Source of the DNA: Anaerolineae bacterium
GTDB lineage: Bacteria; Chloroflexota; Anaerolineae; Aggregatilineales; Phototrophicaceae
Assembly: GCA_025454525.1 (NCBI GenBank)
Contig: JALOOG010000004.1
Location: 1-64,000, forward strand
Reading direction: 5' to 3'
Length of the DNA: 64,000 bases
Shown here: positions 1-64,000 of the stretch, in pieces
Layout of the letters: every line of letters begins with the position of its first letter
How positions within the stretch are numbered: the stretch's first letter is position 1
Program-made: the position numbers and the translations under genes
Notes under the pieces: generated by a model
Seen by the model: only the letters and a program-made list of their open reading frames with translations
Databases searched by the model: none
Told to the model about the DNA's origin: nothing

Positions 1-116
1 CTTACGGCTTTCTCAAAGGCTTCTGTAAAAGCAGGAATATTTTCCGGCAATAAAGTTAACCCCGCAGCAGCAAAGTGACCGCCATAACCCAGCAAATGTT
101 CTCTGCAGGCATGTTC
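1..116 (-). CDS. recJ: RecJ-like single-strand exonuclease, C-terminal fragment (cut by window edge)
   Basis: One minus-strand frame reads ACREHLLGYGGHFAAAG and then LLPENIPAFTEAFEKAV up to the window edge. The GGH-x-AAG motif followed by a helix is typical of the DHHA1 domain of RecJ, a 5'-3' single-strand DNA exonuclease used in recombination and repair. The match stops near position 116. The same frame stays open upstream but yields a Trp/Arg-rich sequence unlike RecJ, and neither other frame continues the family clearly. The piece is therefore either the tail of a gene with a frame error, a decayed gene, or an assembly fault. No start codon can be assigned. Confidence 0.55.
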
Positions 117-308
117 GGAATTTGATGCGGGTCTGCTGGAAAGCTGCCGTACCCACCAGTGCCAAAAAACTGGTAACCATGGTGATGCCGGTGTACGTCT
201 TGTTGGCGGGGATCCCACCTTCCCATCAGCTGTTGTCCGCCACCGCTCCCAGCAGACGGCACTAGCTGTGAGGCTTGCTGTTCTTCTTCACACATCGGAG
301 GGTCTTCA
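117..308. other. Unexplained stretch between recJ fragment and zinc-ribbon gene
   Basis: RecJ similarity does not extend here on the minus strand. One minus frame reads GIPANKTYTGITMVTSFLA and uses C-ending codons unlike the neighbouring genes, but a stop codon interrupts it upstream. No confident gene is visible. It could be a diverged RecJ segment with errors or foreign/chimeric sequence at a contig end. Confidence 0.3.
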
Positions 309-551
309 TTGTTGAAAAGTTGTCCCGCCTGTGGCCAGAGTTTAGAACTCTCATGGACGATCTGCCCATATTGCGCCACCCCTCAAACCAGTTATGAAGA
401 TCCGGCGGTGATCACCTCGTATGTTCAACCCATGGCCGTACCACGTCCGACCGCGCCACGTAATCGTCGGCGTTCACAAGCCACGCCGTCCAGTGACCCC
501 AACGCACGCACATCAGGATCACTGGAGTTTATCGACGGGGAAGAACTGTAG
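309..551 (+). CDS. small zinc-ribbon protein
   Basis: An 80-residue protein with two closely spaced cysteine knuckles at its N-terminus (CPAC at residues 5-8 and CPYC at 19-22), which form a four-cysteine zinc ribbon. The remainder is Pro/Arg/Ser-rich and probably disordered, ending in an acidic tail. TTG at 309 is chosen because GGAGGG ends six bases before it. Ribbons of this size usually mediate protein or nucleic-acid contacts, but no specific function can be given. The gene converges on pyruvate kinase with only three bases between the two stop codons and no hairpin between them. Confidence 0.7.
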   Translation: MLKSCPACGQSLELSWTICPYCATPQTSYEDPAVITSYVQPMAVPRPTAPRNRRRSQATPSSDPNARTSGSLEFIDGEEL

Positions 552-554
552 CGC

Positions 555-2024
555 TTAGATTTCGTTGGACTCACCGACTCGGTGAATTTTCAACAAATTG
601 GTTTGACCCCCGACTCCGAACGGCACGCCCGCGATGATCACCAACATATCGCCATGTTTGGCGATCCCCGCGTGATAGGCCGCCCGCACGATCACTTGGA
701 GCATGTCATCGATCGTATGAAATTCTGGGATCAACAGCGGAGTCACCCCCCATACTAACGCCATGCGCCGATAGGTGGTTTCATTGGGAGTCACACACAA
801 AATCGGTGTATGAGGACGTTCCCGTGCGACTCGTTTTGCGGTGTATCCGGTCATGGTCGAGGTGACGATCGCACGGGGAGAAAGTGCCTCGGAAATGTGA
901 TAGGTAGATTCGCTGATCGCATCGGCGGCCGCTTCACGTCCATCCCCTTCTAAGCGTGGAATATCCCAACTTTGCCGATTCGGGCGCGGGAGATGTTGCT
1001 CCGCAATTTGTGCGATCGTCGCCATCGTTTCGACCGCCAATACCGGATACGCACCGCTGGCGGTCTCATTACTCAACATCACCGCGTCTGTACCGTCCAC
1101 GATCGCGTTATAGACATCACTGGCTTCGGCGCGGGTGGGGCGGGGGCTGGTGACCATCGAACTGAGCATTTGCGTCGCGGTGATCACCGGTTTACTCGCA
1201 TCATTGCACAGTTTGATGATCCGCTTTTGGTGATAGGGGACTTCTTCAGCCGGTGTTTCGATCCCAAGATCACCCCGCGCTACCATGATCCCATCGGAAG
1301 CCGCGATGATCGACTCGATATTTTCTAGGGCTTCATGTTTTTCGATCTTGGCTACGATCGCGGTATCTTCACCGCCCAAGTGCCGGATCAGCCAACGCAT
1401 TTCGCGAATATCATCCGCTGAACGCACAAACGACATTGCCAAGTAATCGGCGTTTTTGGTGATCGCAAATTCAATATCTTCGCGGTCTTTATCGGTGATC
1501 GCAGACAAAGTGAGGCGGGCTTTCGGGGCCATCACGCCTTTTCGTGAGGTGAGTAATCCGCCGATCACCACTTCACTGATCAACTGTTGATTGCTCACCC
1601 CGCGTACCACAAACTCCAGATTGCCATCATCAAGGAGCAGTTGCATCCCCTCTTTAATATCGCGCACAAATTCGGGATGAGGTAACGCGATCACATTATT
1701 TGAGCCGTTCGCATTTTTATCTAAGGTCAATGTCACCCGATCGCCCGGCACTAAACGTAAGCCTTCGCCTTCGATCTTGCCGATGCGGATCTTGGGGCCT
1801 TGAATATCGCATAAGATCGCGATCACAACCCCTTCTTGTTCGGCCACTTTGCGGATCAGATCGATCGTTTGTCCATGTCGTTCATGTTCCCCGTGTGAGA
1901 AGTTGATCCGGGCGACGTTCATGCCTTTTTGGATCATTTTGCGAATCGTTTCTTCTTCCCATGAGGAAGGCCCCAAAGTCGCTACAATTTTAGTCTTTTT
2001 GCTGTCGAAATAAGCGCTCAGCAC
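555..2024 (-). CDS. pyk: pyruvate kinase
   Basis: Converts phosphoenolpyruvate and ADP to pyruvate and ATP, the last step of glycolysis, in the cytoplasm. The protein (489 residues from the chosen start) has the family landmarks in order: TKIVATLGPSS and the substrate-binding RINFSHG near the N-terminus, KIEKHEALENI with the catalytic lysine, VARGDLGIE, and the loop KPVITATQMLSSM. A complete C-terminal domain follows. Length is normal for the family. GTG at 2024 is preferred over the longer frame because AAAGGG precedes it at good spacing and the family homology begins right after it. It is divergent from the carotenoid operon. Confidence 0.95.
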   Translation of the reverse strand: MLSAYFDSKKTKIVATLGPSSWEEETIRKMIQKGMNVARINFSHGEHERHGQTIDLIRKVAEQEGVVIAILCDIQGPKIRIGKIEGEGLRLVPGDRVTLTLDKNANGSNNVIALPHPEFVRDIKEGMQLLLDDGNLEFVVRGVSNQQLISEVVIGGLLTSRKGVMAPKARLTLSAITDKDREDIEFAITKNADYLAMSFVRSADDIREMRWLIRHLGGEDTAIVAKIEKHEALENIESIIAASDGIMVARGDLGIETPAEEVPYHQKRIIKLCNDASKPVITATQMLSSMVTSPRPTRAEASDVYNAIVDGTDAVMLSNETASGAYPVLAVETMATIAQIAEQHLPRPNRQSWDIPRLEGDGREAAADAISESTYHISEALSPRAIVTSTMTGYTAKRVARERPHTPILCVTPNETTYRRMALVWGVTPLLIPEFHTIDDMLQVIVRAAYHAGIAKHGDMLVIIAGVPFGVGGQTNLLKIHRVGESNEI

Positions 2025-2262
2025 GATTAATCCCTTTCTCCCCGCTGTGATAAAGCACCGTTCATCATAACACATCTTGGCAGTCTTGAATAAAATTCAT
2101 TGGGAAAACAAGGCGTTGGCGCTTGTAATGTGTAACTTTATATATCTTTAGCTTTTATCCCTTTAATTTGACTTTAATTTTGACCTCATCAACGGTTAGG
2201 TGTAAAAAGTTACTAATCATAACACAGCACAACCCGACACCCAGCAACCTCTGGATGAGATC
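2025..2262. promoter_or_regulatory. divergent control region of pyk and the carotenoid operon
   Basis: AT-rich region between two divergent genes. It holds a near-perfect tandem repeat (CTTTAATTTGA at 2161-2171 followed by CTTTAATTTTGA at 2172-2183) and a short dyad GTTA-7-TAAC at 2209-2223, just upstream of the phytoene synthase start. Tandem direct repeats at carotenoid promoters are known operators for MerR-type light or B12 regulators in other bacteria; an analogous role here is inference. No clear consensus promoter can be fixed. Confidence 0.35.
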
Positions 2263-3213
2263 ATGACACTACCACTATCACAACCTTGGGAATACCAACT
2301 GCTCCATTGGGCGCAGGAGGCCAGACAAACCAGCGCGCTCCAACTCGCAATCCCAGAAGATCGGGATTTGTTAGAGACCGCCTATCATCATTGTGAGACG
2401 ATCACCAAGTTTCACAGCAAGACTTTTTTCCTCGCTTCTGGTTTATTACCAGAACCGAAACGCCGGGCCGCCCGTGCGCTCTATGCGTTTTGCCGGATCA
2501 CCGACGATATTGTCGATCAACCGCAAAGTATCGTCGAACGCCAACAAGCCCTTAACCGTTGGCGTGCCAGTGTCACCACCGAACCCCAGCTTGATTGCGA
2601 TCTTGTGGCCTTGGCATGGGTCGATACCCAACACCAATTTCAGATCCCCTCCGGGTATGCCGATCAATTAATTGACGGCGTAGAACGCGATCTGTTACAA
2701 GAGCGCTATCAAACTTTCGATGAACTCGCCGGTTATTCTTACGGCGTAGCGTCAACGGTGGGCTTGATGGCCATGCACATCATCGGCTTTACGGGGGAAC
2801 AGGCCTTACCTTACGCGGTCAAGTTAGGCGTGGCGTTACAGATGACCAACATCCTACGCGATGTCGCACAAGATTGGCGTTTAGGGCGCTTATATCTGCC
2901 GCAAGCGGATCTCCGGCAATTTGGGCTAAGCGAAGAAGACATTGAATACAAGGTGACGGATCGCCGTTGGCGCGATTTTATGCGCTATCAGATCACCCGT
3001 ACACGTAAGTTGTATGACGAATCGATGGACGGCTTACGGTATTTGAACCCGGATGGCCGCCTAGCGATCGCCGCCGCCGCGGAGCTTTACCGAGCGATCT
3101 TGAACGACATTGAAGCGCATCATTACGACGTATTCAGCCGCCGCGCCCATGTGAGTTGGCTTGGGAAATTGGCCCGTTTGCCGTGGATTTGGTATTTAAG
3201 CCGACGTGCTTAA
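2263..3213 (+). CDS. crtB: phytoene synthase (squalene/phytoene synthase family)
   Basis: Condenses two geranylgeranyl diphosphates to phytoene, the first committed step of carotenoid synthesis. The 316-residue protein carries both metal-binding aspartate motifs: DDIVD at residues 81-85 and NILRDVAQD at 196-204, with FCRITDD just before the first, as in CrtB. It opens a long co-directional cluster whose other members (lycopene cyclase, CruF-like hydratase, CrtI-like oxidoreductase) make CrtB more likely than a squalene synthase. The ATG lies after a weak GGATGAG site. An apo-carotenoid (C30) synthase cannot be excluded from sequence alone. Confidence 0.9.
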   Translation: MTLPLSQPWEYQLLHWAQEARQTSALQLAIPEDRDLLETAYHHCETITKFHSKTFFLASGLLPEPKRRAARALYAFCRITDDIVDQPQSIVERQQALNRWRASVTTEPQLDCDLVALAWVDTQHQFQIPSGYADQLIDGVERDLLQERYQTFDELAGYSYGVASTVGLMAMHIIGFTGEQALPYAVKLGVALQMTNILRDVAQDWRLGRLYLPQADLRQFGLSEEDIEYKVTDRRWRDFMRYQITRTRKLYDESMDGLRYLNPDGRLAIAAAAELYRAILNDIEAHHYDVFSRRAHVSWLGKLARLPWIWYLSRRA

Positions 3214-3246
3214 AGTTTTTCAAAGAATCAAACAGGAGCAAACGCG

Positions 3247-4203
3247 ATGAAAATAGGAATTGTCGGTAGCGGTTTTGTCGGTTCAACTGCTGCTTATGCT
3301 ATGGTGATGAATGGAGTCGGCCGCGAGATCATCTTGATCGATCAAGATCACTTGCGCGCTGAATCGGAAGCGGATGATATTTTTCATGCCGTACCATTCG
3401 CACATCCCTTAGAGATCCGTTCAGGGGATTATCCGGATCTAGCAGGCTGTCGTATTGTGATCATTGCGGCAGGATCGAATCAAAAAGAAGGGGAGACGCG
3501 CCTACAATTATTAGGGCGTAATGCGGCGATCTTCCGTCAAATCATCCCGCAAATCTTGACCCATGCACCGCAAACCCTGTTATTGGTTGCGACCAATCCG
3601 GTAGATGTGATGACACATCTTACGGCGCGTTTTGCCGCCGAATTTGGTGTACCGTCGCATCGGGTGATCGGATCTGGCACAACCTTAGACACGGCGCGCT
3701 TTCGAGCGTTGTTGGGCCGTCATGTCGGAGTCGATTCGCGCCATGTTCATGGGTATGTCTTGGGCGAACACGGCGACTCGGAAGTGTTAACGTGGTCATT
3801 AGCGACGATCGCAGGCATCCCGTTAGATGAATTTTGCGAGACTCGCGACCTCAAGATGGATGATCAAGTCCGTCATGACATCGATCACGCGGTGCGGAAT
3901 GCGGCGTATCATATCATCTCTGGCAAAAAAGCGACCTATTATGGGATCGGGAGTGCGTTGGCCCGCATCGTGGATGTGATCCTGCACGATCAACGTGCGA
4001 TCATGACAGTCTGCACCCCGCGTGCCGATATTGTCGGGGTGAAAAATGTGACCGTCGCTTTACCCCATCTACTCGGTGGTGACGGGGTGATCGAGACGTT
4101 TGAACCCCCCTTAAGCCAAGGGGAACTTGAAAAATTGCATCAAAGTGCGTCTTTAATCCGTCGGATCATTGATGATCTCGACCAAGAGGGTAAACATTCA
4201 TGA
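3247..4203 (+). CDS. ldh: L-lactate dehydrogenase
   Basis: NAD-dependent interconversion of pyruvate and L-lactate. The 318-residue protein has the Rossmann motif GSGFVGS (7-13), the mobile loop [10 protein letters not shown] (76-85), NPVD (117-120), the [10 protein letters not shown] segment (144-153) and the catalytic GEHGD (His175). Glutamine in the NQKEGETR loop is the residue that favours lactate dehydrogenase; malate dehydrogenases carry arginine there. An AGGAG site precedes the ATG. The gene sits between crtB and the lycopene cyclase, and its stop overlaps the next start (ATGA), so it is probably co-transcribed with carotenoid genes, which is unexpected for a fermentation enzyme. Confidence 0.93.
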
Positions 4204-5018
4204 AGTATTTTGGTTTTCTCGCCCGTTACGTGGTGCTGCCATTGCTGCTGCTGCGTTTTTTGATCTGGCGAGATCAACAAGCGAGTCGGGAACTGCCCGA
4301 CTCGTTACAGAGTTGGGATGAAAATCAAGTTTTGATCGCGCACGCCGTTACCGCCGTCACCTACACCACGATCTGGGATAATTATCTGGTTGCAAGCGGG
4401 GTCTGGTCTTATGACCCCGATCTGGTGACGGGGATTCGGATCGGTTGGGTGCCGATCGAAGAATACAGCTTTTTTGTGTTGCAACCGTTATTGACCGGAT
4501 CATGGCTGCAATATATCGCCCGACGCTATCCGGTGGACACTTCAGCCTATAGCGCCAATCGCGCTCCGCAAATGGCCGTTGTCGGTGCATTAGGCGTGGT
4601 GTGGGCCGCGTCGGTTTACACGCTGTTCAAAGGCAGCCCACGCGCCAAGTATCTTAGTTTGATCTTGGGATGGGCCTTGCCGCCGATCATGTTTCAGATC
4701 GGATTCGGGGGTGATATTTTGTGGCGGAATCGGGGCTTGATCGCCACAAGTTTGATCCCGTCTACGCTTTACCTTGGGGTAGCCGATTCACACGCGATCG
4801 AGTCCGGTACATGGGCGATCAATCCGGAGAACACGGTCGGCCTAGACGTATTGCCGAATTTGCCCTTTGAGGAATTTCTGTTTTTCCTGCTCACCAATAC
4901 CTTGTTGGTGTTCGGGGTGACTTTGGTGCAATCCAAAGAGAGCGAAAACCGCCTCCCGCAATCGCTCCGTAAGGCGTATTTTGAGTTTAAAGCCAAACGT
5001 AATCGGAAAGGATCATAA
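4200..5018 (+). CDS. crtYcd: lycopene cyclase, fused CrtYc-CrtYd type
   Basis: Integral membrane protein of 272 residues made of two related halves, each with a membrane segment containing a proline-glutamate signature: [10 protein letters not shown] (residues 83-92) and [10 protein letters not shown] (220-229). This duplicated layout is that of fused heterodimeric lycopene cyclases (CrtYc plus CrtYd), which form beta-ionone rings on lycopene. Whether it makes one or two rings cannot be read from the sequence; the CruF-like gene downstream suggests a monocyclic product. The start overlaps the ldh stop by four bases. Confidence 0.85.
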
Positions 5019-5023
5019 GCCGC

Positions 5024-5461
5024 ATGTCGATCTGGCAATACATGAGACAAGCGATGCAGACGTTATTTTCATGGAACATCTTCAACTTGATGATCGGGGG
5101 GTGGTTAGCGACCCGTGGCAAATTTTGGCAAGGATTCGCGAGTCAGAACATCGGTTGGGCGGTCATCAACCTCGCGATCGCGATTTTTGCTTCGATCAGC
5201 ACCGATCGCCGGATCAAAAAGATGCCCGATCCGCTTGATCCGGCGGTGACAACAAAAGAAAAGCGCAATTTTCAGCGCATCCTATGGATCAACACCGGCC
5301 TTGATCTGCTGTATATGTTAGGCGGTTGGCGCTTTGCCCGTGAGCAGGGCCGCAAAGATCAACGCTTGCGTGGAGTTGGTTATGGCATTGTGTTACAGGG
5401 CATGTTGTTATTCTGGTTTGATCTGATTCAGGTCTTACGGTTGCCGCGCAAAGTCCGCTAA
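5024..5461 (+). CDS. small membrane protein of unknown function in carotenoid operon
   Basis: A 145-residue protein with three to four hydrophobic segments (near residues 12-30, 40-58, 90-103 and 119-138) separated by a basic loop, so probably an inner-membrane protein. I do not recognise a family with certainty. It starts five bases after crtYcd ends, and its stop overlaps the next start, so it is an integral part of the operon. A structural or transport role in the carotenoid-bearing membrane is possible but not shown. Confidence 0.65.
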   Translation: MSIWQYMRQAMQTLFSWNIFNLMIGGWLATRGKFWQGFASQNIGWAVINLAIAIFASISTDRRIKKMPDPLDPAVTTKEKRNFQRILWINTGLDLLYMLGGWRFAREQGRKDQRLRGVGYGIVLQGMLLFWFDLIQVLRLPRKVR

Positions 5462-6282
5462 TGTTACCGATTACCGCATTTAACGGCGCTGAACATCAAG
5501 AATTTTTGTTGGCGGGTGGAGATCCGGCAGCGGTTTTAGTGCATGGTTTCCCCGGCACCCCGCTAGAGATGCGTCCGATCGGGGAGAGTTTACATCGACT
5601 CGGTTGGACGACCCATGGAGTCCTTTTGCCCGGCTTTGGTGCAGAGATCAACACCTTAAACGAACGTCGTCAAAACGAATGGATCGACGCGATTTTACGC
5701 GCCTTAGAAGGCTTACGATCGACCCATCGTCCGGTGATCTTGATCGGTCATTCCATGGGCGGCGCGTTAGCGATCGAGGTCGCTACCCGCTTTCCAGTGG
5801 ATCGTTTGATCTTATTAGCCCCATTTTACAAGCTTGAGCATGTCTTGTGGATGATGCTGCCGATGCTCAAATGGGTGATCCCACAATTTAAGCCCTTCCG
5901 ATTGATGAAACCGGACTTTCGTGATCCGAATTTTCGCAACGGGGTATTGAACATGATGCCCGAATTAGACCTTGACGATCCGACCACACAAAGCGCGATT
6001 CAGGATTTTGCGATTCCGGTCAAGATGATCGAACAGATCCGCATTGCCGGACAAAACGCCTATCGTCATGCGCCTTTAGTCAAAGCGCCGACCTTGATCA
6101 TTCAAGGCGAACGCGATGAACTGGTGCGACCCGCTGTTACCAACGCTTTACGGGGGCGTTTCACCGTCCCAACGACCTCTATCACCGTCAACGCCGAACA
6201 TGACCTAGTGCGTGCGGATCGTCCAGCATGGCCCGCGATTGAACGTGCAATTTTAGCCTTTGTACGGGAGTTTCAACCTTGA
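5461..6282 (+). CDS. alpha/beta hydrolase (carboxylesterase-like)
   Basis: A 273-residue protein with the oxyanion segment VLVHGFPGTP (25-34), nucleophile elbow GHSMG (Ser98), an acid in QGERDELV and a histidine in NAEHDLV, giving a full Ser-Asp-His triad. The small cap and short length resemble Est30-type carboxylesterases and monoacylglycerol lipases. No signal peptide is present. Position inside the carotenoid operon suggests hydrolysis of a lipid or carotenoid ester, but the substrate is unknown. The next gene begins at a TTG overlapping its stop codon. Confidence 0.8.
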   Translation: MLPITAFNGAEHQEFLLAGGDPAAVLVHGFPGTPLEMRPIGESLHRLGWTTHGVLLPGFGAEINTLNERRQNEWIDAILRALEGLRSTHRPVILIGHSMGGALAIEVATRFPVDRLILLAPFYKLEHVLWMMLPMLKWVIPQFKPFRLMKPDFRDPNFRNGVLNMMPELDLDDPTTQSAIQDFAIPVKMIEQIRIAGQNAYRHAPLVKAPTLIIQGERDELVRPAVTNALRGRFTVPTTSITVNAEHDLVRADRPAWPAIERAILAFVREFQP

Positions 6283-7268
6283 CCTTAAGACAATACGTTT
6301 ACACCACCTTACATCCGGAGATCTATCACGGTTACGGCAAACGCCCACCGTTTTTTGAGGGATGGTATTACAAACTCGTGGATGCGACCGAACAGCATCG
6401 TTACGCGATCATCCCCGGCATTTTTATCTCTGAAGATCAAAGCGATCATCATGCCTTTATCCAAGTGTTAGACGGCACACGCGGCACGGCCAGCTATCAC
6501 CCCTATCCGGCTGATCAATTTTGGGCGCATCGGGAAAAATTTGAGGTGCGCGTGGGTGACAATTACTTTAATGAGCGCTGTTTCTCGCTCAATATCCACG
6601 ATGAACAGTTGACCTTACGCGGGGAAGTCTTGTTTGAAAACCGCGCACCGTTTCCGGTGAGCTTATGGTCACCGGGGATCATGGGTTGGTATGGTTGGAT
6701 TCCGTTTATGGAGTGTTATCACGGGGTTGTCAGCCTTGATCACACCTTGCGCGGATCGCTTCAATTAAACGGTGAAACCTTGACATTTGATCAAGGGCGC
6801 GGTTACATCGAAAAGGATTGGGGACAAAATTTCCCATCGGGTTATGTCTGGCAGCAGAGCAATCATTTTCCCACGCCGGGGACTTCCCTAAGCGCATCGA
6901 TCGCGATGATCCCGTTTATCAATACCACCTTTCCGGGTTTTATCATCGCGTTTTGGCATCATGGGGTTCTGTATCGCTTTGCGACTTATACAGGCGCACA
7001 AACCGAGCGCTTAACGATCACCGATCAGACCGTTCATTGGCGCGTGAGTGATCCCCGTTATCGCTTAGAGATGACCTCGACTCGCGCTACGGGCGGATTG
7101 TTGTTAGCGCCGATCCGCACCGAGATGCACAAACGAGTCGATGAGACCATGCAAGCCTCCGTTTATGTCAAGCTTACTCGGCGCGATGGTGCGCTCTTGT
7201 TTGAAGGCGAAGGCCGTAACACCGCGCTAGAAGTGCATGGCGATTTATCGGGGTTGATCACCGCATGA
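6279..7268 (+). CDS. tocopherol-cyclase-like protein (VTE1 family)
   Basis: A 329-residue protein matching the tocopherol cyclase/lipocalin-like fold: an N-terminal FFEGWYYKL motif (residues 25-33), then GYIEKDWGQNFP (175-186) followed by a Trp/Gln/Asn segment, all hallmarks of VTE1-type proteins. True tocopherol cyclase closes the chromanol ring, but no tocopherol prenyl- or methyltransferase gene lies nearby, so the substrate may be another lipid quinone or a carotenoid. The TTG start overlaps the preceding stop (TTGA), and the gene itself overlaps the next start, indicating translational coupling. Confidence 0.8.
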   Translation: MTLRQYVYTTLHPEIYHGYGKRPPFFEGWYYKLVDATEQHRYAIIPGIFISEDQSDHHAFIQVLDGTRGTASYHPYPADQFWAHREKFEVRVGDNYFNERCFSLNIHDEQLTLRGEVLFENRAPFPVSLWSPGIMGWYGWIPFMECYHGVVSLDHTLRGSLQLNGETLTFDQGRGYIEKDWGQNFPSGYVWQQSNHFPTPGTSLSASIAMIPFINTTFPGFIIAFWHHGVLYRFATYTGAQTERLTITDQTVHWRVSDPRYRLEMTSTRATGGLLLAPIRTEMHKRVDETMQASVYVKLTRRDGALLFEGEGRNTALEVHGDLSGLITA

Positions 7269-8053
7269 CCGCTTTAACTGATCGTTTACCTGACTTCAAA
7301 CAAGCACTCAAACAACCCTATATCCTCCCGTTGATCGCGTGGATTTTGTCGATGATCGCCGTCCCGATCGGGTTATGGACGATCGGCGACTCCATTATCC
7401 CCGCGGCCGCGTTGATCGGCGTGGTGTTGCAGTTTTGCGCGGTGTTGATCATCCTCTATCTAGCATGGGGGGTTCGTCGCACCGCGATCGCGTTTGTGAT
7501 CATCGCGGTCGTCACCTTTTTGATGGAATACATCGGCTCAACCACCAATTTTCCGTTCGGTGCCTATGATTACACCCCACTGTTACAACCGCAATTAGGC
7601 GGTGTGCCGTTAGCGATCCCGTTGGCATGGTTCATGATGCTCCCGCCGTCATGGGCGATCGCTTATCTGATCTTAGGTCAAAATATCGCCCCCCCCCCGC
7701 GTCGGGCCTTGTTTGTCTTGATCAGTGCGCTTGCGATCACCGCATGGGATCTCTATCTTGACCCGCAAATGGTGGGATGGGGCTTTTGGGTATGGGAAAA
7801 CCCGTCCGGTTATTTTGGCATTCCATGGGTGAACTTTTTCGGATGGATCTTGACTGGGATCATCGTGACCGCGTTGGTTCGCCCTTCTAATTTACCCATT
7901 TTACCCTTGGTCATCGTTTACGGGATCGTCTGGATCTTACAAGCGATCGGCTTAGGGGTGTTTTGGGGACAGGTGGGGCCCGCGATCGGAGGTTTTATCG
8001 CTATGGGATCGCTGTTGGGAGTCGCCTATTGGCGATCTAGGCAAAAGGTCTAA
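7265..8053 (+). CDS. cruF: CruF-like carotenoid 1',2'-hydratase (DUF422 family)
   Basis: A polytopic membrane protein of 262 residues with the family signature: glutamate in TFLMEYIG (Glu88), FPFGAYDYT (96-104), GVPLAIPLAWFMM, and later AWDLYLDPQMVGWGFW. CruF adds water across the terminal double bond of the acyclic end of gamma-carotene or lycopene, making a tertiary hydroxyl that can then be glycosylated. The downstream glycosyltransferase fits that order. The DUF422 family also includes other carotenoid-cluster proteins, so hydratase activity is a strong inference rather than certain. Confidence 0.8.
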   Translation: MTALTDRLPDFKQALKQPYILPLIAWILSMIAVPIGLWTIGDSIIPAAALIGVVLQFCAVLIILYLAWGVRRTAIAFVIIAVVTFLMEYIGSTTNFPFGAYDYTPLLQPQLGGVPLAIPLAWFMMLPPSWAIAYLILGQNIAPPPRRALFVLISALAITAWDLYLDPQMVGWGFWVWENPSGYFGIPWVNFFGWILTGIIVTALVRPSNLPILPLVIVYGIVWILQAIGLGVFWGQVGPAIGGFIAMGSLLGVAYWRSRQKV

Positions 8054-8057
8054 CGCG

Positions 8058-8657
8058 ATGGAGTGGTTATGGGCAGTTTTGGGATTTTTTTTGGGATCGA
8101 TCCCGTTTTCGGTGTTGATCGGGCGCATCGCGGTTAAACAAGACATCCGCGCTTATGGCGATGGCAATCCTGGCGCATTTAACGTCTTGCGCGCCGCCGG
8201 TTGGAAATGGGGTGGATTAGCGATTTTCCTAGACATCGGTAAAGGTGCGTTACCCGTGGGACTGGCGGTGTATATCGCACAGATCAGCGGCCTCCCGTTG
8301 CTGACCGCGGTGATCGCCCCGGTATTAGGTCACGCCTTTTCGCCATTTTTACGCTTTAATGGCGGCAAAGCGATCGCCACCACGGGCGGCATTTGGATCG
8401 GACTCACATTAGGCATTGTGGCATTTGTGGGCATGATCGCTTTGATCGTCTGGTATCTGGTATTAACCAGCAGCGCATGGGCGGTGATGTTCACCATGAT
8501 CACCGCCTTGATCTTTATGATCGCGATTCAAGCCCCGTCCCTTTGGTTGATCGTTTGGGGGCTAAACTTGGCATTGTTGATCTGGAAACATCGTGCGGAA
8601 TTAGGTCAACCGCCGCGTTTTAAGACCCGCACTCGTCAAGGGGTGATCAAGTCGTGA
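8058..8657 (+). CDS. plsY: PlsY-like acyl-phosphate:glycerol-3-phosphate acyltransferase
   Basis: A 199-residue membrane protein with the three PlsY motifs: GSIPFSVLIGR at the N-terminus, GDGNPGAFNVLRAAG, and a GH-F-P-like segment followed by FNGGKAIATTGG. PlsY acylates glycerol-3-phosphate using acyl phosphate. Standard PlsY has GN-x-GATN where this has GNPGAFN, a mild departure. It lies between the hydratase and a glycosyltransferase, where green bacteria use an acyltransferase (CruD, a different family) to acylate carotenoid glycosides. It may be an ordinary phospholipid enzyme or may serve that step. Confidence 0.8.
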   Translation: MEWLWAVLGFFLGSIPFSVLIGRIAVKQDIRAYGDGNPGAFNVLRAAGWKWGGLAIFLDIGKGALPVGLAVYIAQISGLPLLTAVIAPVLGHAFSPFLRFNGGKAIATTGGIWIGLTLGIVAFVGMIALIVWYLVLTSSAWAVMFTMITALIFMIAIQAPSLWLIVWGLNLALLIWKHRAELGQPPRFKTRTRQGVIKS

Positions 8658-9757
8658 TCGTGATCCTTTTGATTGCGGCCGCGTTGATCACGATCGCGTT
8701 GATCACCTTGTTAAATGTGTGGACATTTCCACGTTTACGAAGATCGTCAACACCAGAATCAACCGCGCCATTCGTGTCGATTTTGATTCCGGCTCGCAAT
8801 GAGGCCCGTGTGATTGGAGAAACCTTACGGTGTCTGCTCAGGCAAGATTACCCGCATTTTGAGGTCTTGCTTTTGGATGATCATTCCACGGATGGAACAG
8901 GCACGATCGCCCGTGATTTAGCTGATCCACGTTTAAAAGTGATCGCGGGTGCGCCTTTGCCGTCCGGTTGGATGGGCAAAAATTGGGCTTGTCATCAGCT
9001 TTCGACCCATGCTCAAGGGGACTATTGGATCTTCACCGATGCGGATGTCCGCTGGGGGCCCGGCGGTTTATCCGCGGTCATGGCCGCGGTAAGACGACAT
9101 CAAACCGATCTATTGACCGTGTGGCCCACACAACAGACGATCACTTGGGCTGAGCGCTTGATCGTGCCGTTGATGGCCTTAGCAATCATCGGTTATCTTC
9201 CGGTGATCGGCACGCATTACACCCCGTTTAGTGTATTTGCCGCTGCCTGTGGCCAATGTATGATCTGGCGACGCGGGGCGTATCAACAGATCGGCGGTCA
9301 TCAAGCGGTGCGATCCACCGTGTTAGAGGATGTCACCTTAGCCCGCTTAGTCAAGGCCGCGGGCTTACGGTTACGGATGTTTGACGGCGCGGGCGTGATC
9401 GCTTGTCGGATGTATGAAAATTGGTCGGCTGTGCGCGATGGATATGCTAAAAACATCCTTGCGGGTTATGGCAATTCGATTCCGGTCTTATTGCTTGCGA
9501 CCGTGTTCCATCTGTTGATCTTTATCTTTCCCCCGATCTGGTGGTTATTCGGTGGGGGAGTCTTGGCTTTTGCCTTAACCGTCTTAGGGATCACGATCCG
9601 CATGTTAACCGCGGCCTTCACCCGTCAACGGGTGATTGATGGCCTCGCGATGCCGTTATCCGCCGCCCTCATGACCGTGATCGCATTTCAATCGATCTAT
9701 TGGCAACTCCGTTTCGGCGGCCCCACATGGAAGGGCCGTATCATCAAACAGGGATAA
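8654..9757 (+). CDS. cruC: glycosyltransferase family 2, CruC-like (carotenoid glycosylation)
   Basis: A 367-residue protein with an N-terminal membrane anchor (residues 2-23), a GT-A domain with SILIPARNE (42-50), DDHSTDGT (75-82) and the metal-binding TDAD (128-131), an acceptor-loop LEDVTLARL segment, and two to three C-terminal membrane segments. This is the layout of the CruC and CrtQ glycosyltransferases that attach sugars to hydroxylated carotenoids. Immediate linkage to a CruF-like hydratase supports that role. The GTG start overlaps the plsY stop. Hopanoid-type HpnB-like activity is the main alternative. Confidence 0.78.
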   Translation: MIVILLIAAALITIALITLLNVWTFPRLRRSSTPESTAPFVSILIPARNEARVIGETLRCLLRQDYPHFEVLLLDDHSTDGTGTIARDLADPRLKVIAGAPLPSGWMGKNWACHQLSTHAQGDYWIFTDADVRWGPGGLSAVMAAVRRHQTDLLTVWPTQQTITWAERLIVPLMALAIIGYLPVIGTHYTPFSVFAAACGQCMIWRRGAYQQIGGHQAVRSTVLEDVTLARLVKAAGLRLRMFDGAGVIACRMYENWSAVRDGYAKNILAGYGNSIPVLLLATVFHLLIFIFPPIWWLFGGGVLAFALTVLGITIRMLTAAFTRQRVIDGLAMPLSAALMTVIAFQSIYWQLRFGGPTWKGRIIKQG

Positions 9758-9760
9758 CTC

Positions 9761-11245
9761 ATGAATAAAAACAACGCGGTGGTGATTGGCGGTGGGATCG
9801 GTGGGCTTAGCGCCGCGATTCGCTTGCGAGTCGCCGGGTGGGATGTGACGATTGTGGAACAAAACGCGCAATTAGGCGGCAAGATGAACGAGATCCGCGC
9901 TGATGGATTCCGTTGGGACACCGGCCCCTCAGTGATCACGATGCGCCATGTGTTTGAAGATCTATTTGCCGCGGCCGGCCGCAAATTAGAGGATTACCTC
10001 ACCTTTCTTCCGATCGATCCGTTGACCCGCTATCTTTATCCCGACGGCACGGTGATCGATGTCCATGCCAACCTATCGGAAATGTTGCAAGAGATAGCCC
10101 GCTTAGAGGAACGCGATGTCGAAGGGTATCTCGCTTATCTGGCGTATGCCGCGCAAATCCACCGGATCACCGGCAAGGTATTCATCTATGATCACCCCCC
10201 CACGTTAGCGAGCTTTGCCAAAGTCCCGATCACCGATTGGCTTAAGGCCGATCCATTTCGCACAATGGACGGTGCGATCCGAGCGCATGTGCGATCACCG
10301 CATTTACGGCAATTGTTAGGGCGGTTTGCGACCTATGTTGGTGGAAGTCCGTATGAAGCCCCTGCCACTTTAAACGTGATCGCGCATGTGGAGTTAGCCG
10401 GGGGGGTATGGTATCCACAAGGCGGGATCTACGCGATCGCGAAGGCCTTGATTCGCTTGGCACAAGAGTTAGAGGTGAAGATCTGCGCGGGACAAGGTGT
10501 GCGATCGATCACCGTCACTGATGGCCGCGCTACCGGAGTCGTGTTAGCCGATCACACCACACTACCGGCCGATGTGGTGATCGCCAATGTGGATGTAGCC
10601 ACGGTTTATGAGCGCCTCTTACCACAAACTCCCACCATTCAGCGGCGTAATGTGCGCTTACAAGCCTTTGAACCGTCTTGTTCGGGTTTTATCTTACTGT
10701 TGGGCTTAGAAGGGCATACCAATCGCTTGGTGCATCATAACATCCTATTTTCATCCGATTACCGCCGTGAATTTGATCAGATCTTCAAACAGCGTGTCCC
10801 GGCCGATGATCCTACGATCTACATCGCGATCACCAGCAAAACCGATCCGGATCATGCGCCGGAAAACAGCGAAAATTGGTTTGTTTTGGTCAACGCGCCC
10901 GCCTTATCCGATCGGTATGATTGGTCACAAGGAGGCGTAATTTATCGCGAGTTGGTGTTGGATCGCATGGCCCGATTCGGGTTAGAGGTACGTGATCGCA
11001 TCCGTTCCGAACAGATCATCACACCCGTCGATTTACAAACGATGACCGGGGCGTTTCGGGGTGCGTTGTATGGTGCATCCGCTAACAGCAAATGGACAGC
11101 GTTTCAGCGTCCACATAACCGTTGTGCTGAAGTGCGCGGCCTCTATTTTGCAGGTGGCACGACGCATCCGGGTGGCGGTGTGCCGATGGTCACACTTTCC
11201 GGCAAAGTGGCCGCGGAATTGGCTCTAGCGGATCAATCAACTTAG
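9761..11245 (+). CDS. crtI: CrtI-family carotenoid desaturase/oxidoreductase
   Basis: An FAD-dependent oxidoreductase of 494 residues. It has the dinucleotide-binding GGGIGG (10-15), a WDTGPSVITM segment typical of phytoene desaturases, and the C-terminal FAD motif ending FAGGTTHPGGGVPMVTLSG. The family covers phytoene desaturase (CrtI), hydroxyneurosporene desaturase (CrtD) and carotenoid oxygenases (CruO, CrtO). As the only such enzyme in the cluster it may do the main desaturation, but a CrtD-type role on the hydroxylated end is equally possible. It is the last gene of the overlapping run. Confidence 0.82.
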   Translation: MNKNNAVVIGGGIGGLSAAIRLRVAGWDVTIVEQNAQLGGKMNEIRADGFRWDTGPSVITMRHVFEDLFAAAGRKLEDYLTFLPIDPLTRYLYPDGTVIDVHANLSEMLQEIARLEERDVEGYLAYLAYAAQIHRITGKVFIYDHPPTLASFAKVPITDWLKADPFRTMDGAIRAHVRSPHLRQLLGRFATYVGGSPYEAPATLNVIAHVELAGGVWYPQGGIYAIAKALIRLAQELEVKICAGQGVRSITVTDGRATGVVLADHTTLPADVVIANVDVATVYERLLPQTPTIQRRNVRLQAFEPSCSGFILLLGLEGHTNRLVHHNILFSSDYRREFDQIFKQRVPADDPTIYIAITSKTDPDHAPENSENWFVLVNAPALSDRYDWSQGGVIYRELVLDRMARFGLEVRDRIRSEQIITPVDLQTMTGAFRGALYGASANSKWTAFQRPHNRCAEVRGLYFAGGTTHPGGGVPMVTLSGKVAAELALADQST

Positions 11246-11296
11246 TGCGAATTTTGTGCGATACTAAGCGGTGTGATGTAACAGGGTTTTAGAGCG

Positions 11297-12202
11297 ATGA
11301 AAGCGTTTTATTGTGATGATTTTGTCTTGCCATTACCACCAGAGCATCGTTTCCCAATGCGAAAGTATTCCGGCCTCCGTCAGCGATTAAGGGCGGAGGG
11401 TGTGATCGCGTTAGACAACTTTCTAGTACCAGAGGCCGCCACTGATCGACAAATTCTCCGCTGTCATGAGGCTAATTATCTCGATCGGGTGGTCAATGGG
11501 ACGCTCACCTCCCAAGAGATTCGGCGGATCGGGTTTCCATGGTCGCTACAAATGGTGGAGCGTTGTCGGCGGTCATCCGGTGCGACGATCGCGGCTTGTC
11601 GGGCGGCCTTATCCGGGGATGGGATCGCGGTGAATCTTGCCGGGGGGACTCATCATGCGTGTCGGGATCACGGTGAGGGGTATTGTGTGTTTAATGACGC
11701 GGCGATCGCGGCCCGCGCCATGCAAGATGAAGGGCGGGTCAAGCGCGTTGTGGTGATCGATTGTGATGTGCATCAAGGCAACGGTACCGCCGATATTGTG
11801 CGAGATGATCCAACGATCTTTGCGTTTTCGATCCACGGGGCGAAAAATTTCCCGTTTCGTAAGATCGACGGCGATCTAGACATCGCGTTACCAGACGGCA
11901 CAGAGGACGCGGCCTATCTCGAAATGGTAGAAGAAGGTACATGGCGCGCTATCGTTAGCGCTAAGGCCGATCTGGCCATTTACATCGCAGGGGCCGATCC
12001 GTTTATTGGCGATCGCTTGGGGAAATTGTGTATCAGTAAAGAGGGACTCGCCGAACGCGATCGATTGGTCTTGAAGCTATGTGCTAATGCCGGACTCCCC
12101 GTGGCTATTGCGATGGGCGGGGGTTATGCCCATAATGTAGAGGATATTATTGACATCCATGCTCAAACCGTGCGGATCGCGGCAGGGAGAGAGAGAGATT
12201 AG
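11297..12202 (+). CDS. histone deacetylase family protein (zinc-dependent deacetylase)
   Basis: A 301-residue single-domain protein of the arginase/deacetylase fold. Family landmarks visible are THHACRDHGEGYCVFND with the two active-site histidines, DCDVHQGNGT with zinc-ligand Asp and His, and AIAMGGGYAHNV near the end. The short length and the N-terminal FRFPM-like start resemble class IV/AcuC-like bacterial deacetylases, which remove acetyl or other acyl groups from lysines, polyamines or small molecules. Its substrate is unknown. It follows crtI by 51 bases and is almost contiguous with the J-domain gene. Confidence 0.85.
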   Translation: MKAFYCDDFVLPLPPEHRFPMRKYSGLRQRLRAEGVIALDNFLVPEAATDRQILRCHEANYLDRVVNGTLTSQEIRRIGFPWSLQMVERCRRSSGATIAACRAALSGDGIAVNLAGGTHHACRDHGEGYCVFNDAAIAARAMQDEGRVKRVVVIDCDVHQGNGTADIVRDDPTIFAFSIHGAKNFPFRKIDGDLDIALPDGTEDAAYLEMVEEGTWRAIVSAKADLAIYIAGADPFIGDRLGKLCISKEGLAERDRLVLKLCANAGLPVAIAMGGGYAHNVEDIIDIHAQTVRIAAGRERD

Positions 12203-12203
12203 C

Positions 12204-13082
12204 GTGAACGCCGACGAACTCTCATCTTTAGATATTGTCAAACAATGGCTGAAACAAAAATTGACCAGCATCATGAGCGTACAAAATTGCCAATTGATGC
12301 CCGGAAATAGCTTGATCGTCAACACTTGGACAGGGGTGAGTGTGAATGTCTACCTCCTGAATGAGGTCGTTCGTACCCGTGCGATCAAAAAAGTCTTGCA
12401 AGAGGCAACCGACATCGGGATTGGGTCGCTATTTATTATTGATGCGGACTTGATCCCACAACCGAACACCCGCTTTGATCCGGCGGAATGGCTCTTGGCT
12501 TTACATGCGTTGACCCATGAGCGAATCTACGCCTATGATATTGATGAACAAGGCCCTAAATTGCTACAAGTCCATTTTGAGCCAGTCGGATCTACAGGCG
12601 CATATGTCACCAAGTACGGACCCGATGCCCGCTTTGAGCAGTTGCGTTTTCTGAAAGTCTCGGTGAAACCCAAGTACATCAAAGGGGACTGGCAGATCGC
12701 CGATTTTGGGTTAAGCACTTTCTGGCGTGATCCGTACAACCCGAAGCGAGTCGAATACCGTCGGCCGGATAACCGCGAATATCAGTGGCGACAATGGAGT
12801 CAAACCACTTGGCAACAAGCGCAAACCCAACAACGTTTTCAAGGGGATCCCCCACCCCCTCCGCCGCGTTATCAAGCGACTCCCAAAGACAAATTACACA
12901 GCGCTTATCAATTGTTAGCGGTGGATTTAGACGCGACTCGCGAGGAAGTGAAAGCAGCCTTCCGTAAATTAGCGTTGGTTTATCACCCCGATACCAGTGA
13001 ATTACCCCAAGAAGAGGCCGCTCACAAGTTTCGTGAAGTGACCGAAGCCTACGATTACATCCGTGAGTATCGCAAATGGTAG
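12204..13082 (+). CDS. protein with C-terminal J domain (DnaJ-like)
   Basis: A 292-residue protein. Residues up to about 200 form a domain I do not recognise, followed by a Gln/Pro-rich linker and a C-terminal J domain with the diagnostic HPD in LVYHPDT. J domains stimulate the ATPase of Hsp70 chaperones, so this is probably a specialised DnaK partner that recruits clients through its N-terminal part. GTG at 12204 is chosen because a GGGAGAGAGAGAG purine stretch precedes it and it starts one base after the upstream stop; a longer ATG start inside the deacetylase gene is less likely. Confidence 0.75.
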   Translation: MNADELSSLDIVKQWLKQKLTSIMSVQNCQLMPGNSLIVNTWTGVSVNVYLLNEVVRTRAIKKVLQEATDIGIGSLFIIDADLIPQPNTRFDPAEWLLALHALTHERIYAYDIDEQGPKLLQVHFEPVGSTGAYVTKYGPDARFEQLRFLKVSVKPKYIKGDWQIADFGLSTFWRDPYNPKRVEYRRPDNREYQWRQWSQTTWQQAQTQQRFQGDPPPPPPRYQATPKDKLHSAYQLLAVDLDATREEVKAAFRKLALVYHPDTSELPQEEAAHKFREVTEAYDYIREYRKW

Positions 13083-13086
13083 CCGA

Positions 13087-13368
13087 TCAAAAAAAGGTGA
13101 CGTTGGGAGTACGCCAATACCGACTTCCGTCTTTATCACGATTCAGATACCCGCGTTCAAACAATTCCCGCCGCAAGATCGCCCAATCCTCAAAGGTGTG
13201 ATGCGATTTCAGGATCTGATTAACCTCGCGTTCGGTGTAGATCACCCCAAGCGTAAATTTTTCGGACAGATAGGCTAGGATCAGCTCCTGTTCCGCCATT
13301 TTGCCTTTGCCGGCCGGCCAACGAGTCACTCGTCCTTCAAGGTCTAAAAAGTCTTCGATGCGAGTCAT
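13087..13368 (-). CDS. DUF2087 domain protein
   Basis: A basic protein of about 93 residues matching DUF2087: FLDLEGRVTRWPAGKGKMAEQELILAYL is split by a turn, then EREVNQIL, FEDWAILRRELFERGYLNRDKDGSRYW. In many bacteria the domain is a helix-turn-helix-like module of transcription regulators, here alone. ATG at 13368 (MTRIEDF) is preferred to the longer frame because homology begins there and it clears the upstream gene. It converges on the J-domain gene with only four bases between them. Confidence 0.7.
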   Translation of the reverse strand: MTRIEDFLDLEGRVTRWPAGKGKMAEQELILAYLSEKFTLGVIYTEREVNQILKSHHTFEDWAILRRELFERGYLNRDKDGSRYWRTPNVTFF

Positions 13369-13373
13369 GGTGT

Positions 13374-14522
13374 TTATCCATTTGATGAAGTTGGACAAGG
13401 GTCTTGACGCAAAAAGTCCGCGATCGCCCGTCCTACCAGATCATGTCCGGTCTGATTCCAATGGGTATCATACGTATAATAGCTCAATTGCCCTTCAACC
13501 GCTGCTTGTTCTAACACGGGTACTAGGTCAAAGAAGATCAAGCCATTGGCTTCGGCCCGCTCACGGATCACATCGCGCTGATTGTTTCGGCGCGCTAACA
13601 AGTCCTCAAATGTCCCATTAAACGGAAATTCGATTTGCAACGGCTCTCCCACATCGGCGACTCGAGCCTCGGCCTTTTGCATCAAGGTGATCTGGTCATC
13701 GGGAGTCAGATAGGGGAGATAGATATGCGCGTTATTCGGAAAATACGCCAAGATCATACACGCATCTGGATCGGCCGCTTGCATCTCTTGCCACGCTTGT
13801 TCAGTGATCTCTAAGTTAGTCGAATTGCGAAAACTCGCTTGTGTCGCATTCAGCGCCCACACATACCCCTCTAAAAACGCGATGTCATGCAATTGACCGT
13901 TGAGGTCGATCTGCATCGGATAACGCACATCGCGATCGGTGATCGTCTCCAGATCCCGCGGGATGATCCGCAATTCATCAGTTTCGGACGGCATCGGCAA
14001 TTGTCGATTTTGCGACTCGACCGCATCCGAAAGATCATTTCCCTCAAAATAGCCGATGATCACGATCTCTGGGTTAGCTGGAGCGCCATATTGCACGAAC
14101 ACTTTCGCCTGTTCTACCGGCCCATAACCTCGAAACCCTAAGTTACGCACGGGTTGGCCATACGCTTCAGCTAAGACATCTGTCCAAGGCCGCGCCGCGT
14201 TCGCCGCTTCGGTATACGAATCGCCGATCCCGAGGATCGGGTAATAATCGGCGCTACGGATCGCTTGCCGAAAGCCGTCTTGATCGCGTCCGAACCAATG
14301 CACGCTCAAAATCTCATCAGGATTCGGCGGGATCGCCACCCATTCAGCGGTATGAAAGAATACATCCCCCATTCGCACGGTAAAGGTGATCATGCCGGGG
14401 CGCAATTGAGGGAAGGCCGTCAATAACACCAACACCATGATCCCCGCGAACGCGATTCCGAACAAGACTAAGCCAAGATTCAACGCCCAACGCGGTAATT
14501 TGTTTAATTGTGATGAGTCCAA
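13374..14522 (-). CDS. membrane-anchored SGNH/GDSL hydrolase-like protein
   Basis: A 382-residue protein with an N-terminal membrane segment (about 14-36) and an extracytoplasmic SGNH domain. It shows the block I nucleophile motif GIGDSYTEA, a G-N element in YFEGNDL, and the C-terminal catalytic DTHWNQTGH. The DxxH-like end and DHHW-type layout are also found in AlgX/AlgJ-like O-acetyltransferase accessory proteins, so it may modify surface polysaccharide. It ends six bases before the DUF2087 start and probably shares its transcript. Confidence 0.75.
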   Translation of the reverse strand: MDSSQLNKLPRWALNLGLVLFGIAFAGIMVLVLLTAFPQLRPGMITFTVRMGDVFFHTAEWVAIPPNPDEILSVHWFGRDQDGFRQAIRSADYYPILGIGDSYTEAANAARPWTDVLAEAYGQPVRNLGFRGYGPVEQAKVFVQYGAPANPEIVIIGYFEGNDLSDAVESQNRQLPMPSETDELRIIPRDLETITDRDVRYPMQIDLNGQLHDIAFLEGYVWALNATQASFRNSTNLEITEQAWQEMQAADPDACMILAYFPNNAHIYLPYLTPDDQITLMQKAEARVADVGEPLQIEFPFNGTFEDLLARRNNQRDVIRERAEANGLIFFDLVPVLEQAAVEGQLSYYTYDTHWNQTGHDLVGRAIADFLRQDPCPTSSNG

Positions 14523-14600
14523 GGACGATCCCTAACCCGCTAACGTCACGATAGGCGCTCCATTGTAACGAGAAACGCCTCTCATGCTAGTCACAAGTGC

Positions 14601-16982
14601 TTATTTTTCGCGCTCAAACAACATCCACACCCGATGCAATAACGATCGATGACGCATCCCATAATCGATCAACATCACCGTGAGCAGGAACAGCGCCGTG
14701 ATCAATACCACCAAGCCAAATGACGGTGCTTTAAACGCAAAAAACGGCGCAGCGATGTAAAACGAGAGAATCGTGAGCAGAGTCGCGATCCCGCTGATGA
14801 CCACCACCCGCCATTGATCGATGAACGAACGCGGTTGGCTGATCTCCACACCTTGCACATTCCAAAAGATCATCATGCCGAACAAGCAGATAAACAGCGT
14901 GATCGTGCTACGCGCCACTTCCACATCGCGATACGAACTGAAATACGCCACGGCGTATAACAACGCCAGCAAGCCCGATCCCAACACGCCGGCGATAAAC
15001 AAGTAATCCAGCACATCCCGCCGGAAGTGTTCGATATACTTGGGGCGGATGATCCCGAATGCGATAAACGTGGCCGGCATGTTCACCGTGCCGAACGCCG
15101 CCCAACTGATTTGAACGGGGGTGATCGGGAATGGCAACATCATAAACCCGACAAAGATAAACAGCAGCACGTTGTAGAAATTGCGTGCCAAAAACATCTT
15201 GGTGGTGCCGAAGATCGTTTGCGTGATCTCGCGCCCTTCACGAAAAGCCAAGGGGAGCGTAGACATCGCATTGTTTAACAGCACAATATCCGCCACATCT
15301 TTACTGATTTGGGTGCCGTCGTTCATCACGATCGCTAAGTTGGCTGCTTTCAGCGCCGGGACATCATTTACGCCGTCGCCCACCATCGCCACATAATGTC
15401 CGCGTTTTTGTAAGGCCAGCACGATCCGGCGCTTGGTATCGGGTTCAATTCGGGCAAACACTTGTCCTTGTTCCACCGCCGTTTCAAGATCTGCCTCGCT
15501 CAACTGACTCAACTGATTTTCGGTGTACACCAATGAGGTATCCATGCCGGCCTGATGCGCGATCGCCTTGACCGTTTCCGGGTTATCCCCAGAGATCACT
15601 TTGAGGCCGACGTTTAATTGGCGAAAATCGTTAAGCGTGATCTGAATATCATCGCGGATCTGATCGCTCATCACGATCAGCGCGGTGGGTGTCACTTGCC
15701 CGTTCAGGCTGACATCCTGCCCATGGATCGCTTCTGGTGAACGTGCGAATGCCAAGACTCGCAGCCCATTTTGAGAAAATTCGGTGGTTTGTTGGATGAT
15801 CTTGGGATCATGGATCAAGCGTTCCGGCGCGCCCATCAACAACGTTTGATCTTTTAAGGTGATCGCGCCCCACTTGCGCGCTGAGCTAAACGGGATCTCC
15901 GCAGTTTTGGGGATCAACGGTTGTAATGGTTTGACCCGTACTAAATATTCAGCGACCGCCCCGGCCGTGCGATTCTGATACGAAAGGTTATGGATGTAAT
16001 GATACAAATCATCGTAGATCTGATCGGAGGTTGCGCCATTTAACGGGATCACCTCCGCCACCGCTAATTTATTTTGGGTGAGGGTACCGGTTTTATCGAA
16101 ACACAACACGGTAACATTCGCTAAGGACTCGACCGCGTTCACCCGTTGAATCAAGGTACGTTGAAAGCTGATCTTGACCGCGCCGATCGTGAGTGAGATC
16201 GTCGCCACTAAGACTAAGCCTTGTGGGACAAGGCTGGTCACAAATACCACGCTGTTTCGCACCGCTTCGATCGGTTGAGTCTGTTGCACATAACCGGCCA
16301 CAAACAGCATCGGCACGAGGATGATCATCACGAGGATCGTGACTTCCACAATAACCATGAGGCGGCGTTGGGTAGGGGTGAGAACGGCTTTATAGGTTTT
16401 GGCGATCGCCGAAAGTTTATTCAAGGTGCTTTCTTTACCGACTTGCGTCGCAACCATTAATCCGCTTCCGGCGATGCAAAAAGATCCAGAGTACAACGGA
16501 TCGTCAAGCACTTTTAAAATCGCGTCGGATTCTCCGGTCAATTGTGACTCATCCAGTTCCATCGAGTCACTACTCAACACCTGTCCATCCACCACCAACC
16601 GATCCCCCGGCGCGATCGCGATCACATCATCGATCACAATCTGCTTGATCGGGATCGTTTTAAGTTCTCCATCGCGCCAGACCCGCGCTGTTTGTACTGC
16701 TAACGAGGCCATTTGATCAAGCTTACGCTTTGCGCCGATCTCTTGCACCATGCCTAACAGCGAATTGGTGACGACACTAAATCCGGCAAAAATCACCGTC
16801 GCATAATCGCGGGCTAACAACACAATCAATAACAGCGTAAACAGCACAATGTTGAACAAGTTAAAGATGTTATCCCGGAAGATCTGCCAATAGGTGCGGC
16901 CGACTCGTGCTTCAAAGTCGTTACTCTGACCGCGCTTTTTACGTTCGGCTACTTCCGCCGAGGTTAATCCTAACGATGGCAC
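14601..16982 (-). CDS. P-type cation-transporting ATPase (CtpE-like)
   Basis: A 793-residue ATPase with all P-type landmarks: the actuator TGES (149-152), phosphorylated DKTGTLT (Asp296), the hinge GDGVNDVPALKAA, and about ten membrane segments. The N-terminus, GLTSAEVAERKKRGQSND, and the GMVQEI-AKR segment resemble the CtpE branch linked to calcium uptake in mycobacteria. The fourth membrane helix reads VPQGL where many relatives have PEGL, which may affect ion choice. GTG at 16982 follows GGAAAGG and matches the family start; a longer frame to 17078 would overlap the promoter region. The transported ion is not determined. Confidence 0.88.
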   Translation of the reverse strand: MPSLGLTSAEVAERKKRGQSNDFEARVGRTYWQIFRDNIFNLFNIVLFTLLLIVLLARDYATVIFAGFSVVTNSLLGMVQEIGAKRKLDQMASLAVQTARVWRDGELKTIPIKQIVIDDVIAIAPGDRLVVDGQVLSSDSMELDESQLTGESDAILKVLDDPLYSGSFCIAGSGLMVATQVGKESTLNKLSAIAKTYKAVLTPTQRRLMVIVEVTILVMIILVPMLFVAGYVQQTQPIEAVRNSVVFVTSLVPQGLVLVATISLTIGAVKISFQRTLIQRVNAVESLANVTVLCFDKTGTLTQNKLAVAEVIPLNGATSDQIYDDLYHYIHNLSYQNRTAGAVAEYLVRVKPLQPLIPKTAEIPFSSARKWGAITLKDQTLLMGAPERLIHDPKIIQQTTEFSQNGLRVLAFARSPEAIHGQDVSLNGQVTPTALIVMSDQIRDDIQITLNDFRQLNVGLKVISGDNPETVKAIAHQAGMDTSLVYTENQLSQLSEADLETAVEQGQVFARIEPDTKRRIVLALQKRGHYVAMVGDGVNDVPALKAANLAIVMNDGTQISKDVADIVLLNNAMSTLPLAFREGREITQTIFGTTKMFLARNFYNVLLFIFVGFMMLPFPITPVQISWAAFGTVNMPATFIAFGIIRPKYIEHFRRDVLDYLFIAGVLGSGLLALLYAVAYFSSYRDVEVARSTITLFICLFGMMIFWNVQGVEISQPRSFIDQWRVVVISGIATLLTILSFYIAAPFFAFKAPSFGLVVLITALFLLTVMLIDYGMRHRSLLHRVWMLFEREK

Positions 16983-17087
16983 AACACTGGCCCTTTCCGT
17001 ATGACCTAATCTCCCCCAAGTGTAACAGAACCCACTCAAATCGGATCTCTTGAAAACATTTCTAAGCAGATTCTTCACATTCTCCGC

Positions 17088-17093
17088 TATAAT
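17088..17093 (+). promoter_or_regulatory. -10 element of the CNNM/CorC gene
   Basis: A perfect TATAAT lies 35 bases before the ATG of the downstream gene, in the divergent spacer with the P-type ATPase. The expected -35 region is weak, so only the -10 element is called. Confidence 0.45.
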
Positions 17094-17128
17094 AAGCCTA
17101 CTTTTTTCGTAATTTAGGTAAAGTCTAA

Positions 17129-18406
17129 ATGGAAATTCTCATCATAGTGCTTTTTACGTTGGTGAATGCGGTGTTCGCCATGTCTGAACTTGCCGTGGTT
17201 TCTTCTCGCAAAGCACGCTTGCAACAAATGGTTGAGGACGGGAGTTCCCGCGCCAAAGCAGCCCTTGACCTTGCCAACGAACCCAATCGTTTTTTATCCA
17301 CCACTCAAATCGGCATCACCTTGATCGGCATCGGCGCGGGGGCGTTCGGTGGTGCTACGGTGGCCGAACAATTTGCCTTACAGCTCAAACAGATTCCACT
17401 TTTAGCGCCATACAGCGAAACCCTTGCCGTTTTGTTGGTTGTGGCTTTTACCACCTATCTTTCTTTGGTGATCGGAGAACTTGTCCCAAAGCGTTTAGCC
17501 ATGCGTTATCCCGAAACGATCGCGATGAATGTGGCCGCGCCGATGAATCTGCTCTCGAAGATCAGCTCTCCCCTAGTGAGTCTATTAGGGGTTTCGACCG
17601 ATTTTGTCTTACGGTTATTGGGCTTAAATCGCGATGATGAATCCCCGGTTACCGAGGCCGAAGTGATCTCGATGATCGAACAAGGGGCGGAGGCCGGCGT
17701 ATTTGAGGCCCATGAAAGTGCCATGGTAGAAGGGATCTTTCGGCTAGGGGAGTTACGGGTGTCCGAGTTGATGACTCCGCGTAATGATGTGATCGCCTTG
17801 GATCTCAACGCCCCGTCTGAAGAAAACCGTTCGCTCACGGTAGAATCCCCGTTTTCAGCCTATCCAGTCTATCGGGATAACTTGGATAATGTAGTCGGAG
17901 TCGTACAATCCAAGCATCTGTTAAGCCATTTGCTTACCGGTCAAGCGCTTGACATTGATCAGGTGATGCAAAAGCCGATCTTTATCCCAGAGTCGGCCGC
18001 GGCCGCACAGGCCTTAGCGCTGTTTAAAGAGACTCGCGTTCACATGGCGCTTGTGTTGGATGAATATGGCGGCGTGATCGGCTTGATCACCCTTAAGGAC
18101 ATCATCCAAGAGGTGGTCGGGGACATCCGCAATAAACAATATGATCCGGACATCGTACAACGTGAAGATGGATCATGGCTATTTGATGGGATCTTGCCGA
18201 TTTATCGGCTTTCCGAAACCTTACCAGATTTACAGATTCCGGTACATGAAGAAGGCAGTTATACCACCTTATCCGGTTTTATCATGGTGCGACTTGGCCG
18301 GATTCCCACCGTTGGCGATCATTTTAAATGGCATGAATTTCGCTTTGAAGTGATCGACATGGACGGCAATCACATCGACAAGGTGTTGGTGCAAAAAATC
18401 GTTTAA
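17129..18406 (+). CDS. CNNM/CorC (hemolysin C) family membrane protein
   Basis: A 425-residue protein with an N-terminal four-helix CNNM (DUF21) membrane domain (about 1-180) including the signature GELVPKRLAMRYPE, two CBS domains (about 200-330), and a C-terminal CorC_HlyC domain. Relatives export magnesium or sodium, or act as ion-homeostasis regulators. It lies divergently from a P-type ATPase, hinting at a shared role in divalent-cation balance. Family name 'hemolysin' is historical; no toxin function is implied. Confidence 0.88.
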   Translation: MEILIIVLFTLVNAVFAMSELAVVSSRKARLQQMVEDGSSRAKAALDLANEPNRFLSTTQIGITLIGIGAGAFGGATVAEQFALQLKQIPLLAPYSETLAVLLVVAFTTYLSLVIGELVPKRLAMRYPETIAMNVAAPMNLLSKISSPLVSLLGVSTDFVLRLLGLNRDDESPVTEAEVISMIEQGAEAGVFEAHESAMVEGIFRLGELRVSELMTPRNDVIALDLNAPSEENRSLTVESPFSAYPVYRDNLDNVVGVVQSKHLLSHLLTGQALDIDQVMQKPIFIPESAAAAQALALFKETRVHMALVLDEYGGVIGLITLKDIIQEVVGDIRNKQYDPDIVQREDGSWLFDGILPIYRLSETLPDLQIPVHEEGSYTTLSGFIMVRLGRIPTVGDHFKWHEFRFEVIDMDGNHIDKVLVQKIV

Positions 18407-18413
18407 TCCTGTT

Positions 18414-18441
18414 GGGGCAAGGCCAGTAACGGCCTTGCCCC
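18414..18441. terminator. perfect stem-loop between convergent genes
   Basis: GGGGCAAGGCC and GGCCTTGCCCC form a perfect 11-bp stem with a six-base loop, between the stops of the CNNM/CorC gene and glpK. There is no U-tract on either side, so it may work as a transcript-end stabiliser or a weak bidirectional terminator. Confidence 0.65.
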
Positions 18442-18452
18442 GTTGAGTCCGG

Positions 18453-19943
18453 TTATTCGATCCAATTGAAAGTACGCTCAACAGCGCGTTTCCAATGCCG
18501 ATATTGAGTTTCGCGGGTGGTTTCATCCATTTCCGGATGCCACCGCCGATCCACGCCCCAATTATCGCGTAATTCATCTTCACCCGACCAGAAGCCCACC
18601 GCTAACCCAGCTGCGTAGGCTGCCCCTAGCGAGGTGGTTTCGGCCACTTTGGGACGCACCACCGGCACGCCCAAAATATCCGCTTGAAATTGCATCAAGA
18701 GCTGATTGTAAACCATACCGCCGTCCACCTTCAGCGTTTTGAGATCCACGCCCGAATCGGTTCGCATCGCTTCTAACACTTCACGGGTTTGAAAGGCGGT
18801 CGCTTCTAAAGCGGCCCGTGCGAGGTGTCCTTTGTTGATAAATCGGGTCATGCCAACGATCGCGCCCCGCGCATCGCTTCGCCAATACGGGGCGAATAAA
18901 CCTGAAAACGCCGGAACAAAGTAGATCCCGCCGTTGTCTTTAACTGATTGCGCCAACGCTTCGATCTCACTCGCATTTTGAATAATCCCAAGGTTATCGC
19001 GTAACCATTGCACCAAGGATCCCGTGACCGCGATCGATCCCTCTAACGCATAAACCGCCGGCCGATTTCCGATCTGATACCCGACGGTGGTCAAGAGGCC
19101 GTTTTTGGATTGGATAATGTCCGTTCCGGTGTTCAACAGCATAAAACAGCCTGTGCCGTAGGTGTTTTTAGCCTCTCCCACCGCGAAGCACGTCTGACCG
19201 TATAACGCCGCTTGTTGATCCCCTAAGATCCCCGTGATCGGCACACCTTGGATCGCTTCTAGCGTCGCATGACCATACAGATCACTGGACGGTCGGATCG
19301 TGGGCAACATTTCACGCGGGATCTTCATTTCGTCTAAGATCGTGTCATCCCATTGTAGCGTTTTGAGATCCATTAGCAGAGTACGACTCGCATTTGTGAC
19401 ATCGGTGACATGCGCTTGCCCGCCCGTGAGATTCCAGATCACCCACGTATCGATCGTGCCGAATAACGCATCCCCACGTTCTGCTGCATCTCGTAACCCC
19501 GCCACATTTTCTAACAACCAGACCAATTTTGTCCCAGAAAAATAGGTCGAAAGTGGCAAGCCCACCTTAGATCGAAACCGATCCACGCCTTCATCTTGGG
19601 CCAATCGTTGTACAATCTTATCGGTGCGGGTGTCTTGCCACACGATCGCGTTGTAATACGGTTGTCCCGTGTGTTTATCCCATACGATCGTGGTTTCGCG
19701 TTGATTGGTGATCCCGATTGTGGCCAGATCCCGCCCGTTGAGTTGTGCTTTATCCAACGCGCCGCGGATCACCGCTTGGGTACGTTGCCAAATTTCAACC
19801 GGATGATGTTCTACCCACCCCGCCTGCGGTAAAATCTGTTCATGTTCTAGTTGATGCGACGCGACGATCGCCCCGTTTTTGTTAAAAATGATAAAACGGG
19901 TGCTAGTCGTGCCTTGATCAAGTGCGCCGATATATTGCGCCAT
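18453..19943 (-). CDS. glpK: glycerol kinase
   Basis: Phosphorylates glycerol to glycerol-3-phosphate with ATP. The 496-residue protein has the FGGY-kinase N-terminal motif [11 protein letters not shown], the substrate loop [19 protein letters not shown] and the C-terminal KVDGGMVYN signature. ATG at 19943 follows an AAGGAG site and matches the family start, so the longer upstream frame is rejected. It is divergent from glpD, separated by 77 bases; together they route glycerol into dihydroxyacetone phosphate. No glycerol facilitator gene is in the window. Confidence 0.95.
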
Positions 19944-20020
19944 AAAAAATACTCCTTGAAAAGATCTATTGAGAGCGCCATTTAACCGCAAATGTGCGCG
20001 AATCGCAAAATGAGGTGAGC

Positions 20021-21691
20021 ATGAGTCGTTTACAAGCATTACAGTCAGCTTCACAGGTTTCAGTGTTAGTGATCGGGGGTGGGATCAACGGGATCGGGAC
20101 GTTTCGGGATCTCGCGTTAAATGGTGTAGATGTCGTCTTGGTCGAAAAAGCGGATTTTGGCTCTGGAGCGAGTGCGGCCTCCTCACACATGCTCCACGGT
20201 GGCATCCGTTACCTTGAAAACGGGGAATTTCGTCTAGTGCGCGAGGCATTGACCGAACGTAATTTGATGCTCAAAAACGCACCCCATTACGCCAAACCCT
20301 TACCGACCACGATCCCGATCTTTCGTTGGTTTTCCGGTTTTTTAAACGCCCCACTCAAATTTTTAGGACTCCGCGATAAACCCAGTGAGCGCGGCGCGGT
20401 CGTGATCAAGATCGGTTTGATCCTCTATGATCTATTTGCCCGTAGTTACAAAGTCATGCCAGATCACAGCTTACACTTGCGCGCCGAGTCGTTACGCCGT
20501 TATCCGAAAATCAACGATTCGATCGTCTGTACCGCCAGTTACTACGATGCGTGGATGCCTTATCCCGAACGGATCTGTTTAGAATTGGTCTTAGACACCT
20601 TAGCGGCTGCCCCTCATGCCCACGCCTTGAATTATGTCACCGCGATCCGTGCCGATGCTGATACTGTCACCTTACGCGATGAAGTCACTGGGGAAGTGAT
20701 CTCGATCCGTCCCCAAGTGGTGATCAATGCGACTGGGGCATGGATCGACTTCACCAATGACGCACTAGGCAAACCGACCCGTTTCATCGGCGGGACAAAA
20801 GGCTCTCATGTGATCTTGGATAACCCCGAACTCCACGCCGCCGCCGACGGGCATGAGATCTTTTTTGAAAATCGTGATGGCCGTATTGTCTTGATCTTGC
20901 CATTTTTGGGTAAAGTGATGATCGGTACAACCGACATCCGCATCACCGATCCCGAACAAGCGGTTTGTACCGATGATGAGATCACCTATATGTTAGATCT
21001 CGTAAAGCGGGTGTTCCCAACGATCCCCGTAGATCGTTCTCAAATTGTTTTTCAATTTTCCGGTGTACGTCCGTTACCGAACAGTGACGCATCACGCACG
21101 GGCAGCATCAGTCGCGATCACAGCATTGAGCTACTCGGGCCACAAGCGGGACTCCAGTTCCCGATCTTTTCCTTGATCGGCGGCAAGTGGACGACTTTCC
21201 GTGCGTTTGCTGAACAGACGGCCGATCGAGTCTTGGCACACCTCAAGCGCCCACGTTCGATTAACACCGCCACGCTCCCGATCGGCGGCGGTCGTGATTA
21301 TCCCCAAGACTCCAGTGCATGGATCAAAATGATCGCCGCACAAACCGGCCTCACCGAGTCCCGCGTCGGCGTTTTATTCGAGCGTTACGGCACTCGTGGC
21401 GCGGAGATCGCCCGTTATTGTGTCGCCGCACCCGATCAAGTTTTACGCGCAACCTCTGATTACACCGTCCGCGAGATCCGTTTCCTCGTGGAACATGAAC
21501 ACGTCATCCATGTTGATGATCTCTTGTTACGCCGAACGGTGTTAGCGTGGTTGGGCTATGTCAATCGCGATCTGCTAGAAGAAGTGATTGACATTTGCGC
21601 GTCCGTGTTGGGTTGGGAGATCGCGATCCAAGAGCGTGAACGTCAACGCACGATCGCGTTACTAGCGGCAAAACACGGCATTCACCTATAA
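20021..21691 (+). CDS. glpD: glycerol-3-phosphate dehydrogenase (FAD, respiratory)
   Basis: Oxidises glycerol-3-phosphate to dihydroxyacetone phosphate and passes electrons to quinone at the membrane. The 556-residue protein has the FAD motif [13 protein letters not shown], the [18 protein letters not shown] block, GSHVIL, and a C-terminal DAO_C-like helical domain. ATG at 20021 is preferred to an upstream in-frame ATG because GAGGTGAGC precedes it directly. Being divergent from glpK suggests coordinated control from the short spacer, although no GlpR-type operator is recognisable. Confidence 0.93.
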
Positions 21692-21695
21692 AAAA

Positions 21696-21719
21696 ATAGG
21701 GCGCAGAATTGCGCCCTAT
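21696..21719. terminator. bidirectional rho-independent terminator
   Basis: ATAGGGCGCA and TGCGCCCTAT form a perfect 10-bp stem with loop GAAT. A run of A precedes it and a T-rich stretch follows, so it can terminate glpD and the opposing DUF5519 gene. Confidence 0.85.
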
Positions 21720-21736
21720 CTCTCTATTTTTATCGC

Positions 21737-22069
21737 TTATTCTTCACTTTTCCGTTTGCCGCGATGAATGGCCAACCCATAATTGAGCCGGAACAATTCG
21801 ATCACCGCGCTGACATCTTCCGATGTCCGGATATAAAAGCTCACCCAACCGCTATCTTTGAGCAGATGATGCGGTTGCGCCCGCCCTTCCGAGACCAATT
21901 GATCGCGCACTTTTGTCGGAAAGGGCAGATCCGCCATGTGATTCCCATGCAGATGTCCGATCTCACGTTTTCCGACTCGAAATTCGATTCCGCCGAATCG
22001 ATGCGGATGCGCTTCGACTCGCTCCCATGAGAGGAGTTCTTGTCCAATCTGTTCTGCAACTGTTGCCAT
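21737..22069 (-). CDS. DUF5519 ('luciferase family') protein
   Basis: A 110-residue protein with the conserved stretch VEAHPHRFGGIEFRVGKREIGHLHG and LPFPTKVRDQLV, PHHLLKDSGWVSFYIR typical of DUF5519, written here in pieces. Despite the family label there is no evidence of light-related activity; the biochemical role is unknown. It is the third gene of a run with an MhqD-like hydrolase and an MhqO-like dioxygenase, nine bases downstream of the hydrolase stop, and is probably co-transcribed. Confidence 0.8.
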   Translation of the reverse strand: MATVAEQIGQELLSWERVEAHPHRFGGIEFRVGKREIGHLHGNHMADLPFPTKVRDQLVSEGRAQPHHLLKDSGWVSFYIRTSEDVSAVIELFRLNYGLAIHRGKRKSEE

Positions 22070-22078
22070 GATCTGACC

Positions 22079-22717
22079 TCATTTCCCTAGCTGATCGATG
22101 ATCGTTTGCACAAACGCGATCTCATCCTGATTCACCGTATGACCCATGCCCGGATACAAGCGCATCGTGACTTGGGCTTGCATCGCTTGTAGCACTTGCG
22201 CGCTTTCTTCTACCCGTTCCTTCGGGATATGAAAATCGACATCACTACATCCCAAAAAGACCGGAGTCCCCTGTAGATCCGCGTCCGCCGCATAGCGCAA
22301 CGGTGTCCCCAACTCCCCGATCAAACCGCCGCTTAACCCGATCACCCCGCCGTAACGTTGGGGGTTGCGCGCTGCATATTCCAAAGCCAGACACGCCCCC
22401 TGTGAAAAGCCGAGTAAGATCACTTGATCAGGGGCGATCCCCGCCGCGTGGATCTCCGTTAGCAGCGTTGCGATCTTCGCCAACCCCGACGATAACGCGG
22501 GTTCATTCGACTCGATCGGCGCGATAAAACGATTCGGATACCATGTCCCACCTGCCGCTTGAGGTGCGATCAGCGCCATGCGATCGGTTTGCCACTCATT
22601 GCCCAGCTCCAAGATACTTTGTGCCGTTGCGCCCCGCCCATGGATCAAGATCATCGCGCTCTTTGCGTCTTGAAGCTTTGTCCCTGTCTGATACACCGGG
22701 GTATTTTCGTGAATCAT
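22079..22717 (-). CDS. mhqD: MhqD-like carboxylesterase/phospholipase
   Basis: A 212-residue alpha/beta hydrolase with HGRGATAQ as oxyanion segment, nucleophile elbow GFSQGA, an aspartate in GCSDVDFHIP and a histidine in GMGHTVN. This matches the phospholipase/carboxylesterase family that includes MhqD of Bacillus subtilis. The gene lies seven bases downstream of an MhqO-like ring-cleaving dioxygenase, the same partnership as in the mhqNOD operon for quinone and thiol-stress defence. A functional parallel is inferred from this pairing. Confidence 0.82.
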   Translation of the reverse strand: MIHENTPVYQTGTKLQDAKSAMILIHGRGATAQSILELGNEWQTDRMALIAPQAAGGTWYPNRFIAPIESNEPALSSGLAKIATLLTEIHAAGIAPDQVILLGFSQGACLALEYAARNPQRYGGVIGLSGGLIGELGTPLRYAADADLQGTPVFLGCSDVDFHIPKERVEESAQVLQAMQAQVTMRLYPGMGHTVNQDEIAFVQTIIDQLGK

Positions 22718-22724
22718 CGTGTAT

Positions 22725-23804
22725 TTAGGCCTTTTTCCAGGTAGCGACCGTTAACGGTGTGAGCATGTTTTCGATTTGACTCCGTTGATGTTCGATCCAT
22801 GCAGGCAACTTCAAGTCTGTACCCAGTGTTTCGATCGGCTCATCCAACGGGAAACCCGGCCCCAGCGTCGCTAATTCGACAATGTGTTGATCCGGGTCTT
22901 TCAGGTAGATGCTTTTGAAATAGGTGCGATCCATCACTGGTGACACGCTCAAGCCCGCCTTGAGCAATCGTGCGCGCCATTCCAATTGCGCTTCCTCATT
23001 TTCGACCGCAAATGCGATATGATGCGTTTGACCCGCGCCCATCCGCACGTAACCCGTTTTGGCGATCGAACGCTCAAAGTAGGTGATCAAGGTGCCGGGA
23101 TGACCGTCTCCTACGCCCCAATACCAATGTTTTGATGACGGATCATCGTAATTTTCAGTCTGTTTGAGCAAACGCATCCCTAGGATCCCACGATAAAATT
23201 CATCCGTCCGCGCAATGTTAGAGCTGATCGCGGTGATATGGTGCATCCCTTGATTCAACGCCATATCAGATGTGATCGTCGGTACGGGTTCATGCCACAT
23301 TTCCGCGGCGATCGCTTCTTCAGACCGATTCCCTAGCATCGATTCGCGTGGTGGGACGATGTGTGCCGTGCCGATCGCATCGGGGGCTTCATCCACTGTC
23401 CAACCCGGCCCTTGAGTCGCGATCTCTAAGATCGTGCCGTCCGGATCGTTGAAGTAGATCGACTCAAAGTAAGTGCGATCGTAGATCCCTTTGACGGCAA
23501 TACCAAGATCGCTCAAACGCCGTTTCCATTTCAGCAGGGCAGTGCGATCTTGAACCGTCATCGCGAAATGATGTGTTCCACCGATCCCCGGCCGACCTTT
23601 CGGCGCGTGTTTCCACTCAAAGAAGGTGATCGCCGTGCCGGGTTTTCCGGTTTCATCGCCAAAATACAGATGATACGATCCGGGATCATCGAAGTTAACC
23701 GTCTTTTTGACCAGACGTAACCCTAACACCTGTGTATAAAAATCAACGGTATGTTGCGCGTCAGCGCTGACAATGGTGATGTGATGTAATCCTAAAATGC
23801 TCAT
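22725..23804 (-). CDS. mhqO: MhqO-like ring-cleaving dioxygenase (VOC superfamily)
   Basis: A 359-residue protein of two glyoxalase/VOC repeats. The first begins with GLHHITIVS and contains GGTHHFAMTV; the second begins with GMHHITAIS and contains GQTHHIAFAV. This doubled layout is that of the MhqO/LinE-like proteins that open hydroquinone or catechol rings with a metal centre. The histidines and the glutamates in ILEIATQGPG and IVELATLGPG are the likely metal ligands. It heads a leftward operon facing an XRE-cupin regulator. Confidence 0.85.
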   Translation of the reverse strand: MSILGLHHITIVSADAQHTVDFYTQVLGLRLVKKTVNFDDPGSYHLYFGDETGKPGTAITFFEWKHAPKGRPGIGGTHHFAMTVQDRTALLKWKRRLSDLGIAVKGIYDRTYFESIYFNDPDGTILEIATQGPGWTVDEAPDAIGTAHIVPPRESMLGNRSEEAIAAEMWHEPVPTITSDMALNQGMHHITAISSNIARTDEFYRGILGMRLLKQTENYDDPSSKHWYWGVGDGHPGTLITYFERSIAKTGYVRMGAGQTHHIAFAVENEEAQLEWRARLLKAGLSVSPVMDRTYFKSIYLKDPDQHIVELATLGPGFPLDEPIETLGTDLKLPAWIEHQRSQIENMLTPLTVATWKKA

Positions 23805-23842
23805 GATGCTTATCCTTGCAGGTCTATCCGTTATCTGTTCTA

Positions 23843-23859
23843 TTGACGCAACCTAGGTT
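23843..23859. promoter_or_regulatory. candidate operator and -35 in mhqO/XRE spacer
   Basis: The 10-bp palindrome AACCTAGGTT (23850-23859) directly follows a TTGACG -35-like hexamer (23843-23848), with a weak TACCAT -10 about 18 bases on. The half-site AACCTAG recurs at 23925-23931 inside the start of the regulator gene. Position inside the promoter spacer fits repression by the adjacent XRE-cupin protein; this is inference. Confidence 0.4.
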
Positions 23860-23912
23860 TATTTCTTACCATACAGACAAGAAAATTACTTGAAATTTGC
23901 CAAGAGGGAAAC

Positions 23913-24497
23913 ATGGACGGTTTTAACCTAGAATCACCGATCAATTTTAAGCAACTTGGAAAGCGCTTAGGCGATTTGCGTGAAAGCCAACAATGGACAT
24001 TAGATGAACTTGCTGCCCGTACTGGCCTCTCGCTGTCTTATCTTTCGCGGGTAGAAACTGGAGAGCGTCAACCTTCTTTGACCACGCTTGCGATCCTTGC
24101 CCAAGTGTACGGGGTGACGTTAGCGGCCTTGTTTGAACCAGAGGATGAACCCTGCATTGTGATTCGTGGCGATCAAACGGTGATGCAACAAGGCAACGCC
24201 TTGCGTTATGCCAAACTTTCGCGCCGGAGTCGCGATGCGTCTTTACAAGCGTTACGGATCACCGTTGGCACGAATGAGATCGTGCGTTATGCTCATGAAG
24301 GGGAAGAGTGGCTTTATGTTTTATCCGGTAAACTACGGTTGTCTGTCGGTGATGAACACCATGAATTATCAGCGGGTGACGCGGCCCATTTTGCCGCCCG
24401 CGTGCCACATAGTTTCACCGCCGCCATTGAACAGATCACCGAGATCTTGATCGTGGCGTGTGTCACCAAACATCCATTATTGACCAGTTATCTATAG
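23913..24497 (+). CDS. XRE-family regulator with cupin sensor domain
   Basis: A 194-residue protein: an N-terminal lambda-repressor-type helix-turn-helix (about 15-70, with LSLSYLSRVETGERQPSL as recognition region), then a cupin domain (about 115-185, with EGEEWLYVLSGKL and AGDAAHFAARVPHSF). Such regulators sense small molecules through the cupin barrel. It is divergent from the quinone-detoxification operon, so it probably controls that operon and itself. MhqR in Bacillus is a MarR protein, so this is a different regulator type in the same position. Confidence 0.85.
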   Translation: MDGFNLESPINFKQLGKRLGDLRESQQWTLDELAARTGLSLSYLSRVETGERQPSLTTLAILAQVYGVTLAALFEPEDEPCIVIRGDQTVMQQGNALRYAKLSRRSRDASLQALRITVGTNEIVRYAHEGEEWLYVLSGKLRLSVGDEHHELSAGDAAHFAARVPHSFTAAIEQITEILIVACVTKHPLLTSYL

Positions 24498-24506
24498 AGG
24501 TAGGGC

Positions 24507-25406
24507 ATGTGGGGTTTTCTCTTGATTTTGTCTGTATTGATCGTGGGTGGGGTGGCCTTGTGGTTCAGACGACAAGCCCGTCGTCAACGCCGCGTTTATC
24601 CCGATCCGCTCACTTTGATCATCGATCCCGATCCGACTCCGCTTGATCCACCGCGCTTGATCCCGCTTCAAGGGGGGATCAACTTTCGGGACATCGGCGG
24701 TTATCCGACAGCTGACGGCCGTAAAGTCAAACGGGGTCAAATTTTCCGCTCCGGCACCTTGATCGCGCTCACCGATCACGATTGGGCTACCTTAGCGCGT
24801 TTTGAGATCAAATTGGTCTGTGACTTTCGTAGTCCGGAAGAGGTGATCGAAGAACCGGAAAAGTTGCCTGCTGGTATTGATTATTGGCACGCGCCGCTCC
24901 AAACGCCACATAACACGATCAATCGTTTACGCATGGTCTTATTCCAACCCGATCGTTTGAGCGATTTTTTGCTTCAAACCTATACCGAGATCATGTTAGA
25001 TCAAAACCCGCAGCTCTTAGGCAATTTGATCACCCGCCTTTCCGATCAAGCCAATCTACCCACCTTGATCCATTGCACCGCAGGCAAGGATCGAACGGGC
25101 ATGGCGATCGCCTTGGTGTTATTGGCTTTAGGGGTCTCTGAGGACATCGTGATCGCCGATTACACCCTAAGCAACCGCAATTACAGCGATTATCAGCGTT
25201 ACGTAAAAAAGGTCTTAAAGCGGTTAGCTTGGTTTGGTGTCACCGCCAACGATCTCTATAGTCTCTTGATCGCAGATGCGAAAGTGATGCGCGCCGCCTT
25301 AGATTACCTGAAGGCGAAATACGGCTCTGTAGAGCGCTATCTTACGGATGATGCCGGAGTTCAACCAGAGGCGATCGAGCGGTTAAAGGCCCATCTGTTG
25401 GAATGA
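24507..25406 (+). CDS. membrane-anchored tyrosine-specific protein phosphatase
   Basis: A 299-residue protein with an N-terminal membrane anchor (2-20), then a PTP domain beginning GGINFRDIGGYPT with the P-loop HCTAGKDRTG (cysteine nucleophile, CX5R). This belongs to the Tyr_phosphatase_3 family, which acts on phosphotyrosine or phosphoinositide-like substrates. GAGG precedes the ATG at good spacing. It starts nine bases after the XRE gene and its stop overlaps the next start, so all three may share a transcript. Confidence 0.85.
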   Translation: MWGFLLILSVLIVGGVALWFRRQARRQRRVYPDPLTLIIDPDPTPLDPPRLIPLQGGINFRDIGGYPTADGRKVKRGQIFRSGTLIALTDHDWATLARFEIKLVCDFRSPEEVIEEPEKLPAGIDYWHAPLQTPHNTINRLRMVLFQPDRLSDFLLQTYTEIMLDQNPQLLGNLITRLSDQANLPTLIHCTAGKDRTGMAIALVLLALGVSEDIVIADYTLSNRNYSDYQRYVKKVLKRLAWFGVTANDLYSLLIADAKVMRAALDYLKAKYGSVERYLTDDAGVQPEAIERLKAHLLE

Positions 25407-25693
25407 ACAACGAAGATTTACGTAACTATATTCGTAATCTTACGGTGGAACAATATCGCGACTCGGCGCGGTTAGCCCTCTTACAAGAGGACGAAGTGAT
25501 CGTGAGTCGGCTAATCGATGAATTTTATGCGGGTGTGAGTGTGGTTACAGGTGCAGCCTTGCTCAATGTGATCGGCGAAATAGGTGGGTACGAGGCGATC
25601 GCCTTGTTAGATGAGGTATATCATGACCTGTCCACTAAACAAATTTGGCGCGAAATTGCCGAACGTTGGTTACGAGTTGACGGGTTTTTATAG
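25403..25693 (+). CDS. small helical protein, HEAT-like, unknown
   Basis: A 96-residue acidic, helical protein starting at an ATG that overlaps the phosphatase stop by four bases. The segment from residue 45 onward (ALLNVIGEIGGYEAIALLDEVY split across two helices) looks like a single HEAT-type repeat. Function unknown. It converges with and overlaps the next gene by six bases. Confidence 0.6.
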   Translation: MNNEDLRNYIRNLTVEQYRDSARLALLQEDEVIVSRLIDEFYAGVSVVTGAALLNVIGEIGGYEAIALLDEVYHDLSTKQIWREIAERWLRVDGFL

Positions 25694-26260
25694 GTTGATC
25701 GCCGCCAATGCTTCCGGTGTCCCGATATTGATCAAGGCCGTGCGTGCTGACCAACACACATCCACATCTTCATCTTCCAACGTTTCTTTGAGCGCATCGA
25801 TCGCATTCGGATCACAGATCGCGCCTAATGCTTCCGCGCACGCCGCCCGCACCCACATATTCGGGTCTTTCAGGCCGGCGATCAACGCCGGAAGCGCACA
25901 CGGATCGCCGATCGATCCTAAAATTTGCGCCGCACTTTGACGGGTGTTCATCTTACCGCGCCGCAATGCTGACATGAGTTCATTTAAGGCCATCGAACCC
26001 AAGCCTTCTAATTGAGCGGCCGCGTCAGCCCGCGCTTGTGGATTCGTATCATCTAACGCCTCGATCAACTCTGCGATGCGATGCGTTTGACGTGTGGGAT
26101 GAGTTACCCGCATGAGTGTGTTGTTACTTTGCCACTGTATTTCTTCATCTAAGGGGAATGGGGTGCTTCTGTGATGGTGTGACGGTCGATGTTGGCTACG
26201 TTTTCCTAACAAGTACGAAATAGCTGCTAACACGATCATAAAAAAAGGTGTCAGTTTCAT
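25688..26260 (-). CDS. membrane-anchored HEAT-repeat protein
   Basis: A 190-residue protein with an N-terminal hydrophobic segment (4-19), a His/Arg-rich linker and three to four HEAT/PBS-lyase-type repeats (about 62-190; for example SAAQILGSIGDPCALPALI and CAEALGAICDPNAIDALKE). Such repeats form protein-binding solenoids. The partner is unknown. A convergent small gene beside it also carries a HEAT-like unit. Confidence 0.75.
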   Translation of the reverse strand: MKLTPFFMIVLAAISYLLGKRSQHRPSHHHRSTPFPLDEEIQWQSNNTLMRVTHPTRQTHRIAELIEALDDTNPQARADAAAQLEGLGSMALNELMSALRRGKMNTRQSAAQILGSIGDPCALPALIAGLKDPNMWVRAACAEALGAICDPNAIDALKETLEDEDVDVCWSARTALINIGTPEALAAINL

Positions 26261-26527
26261 AGAGATCTTTCCTTACAGACGATCACATTTTTCTTACACT
26301 AAATTACACCTTTTTATCCAAAATGCCAACTAGAAAAATCTTAACGATTCGCAAATCTGAAATCAAAACATTTGTTTCGATTTTTCGGGCCGATCTGTGA
26401 TACGCTAACGGCTGATAGCGCGTGTGTGATGATCTGAAAAAACGCAATCTAACAAATTGCATTGCTTTGTCATCATCATTTGTGCATCAGATTAAATGAC
26501 GGTAAAACCAGGAGTCAGCAAAACGGT
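26261..26527. other. AT-rich divergent spacer
   Basis: Spacer between the leftward HEAT-repeat gene and the rightward phosphatase gene. It must hold promoters for both. I see only weak hexamers (TGATAC near 26398) and no convincing dyad, RNA gene or open frame. Confidence 0.4.
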
Positions 26528-27265
26528 ATGGAAGTGTACCTCGTGCGTCATGGGCAATCTGCCAATAACGCGCTAATGGAAAATCAGCTTTTGCGAGTAG
26601 CCGATCCCGAATTGACTGAGATCGGCAAACAACAAGCGCAGCACACCGCGCATCATCTAGCAACTTCACTGAACTTAGAGCATTGGGTGATCCAACAAAA
26701 CGGGGCGCGCCAAGCTCATTATCCCTATGGCATCACCCATCTTTATTGCAGCGCCATGCACCGCGCTCTACAGACCGCCGCGCCGATTGCCAAGTCCTTA
26801 GGGTTAAAAACTGAGATCTGGATCGAACTACATGAGATCGGCGGGATCTATCTCGAAAAAGAAGGCATCGTTACCGGCTATGGCGGACGTACCCGTCAAC
26901 AGATTATCGCGGAATTTCCCGATTATCTCTTACCAGAGACGATCACCGATCAAGGGTGGTGGAATCCCGCACACGGACGGGAAGATATGACGCTTTGTCA
27001 GGCCCGTGCGATGCGAGTCGCGATGATCCTCAAACAGCGCGCTTTAGCCCCGGGATCAAAAGACGATCGACTCGCCTTGATCGTGCATGGAACGTTTATG
27101 GACGCGCTCATGAAAGCGTTTTTGAACACCCTTCCCGGCGGCTCTTACTATCATTGGCATTATAATTGTGCGATCACCCGCCTTGATTTTGACGAGACCG
27201 GACGCTTTTTGATCCGCTATGTGAATCGCATCGAACACTTGCCACCTGACTTGATCACAACATAG
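26528..27265 (+). CDS. histidine phosphatase family protein (phosphoglycerate-mutase-like)
   Basis: A 245-residue protein with the RHG catalytic motif in YLVRHGQSANN at its N-terminus, CSAMHRALQTA with the second arginine, a glutamate in LHEIGGIYLE and the C-terminal histidine in IVHGTFMDAL. This is the dPGM-like histidine phosphatase fold, whose members hydrolyse phospho-sugars, nucleotides or proteins. Substrate is not predictable. ATG at 26528 follows AGGAG and begins directly at the fold; a longer frame is rejected. Confidence 0.82.
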   Translation: MEVYLVRHGQSANNALMENQLLRVADPELTEIGKQQAQHTAHHLATSLNLEHWVIQQNGARQAHYPYGITHLYCSAMHRALQTAAPIAKSLGLKTEIWIELHEIGGIYLEKEGIVTGYGGRTRQQIIAEFPDYLLPETITDQGWWNPAHGREDMTLCQARAMRVAMILKQRALAPGSKDDRLALIVHGTFMDALMKAFLNTLPGGSYYHWHYNCAITRLDFDETGRFLIRYVNRIEHLPPDLITT

Positions 27266-27295
27266 CGCGTTTAGCCCATACTTGCTTGAAGAGTC

Positions 27296-27351
27296 AGGAC
27301 GATTACGCCATTGTACAGTTGTCTTAAGGGTTAGGACGTTTACGCCATTGT
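27296..27351. repeat. 19-bp direct repeat straddling the end of the transglutaminase gene
   Basis: AGGACGATTACGCCATTGT (27296-27314) and AGGACGTTTACGCCATTGT (27333-27351) differ at one base and are 37 bases apart. The second copy encodes the C-terminal residues of the transglutaminase gene; the first lies beyond its stop. A small tail duplication is the simplest explanation. Confidence 0.7.
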
Positions 27352-29375
27352 CGGATGCGTGTCAATAACCCGTTTTCCGGAGGTTGTGGACGATACGCCG
27401 CGATCTCCACAATATCGGCTATTTTTGCCAATTCTGGATGCTGTTGGGCATGTTCTTGCACCGTTTGATAAGCAGCTCGCCGCGTTTTAAATTGACGTTG
27501 AGCGCGCCGATATTCCCGAAAGATCGCCCGCCGGATCGGGTCATGATGAATGCGTTTTGCCGGACGATACCGTGACCACAGTCGCCCCAAGATCACGCTT
27601 ACGCCGATCCCGATCGCGATCATCACGATGATCAGAATCGGGGTGATCACGAGACTAACTAGGGCGTTACCGGCCTCTGCGATGCCTGCTAGGGAGATCT
27701 CCGGCAGTTCAACGCCCGCGAACAATTCGGAGAAGACCCACCGTTGCACCGGGCCGGTTTCGGGGTTGCCTGTCCAACCGGGCGTAGGGTCAAAAGGCAC
27801 CCATCCAAAATCCGGAAAATAGACTTCAATCCATGCGTGCGCGTGATTCGCACGCACCTCATAGTAACCGGTGAATGAGTTGTAATCCCCACTCCCATAT
27901 CCGACCACAAATCGGGACGGGATACCGATACTCCGTAACATCACGATCATCGCGCTGACATAATGTTCACACACCCCGCGCTGATCGACAAACAAGAATT
28001 GATCGACCGCATCGGTCTCTGGGGCTTGGGGCGGTGGGAAAAAATCATACGGGTATTGTGTCAGCAGATGATCGCGAATCGCGATCACCCGATCATAATC
28101 ATTGCTTTGATCTTGGGTCAAGCTTTGGGCGAGATCGTGTGTGCGTTGGGTGATCGTATCGGGGAGTTGTAGATAGGTTTCGCGGATCGCATCTGGGTAA
28201 GCCCTACTAGCCGATCGCAACGCATCCGGATCATGATCGACTCGTGTGGAGACCACCGAATAGATCGTATCACGCCGAAGAGGTTCACCGAGTCGGACTC
28301 CGCCCGTCGAGTCTTGAGCGATCTCGGTGGCCGCAAAGTAGACTTCAATGGCATTGCTGGCCATCCATAACACGTTAGGCATGTCTTGCGCGATGTAAAA
28401 CGTCTGGACAAACTGCTCACCTTGCGCGTTAGGATTTAAGAGAAACCGTCCACGACCGCGACTTCGCAAGGGGGTTAATTGAGGATCGGTTTGTCTCCAA
28501 GTGCGCCCATCATAAAAATCATAGGCGTATCCCCGCCAATAACTCCAAGCCGGGCTAGACACATACATCATGATCGTGTCGCTAAGGCCGCCACGGTAGC
28601 TGAGATCAAGCGTATTGGCGAATCCGTAGTAATATTCGCTACTTTGTGTGGTATCGATCACCGTGCCTTGAATTTGGATCAGTGGCACGGCCGGGTTGAT
28701 GATCTGGGAGGACGGTTGTGATCGGATCGGCGCTTGTAAAGAGATCGGCATAAACAGCGGTCGGCCGGCGAATCGGGGTGTAAAGATGAACACCAACGCG
28801 ATCAACACCGTAGCGAGTGCGAAAAATTGCGCGCCACGCCGTAGCCAACCACTACGCTTGACCTTGACCGGAGGCAACACGATCGGTTGACGCTTAAGTT
28901 GATCGTGGGTATCTGCGATCCACAAAAACGCTAAACACAGCGCGAGAAACAAGAGCAGAAACACCCCAAAGCTCACATCGCGGCTTAATGTGGCGGAGGT
29001 GTACAGGGTGATAAAACCCAACCCGATCCCAGAATACAAGTTAAGGCGGCTAAATAGCTCAAAACTCACGATCGCGGTTGCATAAACCGCAAATTGGGCT
29101 TGCGGGTACGGTTGCCCACCGAACACGCCGATCATCAGCCAACCTAGCGCGAGATGCAACGCGATAAACGTCCCCAACCGGACGATCCGTTGAGGATTAC
29201 GCCGAAAACGATAGGCATACAAGTGTCCAGCGATCAAGCCGATGATTCCGATCACGGCCAACCACCAGAGCCGCGTCACCGATGCGAGGGTGATAAATCC
29301 GATCACTTGGGCGCTAAACACAAGGATACGTAACACGGGTGAATCTTCAGGATCGCGGGGTAATTTAAACATCAT
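27324..29375 (-). CDS. transglutaminase-like membrane protein
   Basis: A 683-residue protein: about six N-terminal membrane helices (residues 10-210), an extracytoplasmic transglutaminase-like domain (about 400-510) with Cys in RGVCEHYVSA, His in NHAHAWIEV and Asp in PFDPTPGW, another helix near 570-595 and a basic cytoplasmic tail. The layout is that of the third gene of moxR-DUF58-transglutaminase operons, thought to cross-link or cleave peptides at the cell envelope. The start overlaps the DUF58 stop by eleven bases; a second ATG one codon later is equally possible. Confidence 0.88.
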   Translation of the reverse strand: MMFKLPRDPEDSPVLRILVFSAQVIGFITLASVTRLWWLAVIGIIGLIAGHLYAYRFRRNPQRIVRLGTFIALHLALGWLMIGVFGGQPYPQAQFAVYATAIVSFELFSRLNLYSGIGLGFITLYTSATLSRDVSFGVFLLLFLALCLAFLWIADTHDQLKRQPIVLPPVKVKRSGWLRRGAQFFALATVLIALVFIFTPRFAGRPLFMPISLQAPIRSQPSSQIINPAVPLIQIQGTVIDTTQSSEYYYGFANTLDLSYRGGLSDTIMMYVSSPAWSYWRGYAYDFYDGRTWRQTDPQLTPLRSRGRGRFLLNPNAQGEQFVQTFYIAQDMPNVLWMASNAIEVYFAATEIAQDSTGGVRLGEPLRRDTIYSVVSTRVDHDPDALRSASRAYPDAIRETYLQLPDTITQRTHDLAQSLTQDQSNDYDRVIAIRDHLLTQYPYDFFPPPQAPETDAVDQFLFVDQRGVCEHYVSAMIVMLRSIGIPSRFVVGYGSGDYNSFTGYYEVRANHAHAWIEVYFPDFGWVPFDPTPGWTGNPETGPVQRWVFSELFAGVELPEISLAGIAEAGNALVSLVITPILIIVMIAIGIGVSVILGRLWSRYRPAKRIHHDPIRRAIFREYRRAQRQFKTRRAAYQTVQEHAQQHPELAKIADIVEIAAYRPQPPENGLLTRIRQWRKRPNP

Positions 29376-30543
29376 ACACCAATCGTTCTACCCAATCTTG
29401 ACCAAAACGGATCACGCGGGTTAGGATACCCGCTTCTTCTAACCCATGGGCGATCCCGTCTGGCAACTTACCCCCAACGGGAAAAGTTGCCCCATCGATC
29501 AACACGACCATCAGCGTATACCCGCGATGTTGGAGACGGGCTGCCGCTTCGATCAAAGTGTGATCGGCTTGCGCCGTGATCACCACGATAAAATTTTGAA
29601 ACCCCTGATTCGACGCGAGTAACTGCTCAAGATGCGGATGTGCCGTTGGAGCGACTCGCGCCATATATTGCAAGAGCGCTTCCCATGCCAACGCGCCATT
29701 CGGGGTTGCGAGATCCTGTTGATCGGCGGCTAAATACAGCGGATAGCGATTGCGATACGCATATTCCGCAATGCTCATCGTGCATTTAATCGCCCATTCA
29801 AATGGGGTCTGCTTTTGATCGTTCGGATGTGGATACCACCGATCAAAGATCAACGTAACCCCCGGTTCCGTTTCTTGGGCAAATTCTTTGCTGATCAAGT
29901 TCCCTGTCCGTGCCACACTCCGCCAATGGATATGACGGGGCGAGTCCCCGGCCCGATACGGCCGTGTCCCGATGATCTCCGATCCTAACCCGGGACGTGG
30001 AAACACCTGTTCCGCTGCCAATTGCCGATCCAATAAGCTCAAGCGAGTCAACGGTTTCACGACCGGATAGATCAAGATCCGTGTCGGGCTATCGAGGCGT
30101 TTTTGCCGCTGAAAATAACCAAAGGGAGCGCGAGAACTCACCTTGATCGGGGTAAAGGTATGGACTCCGCGCCGATCGTTGATCACGGTGTAGGTGAAGC
30201 TGATCTTCTCGTTCAGGATCGGGATGAACAGGTGTTTTTCACGTTCTTCTGGAGGCGCAATTGGACAATTTTCCCACACGTTGAGCTGAACGCTTGGCAT
30301 TCGACCCGCCAACCTTAGGGTGATCTCCACCGTGGACGCTTCATCCTCATACAAATCCGTCGGTTCGATCCGCCGCTCCAACGTAATCCCACTGACCGCT
30401 CCGCGATTCAAGATCCATGAGACGATCAGCAATCCAAACAAGACCGCGGACATCACATATAACCAGCCCACTTGAGTCTGATTCGCAAATAGATACAAGA
30501 TCAACGCCCCGATCGCAAAACTGTAAAAGCGCGCTGTAGGCAT
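29365..30543 (-). CDS. DUF58 domain protein
   Basis: A 392-residue protein with two N-terminal membrane helices (about 7-45), a beta-rich region, and the DUF58 core with GTRPYRAGDSPRHIHWRSVAR, followed by a vWA-like C-terminal half. DUF58 proteins partner MoxR ATPases, probably as chaperone or assembly substrates. It lies between moxR and the transglutaminase gene, with short gaps or overlap, so the three form one operon. Confidence 0.88.
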   Translation of the reverse strand: MPTARFYSFAIGALILYLFANQTQVGWLYVMSAVLFGLLIVSWILNRGAVSGITLERRIEPTDLYEDEASTVEITLRLAGRMPSVQLNVWENCPIAPPEEREKHLFIPILNEKISFTYTVINDRRGVHTFTPIKVSSRAPFGYFQRQKRLDSPTRILIYPVVKPLTRLSLLDRQLAAEQVFPRPGLGSEIIGTRPYRAGDSPRHIHWRSVARTGNLISKEFAQETEPGVTLIFDRWYPHPNDQKQTPFEWAIKCTMSIAEYAYRNRYPLYLAADQQDLATPNGALAWEALLQYMARVAPTAHPHLEQLLASNQGFQNFIVVITAQADHTLIEAAARLQHRGYTLMVVLIDGATFPVGGKLPDGIAHGLEEAGILTRVIRFGQDWVERLVYDV

Positions 30544-30551
30544 GATTAGGC

Positions 30552-31502
30552 TTACTCAAGTGGGACGCGGATCTCGCGCAATAGGTGATCGATCACCGCT
30601 TGGGCCGTTTGTGCGCGCCGATCCCGTGTCAATAAACGGTGTCCTAAGACCGCCGGGGCTACCGTCTTGATGTCATCCGGTGTGACAAACGTGCGTTGAC
30701 GGATCAAGGCCATCGCTTGCGCGCATTTTTGTAAGGCCACCCCGCCGCGTGGACTGATCCCAATCACCACATCCGGATGAGCGCGAGTCGCTTGATTGAT
30801 CTGTACAATGTACTCTTTCAGCGGCCGTGCCACATCAATTTGACGCACCGCCTGTTGTAATTGGATCAATTCCGAAAGTTCCAACACGGGTTCAATTTCC
30901 GCTAAAGGATTGCCATGTTCTTCCCGCTCTAAGATCATCACCTCATCTTGATAACCGGGATAACCGAGTCCTAATGCGATCAAAAAGCGATCCAATTGCG
31001 CTTCCGGTAGCGGAAATGTGCCGGACATCTCCACCGGATTTTGTGTGGCGATCAGGAAAAACGGCTCTGGGAGTGGGTGCGTTTCGCCGTCTACGGTCAC
31101 TTGACCTTCGGCCATGCTTTCTAACAGGCTTGATTGAGTACGGGGTGAGGCTCGATTGATCTCATCCACTAGCACGATATGGCCAAAGATCGGCCCGCGT
31201 ATGAACTCAAAGCGTTGTTCACGTTGGTTGTAGATCGCTCCGCCCGTGATGTCACTTGGCAAGAGATCCGGTGTGCATTGAATCCGTTTAAATGTCCCGT
31301 GTAACGAGTAGGCGATCGATTTGGCCACAAGCGTTTTACCGATACCGGGGACATCTTCTAGTAGGACATGCCCTTGTGCCAATAAAGCCACGAGGATCAA
31401 TTCAAGTTTATGGAGGTCGATCACGGTCGCTTGACGGACATTCGCGATCAAGCGTTGGAGGGTGGTGTCAGCCGATTTAGTCTGTGTTTTCAAAAACTGC
31501 AT
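30552..31502 (-). CDS. moxR: MoxR-family AAA+ ATPase
   Basis: A 316-residue ATPase with Walker A VPGIGKTLVAKS, Walker B HIVLVDEINRASPRTQ, sensor I in ATQNPVEMSGTFPLPEAQLDRF, and a C-terminal lid with the GISPRGGVAL motif. MoxR proteins act as chaperone-like remodelers together with vWA or DUF58 partners; that partner lies immediately downstream. Start context is weak, but the N-terminus matches family length. This is one of two MoxR-type genes in the window and is the canonical one. Confidence 0.9.
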   Translation of the reverse strand: MQFLKTQTKSADTTLQRLIANVRQATVIDLHKLELILVALLAQGHVLLEDVPGIGKTLVAKSIAYSLHGTFKRIQCTPDLLPSDITGGAIYNQREQRFEFIRGPIFGHIVLVDEINRASPRTQSSLLESMAEGQVTVDGETHPLPEPFFLIATQNPVEMSGTFPLPEAQLDRFLIALGLGYPGYQDEVMILEREEHGNPLAEIEPVLELSELIQLQQAVRQIDVARPLKEYIVQINQATRAHPDVVIGISPRGGVALQKCAQAMALIRQRTFVTPDDIKTVAPAVLGHRLLTRDRRAQTAQAVIDHLLREIRVPLE

Positions 31503-31555
31503 TCGCTTTTTTACCTTTATTCACTCTGGTTATTTTACACGCCTTTGGTTGAATT

Positions 31556-31585
31556 TTGGTTAAAGTGGTCGGGATGAAGTACACT
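31556..31585 (+). promoter_or_regulatory. putative promoter of SH3b-glycosidase gene
   Basis: TTGGTT (31556-31561) and TACACT (31580-31585) are separated by 18 bases, giving a plausible sigma-70-like promoter 40 bases before the ATG. GGAGGGT precedes the start codon. Confidence 0.35.
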
Positions 31586-31625
31586 CCAATTCCTTAATAA
31601 ATGTTCATAAAGCGGAGGGTAGGTC

Positions 31626-33035
31626 ATGGCCACTGTACGCACCACCGTAGACGGGATTCGCATCCGTGAAGCGCCGATCAATGGCAAGCCCATCGGGTTG
31701 GTATTCATTCGGGATGTGCTGGTTTCACTAGAGTCGATCGAATCCACGCGCCGCAAATTGGGTAAAGACGGTGAATGGCTGCATATTCGCACCCCAAATG
31801 GCGTTGAAGCTTATGTCGCGGCCCAATTTTTGGAAGCGGTGGATCTGCCTGAGGATCCTAATCTCCCGAAACTGTATGTACGCCCCACCAGTGACGGTGT
31901 ACGCTTGCGTGAACAACCTAGCGACGGGAAACCCGTAGGTCAAGTTTATATGCGGGATACCCTAGAGGTGCTTGAACCTACCGATAACGCTATCACCAAG
32001 TTAGGGATACAAAATCAATGGATCAAGCTCAAAACCCCCTTCGGTTTAGAGGCTTACGCGGCGGCGTGGATGCTCACCAAGACCGATCCTCCTCCGCCGA
32101 TTGTGCGGATCAAAGCGGGTAACATTGTCGGCATGAACCTTGATCAATTTCATCCCTTAGGAACACCGACACCAGAGCGCCTATCAGGTTTAGGGTGGGT
32201 GCGTTTTGGTTACAATGTCTCCATGGGCAAGGGATCGCAAGATCTTCAGGCGGCGTATAACTTATATCGCCCGTTGGCAGAGCGTTACGCCCGTGCCGGA
32301 CTCAAGGTGATGTTTGTCTTGACTCATCAGACCTACGGTGAAGGACGCGATGAATTTTGGCCATGGGCAACGATGACCGATGCGTCGTGGCGCACCCTCA
32401 CCGGCCGTTTTACCGACATGGTAGGGCAGATCATCAAACAATATGCCGGACAAGATCTGGTTCATGCGTGGCAAGTGTGGAATGAACAAGACGCACCGAT
32501 CGGGGCAGCGGCTTCTGTGCCGATGACTCCTAGCAATTACAGTTATCTCTTAGGTCAAACGGTGCAATGTATCCGCTCTATCGATCCTCAAACTGCGGTG
32601 ATCAGCGGCGGTCACACCCGTGGGCCCCAAGCGGGATCAAAGTACGCCCGTGAAACGATCAATGTGATGCCCACAGTCGAATTACCTGACGGCATCGCCT
32701 TTCATCCTTACGGACGTGGTACAACCCCCGGCGATCGCTATTCCAATTGGGGCCATATCGATGAGGAAGTCAATGCTTACATGGGGATCTTACCAGATCG
32801 CCCGGTGTGGATCACCGAATGGGGCGTTTTAGACAAGGAAAACGATGCTCCCGCTGACATCGCCCGCTATGCAACCAATTTTATGACCCATTTGCGCGAT
32901 AAGTACCCCGGCCGCATCGCTGCCGCGATCTGGTACGCATGGGCGATCGGGATGCACAATGGGTTCGGGTTAGTGGGACGCGATGATCGTCCCTTAGAAC
33001 CGTTGTATGGCAATTTTTTGTCTTTGCGGGCCTAA
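31626..33035 (+). CDS. SH3b-repeat protein with glycoside-hydrolase-like domain
   Basis: A 469-residue protein: two bacterial SH3 repeats (about 1-72 and 83-155; each has G-x-R-x-R-x-x-P and a later EAYVAA or EAYAAA), a linker, and a (beta/alpha)8 glycosidase-like domain (about 165-469). The domain shows the clan GH-A pair: WQVWNEQD (acid/base Glu) and VWITEWGV (nucleophile Glu). No signal peptide is visible, although SH3b domains usually bind cell wall. Substrate family (GH5/GH39-like) is uncertain. Confidence 0.78.
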   Translation: MATVRTTVDGIRIREAPINGKPIGLVFIRDVLVSLESIESTRRKLGKDGEWLHIRTPNGVEAYVAAQFLEAVDLPEDPNLPKLYVRPTSDGVRLREQPSDGKPVGQVYMRDTLEVLEPTDNAITKLGIQNQWIKLKTPFGLEAYAAAWMLTKTDPPPPIVRIKAGNIVGMNLDQFHPLGTPTPERLSGLGWVRFGYNVSMGKGSQDLQAAYNLYRPLAERYARAGLKVMFVLTHQTYGEGRDEFWPWATMTDASWRTLTGRFTDMVGQIIKQYAGQDLVHAWQVWNEQDAPIGAAASVPMTPSNYSYLLGQTVQCIRSIDPQTAVISGGHTRGPQAGSKYARETINVMPTVELPDGIAFHPYGRGTTPGDRYSNWGHIDEEVNAYMGILPDRPVWITEWGVLDKENDAPADIARYATNFMTHLRDKYPGRIAAAIWYAWAIGMHNGFGLVGRDDRPLEPLYGNFLSLRA

Positions 33036-33112
33036 AATCTTAACTGTTCATGAGAACAATTTCGTGGTAAATTTTGAGCAATTGTATGTAATCTTTCTGA
33101 AGGAATCGTAAT

Positions 33113-33331
33113 ATGTTACTCTCTGCCAGCGTTTTAGTGATCGTTTTTGGGATGATTTGCCTGTTTGATAGTGACTTGGCACAATCGATTCATGAAGCGG
33201 ATGCCCGCATGTTCGGTTTTCAATTGAATCGTGTGGCCAATTGGGAAACGCGCATGATGATCCAAGGTGCAATTTTGATCGTCATGGGTGGGATCGGCGT
33301 GATGCTTAGTTTAGGCATGTTCGGTTTCTAA
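33113..33331 (+). CDS. small two-helix membrane protein
   Basis: A 72-residue protein with hydrophobic helices at about 3-18 and 50-68, separated by a charged loop. A GAAGGA site precedes the ATG. No family is recognised; topology suggests both termini on the same side of the membrane. It is followed by a stem-loop. Confidence 0.6.
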   Translation: MLLSASVLVIVFGMICLFDSDLAQSIHEADARMFGFQLNRVANWETRMMIQGAILIVMGGIGVMLSLGMFGF

Positions 33332-33347
33332 GGGGTGATCTCGCTTA

Positions 33348-33368
33348 AAGGGGCGCACCACGCCCCTT
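33348..33368. terminator. stem-loop terminator between convergent genes
   Basis: AAGGGGCG and CGCCCCTT form an 8-bp stem with loop CACCA, extended by TTA/TAA after one mismatch. It separates the small membrane protein gene from the leftward NTPase gene. Confidence 0.7.
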
Positions 33369-33372
33369 AAGG

Positions 33373-34755
33373 TCATGTTTCAGGGTGTGCGACAAATTTA
33401 TAGCCTTTACCGCGGATATTTTTGATCGCTTCATCCGGTCTTAAAGTTTTGCGAATGCGATGTACCGCGGCCTCTAAAGCGCGTTTCGATTTATCATTAT
33501 CTTCCCACACCGCATCTAATAATTCCTCAAACGTGCAGACGCGACCTTCATGTTGTTGAAAGTAGCGTAACAATGCGCCGTCAATTGGTGTGAGATTTTC
33601 GCTAGAGACCGCTATTACGGCTATATGAGATGCGGATTGTTGTTGGTCTTGACGTTCGATAAACAGGGTGAACAGCGCGCTGAAAATACCATATACTCCG
33701 TGTTTAAGATCCCATTGGATCAGCGCTTTGCTGACCAATCGCGCCGCGATCACACTCTGTTCGCGATTAAGTTCTTTCGGGCTTTCTCTGGCAATTTCCA
33801 TGAGGACGTGTCGTTCCGGATCGCTTAACTTATTCCATTGAAGTTGAAAGATGCGATGCAGATGAGGTTGGCTCATCAGACGAAATAAAAATTGTTCCGA
33901 AAAATGCCCGCGTTCTTTGGCATCATCCAACCAATGCTTGAGATCGGCATAATCGCTAGACATCTCATAGTAATGTTCACAGGCGGTCGTCAAGACAAAC
34001 GGTTGTTTACCCCCCACTTCGATCAAAAACTCGGTTTCAGAGGCGGTATAGGACAAGCTCATCTCTCTCAGCGGTTGATTGATCAGATCCCGCGCCGCTT
34101 GATCGCTCAATAAACCTAACGTTTCGGGACGTAAGATCCCTAAAAACGGGGAACTTTGGCCAAAGTCCGGACGCAATTCAGCGATCGGGGCCTCTGTAGC
34201 AATAATGATCACCGCATGATCACTAATCACCCGCAATAAACCGTCATCATGGTTATCCAGTTGATCGAGCGGCGTATCAAAATCATCCATGAGAAACACC
34301 ACTCGGATCGCTTGATTATCCAATTGCTGTAACACTCGTTTGAGTTGATTCACCAGTTCTTGACGTGGCGTTGTGACTTCATACTGCCCAAAGCGTGGGG
34401 AGGTGTGTTGCGCTAGATCCGCAAATTCATGATGTAAATGATCCAGCAGCAAGTAAAACAGGTTGTCATCTTCCCCGAAGGTATGGAAATTCAGGTAGAT
34501 AAACAACAATTGCCGTGTTCCACCCGGACGATACTCCGCGTTGATATACTGCTCATAGCGTTTGAGCGCGCCATTTTTATCTTTGAGGAACTTCAAGAGC
34601 GTCGTTTTACCGATCGTGCGAATCCCGTGGATCGCGTGACCACTGGTATACGGCGCGGTGAGGACTTGTAAGATCCCGATCAATTCACGTTCACGTCCGT
34701 AAAAATGTTTAGGGTGATACGTCAACAACATCGGGGTATAGGGATTAGGGATCAT
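33373..34755 (-). CDS. STAND/AAA NTPase with C-terminal OmpR-type winged helix
   Basis: A 460-residue protein. An N-terminal NPYTP segment and FYGREREL lead into a P-loop (IRTIGKTTLL), a Walker B (VVFLMDDFD), a helical region (about 200-360), and a C-terminal winged helix of the OmpR/PhoB effector type (about 385-455, with RALEAAVHRIRKTLRPDE and IRGKGYKFVA). It would be an ATP-dependent, signal-activated transcription regulator or DNA-binding switch. The NPYT/FYGRE start is shared with the NTPase part of the gene just upstream, so the two are related. ATG at 34755 is two bases after that gene's stop, which makes this a two-gene operon. Confidence 0.8.
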   Translation of the reverse strand: MIPNPYTPMLLTYHPKHFYGRERELIGILQVLTAPYTSGHAIHGIRTIGKTTLLKFLKDKNGALKRYEQYINAEYRPGGTRQLLFIYLNFHTFGEDDNLFYLLLDHLHHEFADLAQHTSPRFGQYEVTTPRQELVNQLKRVLQQLDNQAIRVVFLMDDFDTPLDQLDNHDDGLLRVISDHAVIIIATEAPIAELRPDFGQSSPFLGILRPETLGLLSDQAARDLINQPLREMSLSYTASETEFLIEVGGKQPFVLTTACEHYYEMSSDYADLKHWLDDAKERGHFSEQFLFRLMSQPHLHRIFQLQWNKLSDPERHVLMEIARESPKELNREQSVIAARLVSKALIQWDLKHGVYGIFSALFTLFIERQDQQQSASHIAVIAVSSENLTPIDGALLRYFQQHEGRVCTFEELLDAVWEDNDKSKRALEAAVHRIRKTLRPDEAIKNIRGKGYKFVAHPET

Positions 34756-34757
34756 GA

Positions 34758-37700
34758 TTAGTTTTCTCGCTGTAGATCTTGACTGATCGAAACATGGGTA
34801 ACGACTCGGCGCAACCATTGATGAAACAACCCGATCGGGATGCGATACAAGGCTTTTTGCTGATGCTCACTCGCTTCAATCAGTCCAGTTTGCTTCAGAT
34901 CACCGAGACTTTTTGGCAAACTCCATCCTTCCAGCTGATACCCGTAGCGTTTGAGCGCATCGCGGATCTGATCACTGGTCACACCATCACGTTTTTCTTC
35001 GGTGATATACGCGATCACTTTCAAAATGTCCCAATCAAACTCCGAGACTCGATGACGATAATGGCTGAAATAATGTTCCCCCGCGATCAACAGGTTCTGT
35101 ATCACTTGATCTAAATCGGACATCGTGACGCTGGTCTGTTCGGTGAAAGTCAGATGTGTGATCAATTTTTCACAGATCGCTTGAATGAAATAGGGATGAC
35201 AATGCGTGAGATCCAAAATCTGATCGATCACTTCCGACGGGATCTTATAAAACCGTTCGGAAGGTTGTTGGATCAAGCGCATCGCCGCGACTCGATCAAG
35301 CGCATCTAATCGAATCGGAATCCCGCGTTGTAATAGCCCTTTGCTACGGGTATCTTCTCGCAAGATGATATGATCATGCACACATAAGATAAATTCGAGG
35401 TGGGCTTGGCTCACCAACCATTGCATCCCGTCGAAAAAATGGGATTCCAACGCGCCTTTTTTAAATTCTTCTTCCGCACGGGTGAACTCATCGATCAGAA
35501 ACAGTAATCGTGTGCCTTGTAAGGCGCGTTCCACCCGTTTTGCCCATTGATGAAACGCGATAAACGGATTTTCTTGTAAGTCTTGTTTCTGTAAGCGCAA
35601 GTTGCGCCGATCTTCCAATTTCCACAAGCGCCCCTGAAACTTGTCATAAGCGGTTTCGGCCAGTTGTAGTAAAAACGTGCGCGTCTCAAATGGCGATAAA
35701 CTCTGCACATCAAACAAGATCGGTAACACCCCGCCGATCTGCGGCAAAAACTGCTCCGCCAATTGGTATAACAATGACGTTTTGCCGATCCGCTTTTGCC
35801 CATACAACACGATCATCTCATGTTGTGCGATCTTTTCCATGATTGTGCGAATTTCGCTTTCACGTCCATAAAATACCGCTTGATTCCCGACTTGTTTGAG
35901 CGTGTACGGGTTTTGTTGGCGTTTATCTAAACGTGCGGCGATCAACATCTTATGGCCGGGGAACAATTGCCAGATCTTAAAATCCGTGAGATACCCACCG
36001 CGTTCGATCACCCGCAACGCACTTTGTAGCAAGTGCAGGCTTTCTTGGGAAGGCGCATCCACCGTAAATTGAATGGTGTATTTGTTGTCTTTTAACTCGC
36101 TGTGAAAGTGATGCAAATTCAACCGCAGCTGTTCATCGTCTTTACCGACGCTAGACACCGCGTTTAAGATCATACTGACCACAAAGCTAAATGCGGGCGC
36201 GGAGATCAACACTTCAATCGCTTCACGGGAATTTTCAGCCGATCGCCATTTTAACAGCACGGCTTGATCGATCGTCGGTGCGTGACGGCTGTCTTTACGA
36301 TAGACCACCAAAACGCGCTCTTTATCCCGTCCGATATACTTCCCGACAATTTCGACTCCCGGCAAAACCCGCGTTTTGCGGTCAAATTTTTCAGGTTCTT
36401 TCTCTTGTAGCCATGTCCGGGCGATGCGAATCGGGGTATTGACTTCATCCCCATTGGCCAAAATGATATGACCGATCAACTCATATTCGATCATCGATGC
36501 GACCACTTCATCCGGTGAGATCGCGCCGTCGGTGACTTTAAGATACAACGTATCTACATGACCAAGCTCATGATCATGAGCGACGCGATTCAAAATATGA
36601 TCGATCTTTTCCACGGGAAACCGCATTTGATAGATGCTATTTTCGCGTTCTAGCACCTTTTCGATCAATCTACGCCCTTTGTGTGGACGGCGATCTTGTT
36701 GTTTCAAGAACCGTTTGATCGCATTTTTAGTAGCAGGCAGCCGCGCACAGTCTGACCATTCCGGCGTTAAACAAGGGTAGTGTGTATCAAATTCCACTTC
36801 CACCAGATCGCGATGATGCACTTCTTCATCAAAACGTTTTTGTCGGCCGTTGACGGAAAAGCTTTTAGCATACGCCCCCAAGACCGAATGAATCCGAAAC
36901 GCCACATCCACCAAGGTACTACCCACCGGAAGGGGATAGATCACACCACCATTCGGCGTAATCACACCGATCTCCGATGAAGTCCGGATCACATCGGTAT
37001 TTCCGGGACGCATCACCTCACGGATCGTCTGATTTTGCCACCACACATTTTTAATTTCGATCGGGTTCAATAGCGCCGCCGTCACCCCGTAGCGATTGAT
37101 GCTCTCCATTTCGTGGCTACGAATCCGAAATTCGACCAACTTTTGATCGATCATCACCGTGGTGATCAAACACCGATACCCGTTGTAACGTGGATCAGCA
37201 ATGTAATCGTAAAAGCGTGCGTCTTTTCCGTGTTCATCATTCGGATAGAGGTAATAACGTAAGGCCGGTTTCCAACAATGATGAATCAAGCCAAGGGTGC
37301 GATAACACTCCTCCTCATGACTCAATAGCACATCGATTCGCAATGTTTCGGTGTTGTTCAGCCCTTGTTTTTTCCCTTTTTCGCTTCGTAAGTACATGCT
37401 CAAGGGGGTACTCTCATGATGCTGGATCTCAACATCCGGCAATAGACTGCTTAAAGTAGCCTTGATCTGTTCATAAAATGGCCATTGTCGCTTACGGATC
37501 GTCTGTTCTTGTTTAGCAAAATGTTGATATTGGATCGGATACAGCGCTTGTAAGCTGATGTTGCCTAATTCGGTGCGATCTTGCCACATGCCCAACATCT
37601 CTAACAGCGGTAGATAAACCTTAAAGTTGCGTTCGGCCCATTCTTCGCGCTGTGAAACGGTCATCAGATCTAATTGAGCGACACTTGCCAAGCGATCCGC

Positions 37701-38075
37701 CACGACGATCAACAACGCTTCAACATCCGCATAAGCATACACAAACAACCGGCGTTTGATGTCCGCGTAAAAGCTTTGAATGCTTAAGCGGCGAGTCGAG
37801 TCGGTAGGATTATCAAAAGCGATTAACTTGGTTGCGATCCGTGCCGTTTGAACTGATCGTAATCCAAACAACACCAACAATTCTTGTTCATTCACCCATT
37901 CAGCTTTCAAAATCGGGATCAACCATGCCGCGATCAATGTCGGAGTACGGACTTCCCAAAAATCCAACCATGCGACGGTTGCTTCCACTTGTGCGATCAA
38001 GCCTTCATCCTGAATGTGTTGTTGGAAAAATTGTTGTGCTTGCAGAACCAGATCAACAGGCATGATGTCACTCAT
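34758..38075 (-). CDS. long RelA/SpoT-like protein (degenerate HD and synthetase, TGS, ACT-like) fused to STAND/AAA NTPase
   Basis: A 1105-residue fusion. Residues 20-180 align with the Rel hydrolase domain (DVEALLIVVADRLASV; LPLLEMLGMWQDRTELGN), but the HD/ED motif is replaced by TLIAAWLIPILK (46-57). Residues 200-335 align with the (p)ppGpp synthetase (EEECYRTLGLIHHCWKP; YDYIADPRYNGYRCL; EFRIRSHEM), yet the G-R-x-K motif and the aspartate before the LR motif look lost. TGS follows (363-430, VITPNGG to HRDLVEVEF), then an ACT-like region (575-715), then an NTPase with FYGRESEI, Walker A GQKRIGKTS (759-767), Walker B LLFLIDEF (857-864) and a C-terminal winged-helix-like part. Both alarmone activities are probably dead, suggesting a sensor. 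I know no standard family with this architecture. Confidence 0.85.
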   Translation of the reverse strand: MSDIMPVDLVLQAQQFFQQHIQDEGLIAQVEATVAWLDFWEVRTPTLIAAWLIPILKAEWVNEQELLVLFGLRSVQTARIATKLIAFDNPTDSTRRLSIQSFYADIKRRLFVYAYADVEALLIVVADRLASVAQLDLMTVSQREEWAERNFKVYLPLLEMLGMWQDRTELGNISLQALYPIQYQHFAKQEQTIRKRQWPFYEQIKATLSSLLPDVEIQHHESTPLSMYLRSEKGKKQGLNNTETLRIDVLLSHEEECYRTLGLIHHCWKPALRYYLYPNDEHGKDARFYDYIADPRYNGYRCLITTVMIDQKLVEFRIRSHEMESINRYGVTAALLNPIEIKNVWWQNQTIREVMRPGNTDVIRTSSEIGVITPNGGVIYPLPVGSTLVDVAFRIHSVLGAYAKSFSVNGRQKRFDEEVHHRDLVEVEFDTHYPCLTPEWSDCARLPATKNAIKRFLKQQDRRPHKGRRLIEKVLERENSIYQMRFPVEKIDHILNRVAHDHELGHVDTLYLKVTDGAISPDEVVASMIEYELIGHIILANGDEVNTPIRIARTWLQEKEPEKFDRKTRVLPGVEIVGKYIGRDKERVLVVYRKDSRHAPTIDQAVLLKWRSAENSREAIEVLISAPAFSFVVSMILNAVSSVGKDDEQLRLNLHHFHSELKDNKYTIQFTVDAPSQESLHLLQSALRVIERGGYLTDFKIWQLFPGHKMLIAARLDKRQQNPYTLKQVGNQAVFYGRESEIRTIMEKIAQHEMIVLYGQKRIGKTSLLYQLAEQFLPQIGGVLPILFDVQSLSPFETRTFLLQLAETAYDKFQGRLWKLEDRRNLRLQKQDLQENPFIAFHQWAKRVERALQGTRLLFLIDEFTRAEEEFKKGALESHFFDGMQWLVSQAHLEFILCVHDHIILREDTRSKGLLQRGIPIRLDALDRVAAMRLIQQPSERFYKIPSEVIDQILDLTHCHPYFIQAICEKLITHLTFTEQTSVTMSDLDQVIQNLLIAGEHYFSHYRHRVSEFDWDILKVIAYITEEKRDGVTSDQIRDALKRYGYQLEGWSLPKSLGDLKQTGLIEASEHQQKALYRIPIGLFHQWLRRVVTHVSISQDLQREN

Positions 38076-38311
38076 ATGATTTACACATTTTTCACATTCT
38101 ACACAAAATACGTAACTGCCGCAATAAACCTTAAGCCATGCTCAATCGGCTTTTTGTACGAGTTTTGTTAAGGTTGTTTACAATGTAACAACATTTTTAT
38201 AGGTTTTTAATGAGTTTTATACACCTGCATCTTGTGTTTCTTGGTAGTTTTGCGTATATTGGATTAAGTTACACAATTTACGCAAAGATACACAAGATAA
38301 AGGGCCATAGC
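38076..38311. promoter_or_regulatory. divergent control region with nested inverted repeats
   Basis: Lies between the Rel-NTPase operon and the MoxR trio. An inner dyad TTTGCGTA (38249-38256)/TACGCAAA (38279-38286) sits within an outer dyad CTTGTGT (38231-38237)/ACACAAG (38290-38296). A further imperfect dyad GTTGTTTAC-AAT-GTAACAAC spans 38173-38192. TACACA/TTACACA words recur at both ends. Such layered symmetry close to both starts fits operators for one or more dimeric regulators, possibly the winged-helix NTPase. Promoter hexamers are not clear in the AT-rich background. Confidence 0.55.
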
Positions 38312-39751
38312 ATGATCGACCAAGAACTCACTTTGAACATCACCGAGAGGCTGGGCGTACAAGGCTGGTCACGTTTAGATGCCGTTCTGCTTGCAGCGTT
38401 AGCCACCGAATATCCGCTTTTGTTGATCGGCCCACACGGCACGGCAAAATCGTTCCTCGTTGAACGGATCGCCCATGCCTTGGGATTAGAAATGCGTCAT
38501 TATAACGCCGCTTTATTGAACTATGACGATCTGGTCGGTATCCCGTTACCGGATGAAGCAGGGGAATCATTGCACTTTGTCCCCACCCCTAGCACGATCT
38601 GGCAAGCCGGGTTTGTGTTCTTTGATGAAATTTCGCGTTGCCGTATTGATCTACAAAACAAATTATTCCCTATTATTCATGAACGCCGTGTCGTCGGGAT
38701 CAAACTGGATCAATTGCGCTATCGGTGGGCAGCGATGAATCCACCCGCGCCGGATGATCCGTCGGTCAATTCCACCACCACCTACTATTTAGGATCAGAG
38801 CCGCTTGATCCGGCCTTAACCGATCGTTTTCCATTTGTGATCACCGTTCCCAATTGGGGTGATCTTAGCCGTCAAGACCGTTTACGAATCGTGTTGGGGG
38901 ATAGTGAAGTCGATTTAGAAGCTTCATCCAATTTGGATTTAGATCATCAGATCCGCCGATGTGTGGATCTAATCCCGATTGTCCGATCTGATTTTGAAGC
39001 ATGGTTAGGCGATTACATCCTCTATCTAATGGATCTCTTAGAGCGGGGTGGGTTAGGACAAAGCCCTCGTCGGGCGCGCATGTTAGCCCAAACGATCATC
39101 GCGGTTCATGCGGCCCGCCTGTTGTTAGAAGGTGAAGCGGCAGATATTGAGGACAGTGTGATCACCGCGCTGTTATATGGATTACCACAAACTGCGACCG
39201 ATGTCCCACCCAGTGAGATCAAAGTGATCGCCATTCACAAGCAAGCATGGGAATTAGCGCAATATCTCGAAGATGAAAAATGGCGCACAGTAATGGAAGA
39301 ACACGACCGTGCGCGTCGAGTGTTATTGGCACATCAACTCGGTTTTGATGACTTTGAGATGTCTCGTTTGATCACACAAACGTTAGGCGCAGAAGACTCG
39401 AATCCGCGTCAAGTGGGCTTAGCGGTCGCCATGTTTCTCACTTTTTGCGGTCAACGCAATCTTGATCCCTCCGCTTATGAACCGTTGACTCAATTGGCCT
39501 ATCACGTTTTTGAGCCGCGTGTGAGTGTGATCAACGGGATTTTTCCTAACACCCCTGATGCGGCAAATTGGGATGACATCAAAACGTGGATCGAGTCGAA
39601 TCGACGCGACTCGCTGATCTTTCGCCTTGAACGCAATTTCCTGTTATATGGATTTCCGCATTTTTGGCGCACCACCCATTGGAAAGAAGCGTTAGAACAA
39701 TTTCATCACGATTTACTGTTATTTGGCATTGGCGAGGAGCGCCTATCATGA
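38312..39751 (+). CDS. MoxR-like AAA+ ATPase
   Basis: A 479-residue ATPase. Walker A is IGPHGTAKSFLVER, Walker B region is FVFFDEISRCRIDLQNKLF, and AAMNPPAPDD and LDPALTDRFPF follow as sensor and arginine-finger elements, as in MoxR/RavA-type proteins. The C-terminal third is helical. The GTAKS P-loop and AMNP motif set it apart from the canonical MoxR at 30552. ATG at 38312 follows AAGGG; an in-frame upstream ATG would lie inside the operator region. It overlaps the next gene (ATGA), starting a three-gene operon. Confidence 0.82.
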   Translation: MIDQELTLNITERLGVQGWSRLDAVLLAALATEYPLLLIGPHGTAKSFLVERIAHALGLEMRHYNAALLNYDDLVGIPLPDEAGESLHFVPTPSTIWQAGFVFFDEISRCRIDLQNKLFPIIHERRVVGIKLDQLRYRWAAMNPPAPDDPSVNSTTTYYLGSEPLDPALTDRFPFVITVPNWGDLSRQDRLRIVLGDSEVDLEASSNLDLDHQIRRCVDLIPIVRSDFEAWLGDYILYLMDLLERGGLGQSPRRARMLAQTIIAVHAARLLLEGEAADIEDSVITALLYGLPQTATDVPPSEIKVIAIHKQAWELAQYLEDEKWRTVMEEHDRARRVLLAHQLGFDDFEMSRLITQTLGAEDSNPRQVGLAVAMFLTFCGQRNLDPSAYEPLTQLAYHVFEPRVSVINGIFPNTPDAANWDDIKTWIESNRRDSLIFRLERNFLLYGFPHFWRTTHWKEALEQFHHDLLLFGIGEERLS

Positions 39752-40440
39752 CCCAGAATCAGAATCCGAACCTGTCGAATAATCCGAACCCGTTCTCTCG
39801 CAACAATCAGGGAAATCAACCGGCCTCACCGCCTAATCCGCTTTCGCGTGCATCTAACCACAACACACCGAACACACCGCCCGCCCCGCGCCCATCACCT
39901 TTCGGCGCGCAAAATCAACGCAGTTGGACGATCCAACCTGCCTCAAAAACAGTCGTGCGGTTTGATCTGCGCGGGCTTGGTGATCCGTTCTATCGTTTGT
40001 TAGGTCACAATCCTAATCCTGACTATGGCGATAGTAAGTTTGTGGCCGAAGTCTTAGAGCGCGGCGGCGATCAGGTGGCCTTGTTACAAGCGCAACTCGA
40101 TCAAGCATGGAGTAAATACAACTTACAAGGCGCGGTCTTAATCTACAATTGGAACGCCGATACTTGGAAAACGATCACCATACCACCAGCGCCGCCCGCT
40201 CATGAGGAACACGGAGATGAAGAAATCGCTAAGCCCACGCCGATCAGCCCATTTAGTTGTATTCGTGCGATCGATCTAAATGTGGTGCTAAACGTGTTAG
40301 CGCGCTCTCGTTCACAGGTGTTGATGACCCGCGCCCCGTTGATCTTATCGCAACTCTACTTAAACCGTTCGATCATGACCGATGATCCCCGCCTAGTTAA
40401 CCTTGCGCGTGCGACAGGTTATCTTGAGGAGGTCTCATGA
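39748..40440 (+). CDS. proline/asparagine-rich protein of MoxR trio, unknown
   Basis: A 230-residue protein. Residues 1-60 are Asn/Pro/Gln-rich and disordered; the rest (about 65-230) looks folded, with FDLRGLGDPFYRLLG, a long amphipathic helix, and LNVVLNVLARSRSQVL near the end. I recognise no family. GAGGAG precedes the ATG, which overlaps the upstream stop, and its own stop overlaps the next start. By position it could be an adaptor between the ATPase and the metallopeptidase-vWA protein. Confidence 0.65.
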   Translation: MTQNQNPNLSNNPNPFSRNNQGNQPASPPNPLSRASNHNTPNTPPAPRPSPFGAQNQRSWTIQPASKTVVRFDLRGLGDPFYRLLGHNPNPDYGDSKFVAEVLERGGDQVALLQAQLDQAWSKYNLQGAVLIYNWNADTWKTITIPPAPPAHEEHGDEEIAKPTPISPFSCIRAIDLNVVLNVLARSRSQVLMTRAPLILSQLYLNRSIMTDDPRLVNLARATGYLEEVS

Positions 40441-41813
40441 GCATCCGTAGAACCACGCGCTCCGAAGACGCGATGATCTTAAAACGTTTGCGGGGGTGTC
40501 TCCCCGCATCACGTTTTGAAATGGATACTTTGACCCGTCTCGCGGGGGTAGAGACCACCTACACCGTACCTACTGCGGCGGTGGAGTGCAAACGCCGCCC
40601 GCGCTTGTTGATCAACCCGGAGTTTGTCAACCGATACTGTCAGCGCGATGAACATCTATTTTTGTTGATCATGCACGAACTATGGCATGTGATGTTAGCG
40701 CATACCCGCATGTATCCACGCATGACCTTAGCGCAAAACATCGCTTTTGATGCGATCATCAATTCGGGCTTGATGCGCGAATTTGAGGGCCCCGAATATC
40801 GCGGCTTTTTTGATGTGATCAATCCCGCTGACACCTTTCCCAGTTGTTTATTACGTCCGCCTGTCGGTTGGCCATATGATCCCCAATATCCGGAAGGAAT
40901 CGGCCCCGTTGGCACGACCGAGATGATCAAGCGACTCTATCCGATCGGTAATTTCAGTTTCGATTTACCGCCCTTGTATGAAGAAGTATTAGCGCTGTTG
41001 CTCAAAGCAGGGGGCAAGATCGTTGAGCCGATGTTGTTAGGCAATCATCACCCAGAACAAGTTCACGATCCGATCCTCAAAGACTTGATGAAACAAGTGA
41101 CAGAGCGATGGCCGGATAATGTGTTGTTTAAACAGAATCAAGGCACATGGTCAACACATCGGAATTACGGGGTGCAGGATGTGGGTGAAAATACTCGTCG
41201 CGTCTTTTCTAAGGTCTTACAGGTGTGCATTTCGCTCCGTCATGGACGTGAACGTAACAAAGAGAAACGTTCTGTTCCTGATTCAGGTGGTGCGGGTGTG
41301 ATCCCTAATCCCCGTGATCGGCTTTCGCCGGCCCGTGCGCGTTTAGGGATGCCGGAGACGCTATGGAATCAACCGAGTACCGTAAAGGCTCGGCTCTCCG
41401 AACCGTCCAATCGGGCGTTCATCTATTTAGATGTGTCTGGTTCAATGTCGCAATTATTATCGTATTTGTTAGGTTTAATGGTGCCGTATGTGGTCAATCA
41501 TCAAGCGTATGTGTTCCAATTTTCAACTTTAGTCACCGATTTACCGTTACCAGAACTGAAACAAGGCCGTATTACCACGACCAACGGCACAGACATCAAT
41601 TGCGTGTTTGAACATCTGTTTACGATCGCGCCCAAAATTCCGCGTGTGTTGATCTTAACCGACGGTGAAGTGGGTGCGATTAAAAACGATTATATCGATC
41701 GCCTTCAGACACAGGCGATCAAGTTATATGTGGTGATGCCAGAATCAGGTGAATTAGATCCAACCGTCGAATCCATTGCTACGTCGGTTATCCGATTACC
41801 CCCTCTTTACTAA
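40437..41813 (+). CDS. HExxH metallopeptidase-like and vWA domain protein (DUF2201 type)
   Basis: A 458-residue protein. The N-terminal half has a zincin-like HELWHVMLAHT motif (HExxH plus a third histidine), as in DUF2201_N proteins. The C-terminal part is a vWA-like domain with the MIDAS-type DVSGSMS and a later TDGEVG. DUF2201 proteins are often encoded beside MoxR ATPases, as here. A basic linker of about 50 residues separates the two domains. Likely role: a protease or metal-dependent effector whose assembly or release is driven by the ATPase; the target is unknown. Confidence 0.78.
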   Translation: MSIRRTTRSEDAMILKRLRGCLPASRFEMDTLTRLAGVETTYTVPTAAVECKRRPRLLINPEFVNRYCQRDEHLFLLIMHELWHVMLAHTRMYPRMTLAQNIAFDAIINSGLMREFEGPEYRGFFDVINPADTFPSCLLRPPVGWPYDPQYPEGIGPVGTTEMIKRLYPIGNFSFDLPPLYEEVLALLLKAGGKIVEPMLLGNHHPEQVHDPILKDLMKQVTERWPDNVLFKQNQGTWSTHRNYGVQDVGENTRRVFSKVLQVCISLRHGRERNKEKRSVPDSGGAGVIPNPRDRLSPARARLGMPETLWNQPSTVKARLSEPSNRAFIYLDVSGSMSQLLSYLLGLMVPYVVNHQAYVFQFSTLVTDLPLPELKQGRITTTNGTDINCVFEHLFTIAPKIPRVLILTDGEVGAIKNDYIDRLQTQAIKLYVVMPESGELDPTVESIATSVIRLPPLY

Positions 41814-41844
41814 CCGAAAAAACCTGTAATCAACGGGCTAAAAC

Positions 41845-41873
41845 GATCGGCGCAGCTTCAAACTGTGCCGATC
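41845..41873. terminator. stem-loop between convergent genes
   Basis: GATCGGCGCAG and CTGTGCCGATC pair over 11 positions with one G-U, loop CTTCAAA. It follows the vWA gene and the end of the opposing GNAT-like gene. Confidence 0.7.
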
Positions 41874-41874
41874 T

Positions 41875-42684
41875 TCATACCTGAGTCCAGATCGCTTTCG
41901 TATAAGCCAACTGCATCCCTAATCGTTGCATGTTGCGTTGACTTGCCGATGCAAAGCGCGCATGTCCCACCATGAGATCGCATTGTGCGCTGGCCGCATG
42001 GAGCATCCGATAGCGTAAGAGCATCATTTGACAGCCTAACCCGCGATAATCCCCTAAGGTAGTATCCGAGGCAAAATAGCCCATGTTATCAGAGATCACC
42101 AGACTGCCAACCGCAACCAATCGATCGCCGATCGATGCGCCATAAAAATGCGCGTCTTTGTTTCCAAACAACGCTTTATAACTATCTCGCATAATGGCAT
42201 AACTGCGTTTTGAGATCTCAAAGCCCGTCACATAAATATCGGCCGCCAATTCGCGATCCCCCGATAAAATCTTGGCAACTTGGATATTTTGATCATAACG
42301 AAAGCCTTGATGCGTGGGTGATCCATACATCGCCCCATAAAATCCGGTTTGTGCAAAACCCCGCGCTGACAACGCCTTGGCCAACGGGCGTACAAAGTTT
42401 GATGGGATGATCTCAAAACGACACAAGCGCACCGCCTCCCCATACCAAGCTAGAATGTCATCAAGATAATGGATCGTATCTTCATGCACACCCATCACCC
42501 GATGAAACAGATGCGAATGAACTTGGGCTTTGAATGCGACTGCCGCACCAAATTCGCGGATCTCAATCTGATAAGGGTTTTTGGGATCAGCGCGTTGTAA
42601 TGCCTTCAATCGCGCTTTAAAATAATGCACATCAGCGAACTCTATCCGGGTTGCCAACGATTGATTCATCATCACACTTTCCAT
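41875..42684 (-). CDS. GNAT-like acetyltransferase
   Basis: About 270 residues. The C-terminal half has the acetyl-CoA-binding fold: LVAVGSLVISDNMGYFASDTTLG split over beta strands, then LGDYRGLGCQMMLLRYRML as the motif A loop and helix. The N-terminal half is a diverged, possibly second GNAT module. Start is uncertain; ATG at 42684 or 42672 is more likely than the TTG at 42738. Substrate unknown. It stands alone between two stem-loop or promoter regions. Confidence 0.68.
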   Translation of the reverse strand: MESVMMNQSLATRIEFADVHYFKARLKALQRADPKNPYQIEIREFGAAVAFKAQVHSHLFHRVMGVHEDTIHYLDDILAWYGEAVRLCRFEIIPSNFVRPLAKALSARGFAQTGFYGAMYGSPTHQGFRYDQNIQVAKILSGDRELAADIYVTGFEISKRSYAIMRDSYKALFGNKDAHFYGASIGDRLVAVGSLVISDNMGYFASDTTLGDYRGLGCQMMLLRYRMLHAASAQCDLMVGHARFASASQRNMQRLGMQLAYTKAIWTQV

Positions 42685-42792
42685 CGATTCCACATTCACA
42701 TCGCTTCTTAAACCAAAGTTTAACAAGTTTTTGAGCAAAAGTTTTAAAGTGGGTAGTGTATTTTAGGGGGTTGATCCGACGATGAACGGCAC

Positions 42793-42822
42793 TTGCATTT
42801 CAACCAACCTGAAAGTTACAAT
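42793..42822 (+). promoter_or_regulatory. putative promoter of GH57 gene
   Basis: TTGCAT (42793-42798) and TACAAT (42817-42822) are separated by 18 bases. The predicted start of transcription is about 45 bases before the GTG, and GAGGAG (42859-42864) serves as ribosome site. Confidence 0.5.
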
Positions 42823-42872
42823 GCCCATCAGCTTTAATAAATCATGAGAAATCGAAGTGAGGAGTAAGATCT

Positions 42873-44684
42873 GTGTCTGCTATTGGAGCCTTTACTTTTG
42901 TTCTACATAGTCATTTACCGTATGCCCGTCTTGCCGGACGTTGGCCCCACGGTGAAGAATGGATCCATGAGGCAGCGAGTGAAACTTACATCCCCTTGCT
43001 AGAAACCCTCTACGATCTAAAATCCGAGGGGATCAAGTACAAACTCACCATCGGAATCACCCCTGTTTTAGCAGAGCAACTTTCCGATGCCCTCGTTCTC
43101 GAACATTTTAATCAATACGTCGACTCCAAGATCGCGGCCGCTCGGCGGGATATGCTCTATTTTGAAGGCCGCCCCTTAGAGCAGATTCCGCGCTTGATGG
43201 CCGCCGAGGCCCGTCTTGTGCCGGAAATTTTAGCCGTACCCGCTGTGGTGAATCACGATGGTAAAGGGGATGCCCCCACCAACACCGCCGACACCCATCT
43301 CCGTTATCTAGCGGAATGGTATCTGAAGTATTATCAAAACGTCAAAAAGGCCTTTAACGAACGCTTTAACCGTGACATTATCGGCGCATTCCGAGTCTTA
43401 CAAGACGAGGGTTATATCGAAATCATCACCTCCTCCGCGACCCATAGCTATTTGCCACTTTTAGCACGCGATAGCTCCGTTTCGGCTCAAATTAAAACCG
43501 GAGTGACCAGTTACAAACGCATGTTCGGACGTGAGCCGATGGGAATCTGGATGCCAGAATGCGCTTATCGTCCGGCTTATGTCACCCAACAGGGGTATTT
43601 ACGCCCGGGCTTAGAGTCTTTTCTCACCCAAAACAACATCAAAGTATTTTTCAGCGAAACCCACGCGATCACCGGGGGTTTACCTGTCGGCGTAGCGGCA
43701 GGGGATGTGATCGGCCCCTATGGTGAGATCAAACGACGGTATGTGATCCCCGCGGCGGTTAGCACCCCTAAACGCGCTGCCACCACCTATCAACCTTATT
43801 ATGTCAGTCAATCTAACCTTGGCATTGATGCTGATGATCATTCCGGCGTAGCCGTGATCGGCCGCAACAATCGCACGGGTCAACAAGTCTGGAGCGCCGA
43901 TTGGGGCTACCCCGGTGATTTTGATTACCGCGAATTTCACAAAAAATCCGGCACAAGCGGCCTGCAATATTGGCGTGTTACGGGCGCAAAAACCGATCTC
44001 GCGCACAAAGATTACTATCATCCGGATTGGGCCGCTTACAAAGTTGATCAACAGGCCGAACACTTTGCCCACTTGGTGAGCGATCTCCTCCGCGATTATC
44101 ACAATAAAACCGGAGAATATGGGATCATCGCCTCGAATTACGATACCGAGTTATTCGGGCATTGGTGGTTTGAAGGGGTGACATGGTTAGGGAAAGTGTT
44201 GCGTCATCTGGCCTCTAACCCAGATATTGAGTTAACCACCGCCTCACAATTTGTCGCTGAACATCCACCGACCGAAGTGATCAACTTGCCCGAATGTTCA
44301 TGGGGTGCGGGCGGCACACATTTCACTTGGGACAATGGCGATACGCATTGGATGTGGCCGCCGATCCATGAAGCGGAGCATCGCATGGAGTATCTGGTAG
44401 AGCGATTCCAAAACCCGACTCCGGATGAGGAAATTGTCTTGAATCAAGCGGCCCGTGAACTGCTCTTATTACAGAGTTCCGATTGGTCATTTTTAGTCAC
44501 CACCGGCCAAGCACGCGAATATGCCATCCAACGCTTTAGCCAACATTTAGAACGCTTCAATCGACTTGCAAGTACCTTAGATGCTGATCGTCCAGATCGT
44601 TCGTTATCCGAAGAATATTACGAACTTGACAAGGTGTTTAGTGACATCAACTATCGTTGGTTTGGGCCACAAGGATCGCGCTAA
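42873..44684 (+). CDS. GH57 family alpha-glucan enzyme (branching-enzyme-like)
   Basis: A 603-residue protein with the GH57 start TFVLHSHLPYAR, the catalytic nucleophile in GIWMPECAYRP and the acid/base region in ASNYDTELFGHWWFEG. Those motifs and the C-terminal helical domain match the GH57 1,4-alpha-glucan branching group (DUF1957), active on glycogen in the cytoplasm. An internal region of about 100 residues with DADDHSG and Trp-rich stretches is larger than usual. GTG at 42873 follows GAGGAG. Amylopullulanase-type specificity is the alternative. Confidence 0.85.
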   Translation: MSAIGAFTFVLHSHLPYARLAGRWPHGEEWIHEAASETYIPLLETLYDLKSEGIKYKLTIGITPVLAEQLSDALVLEHFNQYVDSKIAAARRDMLYFEGRPLEQIPRLMAAEARLVPEILAVPAVVNHDGKGDAPTNTADTHLRYLAEWYLKYYQNVKKAFNERFNRDIIGAFRVLQDEGYIEIITSSATHSYLPLLARDSSVSAQIKTGVTSYKRMFGREPMGIWMPECAYRPAYVTQQGYLRPGLESFLTQNNIKVFFSETHAITGGLPVGVAAGDVIGPYGEIKRRYVIPAAVSTPKRAATTYQPYYVSQSNLGIDADDHSGVAVIGRNNRTGQQVWSADWGYPGDFDYREFHKKSGTSGLQYWRVTGAKTDLAHKDYYHPDWAAYKVDQQAEHFAHLVSDLLRDYHNKTGEYGIIASNYDTELFGHWWFEGVTWLGKVLRHLASNPDIELTTASQFVAEHPPTEVINLPECSWGAGGTHFTWDNGDTHWMWPPIHEAEHRMEYLVERFQNPTPDEEIVLNQAARELLLLQSSDWSFLVTTGQAREYAIQRFSQHLERFNRLASTLDADRPDRSLSEEYYELDKVFSDINYRWFGPQGSR

Positions 44685-45889
44685 TGTTGCGTTTGATTGT
44701 GTTACTAGGGTTTCTTTGGGTGATGATCCCCATCAGCGCACAAGGGCCAACCCCGACTCCCTTAGGGACGATCACCATCTCCAATATAAGCTATGGACAA
44801 TCGGTACAAGACACGATCACCAACGAATTGATCTTCGATTGGTGGTCATTTTCGGGCAATGAAGGCGATCGTGTGGTGATCCGCATGGCGGGTTCAGGGG
44901 GACTCGCGCCGCTGATCGGGATCATCAACAACAATGGTGATATTATCGCCCGAAGTGATATGCTGCCCGATGGTACACAGCGCAATGCTGAAGCGAACGG
45001 TACCGCCGAACTTCAGTTTGTCCTACCAGAGAGCCAAGAATACACCATTATCGCGACTCGTGTGGGCAATGCGGACGGCACAACCACTGGAAGTTATGTC
45101 TTAGGATTACAATTACTGGAAAACATCCCCACCGATGATTTTCAAGATGTCATCTTTCGTTGTGATCAATACGAGATCACCACCGCGTTAACCTTAGAAT
45201 TGTTACGTGAGCGCGAAGCGAGTGCCTACTTTATCACGATCTACGGGATCGACGGATTTTTACCCTACTTGCAAGTTTCGGTGAACATCTTTGGACAAGA
45301 GGGCGGATCATGCCTTAGCGATGGCCGTCTCAACGTCGGATCACAATTGACCCTGCCCGGTGAGTCGCCAGTGACTGTTACTGAGGGTTCACCCTATAAC
45401 CTCACCCAACTTCTAGACGGGGTGCAAGAAGCGGATGAGATCGTGATGACGGTAGGCAGCCGGGATGGGCAACCGGGTCGTTATCTAATGGTCATCGAAG
45501 GCTTTAACATTGATTTTATGGGCGATCAAGATACACTTTTCCTTCGCTTAGGGCCGTTGGCAACCGCTAGTGATGTGTTGTTATACATGGTCGGAAGCCC
45601 CAACAATCGAGTAGATCCCTTTTTGATGATGACCAACCCATCATTATCGACACCGATCACTTGTGATGATGTTGGGCGGCGCGATTGTCCCGATTTGCCG
45701 GATGTCCAAGAGTTTGAGATCATCTTAGGTGATGGCCGTCAAATTCGCCCCGATCGTTTTGACGCGGGCTTACGGATCGCCCCCGGCAATCTTGACCGCA
45801 CCACCATCACCCTGTCTAGCCGAGTGGCCACGGCCACCGGAGACTATACCCTATTGATTTTAGGGTCGTTACCCGCTAGTGAGAATTAG
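44684..45889 (+). CDS. secreted beta-rich protein, pre-peptidase-C-like repeats
   Basis: A 401-residue protein with a Sec signal peptide (hydrophobic 4-20, cleavage near PISAQG) and then a Pro/Thr linker. The rest is beta-rich, with three regions resembling PPC-type domains (for example FDWWSFSGNEGDRVVIRM; YLMVIEGFN). Such domains sit in extracellular proteins but are not catalytic. The ATG overlaps the GH57 stop (TAATG), so they are translated together. Function unknown. Confidence 0.7.
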   Translation: MLRLIVLLGFLWVMIPISAQGPTPTPLGTITISNISYGQSVQDTITNELIFDWWSFSGNEGDRVVIRMAGSGGLAPLIGIINNNGDIIARSDMLPDGTQRNAEANGTAELQFVLPESQEYTIIATRVGNADGTTTGSYVLGLQLLENIPTDDFQDVIFRCDQYEITTALTLELLREREASAYFITIYGIDGFLPYLQVSVNIFGQEGGSCLSDGRLNVGSQLTLPGESPVTVTEGSPYNLTQLLDGVQEADEIVMTVGSRDGQPGRYLMVIEGFNIDFMGDQDTLFLRLGPLATASDVLLYMVGSPNNRVDPFLMMTNPSLSTPITCDDVGRRDCPDLPDVQEFEIILGDGRQIRPDRFDAGLRIAPGNLDRTTITLSSRVATATGDYTLLILGSLPASEN

Positions 45890-45999
45890 GGGGAATCCGG
45901 TACAATGGGTGAGTAAATAGGTGAATTGTGGCGTAATTGGTTATACTACAACAAACTTGAAGCACAACTTGACTTGACAGCATAATGGAGGCATAAGCC

Positions 46000-46416
46000 T
46001 TGCACTGGTTGATTGCCGAAGATGAGGCGGATATTCGCAACTTGGTATCGATGATGTGTACCGTTTGGGGGCATATCCCGATTACCTTTGAAACTGGACA
46101 ACGAGTCTGGGATTGGATGGATAAAGTGGAAGCGGGTGAAGAAGTCGGCCCCTTCCCAGAATTTGCGTTAATGGATATTCGGATGCCCGGTAAGCGCGGT
46201 AATGAGATCGCCTTACGGATGCGTACCATTGAACGCCTAAAAAATATCCCGATCGTTTTGATGACCGCGTTTGCACTAGGCGAAGAGGAGATGAAACGCA
46301 TGAAGGCGGAATATGCCGTCGATCATATCATCAACAAACCCCTTCCCGATTTTGACAAGTTGCGGACATTGCTTCACGACATCATTAAACAAAAATCGGA
46401 GCAACCTAAGCCATGA
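46000..46416 (+). CDS. single-domain response regulator
   Basis: A 138-residue receiver domain: acidic pocket Glu7-Asp8, phosphoacceptor Asp59 in LMDIRMPG, Thr in VLMTAF, and Lys in NKPLP. No output domain follows, so it acts by protein contact (CheY/SpoOF-like) or within a phosphorelay. TTG at 46000 follows GGAGG at good spacing. Its stop overlaps the start of a histidine kinase gene. Confidence 0.85.
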   Translation: MHWLIAEDEADIRNLVSMMCTVWGHIPITFETGQRVWDWMDKVEAGEEVGPFPEFALMDIRMPGKRGNEIALRMRTIERLKNIPIVLMTAFALGEEEMKRMKAEYAVDHIINKPLPDFDKLRTLLHDIIKQKSEQPKP

Positions 46417-47648
46417 CTCCCCCCACCTCTGACAGTGGGATGCGACGGGTCAACAGTTTAGGCACGATCACCGCCCGTCTGTTTAGCCGCCTTTACCAGG
46501 GCTTACAGCGCCGTTCCGTGTCTCAACGCCGCGAAGACCTCAAGGCGCAAAAAGTACGCCTAGTCGCGGAGCGCAACAAACAACTCCGTAGTGCCTTACA
46601 TCGACGTGAGATCGAAATCACCCGACTCAATGGCATCTTAGCGACCATTGAAGAAGGCATCATCATGCAGGATATGGACGGGCGGATCGTCCTGATCAAC
46701 AAAGCCGCTCAAAGTTTATTGGGGAGCCAAAAAAACTTTTGGGAAAGTGAACTCGGCACGCTGTTTGATGCCTATCGCGATGTGATCAAAGTCGACTCCG
46801 AATTGGCCCCCTTAGGTGAACCGAATCGTATCCAAGTGAATCATCGTGTTTTAGGCGCGCAATTAGCCGCCGTAGCCGATGTTCACGGAGATCGCTTGGG
46901 GACGATGATCATCTTGCGCGATGTCACCCATGACGCAGCCATTGATCGCCTAAAAGATCAATTTGTCACCGCGATCTCCCATGAGCTTCGCACCCCGATG
47001 ACCGTGATCAAAGGCGTGAGCGAGATCCTAGGGAGCAAATCAGACGAACCGGTGAATGTGCGTCTGTTAGATACCCTCACCCGCAATGTAGACACCTTAG
47101 ATCGTATGATCGTTGAACTATTGGATATTTCGGAAATGGGCGCGGGCATGTTCAGTGTTCGCCGTGATCCGATCCAACTAGAGGCGTTGTTGTGGAGTAT
47201 CACCAACAGCTTAGCGACCGAACTCAAACGCGCCCGTCTCAATGTGGTTTTTATGGTCAAAGACACCGCCGCGCTCACCATTCACGGGGATGAACAACGC
47301 TTACGTTGGGCTTTTGGACACCTCCTACAAAATGCGATTCGCTACACAGAGCCGAACGGCACATTAACCATTGCCATTCGCCCACATCCTGAACATTCCA
47401 CTTATTTTGCCGTGGAGATCAACGATACCGGAGTCGGGATCAGCGAGAAAGACCTCCCTCACATTTTTGAACGCTTTTATCGAGGTGAACCGCGTACCAA
47501 AAGCGGCAAATTGTTAGATCCGCGTGGGCTAGGGCAAGGTTTATTTGTGGCGAAAACCGTGGCGACCGCGCATGGTGGTTTTTTATCCGTCAATAGTGTT
47601 CAAGGTGAAGGCAGTACCTTTACCCTAGCGCTTCCTTCAAACAGTTAA
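46413..47648 (+). CDS. PAS-containing sensor histidine kinase
   Basis: A 411-residue soluble kinase: a basic helical N-terminus (1-65), a PAS domain (about 70-175), a HisKA dimerisation domain with the phosphorylated His in AISHELRTPMTV, and a HATPase domain with N box HLLQNAIRYTE, G1 NDTGVGIS and G2 GLGQGLFVAK. No membrane helix is present, so it senses a cytoplasmic cue. It is translationally coupled to the response regulator, its probable partner. Confidence 0.9.
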   Translation: MTPPTSDSGMRRVNSLGTITARLFSRLYQGLQRRSVSQRREDLKAQKVRLVAERNKQLRSALHRREIEITRLNGILATIEEGIIMQDMDGRIVLINKAAQSLLGSQKNFWESELGTLFDAYRDVIKVDSELAPLGEPNRIQVNHRVLGAQLAAVADVHGDRLGTMIILRDVTHDAAIDRLKDQFVTAISHELRTPMTVIKGVSEILGSKSDEPVNVRLLDTLTRNVDTLDRMIVELLDISEMGAGMFSVRRDPIQLEALLWSITNSLATELKRARLNVVFMVKDTAALTIHGDEQRLRWAFGHLLQNAIRYTEPNGTLTIAIRPHPEHSTYFAVEINDTGVGISEKDLPHIFERFYRGEPRTKSGKLLDPRGLGQGLFVAKTVATAHGGFLSVNSVQGEGSTFTLALPSNS

Positions 47649-47655
47649 CGGACTT

Positions 47656-48153
47656 ATGGATATTTCAATCTTGACTCCCGATGATGTGCAACGTGCCTTG
47701 GATGCGTCAGGACTCGGCCTGATGATCACCTTTTTTGAGGCTTCAACTGCGACTTCACAACAGGCCGCCGATCAAATTGGCTGCCAATTGGGCCAGATCG
47801 CCAAAAGTTTATTGTTCATTGTGGATGATCAACCGATCGTGATCATTGCAAGTGGCGATCAAAAAGTGGATGACAAAAAACTAGCCGCATTACGCAACGT
47901 CAATCGTAAGCGTGTGAAGATTGCCACGCCTGATCAATGTATCGCGATCACGGGTTACGCACCGGGCGGTGTTCCGCCTTTAGGCTATCGTACCCCTGGA
48001 CTCACCCTTTACCTTGATGACGCATTGCAACGGTATGAGCAGATCTATGCCGCGGCCGGCGCACATAATGCGATTTTCCCCGTGCGCTTAGATCAATTAG
48101 CGCTCCTCACCGGGGGGACGTTTGCAGATGTGAAGCGCGATAGTGTGGAATAA
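47656..48153 (+). CDS. ybaK: YbaK/EbsC-type aminoacyl-tRNA deacylase
   Basis: A 165-residue protein of the tRNA_edit fold. The family pattern is visible in QIAKSLLFIVDDQPIVII, a KVDDKKLAAL helix and ITGYAPGGVPPLGYR, where the catalytic lysine and the GGVPP loop lie. These enzymes remove mischarged amino acids from tRNA(Pro) or tRNA(Cys). The exact editing target cannot be told. It follows the histidine kinase by seven bases and precedes a stem-loop. Confidence 0.85.
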   Translation: MDISILTPDDVQRALDASGLGLMITFFEASTATSQQAADQIGCQLGQIAKSLLFIVDDQPIVIIASGDQKVDDKKLAALRNVNRKRVKIATPDQCIAITGYAPGGVPPLGYRTPGLTLYLDDALQRYEQIYAAAGAHNAIFPVRLDQLALLTGGTFADVKRDSVE

Positions 48154-48154
48154 A

Positions 48155-48180
48155 ACCCCGTCATCCTGCGATCACGGGGT
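48155..48180. terminator. stem-loop between convergent genes
   Basis: ACCCCGT (48155-48161) and ACGGGGT (48174-48180) form a 7-bp stem with a 12-base loop, flanked by AAA and a TTT-containing stretch. It ends the ybaK run and the opposing long gene. Confidence 0.6.
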
Positions 48181-48189
48181 AGTTTCCCT

Positions 48190-51100
48190 TTAGCTTTTTT
48201 GGTGATACCCATACAAAAACCGTAGATATTCTAAGGCGGTGCGTGGACGTTGTTTCAAGGTGTCGATTCTTCCACCTAATCCCGCGTCATCCAACACTTT
48301 GACATCGCCTTTTTCCACGATCACACCAATCACATCAACCAGTTTTTGCAATTCCGGCCCTAAGTTGCGATTTACTTCACGTTGTTCGGCTTCATTCAGT
48401 TCTTTGATCAAACTGGTTAACTCTTCACGGATCAACTCCGTTTTGATCTCGACTTTTGTCTCTGCTGGATACCCACGCGCCAACCCAGCCAAGACCTCAT
48501 TACCCGCGATCACGTCATCCCGCAAAGATCGCCGCGTTCGTCCACCCACCGGATCGACGATCACATTGATCGTTTTTAAGCGCAATTCCAGCTTTTTCCC
48601 GCCTGTGAAATGTCCAGACATCACCCGTAGCAGATCGAGTCCATTGGTCGCATCCGCGTTACCGCTGATCAAGCGATCGGCATTCCCGCGTTGGGCTTTT
48701 TGTGCTTGCGCTACAGTGATCATCCCGCGTAACAGGTTCATCATCGCCCTGCTAAAAACGCGCTGTTCTTCGCGTGAGAAGCTATCCGGCATCATCTCTA
48801 AACTGTTGATCAGATCCGGTAGATTTGGTAAATTGCGGTCATTATACGCTGTGGCGATGTCTTGTAAGAAGTTAGCGAAACGTTGGATCATCTTGGTATA
48901 CGTGGCCAAATTTTGCCCATTGCGCGCCTGTTTGACCAAGTAGGTCGCTTCTAGCGCATTCCGCACCGGCCCACCTAACTCACGCCCAAAATAAGCGATC
49001 GCTTGACGGGCTGCTTTATCTTCTGCATCGCGCACATACACCCGCACGATCTCTAGCGCCGCAGCCTTGGTGGTGATGTTATTGGCCATTTGACGATAGA
49101 TTTGACCGATCACCCATAACCCCTCGCTACTTTGACTCGCGCCACTTGCGATCAATTGGGCCACTCGGATCGCGTCTTCAATCGCGTTGTTCTGAATGTG
49201 ATAATTGAGCAACGCAAGGATCGATTGCGCGGGGATCACGTCCAATAAACGCGGTTCATTTCCGAATAGCGTTTCAAGGTTTTTCGCCACTCCATCCAAA
49301 GCAGGAGTACGGGTTCGTTTTTGCAATGCGCCGATCGTGGCCATCGCCAACGGCGCGGATTTAATGCCTTGTTGTGCGAGTTGGGTGATCGCCGTGGCGA
49401 CTTGATCGCTTGTGAGCGGAATTTCGCTGAATAAACGTTCCAGCATCTTGATGTATTCGATCTGGAGATCGCCTTTATACAGCGTTGCCGATTGTTGGAT
49501 CATTTGCGCGGCGAGTCCGGCATGATCGCCGCGTGCTAATCGGATCTCAAGGAGGCGTTGTGCGCCTTTGGCCCCTAATTGTGTAAGCTCATATTCGCCG
49601 AAGGGTTCAGAGATGTTCAACAAACGTTTATGATGAACTTTGCCTTGTGGTGAAAGCGCCAATTGTACGATGCTGGCCAAAGTTGGCTCATCTAACAGGT
49701 CGAATCGGCCAATTTGTCGTGCCAATTCCGCAAAACGCACTAAGATCACCGCTTCCCAATTTTCCCCAAAGCCACGCGCCGCGCCGATCAACAACCCCGG
49801 CGGCGGGTTTCGCACTTCTGCACCACTCAAGATCGCCCATACTTGACGGATCGGGAGGCGTTGCTGCGCCATAAACGGCTTAAGTTCCAATAAGCGCCGC
49901 AAAATCGGTGTTTCCATATACGCCATCCCCAGCAAGAACACATTTTCCGCAAGCGGCGCATCTTGCGACGTAAACGTGAGGATCTTTTCGATCACTTTGG
50001 GGGCTAAGCGCTCTAAGCGCATCATCGGACTCGCTTGTTGTAACACTTGGACAAAAGCGTTGATCCCGTCAATGTTTTGCGCCTTCACCAATTGATCGAT
50101 CCGCGTCGTGGCGGCGCGATAAGCCAACGTCACCCAATTTTCCCCCTCGATCCGATTATCCCCGCTTAACCACCGATCGATCATCTTGTAGACCGTTGCG
50201 GCCTGCTTATCATCGATCGCATCGCTCATTTGACGATAGGTAGCGCGTTCTAAGTCGGATGAGCTGGCCAACAATTTTGCGATCGGATCGGCGTGTTGCA
50301 CGTCATCCATTGCTAACGAAAACGTGAGCAGATGCCGCGCATAGGCGATTCGCATCGAGTCATTCAGCGTGGGATCTTCGGCTAAGATGTTGGCCACATC
50401 GTCTTTATTGATCGGTTGATTGTTGATCAAAGCGGTATCCACTTTGACGCGATGTGAGGCATACGACAGCGCATCAGCCAATTTATCGCCTTGTTTCATC
50501 CGCCACCCGGCGGTCGAGGTGAGCGCCCGCGTGCGTTCGATCACCAATTCCGGGTCAAGCCGGAGTTGACTGATCATAAAACGACTGTAATCGTCGTTAA
50601 AAGTTTCGCCGATCAAGCGTCCGGTCGTCCAGTTATACACAAGCGTATCTTTAGGCGGCAGATCATCGCTATAGAAGCGGATCTGGACATCGCTTTCGGT
50701 GGTCGGTAAGGTATGCGTGGCAAAAGTGACGGCAAAGCGTACTGAGAGCGGCAACAAAGCCAAAATCCCCTCAATAAAATCAAGCCGCTGTTCAAAGTCA
50801 TTGGGCGCACCCTGCACGATGATCGGTTTGCCCTGCACAATTGCCGCTAACAATTGTTCGATCGTATCCAAGCTATCGCGGGCAATCGTCATCAGATCCA
50901 ACAGATCATCGATCTGTTGTTGGGTGGTTTCACTTTCTGCGGGTTTGATCTCAATCGGTTTAAGTTTTCCACCGTTAGAGGCGAATGTCGGCAATGAGTC
51001 CTCTGCCAGCTTCAGCATTGCGCGCAAATTACCTCCTAAGGCGCGCAACACCTCCGAAGGCAGTAAAATGTAATGGGAGAGGATTTCTCCGGCATTGCCA

Positions 51101-51327
51101 ATTTGTGCTTGGATCAGTAAAAACGGGAGTTGACGCGATCCGCGTACCAACGCCCATGATTTATTGGTGGATCGGATCAAGGGGGGTAGGGTTGCGCGTT
51201 CCACCGCCGCTTGTGCCAATTCCGGTGTAATATTGGGGGAGGCCGCCAACAACCGCGGCCGACTGTCAGGTTTATTGTTGGCAACCGATTGCCCATAGTA
51301 AAAATGTTCAAGCGCAAATACAGACAC
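48190..51327 (-). CDS. 1045-residue protein of unknown function
   Basis: A large, soluble, mainly helical protein with no signal peptide or membrane helix. The N-terminal 180 residues (ALEHFYYGQSVANNK, then LLAASPNITPELAQAA) resemble the start of GTPase-associated GAP1-type proteins, but that match is tentative. The remainder looks like a long alpha solenoid with short repeated helical pairs, ending in a coiled, charged region. I see no catalytic motif. GTG at 51327 follows AAAGGCGA and sits where the fold begins; the longer frame is less likely. It is divergent from murJ. Confidence 0.6.
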   Translation of the reverse strand: MSVFALEHFYYGQSVANNKPDSRPRLLAASPNITPELAQAAVERATLPPLIRSTNKSWALVRGSRQLPFLLIQAQIGNAGEILSHYILLPSEVLRALGGNLRAMLKLAEDSLPTFASNGGKLKPIEIKPAESETTQQQIDDLLDLMTIARDSLDTIEQLLAAIVQGKPIIVQGAPNDFEQRLDFIEGILALLPLSVRFAVTFATHTLPTTESDVQIRFYSDDLPPKDTLVYNWTTGRLIGETFNDDYSRFMISQLRLDPELVIERTRALTSTAGWRMKQGDKLADALSYASHRVKVDTALINNQPINKDDVANILAEDPTLNDSMRIAYARHLLTFSLAMDDVQHADPIAKLLASSSDLERATYRQMSDAIDDKQAATVYKMIDRWLSGDNRIEGENWVTLAYRAATTRIDQLVKAQNIDGINAFVQVLQQASPMMRLERLAPKVIEKILTFTSQDAPLAENVFLLGMAYMETPILRRLLELKPFMAQQRLPIRQVWAILSGAEVRNPPPGLLIGAARGFGENWEAVILVRFAELARQIGRFDLLDEPTLASIVQLALSPQGKVHHKRLLNISEPFGEYELTQLGAKGAQRLLEIRLARGDHAGLAAQMIQQSATLYKGDLQIEYIKMLERLFSEIPLTSDQVATAITQLAQQGIKSAPLAMATIGALQKRTRTPALDGVAKNLETLFGNEPRLLDVIPAQSILALLNYHIQNNAIEDAIRVAQLIASGASQSSEGLWVIGQIYRQMANNITTKAAALEIVRVYVRDAEDKAARQAIAYFGRELGGPVRNALEATYLVKQARNGQNLATYTKMIQRFANFLQDIATAYNDRNLPNLPDLINSLEMMPDSFSREEQRVFSRAMMNLLRGMITVAQAQKAQRGNADRLISGNADATNGLDLLRVMSGHFTGGKKLELRLKTINVIVDPVGGRTRRSLRDDVIAGNEVLAGLARGYPAETKVEIKTELIREELTSLIKELNEAEQREVNRNLGPELQKLVDVIGVIVEKGDVKVLDDAGLGGRIDTLKQRPRTALEYLRFLYGYHQKS

Positions 51328-51413
51328 GGGATTATCGCCTTTACGTCGAGATGATTCCTTCAAATTATAGACGTTCTGGGTTTTAACCGCTAATCGCACA
51401 GGATCACCTCACC

Positions 51414-53084
51414 ATGACACGAGCATTAACCACAGGGCAAATTGCCCGCGCCGCCGGCGTTGTCTTGATCGGCTTTTTGGCCAGCGGCATTTTAGGGTTA
51501 TTACGGGCGGCCATCTTTAACGCGCTCTTTGGCGCAAGCGCGCAATTAGAGGCTTTTTATGCCGCCCAACGCATCCCCGAATTGTTATTTACACTCGTGG
51601 CAGGTGGCGCGTTAGGGTCATCCTTTATTCCGGTTTTTGCTAAGTATCTAACTGATGACCGTTCTGATCAAGCGTGGCGTTTAGCAAGTGCCGTGATGAC
51701 GCTCTCCGCTTTGGCTGCATTCGTGTTCGGAGTCCTCTTGATCTTGGCCGCGCCGTGGTATATGCCGCTCTTATATAACCGCGCACTTTACCTTGATCTC
51801 GCGATCCACATGACCCAGCTCATGTTGTTGACCACCGTGATCTTTAGTATCAGCGGCTTGCTCATGGGCATTCTGAACAGTCATCAAAACTTTTTACTGC
51901 CCGCCTTAGCCATGAGCATGAACAATATCGGTTTGATCATCGGCGGGGTCATATTTGCTCCCTTGTTATCGACTGCGGTTGGACTATTCGCTTATCCGGC
52001 CGCGAACCCACTGATCGCCTATCAATTTTTACCCGATCTTCAAGGGCTAACTGCTTATCTTGCCCCACCGAGTCTGAATGTCTATGGACTCGCTTTAGGC
52101 GCGTTGTTAGGTGCGAGTCTCCATCTCACCATCCAATTATTCGGACTTCCACGCATTGGGGCGCGCTTACGTTTCTTACCAGATTATCAAACTGAAGGCG
52201 TGATCCAAGTGTTGCGTTTGATGCTCCCACGGGTGATCGGACTCGGAGTCGCGCAAATTAACTTTCTCGTCAACACCAGTTTCGCAACTTCTATGGGGGT
52301 AGGCAGTTTGATCGCGCTCAACACCGCGTGGATCGTGATGTTCTTTGTCTTAGGGGTGATCGGTCAAAGTATCGGCACGGCCGTGTTCCCGTCTTTATCC
52401 GCCTTAGCGGCCGCCAATGACCTCCCGGGTTACAAAGATCGCTTAGCGAGTGCGATCCGTAGCGTCTTATTTTTAGCTTTTCCGGCCACTTTGGGCCTAA
52501 TCACCTTAGGCCAACCGATCATCGCGGTATTATTTCAACGCGGGGCCTTTGATGCAGAAGCGACTGCTGGCACAGCTTGGGCTTTAGCCTTTTTTGCCTT
52601 AGGCATTACCGGACATGCGTTGTTAGAGGTGTTATCGCGTGCCTTTTATGCGCTCTCCGACACCATGACTCCGGTTTTAATTGGACTCGCGTCGATGTTA
52701 TCCAACATTATCTTGAGCGTCCTATTTATCCAATTTGTGGGGGATCCGGGGTCGTTATCGCGTGGCCCCTTTGCCGGGTTGGCCTTAGCCAATTCTCTGA
52801 CCACTTTGTTAGAGAGTGCCGCGCTTTGGTGGATCTTGCGCCGCCGGATCGGCAGCATCAACGATGTGCATGTGATCAGCGGTGCATCACGCGCTTTGAT
52901 CGCAAGTCTGCTCATGGGCTTGGCGGTTTTTGGCCTAGTCACATTTTTTGATTTACCTTCACTATCGCTCACCGTGATCGGCAGTGTGTTAGGGGTAGGG
53001 GTCTTTTTTGGCTTGGCTTTTGCCTTGCGATTAGAAGAGGCCCGCACCATTCCGGGGGTTTTGTTGCGTCGTTTCCGCCGTTGA
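51414..53084 (+). CDS. murJ: lipid II flippase MurJ
   Basis: A 556-residue membrane protein with about 14 helices of the MOP/MVF family. The N-terminal ALTTGQIARAAGVVLIGF, LLRAAIFNALFGAS and AGGALGSSFIPVFAKYL segments match MurJ, which moves lipid II to the outer face for peptidoglycan synthesis. RGAFDAEAT and a SRAFYALSDT stretch lie in later conserved loops. No other cell-wall gene is adjacent. A generic polysaccharide flippase is the alternative. Confidence 0.88.
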   Translation: MTRALTTGQIARAAGVVLIGFLASGILGLLRAAIFNALFGASAQLEAFYAAQRIPELLFTLVAGGALGSSFIPVFAKYLTDDRSDQAWRLASAVMTLSALAAFVFGVLLILAAPWYMPLLYNRALYLDLAIHMTQLMLLTTVIFSISGLLMGILNSHQNFLLPALAMSMNNIGLIIGGVIFAPLLSTAVGLFAYPAANPLIAYQFLPDLQGLTAYLAPPSLNVYGLALGALLGASLHLTIQLFGLPRIGARLRFLPDYQTEGVIQVLRLMLPRVIGLGVAQINFLVNTSFATSMGVGSLIALNTAWIVMFFVLGVIGQSIGTAVFPSLSALAAANDLPGYKDRLASAIRSVLFLAFPATLGLITLGQPIIAVLFQRGAFDAEATAGTAWALAFFALGITGHALLEVLSRAFYALSDTMTPVLIGLASMLSNIILSVLFIQFVGDPGSLSRGPFAGLALANSLTTLLESAALWWILRRRIGSINDVHVISGASRALIASLLMGLAVFGLVTFFDLPSLSLTVIGSVLGVGVFFGLAFALRLEEARTIPGVLLRRFRR

Positions 53085-53165
53085 TTCTTAAGTCATTATC
53101 ATACACCCTTCAAAATGTTTATGTACCCTGTAATGAAAAGTTAAAACATACGAAGGAGCGTAACG

Positions 53166-53684
53166 ATGACTCAAAATCGTACCCATACCCACACCCATGC
53201 GGAAAACATCCAAAAGTTGAGTGACTTGATCAAAAATATCAAGATCGCCATGTTGACCACCGTCAGCAGCAGTGGTGAACTCCACAGCCGGCCGATGCAG
53301 ACCCAACAAGTCGCTTTTGACGGCACGCTCTGGTTTTTCACCGGGCGCGACACCGGCAAAGTGATCGAAATGCGGAACGATCGCCATGTCAATGTGAGCT
53401 ATGTGGGCGATAACACCTATGTTTCGGTGTCTGGACGTGCAACTTTGGTGGATGACCGCAAGAAAAAAGAGAGTTTGTGGGATCCGATGTTTAAAGCGTG
53501 GTTTCCCGACGGACTCGATGATCCCAATTTGACCTTGATGAAGGTGAGCGTGGACTCCGCCGAATACTGGGATTCCAAAGCCCCTAATCCGGTGATCAAA
53601 CTTGTGGGTTTTGTCGAAGCGATCATTACGGGTAAATCTGCTGGCGAAGTCTTAGGCGAAAACGAACGCTTAGATATTCGTTAA
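53166..53684 (+). CDS. pyridoxamine 5'-phosphate oxidase-family (general stress protein 26-like)
   Basis: A 172-residue split-barrel flavin-binding protein. AMLTTVSSSGELHSRPM and LWFFTGRDTGKVIEM are typical of the Pyrid_oxidase_2/general-stress group, which bind FMN or F420-like cofactors. A His/Thr-rich start (residues 5-14) is unusual. No partner is adjacent. A strong stem-loop follows, so it is probably a single-gene transcript. Confidence 0.82.
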   Translation: MTQNRTHTHTHAENIQKLSDLIKNIKIAMLTTVSSSGELHSRPMQTQQVAFDGTLWFFTGRDTGKVIEMRNDRHVNVSYVGDNTYVSVSGRATLVDDRKKKESLWDPMFKAWFPDGLDDPNLTLMKVSVDSAEYWDSKAPNPVIKLVGFVEAIITGKSAGEVLGENERLDIR

Positions 53685-53696
53685 ACCAGATCACCT

Positions 53697-53730
53697 AACA
53701 CCGATGTTTGATCATCAGAACATCGGTGTT
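53697..53730. terminator. stem-loop terminator
   Basis: AACACCGATGTT (53697-53708) and AACATCGGTGTT (53719-53730) form a perfect 12-bp stem with a 10-base loop, 13 bases after the PPOX-family stop. No U-tract follows. Confidence 0.75.
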
Positions 53731-53824
53731 CTGATCGTCTACCCCTTCAACCCTTTTGAGCTTTTTGTCTTTTTCTTGACACAATCCTTAAGTTTAAAAC
53801 CATCGTTTTCCCTCTAGATTGGTT

Positions 53825-53830
53825 TATAAT
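53825..53830 (+). promoter_or_regulatory. -10 element of small HEAT gene
   Basis: A perfect TATAAT lies about 40 bases before the start codon. The TTGACA at 53776-53781 is too far upstream to pair with it (43 bases), and no better -35 is seen. Confidence 0.4.
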
Positions 53831-53868
53831 AGAGGGCATGATGCCGGTTTACTTGGCTTAAAGGATAG

Positions 53869-54105
53869 ATGCTTGTGACCACCTCTAAGCGTATCATTGC
53901 TTATCATGTTGCGCGGCTAAAAGACAAAAGCGCCGCGATCCGCCTACAATCGATCAAAGAGTTGGAACTACTAGCCGATGCTGCTGACACTGAGGTTTTA
54001 GAAGCTTTGAAAGATGTTTATGTCCATGATCCCGAGTTAGATGTGCGTAAGGCTGCTCAAGAGGCCGGCCGTGCGATCTATCTCAAACAAGCGACACAAA
54101 AATAG
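53869..54105 (+). CDS. small HEAT-repeat protein
   Basis: A 78-residue helical protein with about one and a half HEAT-type repeats (RLQSIKELELLADAADTEVLEAL and DPELDVRKAAQEAGRAI, each over two helices). AAAGGA lies before the start; GTG at 53875 gives better spacing than ATG at 53869. Probably a protein-binding module; no partner is evident. Its last base begins the following stem-loop. Confidence 0.65.
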   Translation: MLVTTSKRIIAYHVARLKDKSAAIRLQSIKELELLADAADTEVLEALKDVYVHDPELDVRKAAQEAGRAIYLKQATQK

Positions 54106-54123
54106 TGGACGCATTGCGTCCAC
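54105..54123. terminator. stem-loop between convergent genes
   Basis: GTGGACGC and GCGTCCAC form a perfect 8-bp stem with an ATT loop, beginning at the last base of the upstream stop codon and followed by a T-rich stretch. Confidence 0.75.
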
Positions 54124-54154
54124 TTCTTTACTTTGAAGGGTAGGATTGATGTCC

Positions 54155-54937
54155 TTAACCTTGTAACAGCGATTGTGCGCCATCGATCCATACCTCTGTC
54201 CCGCTGATATGACTCGCGTCATCCGAGGCCAAAAACAAGACCAATTTTGCGACTTGTTCGGATGTCCCTGGTTGTCCATGCGTTAACGGGATCTCACCCT
54301 CTGGGAACTCCACTGGAATTTTGACCTCCTCAATATGCTGCTTCTCAGTATTCGCGTCAATATTGGTCTCAATCGCCCCCGGACAGATCACGTTTACCCG
54401 TACTTTTGCCGGCCCTAATTCCACCGCGATCATCTTCGCGAACGCCACTTGACCCGCTTTAGAGCAAGCGTAAGCGGTTGCGCCCGTGTTGCTAAACATC
54501 CGTGTTCCGTTTACCGACGAGGTGATGATCACTGATCCCCCTTGTTTTTTCAGGTAGGGGACAGCGTATTTCACCGTTAAATACGTGCCTTTGAGGTTGA
54601 TATTCAGGGTTTGATCCCATTCATCCGGGTCAAGTTCTTCTAACGGGGCCCATACACCATTGATCCCCGCGTTAGCAAACACAATATCCAATCGCCCCCA
54701 TTTTTGTGTAATGGTTTCGATCGCTTGTTGCATTTGATCCGCTTGCGAAATATCCGCTTTGACCACGATCGCTTCTCCGCCACGATCGGTGATCTGCTGG
54801 ACCACGTTTTCAACATCATCTTCAGATCGCCCTAATGCCGCGATTTTTGCTCCATGCCGTGCCAACTCATACGCCGCCGCTTCACCTAAACCTGATCCAG
54901 CCCCTGTAATCAACGCGACTCGCCCTGCTAATTTCAT
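54155..54937 (-). CDS. short-chain dehydrogenase/reductase
   Basis: A 260-residue classical SDR: NAD(P)-binding TGAGSGLG near the start, NAGINGVW, the catalytic Ser in ITSSVNG and Tyr-x3-Lys in YACSKAG, and a C-terminal SGTEVWIDGAQSL. Substrate cannot be assigned. ATG at 54937 follows GGGAAGG and starts at the fold, so the longer frame is rejected. Confidence 0.85.
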   Translation of the reverse strand: MKLAGRVALITGAGSGLGEAAAYELARHGAKIAALGRSEDDVENVVQQITDRGGEAIVVKADISQADQMQQAIETITQKWGRLDIVFANAGINGVWAPLEELDPDEWDQTLNINLKGTYLTVKYAVPYLKKQGGSVIITSSVNGTRMFSNTGATAYACSKAGQVAFAKMIAVELGPAKVRVNVICPGAIETNIDANTEKQHIEEVKIPVEFPEGEIPLTHGQPGTSEQVAKLVLFLASDDASHISGTEVWIDGAQSLLQG

Positions 54938-55037
54938 GATCTTGCCTTCCCTGTTCATTTGCGCCTATAGTTGATTATCAAGACACTTTTGAAAGCTGAG
55001 ATGAAAGATCGTTAGGTTATTTGTGATAGAAAGCGGT

Positions 55038-55814
55038 TTAGTCAGTTTGCGCGGCTCTAGTGAGGTATTGCGAGATCATCAATGCGATCAGCGCGAATCC
55101 CACCAAGATCAAACCCGTGAGGATCGCGCCATTGAGATCGCGTTCTAAAACGTTATACACCAATAGCGGCATCGTTTGTGTGCGACCTTGCAGACTTCCG
55201 GCAAACAAGATCGTTGCACCAAATTCCCCTAAAGCCCGCGCCCAACTCAAGATCAATCCCGCACCTAGCGTTGGGGCCGCCAATGGCAAGGTGATCGTGC
55301 GAAACAGGTCAAATCCCGCCGCACCATCCACTCGACCCGCATCTTCAATTTCTTTCGAGACTCCCTGAAATCCCACCGCCGCCGCCCGAATGTAAAACGG
55401 GGCCGCCACAAACACTTGTGCGATGATCACCGCCGCGCTTGTAAACGGCAAGGTGATCTCATATTCCGCGAGGAGGGGCCCAAACAGCCCACGCCGCCCA
55501 AATGTCAAAAGCAGCGCAAGTCCCGCTACGGCCGGCGGCAAAATGATCGGCAATTCGATCAACAGGTTAACCACCCGTTTCAATCGAAATTCGTAACGCG
55601 CTAAGAGGTAAGCCAACGGGGTTCCCAGCATCACAATCAACACGACGGTGATCGCGGTCGTGATTCCGCTTAACCAGAGCGCATCAAGCACACTTTGACG
55701 GGTGAGATTTTCCCAATCACTCGCAGAAAGTCCCCGAAACACGAGGGCCGCAATCGGCACGATCAACAACAATAGGATCGGCCCACATGCGATCCACAAC
55801 CATAATTTACGCAT
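55038..55814 (-). CDS. modB: molybdate ABC transporter permease
   Basis: A 258-residue inner-membrane permease with five to six helices. It has the ABC-coupling EAA-type loop near residue 165 (VDGAAGFDLFRTITLPLAAPTLGAG in pieces) and a LGEFGATILFAG stretch characteristic of ModB-type permeases. It overlaps modA by eight bases. The ATPase gene modC, which normally follows, is absent here, as a divergent SDR gene lies downstream instead. Confidence 0.88.
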   Translation of the reverse strand: MRKLWLWIACGPILLLLIVPIAALVFRGLSASDWENLTRQSVLDALWLSGITTAITVVLIVMLGTPLAYLLARYEFRLKRVVNLLIELPIILPPAVAGLALLLTFGRRGLFGPLLAEYEITLPFTSAAVIIAQVFVAAPFYIRAAAVGFQGVSKEIEDAGRVDGAAGFDLFRTITLPLAAPTLGAGLILSWARALGEFGATILFAGSLQGRTQTMPLLVYNVLERDLNGAILTGLILVGFALIALMISQYLTRAAQTD

Positions 55815-57015
55815 TAAATTTTGGACGCGGCGCGTCTCGCACGGTTAATTGAACCAGATGAGATAAGCTACGACGATCCGATAAACTTACCAGTTGAAAG
55901 CTATCTCCATCGCTGATCACATAGATTGTTTGATCCCCAAATTCGGGATCGATCTCACCCCAACTCAACGTCAACTGTTCACCATGGATGTTTGTCCCCA
56001 CCACAAACAAACTTAGACGGTCGTTGACCACATCATGATCCACATGGACTTGGGCCGCGCTTAACAAGTCAAACAAGCGCACTCCGATCACGGTGGTTTG
56101 GGTGTCATTCAATGTGATTGATTGTACATTAAATGATTCTTGCAGATCCGCAACGCTCAACGCCAACGGATTCAACACTTGTCCGTCGATATACAAGCGT
56201 CCATCTGTGTTCAATGTGATCCCATCCGGTGGATCAGGCATCACGGCAGAGATAAACCCCCATTTCACCAAGGTCGCTTGACCGTTTTCTGACAACACGT
56301 AATCGATAAAAGTGGGTGCGGCCGTCTGCTCACTTATCGGCGCGATCGGATACGTTGCGATCGTGTTGAGCGCATCCGGGATCGGCAAAGCGATCACCGT
56401 TTCACCCAAATCGGGTGTGACATCCGATTGATAGACGATCCCCGCGTCAGCTTCACCGAGTGCCACTTTTGCCGCGACTTGCCGCACATTGTCTTCTTCC
56501 GAGACGATATTGGCGATCACCGCCGTATAGTAAGTTTCGCCATAACTTGCATTGACAGCTAAGCGTGTGAACAACGTATCGGTATATTCTCGCACCGGCA
56601 CACCCGGCGCAGCGACCACCAATTTCACCCCTTCATTTGCCAGATCACGCAATCCCTGAATATTGGCCGGATTATCGCTTGGCACGATCAACACCAAGCG
56701 ATTTTTAGCGAAAGTACGCGGTTCACCGATCACCAATCCCGCCTCTTGAACCTCCTGCATTTGAGTTTGATTAGCACTTGCGAACACATCCGCGGGAGCG
56801 CCTTCAAGAATCTGGGTTGATAAAGCCGATGACCCCGCAAAGTTAAATATCACATCAATCTCTGGGTGTTCGGACTCAAATTGCGCCCCAATCTCCTCAA
56901 ACGCATCCGTGAGCGATGCAGCCGCAAATACAGTAAGCGTGATCGGTTGTGCTTGTGCCTGACTTGATCCCAAGATCAACAACATCAACCAAGGCAACCA
57001 ACGGTTAATCCGCAT
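55807..57015 (-). CDS. modA: molybdate-binding protein ModA with extra C-terminal Moco-domain-like region
   Basis: A 402-residue secreted protein. A Sec signal peptide ends near SSQAQAQP, followed by the periplasmic-binding domain (about 25-255) with VFAAASLTDAFEE and FNFAGSSALSTQI, the ModA/WtpA oxyanion-binding pattern. The C-terminal 135 residues (from IDGQVLNPLALSVADL through LSLAEID-like SWGEIDPEFG to LVQLTVRD) resemble the molybdopterin-binding domain of sulfite-oxidase-type proteins, without its catalytic cysteine region being evident. This extension is unusual for ModA. ATG at 57015 follows GAGAGGA. Confidence 0.85.
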   Translation of the reverse strand: MRINRWLPWLMLLILGSSQAQAQPITLTVFAAASLTDAFEEIGAQFESEHPEIDVIFNFAGSSALSTQILEGAPADVFASANQTQMQEVQEAGLVIGEPRTFAKNRLVLIVPSDNPANIQGLRDLANEGVKLVVAAPGVPVREYTDTLFTRLAVNASYGETYYTAVIANIVSEEDNVRQVAAKVALGEADAGIVYQSDVTPDLGETVIALPIPDALNTIATYPIAPISEQTAAPTFIDYVLSENGQATLVKWGFISAVMPDPPDGITLNTDGRLYIDGQVLNPLALSVADLQESFNVQSITLNDTQTTVIGVRLFDLLSAAQVHVDHDVVNDRLSLFVVGTNIHGEQLTLSWGEIDPEFGDQTIYVISDGDSFQLVSLSDRRSLSHLVQLTVRDAPRPKFNA

Positions 57016-57236
57016 GATGAGGTATCCTCTCAAATTTTGAATCGCGCTTTATTTTAGCCTACCCGCTGTCATCTCAGAAAAATACCCCACCAATGGAGAC
57101 ACACTACCCCATCCTATGCGGGCCAGTTCCCTGCTCCATGGTTGGGGAAGGGCTAGGGATGGGGTTGCAATTTAAACTCACAAAAGGCCAAGACGCTACT
57201 TTAACAGCGCACCACAGCTCTTTCCCTAGGGTCTTT

Positions 57237-57256
57237 CTCTGTGTCCTCTGTGGTTT
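57237..57256. repeat. copy of a widespread intergenic repeat motif
   Basis: CTCTGTGTCCTCTGTGGTTT resembles a short sequence I have seen dispersed in the intergenic DNA of many bacteria, often mis-annotated as peptides rich in NHRGHRE. It lies in the 279-base spacer upstream of modA; the rest of that spacer is purine-rich and shows no gene. Only one copy is in this window. Confidence 0.35.
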
Positions 57257-57294
57257 AAAACGTTTAACGGATACTTTACCGTACCGACTTCTGT

Positions 57295-58053
57295 TTAATT
57301 TTCGGTCTCGGTTGCGATCACTTCTTCCATAAATTGCCGCATTTTTTCGTAATGCGATCCCTTCCAATAGATTTGACCACAATCCGGACATTGATGAAAC
57401 ACATCAAAATGTTGTGCTGTGGTTTCGGTCAATTGAGGCAAGATCGCCGCTTTTTCCACCCGACCCAACACCCCATTACACTTCAGACAGCGTTGCAACG
57501 GCACGACATACGAACTTAAATGATAATGGCGTAATACTTCCACAATCTGACGTTTAGGGTCCGTCTCGCGCATAAAGCGTCCGTAAATTACCAAACTCCG
57601 CTTCAACAGACCAATATCACGAGTCAGCAACACCCGCTTGTCGTGATGCGAGACATAAGCCAACTCATCATCATTGTAATCATTGCGATACAGCGTATCG
57701 AAACCCATCATCCGGAGGTAAGAGGCCAACCGCCCTAAATGCGTATCTAGGATAAAACGTGGCTTTTCATTTAACGGCGGCCGTAACGCGATCTTCTGCT
57801 CTAAATTGACCTGATCCGCCCGATCAAAAATCTCAACATAAACCCCAGTGGTGGGCAGGATAAACTCAAAATCCACTGCCACACGATCCACCGTCATCAA
57901 ATCGATTTCAGGATGTGGCACGCCCAATGCCTCCACCATATCCTTAATCGATGTTTTCCAATCAAACGCATGAAAAATATCAATGTTGCGTTGTCCAGTG
58001 GGCAAAAAATAGTTAGTTTCGCCATAAAAGCGAAAGGTCGCCCCGATCCTCAT
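57295..58053 (-). CDS. Mut7-C RNase-domain protein with ubiquitin-like N-terminus
   Basis: A 252-residue protein: an N-terminal ubiquitin-like Mut7-C_ub domain (1-90), then the Mut7-C PIN-like nuclease (about 95-240) starting FILDTHLGRLASYLRMMGFDT with catalytic aspartates, LLTRDIGLLKR, and a C-terminal zinc ribbon with CLKCNG and CPDCGQIYW. Such proteins are predicted RNases; their targets are unknown. No partner lies nearby. Confidence 0.87.
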   Translation of the reverse strand: MRIGATFRFYGETNYFLPTGQRNIDIFHAFDWKTSIKDMVEALGVPHPEIDLMTVDRVAVDFEFILPTTGVYVEIFDRADQVNLEQKIALRPPLNEKPRFILDTHLGRLASYLRMMGFDTLYRNDYNDDELAYVSHHDKRVLLTRDIGLLKRSLVIYGRFMRETDPKRQIVEVLRHYHLSSYVVPLQRCLKCNGVLGRVEKAAILPQLTETTAQHFDVFHQCPDCGQIYWKGSHYEKMRQFMEEVIATETEN

Positions 58054-58261
58054 GATAAATTTACCTGTCTAAATGGAATCCACTAATCTAAGCTTAAAAT
58101 AACACAGGGAAAACATGCAAGTGGGGATCATCATTTGACCTGAATCCGTTTGTTTTTTCCTACCTCATTTTCACCGAAATCCGAGAAAAAACGGACAAAT
58201 GTTACGATTTTTCCGCTCATATGTGCTATGATCAATGAAACACGATCAGGAGCGTCCGAAA

Positions 58262-58396
58262 ATGATAAACACCCCAATTTTTACCCTATTGAGAGCAAGT
58301 ATTACGACAGAAATTACGTTGCCGCTGTCGCCGAAAAAATTTTCTTCCTGTTGCCGCTGCCACTACCGCCACCAAGGCCGTATCGTCAGCAATTGA
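58262..58396 (+). CDS. possible 44-residue protein
   Basis: ATG at 58262 follows AGGAG (58248-58252) at nine bases and opens a 44-codon frame ending at TGA. The peptide ends with a cysteine/histidine cluster (CCRCHYRH), which could bind a metal, though composition may be chance. A TATGAT-like -10 lies about 30 bases upstream. Existence as a real gene is uncertain. Confidence 0.25.
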   Translation: MINTPIFTLLRASITTEITLPLSPKKFSSCCRCHYRHQGRIVSN

Positions 58397-58411
58397 CCTA
58401 TTTACCCTAAA

Positions 58412-58440
58412 TTGGAAACTGGTTCGTTATGTGTCATAAT
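58412..58440 (+). promoter_or_regulatory. promoter of leucyl aminopeptidase gene
   Basis: TTGGAA (58412-58417) and CATAAT (58435-58440) are separated by exactly 17 bases, about 32 bases before the ATG. AAGGAG at 58459-58464 is the ribosome site. Confidence 0.6.
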
Positions 58441-58471
58441 TTCCGTACTTTGACCCTTAAGGAGCTTGGGT

Positions 58472-59968
58472 ATGGAAATAAAACTTTTTTCAACTTCAGC
58501 ACTTCAACAAGAGACCGATGCACTCGTTCTTTATCTTTTTGAAAATGAGACCACCTTTGATCCGCTGACCAGTGCGATCGATCAAGCCTTGAATCATGGT
58601 TTACAAGACCTGTTCACTCATGGCGATTTTACGGGTAAATCAGCCCAAATCGCTTTGATCTATCCACGGGGTAGTCTTTCGGCTAAACGGGTGATGTTCA
58701 TCGGTTTAGGTCAACGGGCCGATCTCAAATTAGAAGGCTTTCGGCGCGCTGTCGCTTCTAGCGTAAAAAAGGCCCGTGAGCTAAAGCTAAATCGAGTCGC
58801 GGCGATCCTTCCTTTCAGTGAAACATGGAGCGCACTTGATCTTTCTCGTGCCTTTGCAGAAGGCGCGCATTTAGGCGCTTACATCTATCAAGGTCAAAAA
58901 AGTGAAACTACAGAAGAACTTCCCGCGATTTTAGAATTATTTGCATCCGATGATCAGCAATCATCGATCGAAACGGGAGTCAAAGAGGGCAGCATCATCG
59001 CATCCGGCACGATCACCACCCGCAATCTTGTCAATTTACCGCCCAACATCTGCACACCGACCTATCTCTCTAGTGTGGCTCGTAATGTGGCAGATCGCGC
59101 CGGCCTCAAGATCACCGTTTTGGACAAAGATCAGATCGAAGAACTCCACATGGGCGCGTTATTGGCTGTCGCACAAGGCAGCGATACGCCCCCCCGTTTT
59201 ATCATCCTTGAGCATCACGCGGCTCAAACTGAACTTCCGACGATCGTCTTGATTGGTAAAGGGGTGACGTTTGACACGGGTGGGTATAACCTCAAAACGG
59301 GTGAAGGCATGATCGGCATGAAGGCCGATATGGCCGGGGGCGCAGCGGTCATCGGCGCGATGCAGATCATCGGGATGCTCAATTTGCCGTTGCGTGTAGT
59401 CGGTTTGATCCCTGCGTCGGATAACATGATCAGCAGTACCGCATTTCGCCCGCAAGAGGTGGTCACGGCCAGCAATGGCAAGACAATTGAGATCATCAGC
59501 ACCGATGCTGAAGGGCGTTTGTTACTTGCGGATGCTTTGGTTTATGCCAAGCGCTACAATCCAGCTGCGGTCGTGGACATTGCGACTTTAACGGGTGCAT
59601 GTATTGTGGCTTTAGGATCTGCTGCGGCTGGTTTCTTTTGTACCGATGATCATTTACGGGATCTTTTACAAGCGGCCGGCAATGCGACCCATGAACGTCT
59701 CTGGCAACTCCCACTTTATCCAGAGTATAAAAAAGCGATCGAATCCGATACCGCGGATATGAAAAACACCGGAGGGCGTAATTCTGGGGTCGGGACATCG
59801 GCGGTCTTTTTACAACAGTTTATCGATTATCCCGCTTGGGCGCATATTGATATGGCCGGTGTGATGTTGGATCTTGCGGATAACCCGTATATCCCAGCAA
59901 AGGGCGGGAGTGGTTATGGGGCGCGTTTGTTGGCAGAATTTGTACGGCTTTGGGGAGAAAAAAGCTAA
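58472..59968 (+). CDS. pepA: leucyl aminopeptidase (M17)
   Basis: A 498-residue cytosolic aminopeptidase that removes N-terminal residues using two metal ions. The catalytic domain (about 170-498) has [26 protein letters not shown] and the M17 signature [14 protein letters not shown] in the form [17 protein letters not shown] at 58472 is preferred over an in-frame TTG two codons earlier because AAGGAG sits seven bases before it. It is translationally coupled to a glucokinase gene (TAATG). Confidence 0.93.
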
Positions 59969-60708
59969 TGGAAATTTTAGGTATTGATATTGGGGGATCG
60001 GGGATCAAGGGAGCGGTGGTGGATGTCACCACCGGTCAATTTACCCAAGAGCGTTATCGGGTGGATACCCCCCAACCCTCATCACCTGACGCGATCGCCA
60101 ACGCCGTCGCGAATGTGATTGAGTATTTTCAATGGCGTAGCTTAGTAGGTTGTACCTTTCCCGCCGTCGTCAAGCAGGGGGTCATGCAAACCGCAGCCAA
60201 CGTAGATCCCAGTTGGATCGGTACCAATGGTCAACAACTGTTTGAAGAACAAACCAATTGTCCGTTTATCGTCTTAAATGATGCAGACGCGGCCGGCATT
60301 GCAGAGATGACCTTTGGATCTGGCAAGGGACGACAAGGCCTTGTGATGATCTTGACATTCGGGACAGGGATCGGAAGCGCCATGTTTCAAGATGGCCACT
60401 TGATCGCCAACACCGAATTAGGTCATTTAGAATTGCGTGGAAAACCAGCCGAACATCGTGCCTCTAACCGCATCCGTGAAGAAAAAGAATTAAGTTGGGC
60501 CAAGTGGACCAAGCGTGTCAATGAATATCTGCAATATCTAGAGTTTTTATTCTCACCCGATCTATTTATCATCGGTGGGGGAGTCAGTCGCAAGTATGAT
60601 AAGTTCTTCCCTCTCTTAGAGGTGCGAACAGAATTGATACCCGCGACCTTTTTTAACGACGCGGGTATTGTTGGCGCGGCCTTGGCCGCACACGCGACCG
60701 CTAAATAA
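59968..60708 (+). CDS. ppgK: polyphosphate glucokinase (ROK family)
   Basis: A 246-residue ROK kinase: phosphate-binding [15 protein letters not shown] at the start, [23 protein letters not shown], and the substrate/metal region [19 protein letters not shown] typical of polyphosphate glucokinases. These phosphorylate glucose with inorganic polyphosphate or ATP. The ATG overlaps the aminopeptidase stop. No zinc-binding ROK cysteine cluster is present, which supports PpgK over a repressor-type ROK. Confidence 0.9.
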
Positions 60709-60737
60709 CGCGATTTTAGCGTTTAAATCGGTGCTAT

Positions 60738-61523
60738 CTAGGGAGTGTGGTAATCCACCGCCACGATTGAAGCGGCGCGTGGTTTGATGATTGTGTTAAC
60801 AACTTGTTGATGTTCCGGGTGGATCTGATAAACATTGAGATCATCCACGGATTTAAAACGCACCGTTAACACCAGATCATAAGCCCGCGCTGATTCGATC
60901 GCATTGATCCCCACTTCGATCGCCTGAATTTGTGGGATCAACGTTTTTAAGTTGAGCAACGACTCCCGTATAAGGTGTAAATTTTCTAAGGTGGGTTCAT
61001 GTAATTTGAACATCACCACATGGATCAAGGCTTGGGGTGGGGTGAGCGGGGTAAATTGCCCCCATGTGCGATGATAATAGACTAAGGGTTGGCCGCTGGT
61101 GAGGATCTCACCATTGATCACTTCACCCAAAAAGATCACATGATCGCCCCCTTCATATTTTTGATAGGTGCGACATTCTAACCATGCGATCGCCCCTGGT
61201 ACGATGATCCCACCGTTAGCGGCAATTTGTGGAGCGATCCCCTCAAAACGATTTTCTCGGTTGGTGGTCAGTCCCGCAAAACGCCGACCGATCTCACTCT
61301 GTTCCACACTGAGGATATTGATCACAAAGCCCTCAGTTTGATTAAAAATTTGAAAACTATGGGAACTTTTTGCCATGTTAAACGTTACTAAAAGTGGTTC
61401 TAGGCTTAAACTAGCGAATGAACTAGCCGTCATTCCGTGATATTGCCCTTCAAGTTGGGTTGTGATCACCGTGACACCTGAAGCCCACTGTGACATAATT
61501 TGTTTAAACGTCCCGATGTCCAT
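60738..61523 (-). CDS. flavin reductase fused to Dabb (stress-responsive A/B barrel) domain
   Basis: A 261-residue fusion. Residues 1-165 are a flavin-reductase-like FMN-binding domain with SGVTVITTQ, GMTASSFASLSLEPLLVTFNM and EGGDHVIFLGEV. Residues 170-261 match the Dabb barrel (ALIHVVMFKL, then YDLVLTVRFKSVDDLNVY and HPEHQQVV). Flavin reductases supply reduced flavin to partner oxygenases; Dabb domains occur in stress proteins and as monooxygenase-like folds. The fusion suggests a self-sufficient flavin-dependent oxidative step. It converges with ppgK. Confidence 0.85.
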   Translation of the reverse strand: MDIGTFKQIMSQWASGVTVITTQLEGQYHGMTASSFASLSLEPLLVTFNMAKSSHSFQIFNQTEGFVINILSVEQSEIGRRFAGLTTNRENRFEGIAPQIAANGGIIVPGAIAWLECRTYQKYEGGDHVIFLGEVINGEILTSGQPLVYYHRTWGQFTPLTPPQALIHVVMFKLHEPTLENLHLIRESLLNLKTLIPQIQAIEVGINAIESARAYDLVLTVRFKSVDDLNVYQIHPEHQQVVNTIIKPRAASIVAVDYHTP

Positions 61524-61754
61524 AAATTGCCCTTATCCATATCCATGTGGCATAAGCAAGAAGGTTAAGAGTAACGAAATTTTGGGTAACTTGCATTAAG
61601 GTGATCTGTTGATCCCTATTTCAGTATTTCAAACGGTTGGCGTGTAAATACAAAGGACGCAACGATCGACAGATCTGAGGGTTATCCTGCATGAGTATGT
61701 CGATCAGGGGCGCATATTCGTATCTTCTTTTTTAAATGAAAACAGTGAAAATCA
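61524..61754. other. divergent spacer
   Basis: Spacer of 231 bases between divergent genes. It must hold both promoters, but no convincing hexamer pair, dyad or RNA gene is visible. Confidence 0.35.
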
Positions 61755-62765
61755 ATGTCCATATCAACCTCAACTACAGTTAAACCGCGTTACTCAATTG
61801 TCACTCCGATCTACAACGAAGAAGGCAATGTCCCGCGCCTTTATGATCGGATTCGTCAAGTGATGGACTCACAACCCGATACTTGGGAATTGATTATGGT
61901 CAATGATGGCAGTCGCGATCAATCCTTGATACAAATGCAAGAGGCGGCCGCCAGAGACCCCCGCGTTAAGATCATCAACTTTGCCCGCAATTTCGGACAC
62001 CAAATCGCCGTGACTGCTGGCATTGATTACGCCCGTGGAAACGCCGTCGTCCTGATCGATGCTGACCTTCAAGATCCGCCCGAAGTTATTCTAGAGATGA
62101 TCGAACGCTGGAAGGCCGGTTACGAAGTCGTTTACGCCGTCCGCGCCGAACGCAAAGGCGAAAATTGGTTTAAATTGTTCACCGCCAAACTGTTCTACCG
62201 CGTGATCTATCGGATTACCGATGTCAATATCCCCTTGGATACAGGGGATTTTCGCCTGATGGATGAGCGGGTGGTCAATGTTTTACGCCGGATGCGTGAA
62301 CACAATCGTTTTATCCGCGGCATGACCAGTTGGGTCGGATTCCGTCAAACGGGTGTAAAATATGTACGTGAAGCGCGAGAAATTGGTGAGACTAAGTATC
62401 CCCTGCGTAAGATGATCCGTTTTGCTTGGGATGCCGTCACCGGCTTTTCTTATTTTCCACTCCAGATTATGATCTATTTTAGCTTTATACTGGGTTTAAT
62501 TGGTATTTTGACGATCCCTGTGATCGCCGTCTTACGGATTCAATATGGCCCTGACTTTTTTGGCGGTCAGGCCACCACCATTGTTGTTTTGTTGCTGATC
62601 GGATCGTTTCAGTTGTTTTTCTTGTTTGTGTTAGGGCAATATGTCGCCCGCATCTATGATGAAGCCCGCGATCGCCCCTTATATGTCGTGGCTTCTACGA
62701 TCGGTGTTGAAGGATCACCTTTGGCCTTACCACAACGGGAGCAATCACTTAGCGAAAACTCATAA
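61755..62765 (+). CDS. GT2 glycosyltransferase, DPM1/GtrB type
   Basis: A 336-residue protein: GT-A domain (about 10-235) with SIVTPIYNEEGNVPRL, VNDGSRDQS and the catalytic DADLQDPPE, a conserved DTGDFRLMD, then two C-terminal membrane helices (about 238-265 and 277-300). This is the layout of dolichol/undecaprenyl-phosphate sugar transferases such as GtrB and bactoprenol glucosyltransferases. It probably makes a lipid-linked sugar donor for the envelope. It leads a small operon with two unknown proteins. Confidence 0.87.
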   Translation: MSISTSTTVKPRYSIVTPIYNEEGNVPRLYDRIRQVMDSQPDTWELIMVNDGSRDQSLIQMQEAAARDPRVKIINFARNFGHQIAVTAGIDYARGNAVVLIDADLQDPPEVILEMIERWKAGYEVVYAVRAERKGENWFKLFTAKLFYRVIYRITDVNIPLDTGDFRLMDERVVNVLRRMREHNRFIRGMTSWVGFRQTGVKYVREAREIGETKYPLRKMIRFAWDAVTGFSYFPLQIMIYFSFILGLIGILTIPVIAVLRIQYGPDFFGGQATTIVVLLLIGSFQLFFLFVLGQYVARIYDEARDRPLYVVASTIGVEGSPLALPQREQSLSENS

Positions 62766-62780
62766 CAGGGGAATTGGATC

Positions 62781-63017
62781 GTGATCGAAAATAATGATCT
62801 GAACAGCGTACAGACTTACCGGAATTTAGTGCTTCAATACGAAGACACCCACGCGCAGATCACTCATCTGCTCAACACACATAAAGGCGGCACGGAATAT
62901 ATGACCGAAGATGAGCGGACTCATTATCGCGCTTTGGCCAAACGCCGTGATGAATTGTTTAGTGAAATTCGTGGACTTGAGCAACAATTATTAGATGACG
63001 ATCAACGACAACAGTAA
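62781..63017 (+). CDS. small coiled-coil protein
   Basis: A 78-residue acidic, helical protein with two heptad-like helices (about 8-36 and 42-74). GTG at 62781 follows AGGGG. No family recognised. It sits 15 bases after the glycosyltransferase and ahead of another unknown gene. Confidence 0.6.
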   Translation: MIENNDLNSVQTYRNLVLQYEDTHAQITHLLNTHKGGTEYMTEDERTHYRALAKRRDELFSEIRGLEQQLLDDDQRQQ

Positions 63018-63026
63018 GGAATACTT

Positions 63027-63707
63027 GTGACTTTCCCGGAAGACCGTGTATTAATCGGGGTAATTAATCGTAAGCGGGATCTGGAATATGCCCAACAAGG
63101 GCATTGGTATCGGATTCCCAAAGCCAAGTTATCGCGCGGGCTTCAAGCAGAGTATCTTGGCTTTTTTCTCAGTAACGCTTTTGGCGATCAAAACGGCTCA
63201 ATACATTATTTTGGCCGTATCACTGGCTTAGAATTGGTCTATCGGCGTTGGTTGCTGCCAGAGGAACCCAATCACAAAAATGCCGATGATGAATACTATA
63301 AAATCTCGCTTGCTCCGCTTCAAACCAAATCGCCCCCGATCCATAATGAGACCAAACGGGCGATCTCGTTTATCTATACCACTTGGGATCGTTTTATCCA
63401 TGCGGAGAAGATCGCCGATCTATACAGTCGGGCCGATTACTTCGTGGATCGCATCTACCACGCCTTGCGAACAAAGGGGATGCGTCCAGAGCGTTTCTGG
63501 GAAGTCGAACAGCGTGATGTCCCTTATGCGCCGGGTATTCAACTATCCACCATGGAAGGCCCGCTTTACCTCTCCATGATGCGCCGTGACGATGCCCTCT
63601 ACATGGATCTAGGCGCAACTCAAGAGACAATTATTGCGGCTATCCGTCAAGAATTAGCGAAACGGGGCGGATTGGTAGACATTCATCTTCCCTCTGAGGG
63701 AATTTAA
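63027..63707 (+). CDS. 226-residue protein of unknown function
   Basis: A soluble, basic protein. The N-terminal part (IGVINRKRDLEYAQQG, HWYRIPKAKLS, LGFFLSNAFG) has the look of a beta-rich, RNA- or DNA-binding-type fold, and the C-terminal part is mixed alpha/beta, with LYLSMMRRDDALYMDLG. I recognise no catalytic motif. AAGGA precedes the GTG, nine bases after the small coiled-coil gene ends. A terminator follows, so this ends the operon. Confidence 0.6.
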   Translation: MTFPEDRVLIGVINRKRDLEYAQQGHWYRIPKAKLSRGLQAEYLGFFLSNAFGDQNGSIHYFGRITGLELVYRRWLLPEEPNHKNADDEYYKISLAPLQTKSPPIHNETKRAISFIYTTWDRFIHAEKIADLYSRADYFVDRIYHALRTKGMRPERFWEVEQRDVPYAPGIQLSTMEGPLYLSMMRRDDALYMDLGATQETIIAAIRQELAKRGGLVDIHLPSEGI

Positions 63708-63747
63708 CTTCTCAGACGACCTTGTTAAACGGACATTTGAGCGGGTG

Positions 63748-63770
63748 ATACCGCTTTGAACGGTATTTTT
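63748..63770 (+). terminator. rho-independent terminator
   Basis: ATACCG (63748-63753) and CGGTAT (63761-63766) form a 6-bp stem with a 7-base loop, followed by TTTT. Confidence 0.75.
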
Positions 63771-63843
63771 ACGAATATTGACATCAATTATCATGATCGG
63801 CTTTTTGATCACGCTATCCCTACTCATCGTCTGTCTCTCGTAC

Positions 63844-63849
63844 TATAAT
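63844..63849 (+). promoter_or_regulatory. -10 element of F420 reductase gene
   Basis: A perfect TATAAT lies about 58 bases before the start codon. The paired -35 region is weak. Confidence 0.4.
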
Positions 63850-63906
63850 CAGCTTCACTTGGTACGGGTACTTAGGTTTTTATATCTATATCATTAGGAT
63901 AATACG

Positions 63907-64000
63907 ATGACTGATGGGGCGATGGTCTTAACAATTGCGGTTTTAGGGGGGACAGGGAAAGAGGGATCAGGCTTAGCGATTCGTTGGGCCTTAAACGGGT
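63907..64000 (+). CDS. npdG: NADPH-dependent F420 reductase-like protein, 5' end (cut by window edge)
   Basis: The first 31 codons read IAVLGGTGKEGSGLAIRWA after a short leader, the nucleotide-binding N-terminus of F420-dependent NADP reductases, which exchange hydride between NADPH and coenzyme F420. AGGA lies seven bases before the ATG. The gene runs off the window, so its catalytic half is unseen. If correct, the organism probably uses F420. Confidence 0.75.
   Translation, partial: MTDGAMVLTIAVLGGTGKEGSGLAIRWALNG

Follow-up and report, generated by a model that had tools for sequence, protein, structure and literature searches.

Organization of the locus

The window, a stretch of 64,000 nucleotides from an Anaerolineae bacterium (contig JALOOG010000004.1), carries on one strand two adjacent genes preceded by a group of TGTGTA-type repeats, and a second group of repeats lies before the divergent neighbouring genes (Table 1). 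The first gene is a single open frame in which a Rel-like protein is joined to a P-loop NTPase, as the preliminary description had proposed from the letters of the DNA. Pfam domains follow one another in the order HD_4, RelA_SpoT, TGS and ATPase_2, and all four exceed the respective gathering scores; the Walker A and Walker B motifs are those that had been pointed out and are conserved in the family, and the TGS domain thought to be retained is present. The NCBIfam model spoT_relA aligns with residues 36–688 (E 2.7e-55), with a score of 188 bits that is far under the cut-off of 499 bits for a true member, and solved Rel/RelA chains match the protein with E-values down to 4e-33. The protein was modeled by AlphaFold with a pLDDT of 83 and a pTM of 0.49, so that the relative placement of the domains is unsure. 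The model matches full-length SpoT (7qpr), ribosome-bound RelA (5iqr), the catalytic region of Rel (8acu, TM 0.80, target-normalised) and the AAA+ structures Orc1/Cdc6 and CED-4. Past the ATPase_2 domain, the end of the protein is helical and winged-helix-like.

Significant sequence and fold matches across the HD, synthetase and TGS regions place the protein by descent among the RelA/SpoT homologs (RSH). The ACT-like region that had also been read in the sequence gave no significant match in the window protein itself; an ACT domain is significant in 10 of 19 members of the fusion family and TGS is detected in 18 of these 19. STAND NTPases carry hhGRExE and GxP motifs and then a winged helix. 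In the fusion as in its partner, Walker A and Walker B lie within an AAA+/ATPase_2 fold, as in STAND proteins; the fusion contains VFYGRESEI, and GHP or GSP occurs in most members, with CHP in the window copy. We regard the fusion architecture as firm.

Table 1. Features of the Rel-STAND locus, with positions in the window
Feature	Position	Strand	Basis or remark
Pseudo-Rel/STAND fusion protein, 1105 aa	34758..38075	-	open frame, Pfam and NCBIfam, full-length relatives
HD_4-like region, residues 15-164, hydrolase motif lost	37584..38033	-	30.9 bits and site table
RelA_SpoT synthetase-like region, residues 239-335, GRxK and D264 lost	37071..37361	-	42.1 bits
TGS domain, residues 369-425	36801..36971	-	22.5 bits, gathering score 22.2
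His396 codon (= E. coli RelA H432, contact with tRNA CCA end)	36888..36890	-	alignment; role according to PMC7058999
ATPase_2 / STAND-like NTPase domain, residues 735-964	35184..35873	-	43.9 bits and model
Walker A GQKRIGKTS	35775..35801	-	G, R, G and K invariant across the fusion family
Walker B LLFLIDEF	35484..35507	-	D and E invariant across the fusion family
Partner, STAND-like ATPase with C-terminal OmpR/PhoB-type winged helix, 460 aa	33373..34755	-	conserved adjacency
Trans_reg_C DNA-binding domain of the partner	33394..33597	-	59 bits
Triple TGTGTA-type direct repeat, 9-bp period, candidate operator	38082..38105	-	just upstream of the pseudo-Rel start
Second TGTGTA cluster	38270..38294	.	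just upstream of the divergent MoxR gene

Conservation of catalytic and reading residues

The 27 aligned rows of the fusion family were compared site by site. In the synthetase region, D264 is found in none of them, the GRxK motif is lost (R241 and K243 are both gone in the window copy) and E323 is kept by the window copy alone. The nucleotide pocket residues R241, K243, D264, H312 and E323 are not retained as a set; the position of the guanine-stacking Tyr308 is kept in 24 of the 27 rows, beside a nearly invariant Cys-Tyr pair. In the hydrolase region, E81/D82 are lost across the family, and the window copy carries Q, I, P, K, A and S at the six positions of the HD...ED...N motif; a subgroup (G472, G392, G486, G374 and G185) retains the His and Asp of HD together with Asn148. 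The loss of both catalytic motifs had been anticipated in the preliminary description and stands, with the correction that E323 persists in the window copy.

The residues of the reading half have fared differently. The TGS histidine, whose counterpart H432 in E. coli RelA recognises the tRNA CCA end (PMC7058999), is present in all 27 rows, as are the TGS aspartate and the tryptophan that follows the TGS domain, and the zinc-finger Cys638 is found in 26. The window copy lacks all four zinc-finger ligands, having T, T, Y and S instead, and some of them are lost in G034 and two other members, most members keeping them; the zinc finger is intact in G464 and G455, for instance. The claim of a contact with the ribosome is therefore weaker for the window copy. 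With its catalytic residues gone and its reader residues kept, the fusion is predicted from the alignment to be a Rel pseudoenzyme. Alternatively, the constancy of the TGS histidine may reflect a role in the fold or in contact with a different RNA.

A partner gene with a DNA-binding domain

The probable start of the second gene is an ATG located 2 nt past the stop codon of the pseudo-Rel gene. Wherever the contig of a member is long enough, the same gene lies directly 3' of the fusion and in the same orientation, mostly at a distance of a few bases. A Trans_reg_C domain was detected in 15 of 15 aligned partners; no Pfam match to the BTA domain, which adjoins the DNA-binding domain in the definition of SARP/AfsR proteins, was obtained in any of these 15. 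The model of the partner (pLDDT 88) matches the archaeal ATPase_2 proteins 2qen and 2fna. Partner and fusion share their history (Mantel r 0.95), and correlation coefficients of 0.94–0.97 link the pairwise identities obtained with the Rel part, with the ATPase part and with the partner.

This type of protein is more widespread than the fusion, some match being found in 198 of 396 genomes of the class. Among the strongest matches examined, most adjoin a pseudo-Rel gene; those of G458 and G507 do not. The two orphan partners, which lack a pseudo-Rel gene and are preceded by TGTGTA sites, are located at L170 (6120–7532) and L169 (508–1956). At L181, L184 and L185, one and the same gene pair is followed on its 3' side by a more distant STAND-Trans_reg_C protein; the first gene of this pair resembles RecJ in sequence.

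Repeated TGTGTA sites upstream of the operon

The triple site preceding the pseudo-Rel gene is the sole match without mismatch in the 5.24-Mb genome that contains the window. Upstream counts of TGTGTA/TACACA are 4 in the window, G034, G455 and G207, 3 in G464, and 2 in G452, G394 and G510, for expected counts below 0.2 each, estimated from the rest of the respective locus. TGTGTA is the most enriched hexamer over 16 upstream regions (25 observed against 4.5 expected, Poisson p 2e-11, uncorrected for the roughly 2000 words), and at least two copies are found in 8 of these regions. The commonest arrangement of neighbouring sites is a spacing of 9–10 bp in the same direction, as expected for OmpR-type domains bound in a row. 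In the genomes of G455 (7.9 Mb) and G452 (4.8 Mb), the double site is found a single time each, at the pseudo-Rel operon. Sites also precede the independently found operon of G316 and the orphan partners of G507 and G458, which have no pseudo-Rel gene upstream, and hence the sites follow the winged-helix gene.

About half of the operons have no such repeats upstream (G541, G246, G580, G307, G495, G261, G292, G383, the G472 group and G218), so that autoregulation through TGTGTA is not universal; operators may have diverged in these subgroups. A regulon extending past the operon did not come to light: across the genome, three-mismatch matches occur no more often than with a reversed control, and a genome-wide regulon was rejected on this ground. 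Two other repeats were encountered. Upstream of position 1694 of L063, the TGTGTA sites of the G510 operon enclose a large inverted repeat (GACTACAAAAGTCTT ... AAGACTTTTGTAGTC), and the motif search brought up tandem TGTGTCCTC/TGTGTTCTC repeats in contigs C10 (about 222–290), C122 and C197 of G000.

Distribution, origin and selection

The same fusion was found at 29 loci in 28 Chloroflexota genomes, one of which has two copies. A full-length relative with 38% identity belongs to a different genus of the same family as the window genome, and full-length relatives in other genomes rule out a sequencing join of two genes. A profile search with the partner gene added nine fusion loci to those obtained by the fusion-based searches of the class and the phylum. 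The fusion is rare, with 2 of 154 genomes in the order of the window; it is present in at least 24 of 396 genomes of the class sample and in at least three outside the class in the phylum sample, these class and phylum counts being lower bounds. A contig scan using a single fusion sequence as query gave no match, and the scan with the family alignment recovered G034 once more, along with a type II secretion-type ATPase that is unrelated.

In a phylogenetic tree, the fusion family lies on one side of a branch that separates it from 43 canonical Rels (SH-aLRT 99). This topology fits a single origin of the family, with the long branches as a caution. Elsewhere, the window genome encodes a normal Rel of 737 residues in which every motif is present, and intact Rels are also found in other member genomes, for example G495, G464, G483 and G316. 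Between near relatives, dN/dS is about 0.08–0.25, whether measured in the ATPase, in the C-terminal half or in the dead N-terminal half; the entire protein is thus under purifying selection, and a pseudogene is rejected. In the copy of G383 (L065, 8215–11472), a single in-frame TAG separates the Rel half from the ATPase half, which may be a sequencing error or a real split.

Gene neighbourhood and related gene pairs

Next to the operon, the window contains a divergent trio of genes (38313–41813) coding for a MoxR ATPase, a proline-rich protein of unknown function and a DUF2201_N/vWA protein. Among the loci of the fusion family, this MoxR-vWA neighbour is found in the window and G034 only. Of 61 related genomes, 10 have the cluster, in varied contexts and for the most part with no pseudo-Rel operon; eight related genomes have the cluster and lack the operon, which rules it out as a general third part of the system. 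The second TGTGTA group stands before MoxR in both the window and G034, and relatives that have the MoxR cluster and no operon are devoid of such sites. These two cases suggest that the cluster may have been drawn into the regulation of the operon at these two loci. More generally, the neighbours of the fusion vary between genomes and resemble housekeeping genes.

Five other Chloroflexota loci (L085–L089) each contain a gene pair: a long protein whose C-terminal ATPase is of the type seen here is encoded next to a second ATPase gene. The N-terminal part of the long proteins reads in the sequence as TIR-like, repeat-like or membrane-like instead of Rel, and at L085–L087 a TIR/NACHT/HEAT-repeat-like gene adjoins the pair. 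As in the Rel-STAND operon, the second gene starts with a similar NPF/GR motif. These pairs suggest that the operon may be one case of a wider modular design.

A proposed ribosome-reading switch and its alternatives

We propose, with belief and doubt about evenly balanced, that the two genes form a self-regulated STAND transcription switch of two subunits, its sensor being the dead Rel, which would respond to starved ribosomes or uncharged tRNA. The product of the first gene would be a long Rel turned pseudoenzyme that serves as sensor for a STAND-type ATPase. Its TGS, helical and ACT half would recognise the starved ribosome or the uncharged tRNA as Rel does, and this recognition would free the ATPase module into its ATP-bound form, which would then assemble with the ATPase of the second gene. 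The winged helices brought together in this way would bind along the TGTGTA repeats and alter how the operon is transcribed, both the direct binding to DNA and the direction of the regulation being presumptive; in the window, transcription of the divergent MoxR operon would possibly be changed as well. Part of such a chain has precedents: MalT is a STAND transcription factor that rests with ADP bound and is turned by its inducer into a multimer holding ATP (PMC4381067, PMC6468293), and in AfsR a NOD is coupled to a DNA-binding domain of OmpR type (PMC10936776). The pseudo-Rel sensor feeding a STAND switch that the preliminary description had imagined is supported by the conservation of the family, the catalytic loss, the TGS histidine and the purifying selection; it had missed the obligate second gene and the operator, which together likely shift the output from an effector to transcription.

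The main rival to ribosome reading keeps the same two-subunit switch and replaces its input by a small molecule in the remnant nucleotide pocket, GTP/GDP or (p)ppGpp, or by an amino acid sensed through ACT. The near-constancy of the Tyr308 position and of the adjacent Cys-Tyr pair in a protein deprived of its catalytic residues would be explained in this way, as would the absence from the window copy of the zinc-finger ligands used in ribosome contact, and alarmone level had already been named as a possible input. Yet the five pocket residues did not persist together, and the Rel residues best kept are the TGS histidine, the tryptophan after TGS and, in most members, the zinc-finger cysteine, so that we consider a small-molecule ligand rather unlikely, though worth serious attention. 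An enzyme of Rel type that is still active, with unusual active-site residues and regulation by the ATPase, would account for the HD His, Asp and Asn148 of the G472 subgroup and for E323 in the window copy; with D264 in no member, E81/D82 lost and the window copy altered at all six hydrolase positions, we find it very improbable.

STAND ATPases are common in immunity, CapRel is a Rel relative that acts as an immune sensor (PMC9712102) and the distribution of the fusion is patchy, its 2 occurrences in 154 genomes of the order being an example. The dead Rel could detect the interference of a phage with translation and serve an anti-phage or cell-suicide STAND in the manner of Avs/NLR proteins. 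We judge this improbable, and no result supports a role in defence: no effector domain was recognised in the fusion or the partner and the output domain is the winged helix of a transcription factor. Moreover, a defence island was rejected in view of the varied, housekeeping-like neighbours and the weakness of the PADLOC matches (22 bits at best, over the P-loop region only), and no full-length copy was found in phage, plasmid and viral collections, the search of viral contigs yielding two matches to the ATPase only. Finally, degenerate motifs, long branches and the stop codon of G383 could be taken as signs of a decaying Rel duplicate fused by accident and devoid of function. The frames are nevertheless open in all other complete members despite their deep divergence, dN/dS is well below 1 in every part of the protein and the obligate partner has followed the same history, which leaves this explanation with hardly any probability.

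Comparison with known systems

Long Rel proteins are known for synthesising and breaking down ppGpp. The fusion resembles these long RSH (Rel, RelA, SpoT) in the order HD, synthetase, TGS, helical, zinc finger and ACT, in its homology across residues 36–688 and in the TGS histidine used to read the CCA end of tRNA; it differs from them by the loss of both catalytic sites, the added STAND ATPase and the obligate DNA-binding partner. For Chloroflexi, a 2011 survey of RSH reported Rel and small hydrolases only, and the words ATPase and fusion do not appear in its main text (PMC3153485). CapRel and toxSAS, which are defined as short catalytic synthetases with an antitoxin part, likewise use the RelA_SpoT fold outside the stringent response. 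These are short, catalytic proteins that pyrophosphorylate tRNA or synthesise (p)ppApp (PMC11782079, PMC9712102), whereas the fusion is long and lacks the catalytic residues.

With MalT and AfsR/SARP, the operon shares the coupling of a STAND ATPase to transcription. All 15 partners have the OmpR-type DNA-binding domain of AfsR/SARP and none gave a Pfam match to the BTA, and SARPs bind direct repeats (PMC10936776). In contrast to these systems, a dead Rel takes the place of TPRs, sensing and DNA binding are divided between two separate STAND proteins, and the repeats follow each other at 9–10 bp instead of 11 or 22. Passages of an eLife 2020 survey of NTP-dependent conflict systems list RelA, TGS and STAND NTPases among the variable parts of such systems in multicellular bacteria, so the recruitment of Rel/TGS domains has a precedent there; a dead long Rel with an obligate STAND-winged-helix partner is absent from these passages (PMC7159879). 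The VMAP, or MoxR-vWA, ternary systems of that survey resemble the window in its MoxR-vWA cluster beside the operon; their conserved vWA and MoxR neighbours are found here at two family loci only. No description of a Rel-STAND fusion was found in the open literature covered, which included few subscription papers or preprints.

We suggest more tentatively that the ribosome-reading switch is a STAND receptor of the ribosomal A site. It would constitute a ppGpp-independent branch of the stringent response, leading from uncharged tRNA to transcription through a heteromeric ATPase switch, within a wider Chloroflexota design of paired STAND proteins with exchangeable sensors. If this is true, reading of the ribosome would be separable from alarmone chemistry and would have been rewired to gene regulation via a STAND switch. 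STAND biology would gain a sensor that is not made of repeats, together with a candidate ligand and a candidate operator, making the whole chain testable.
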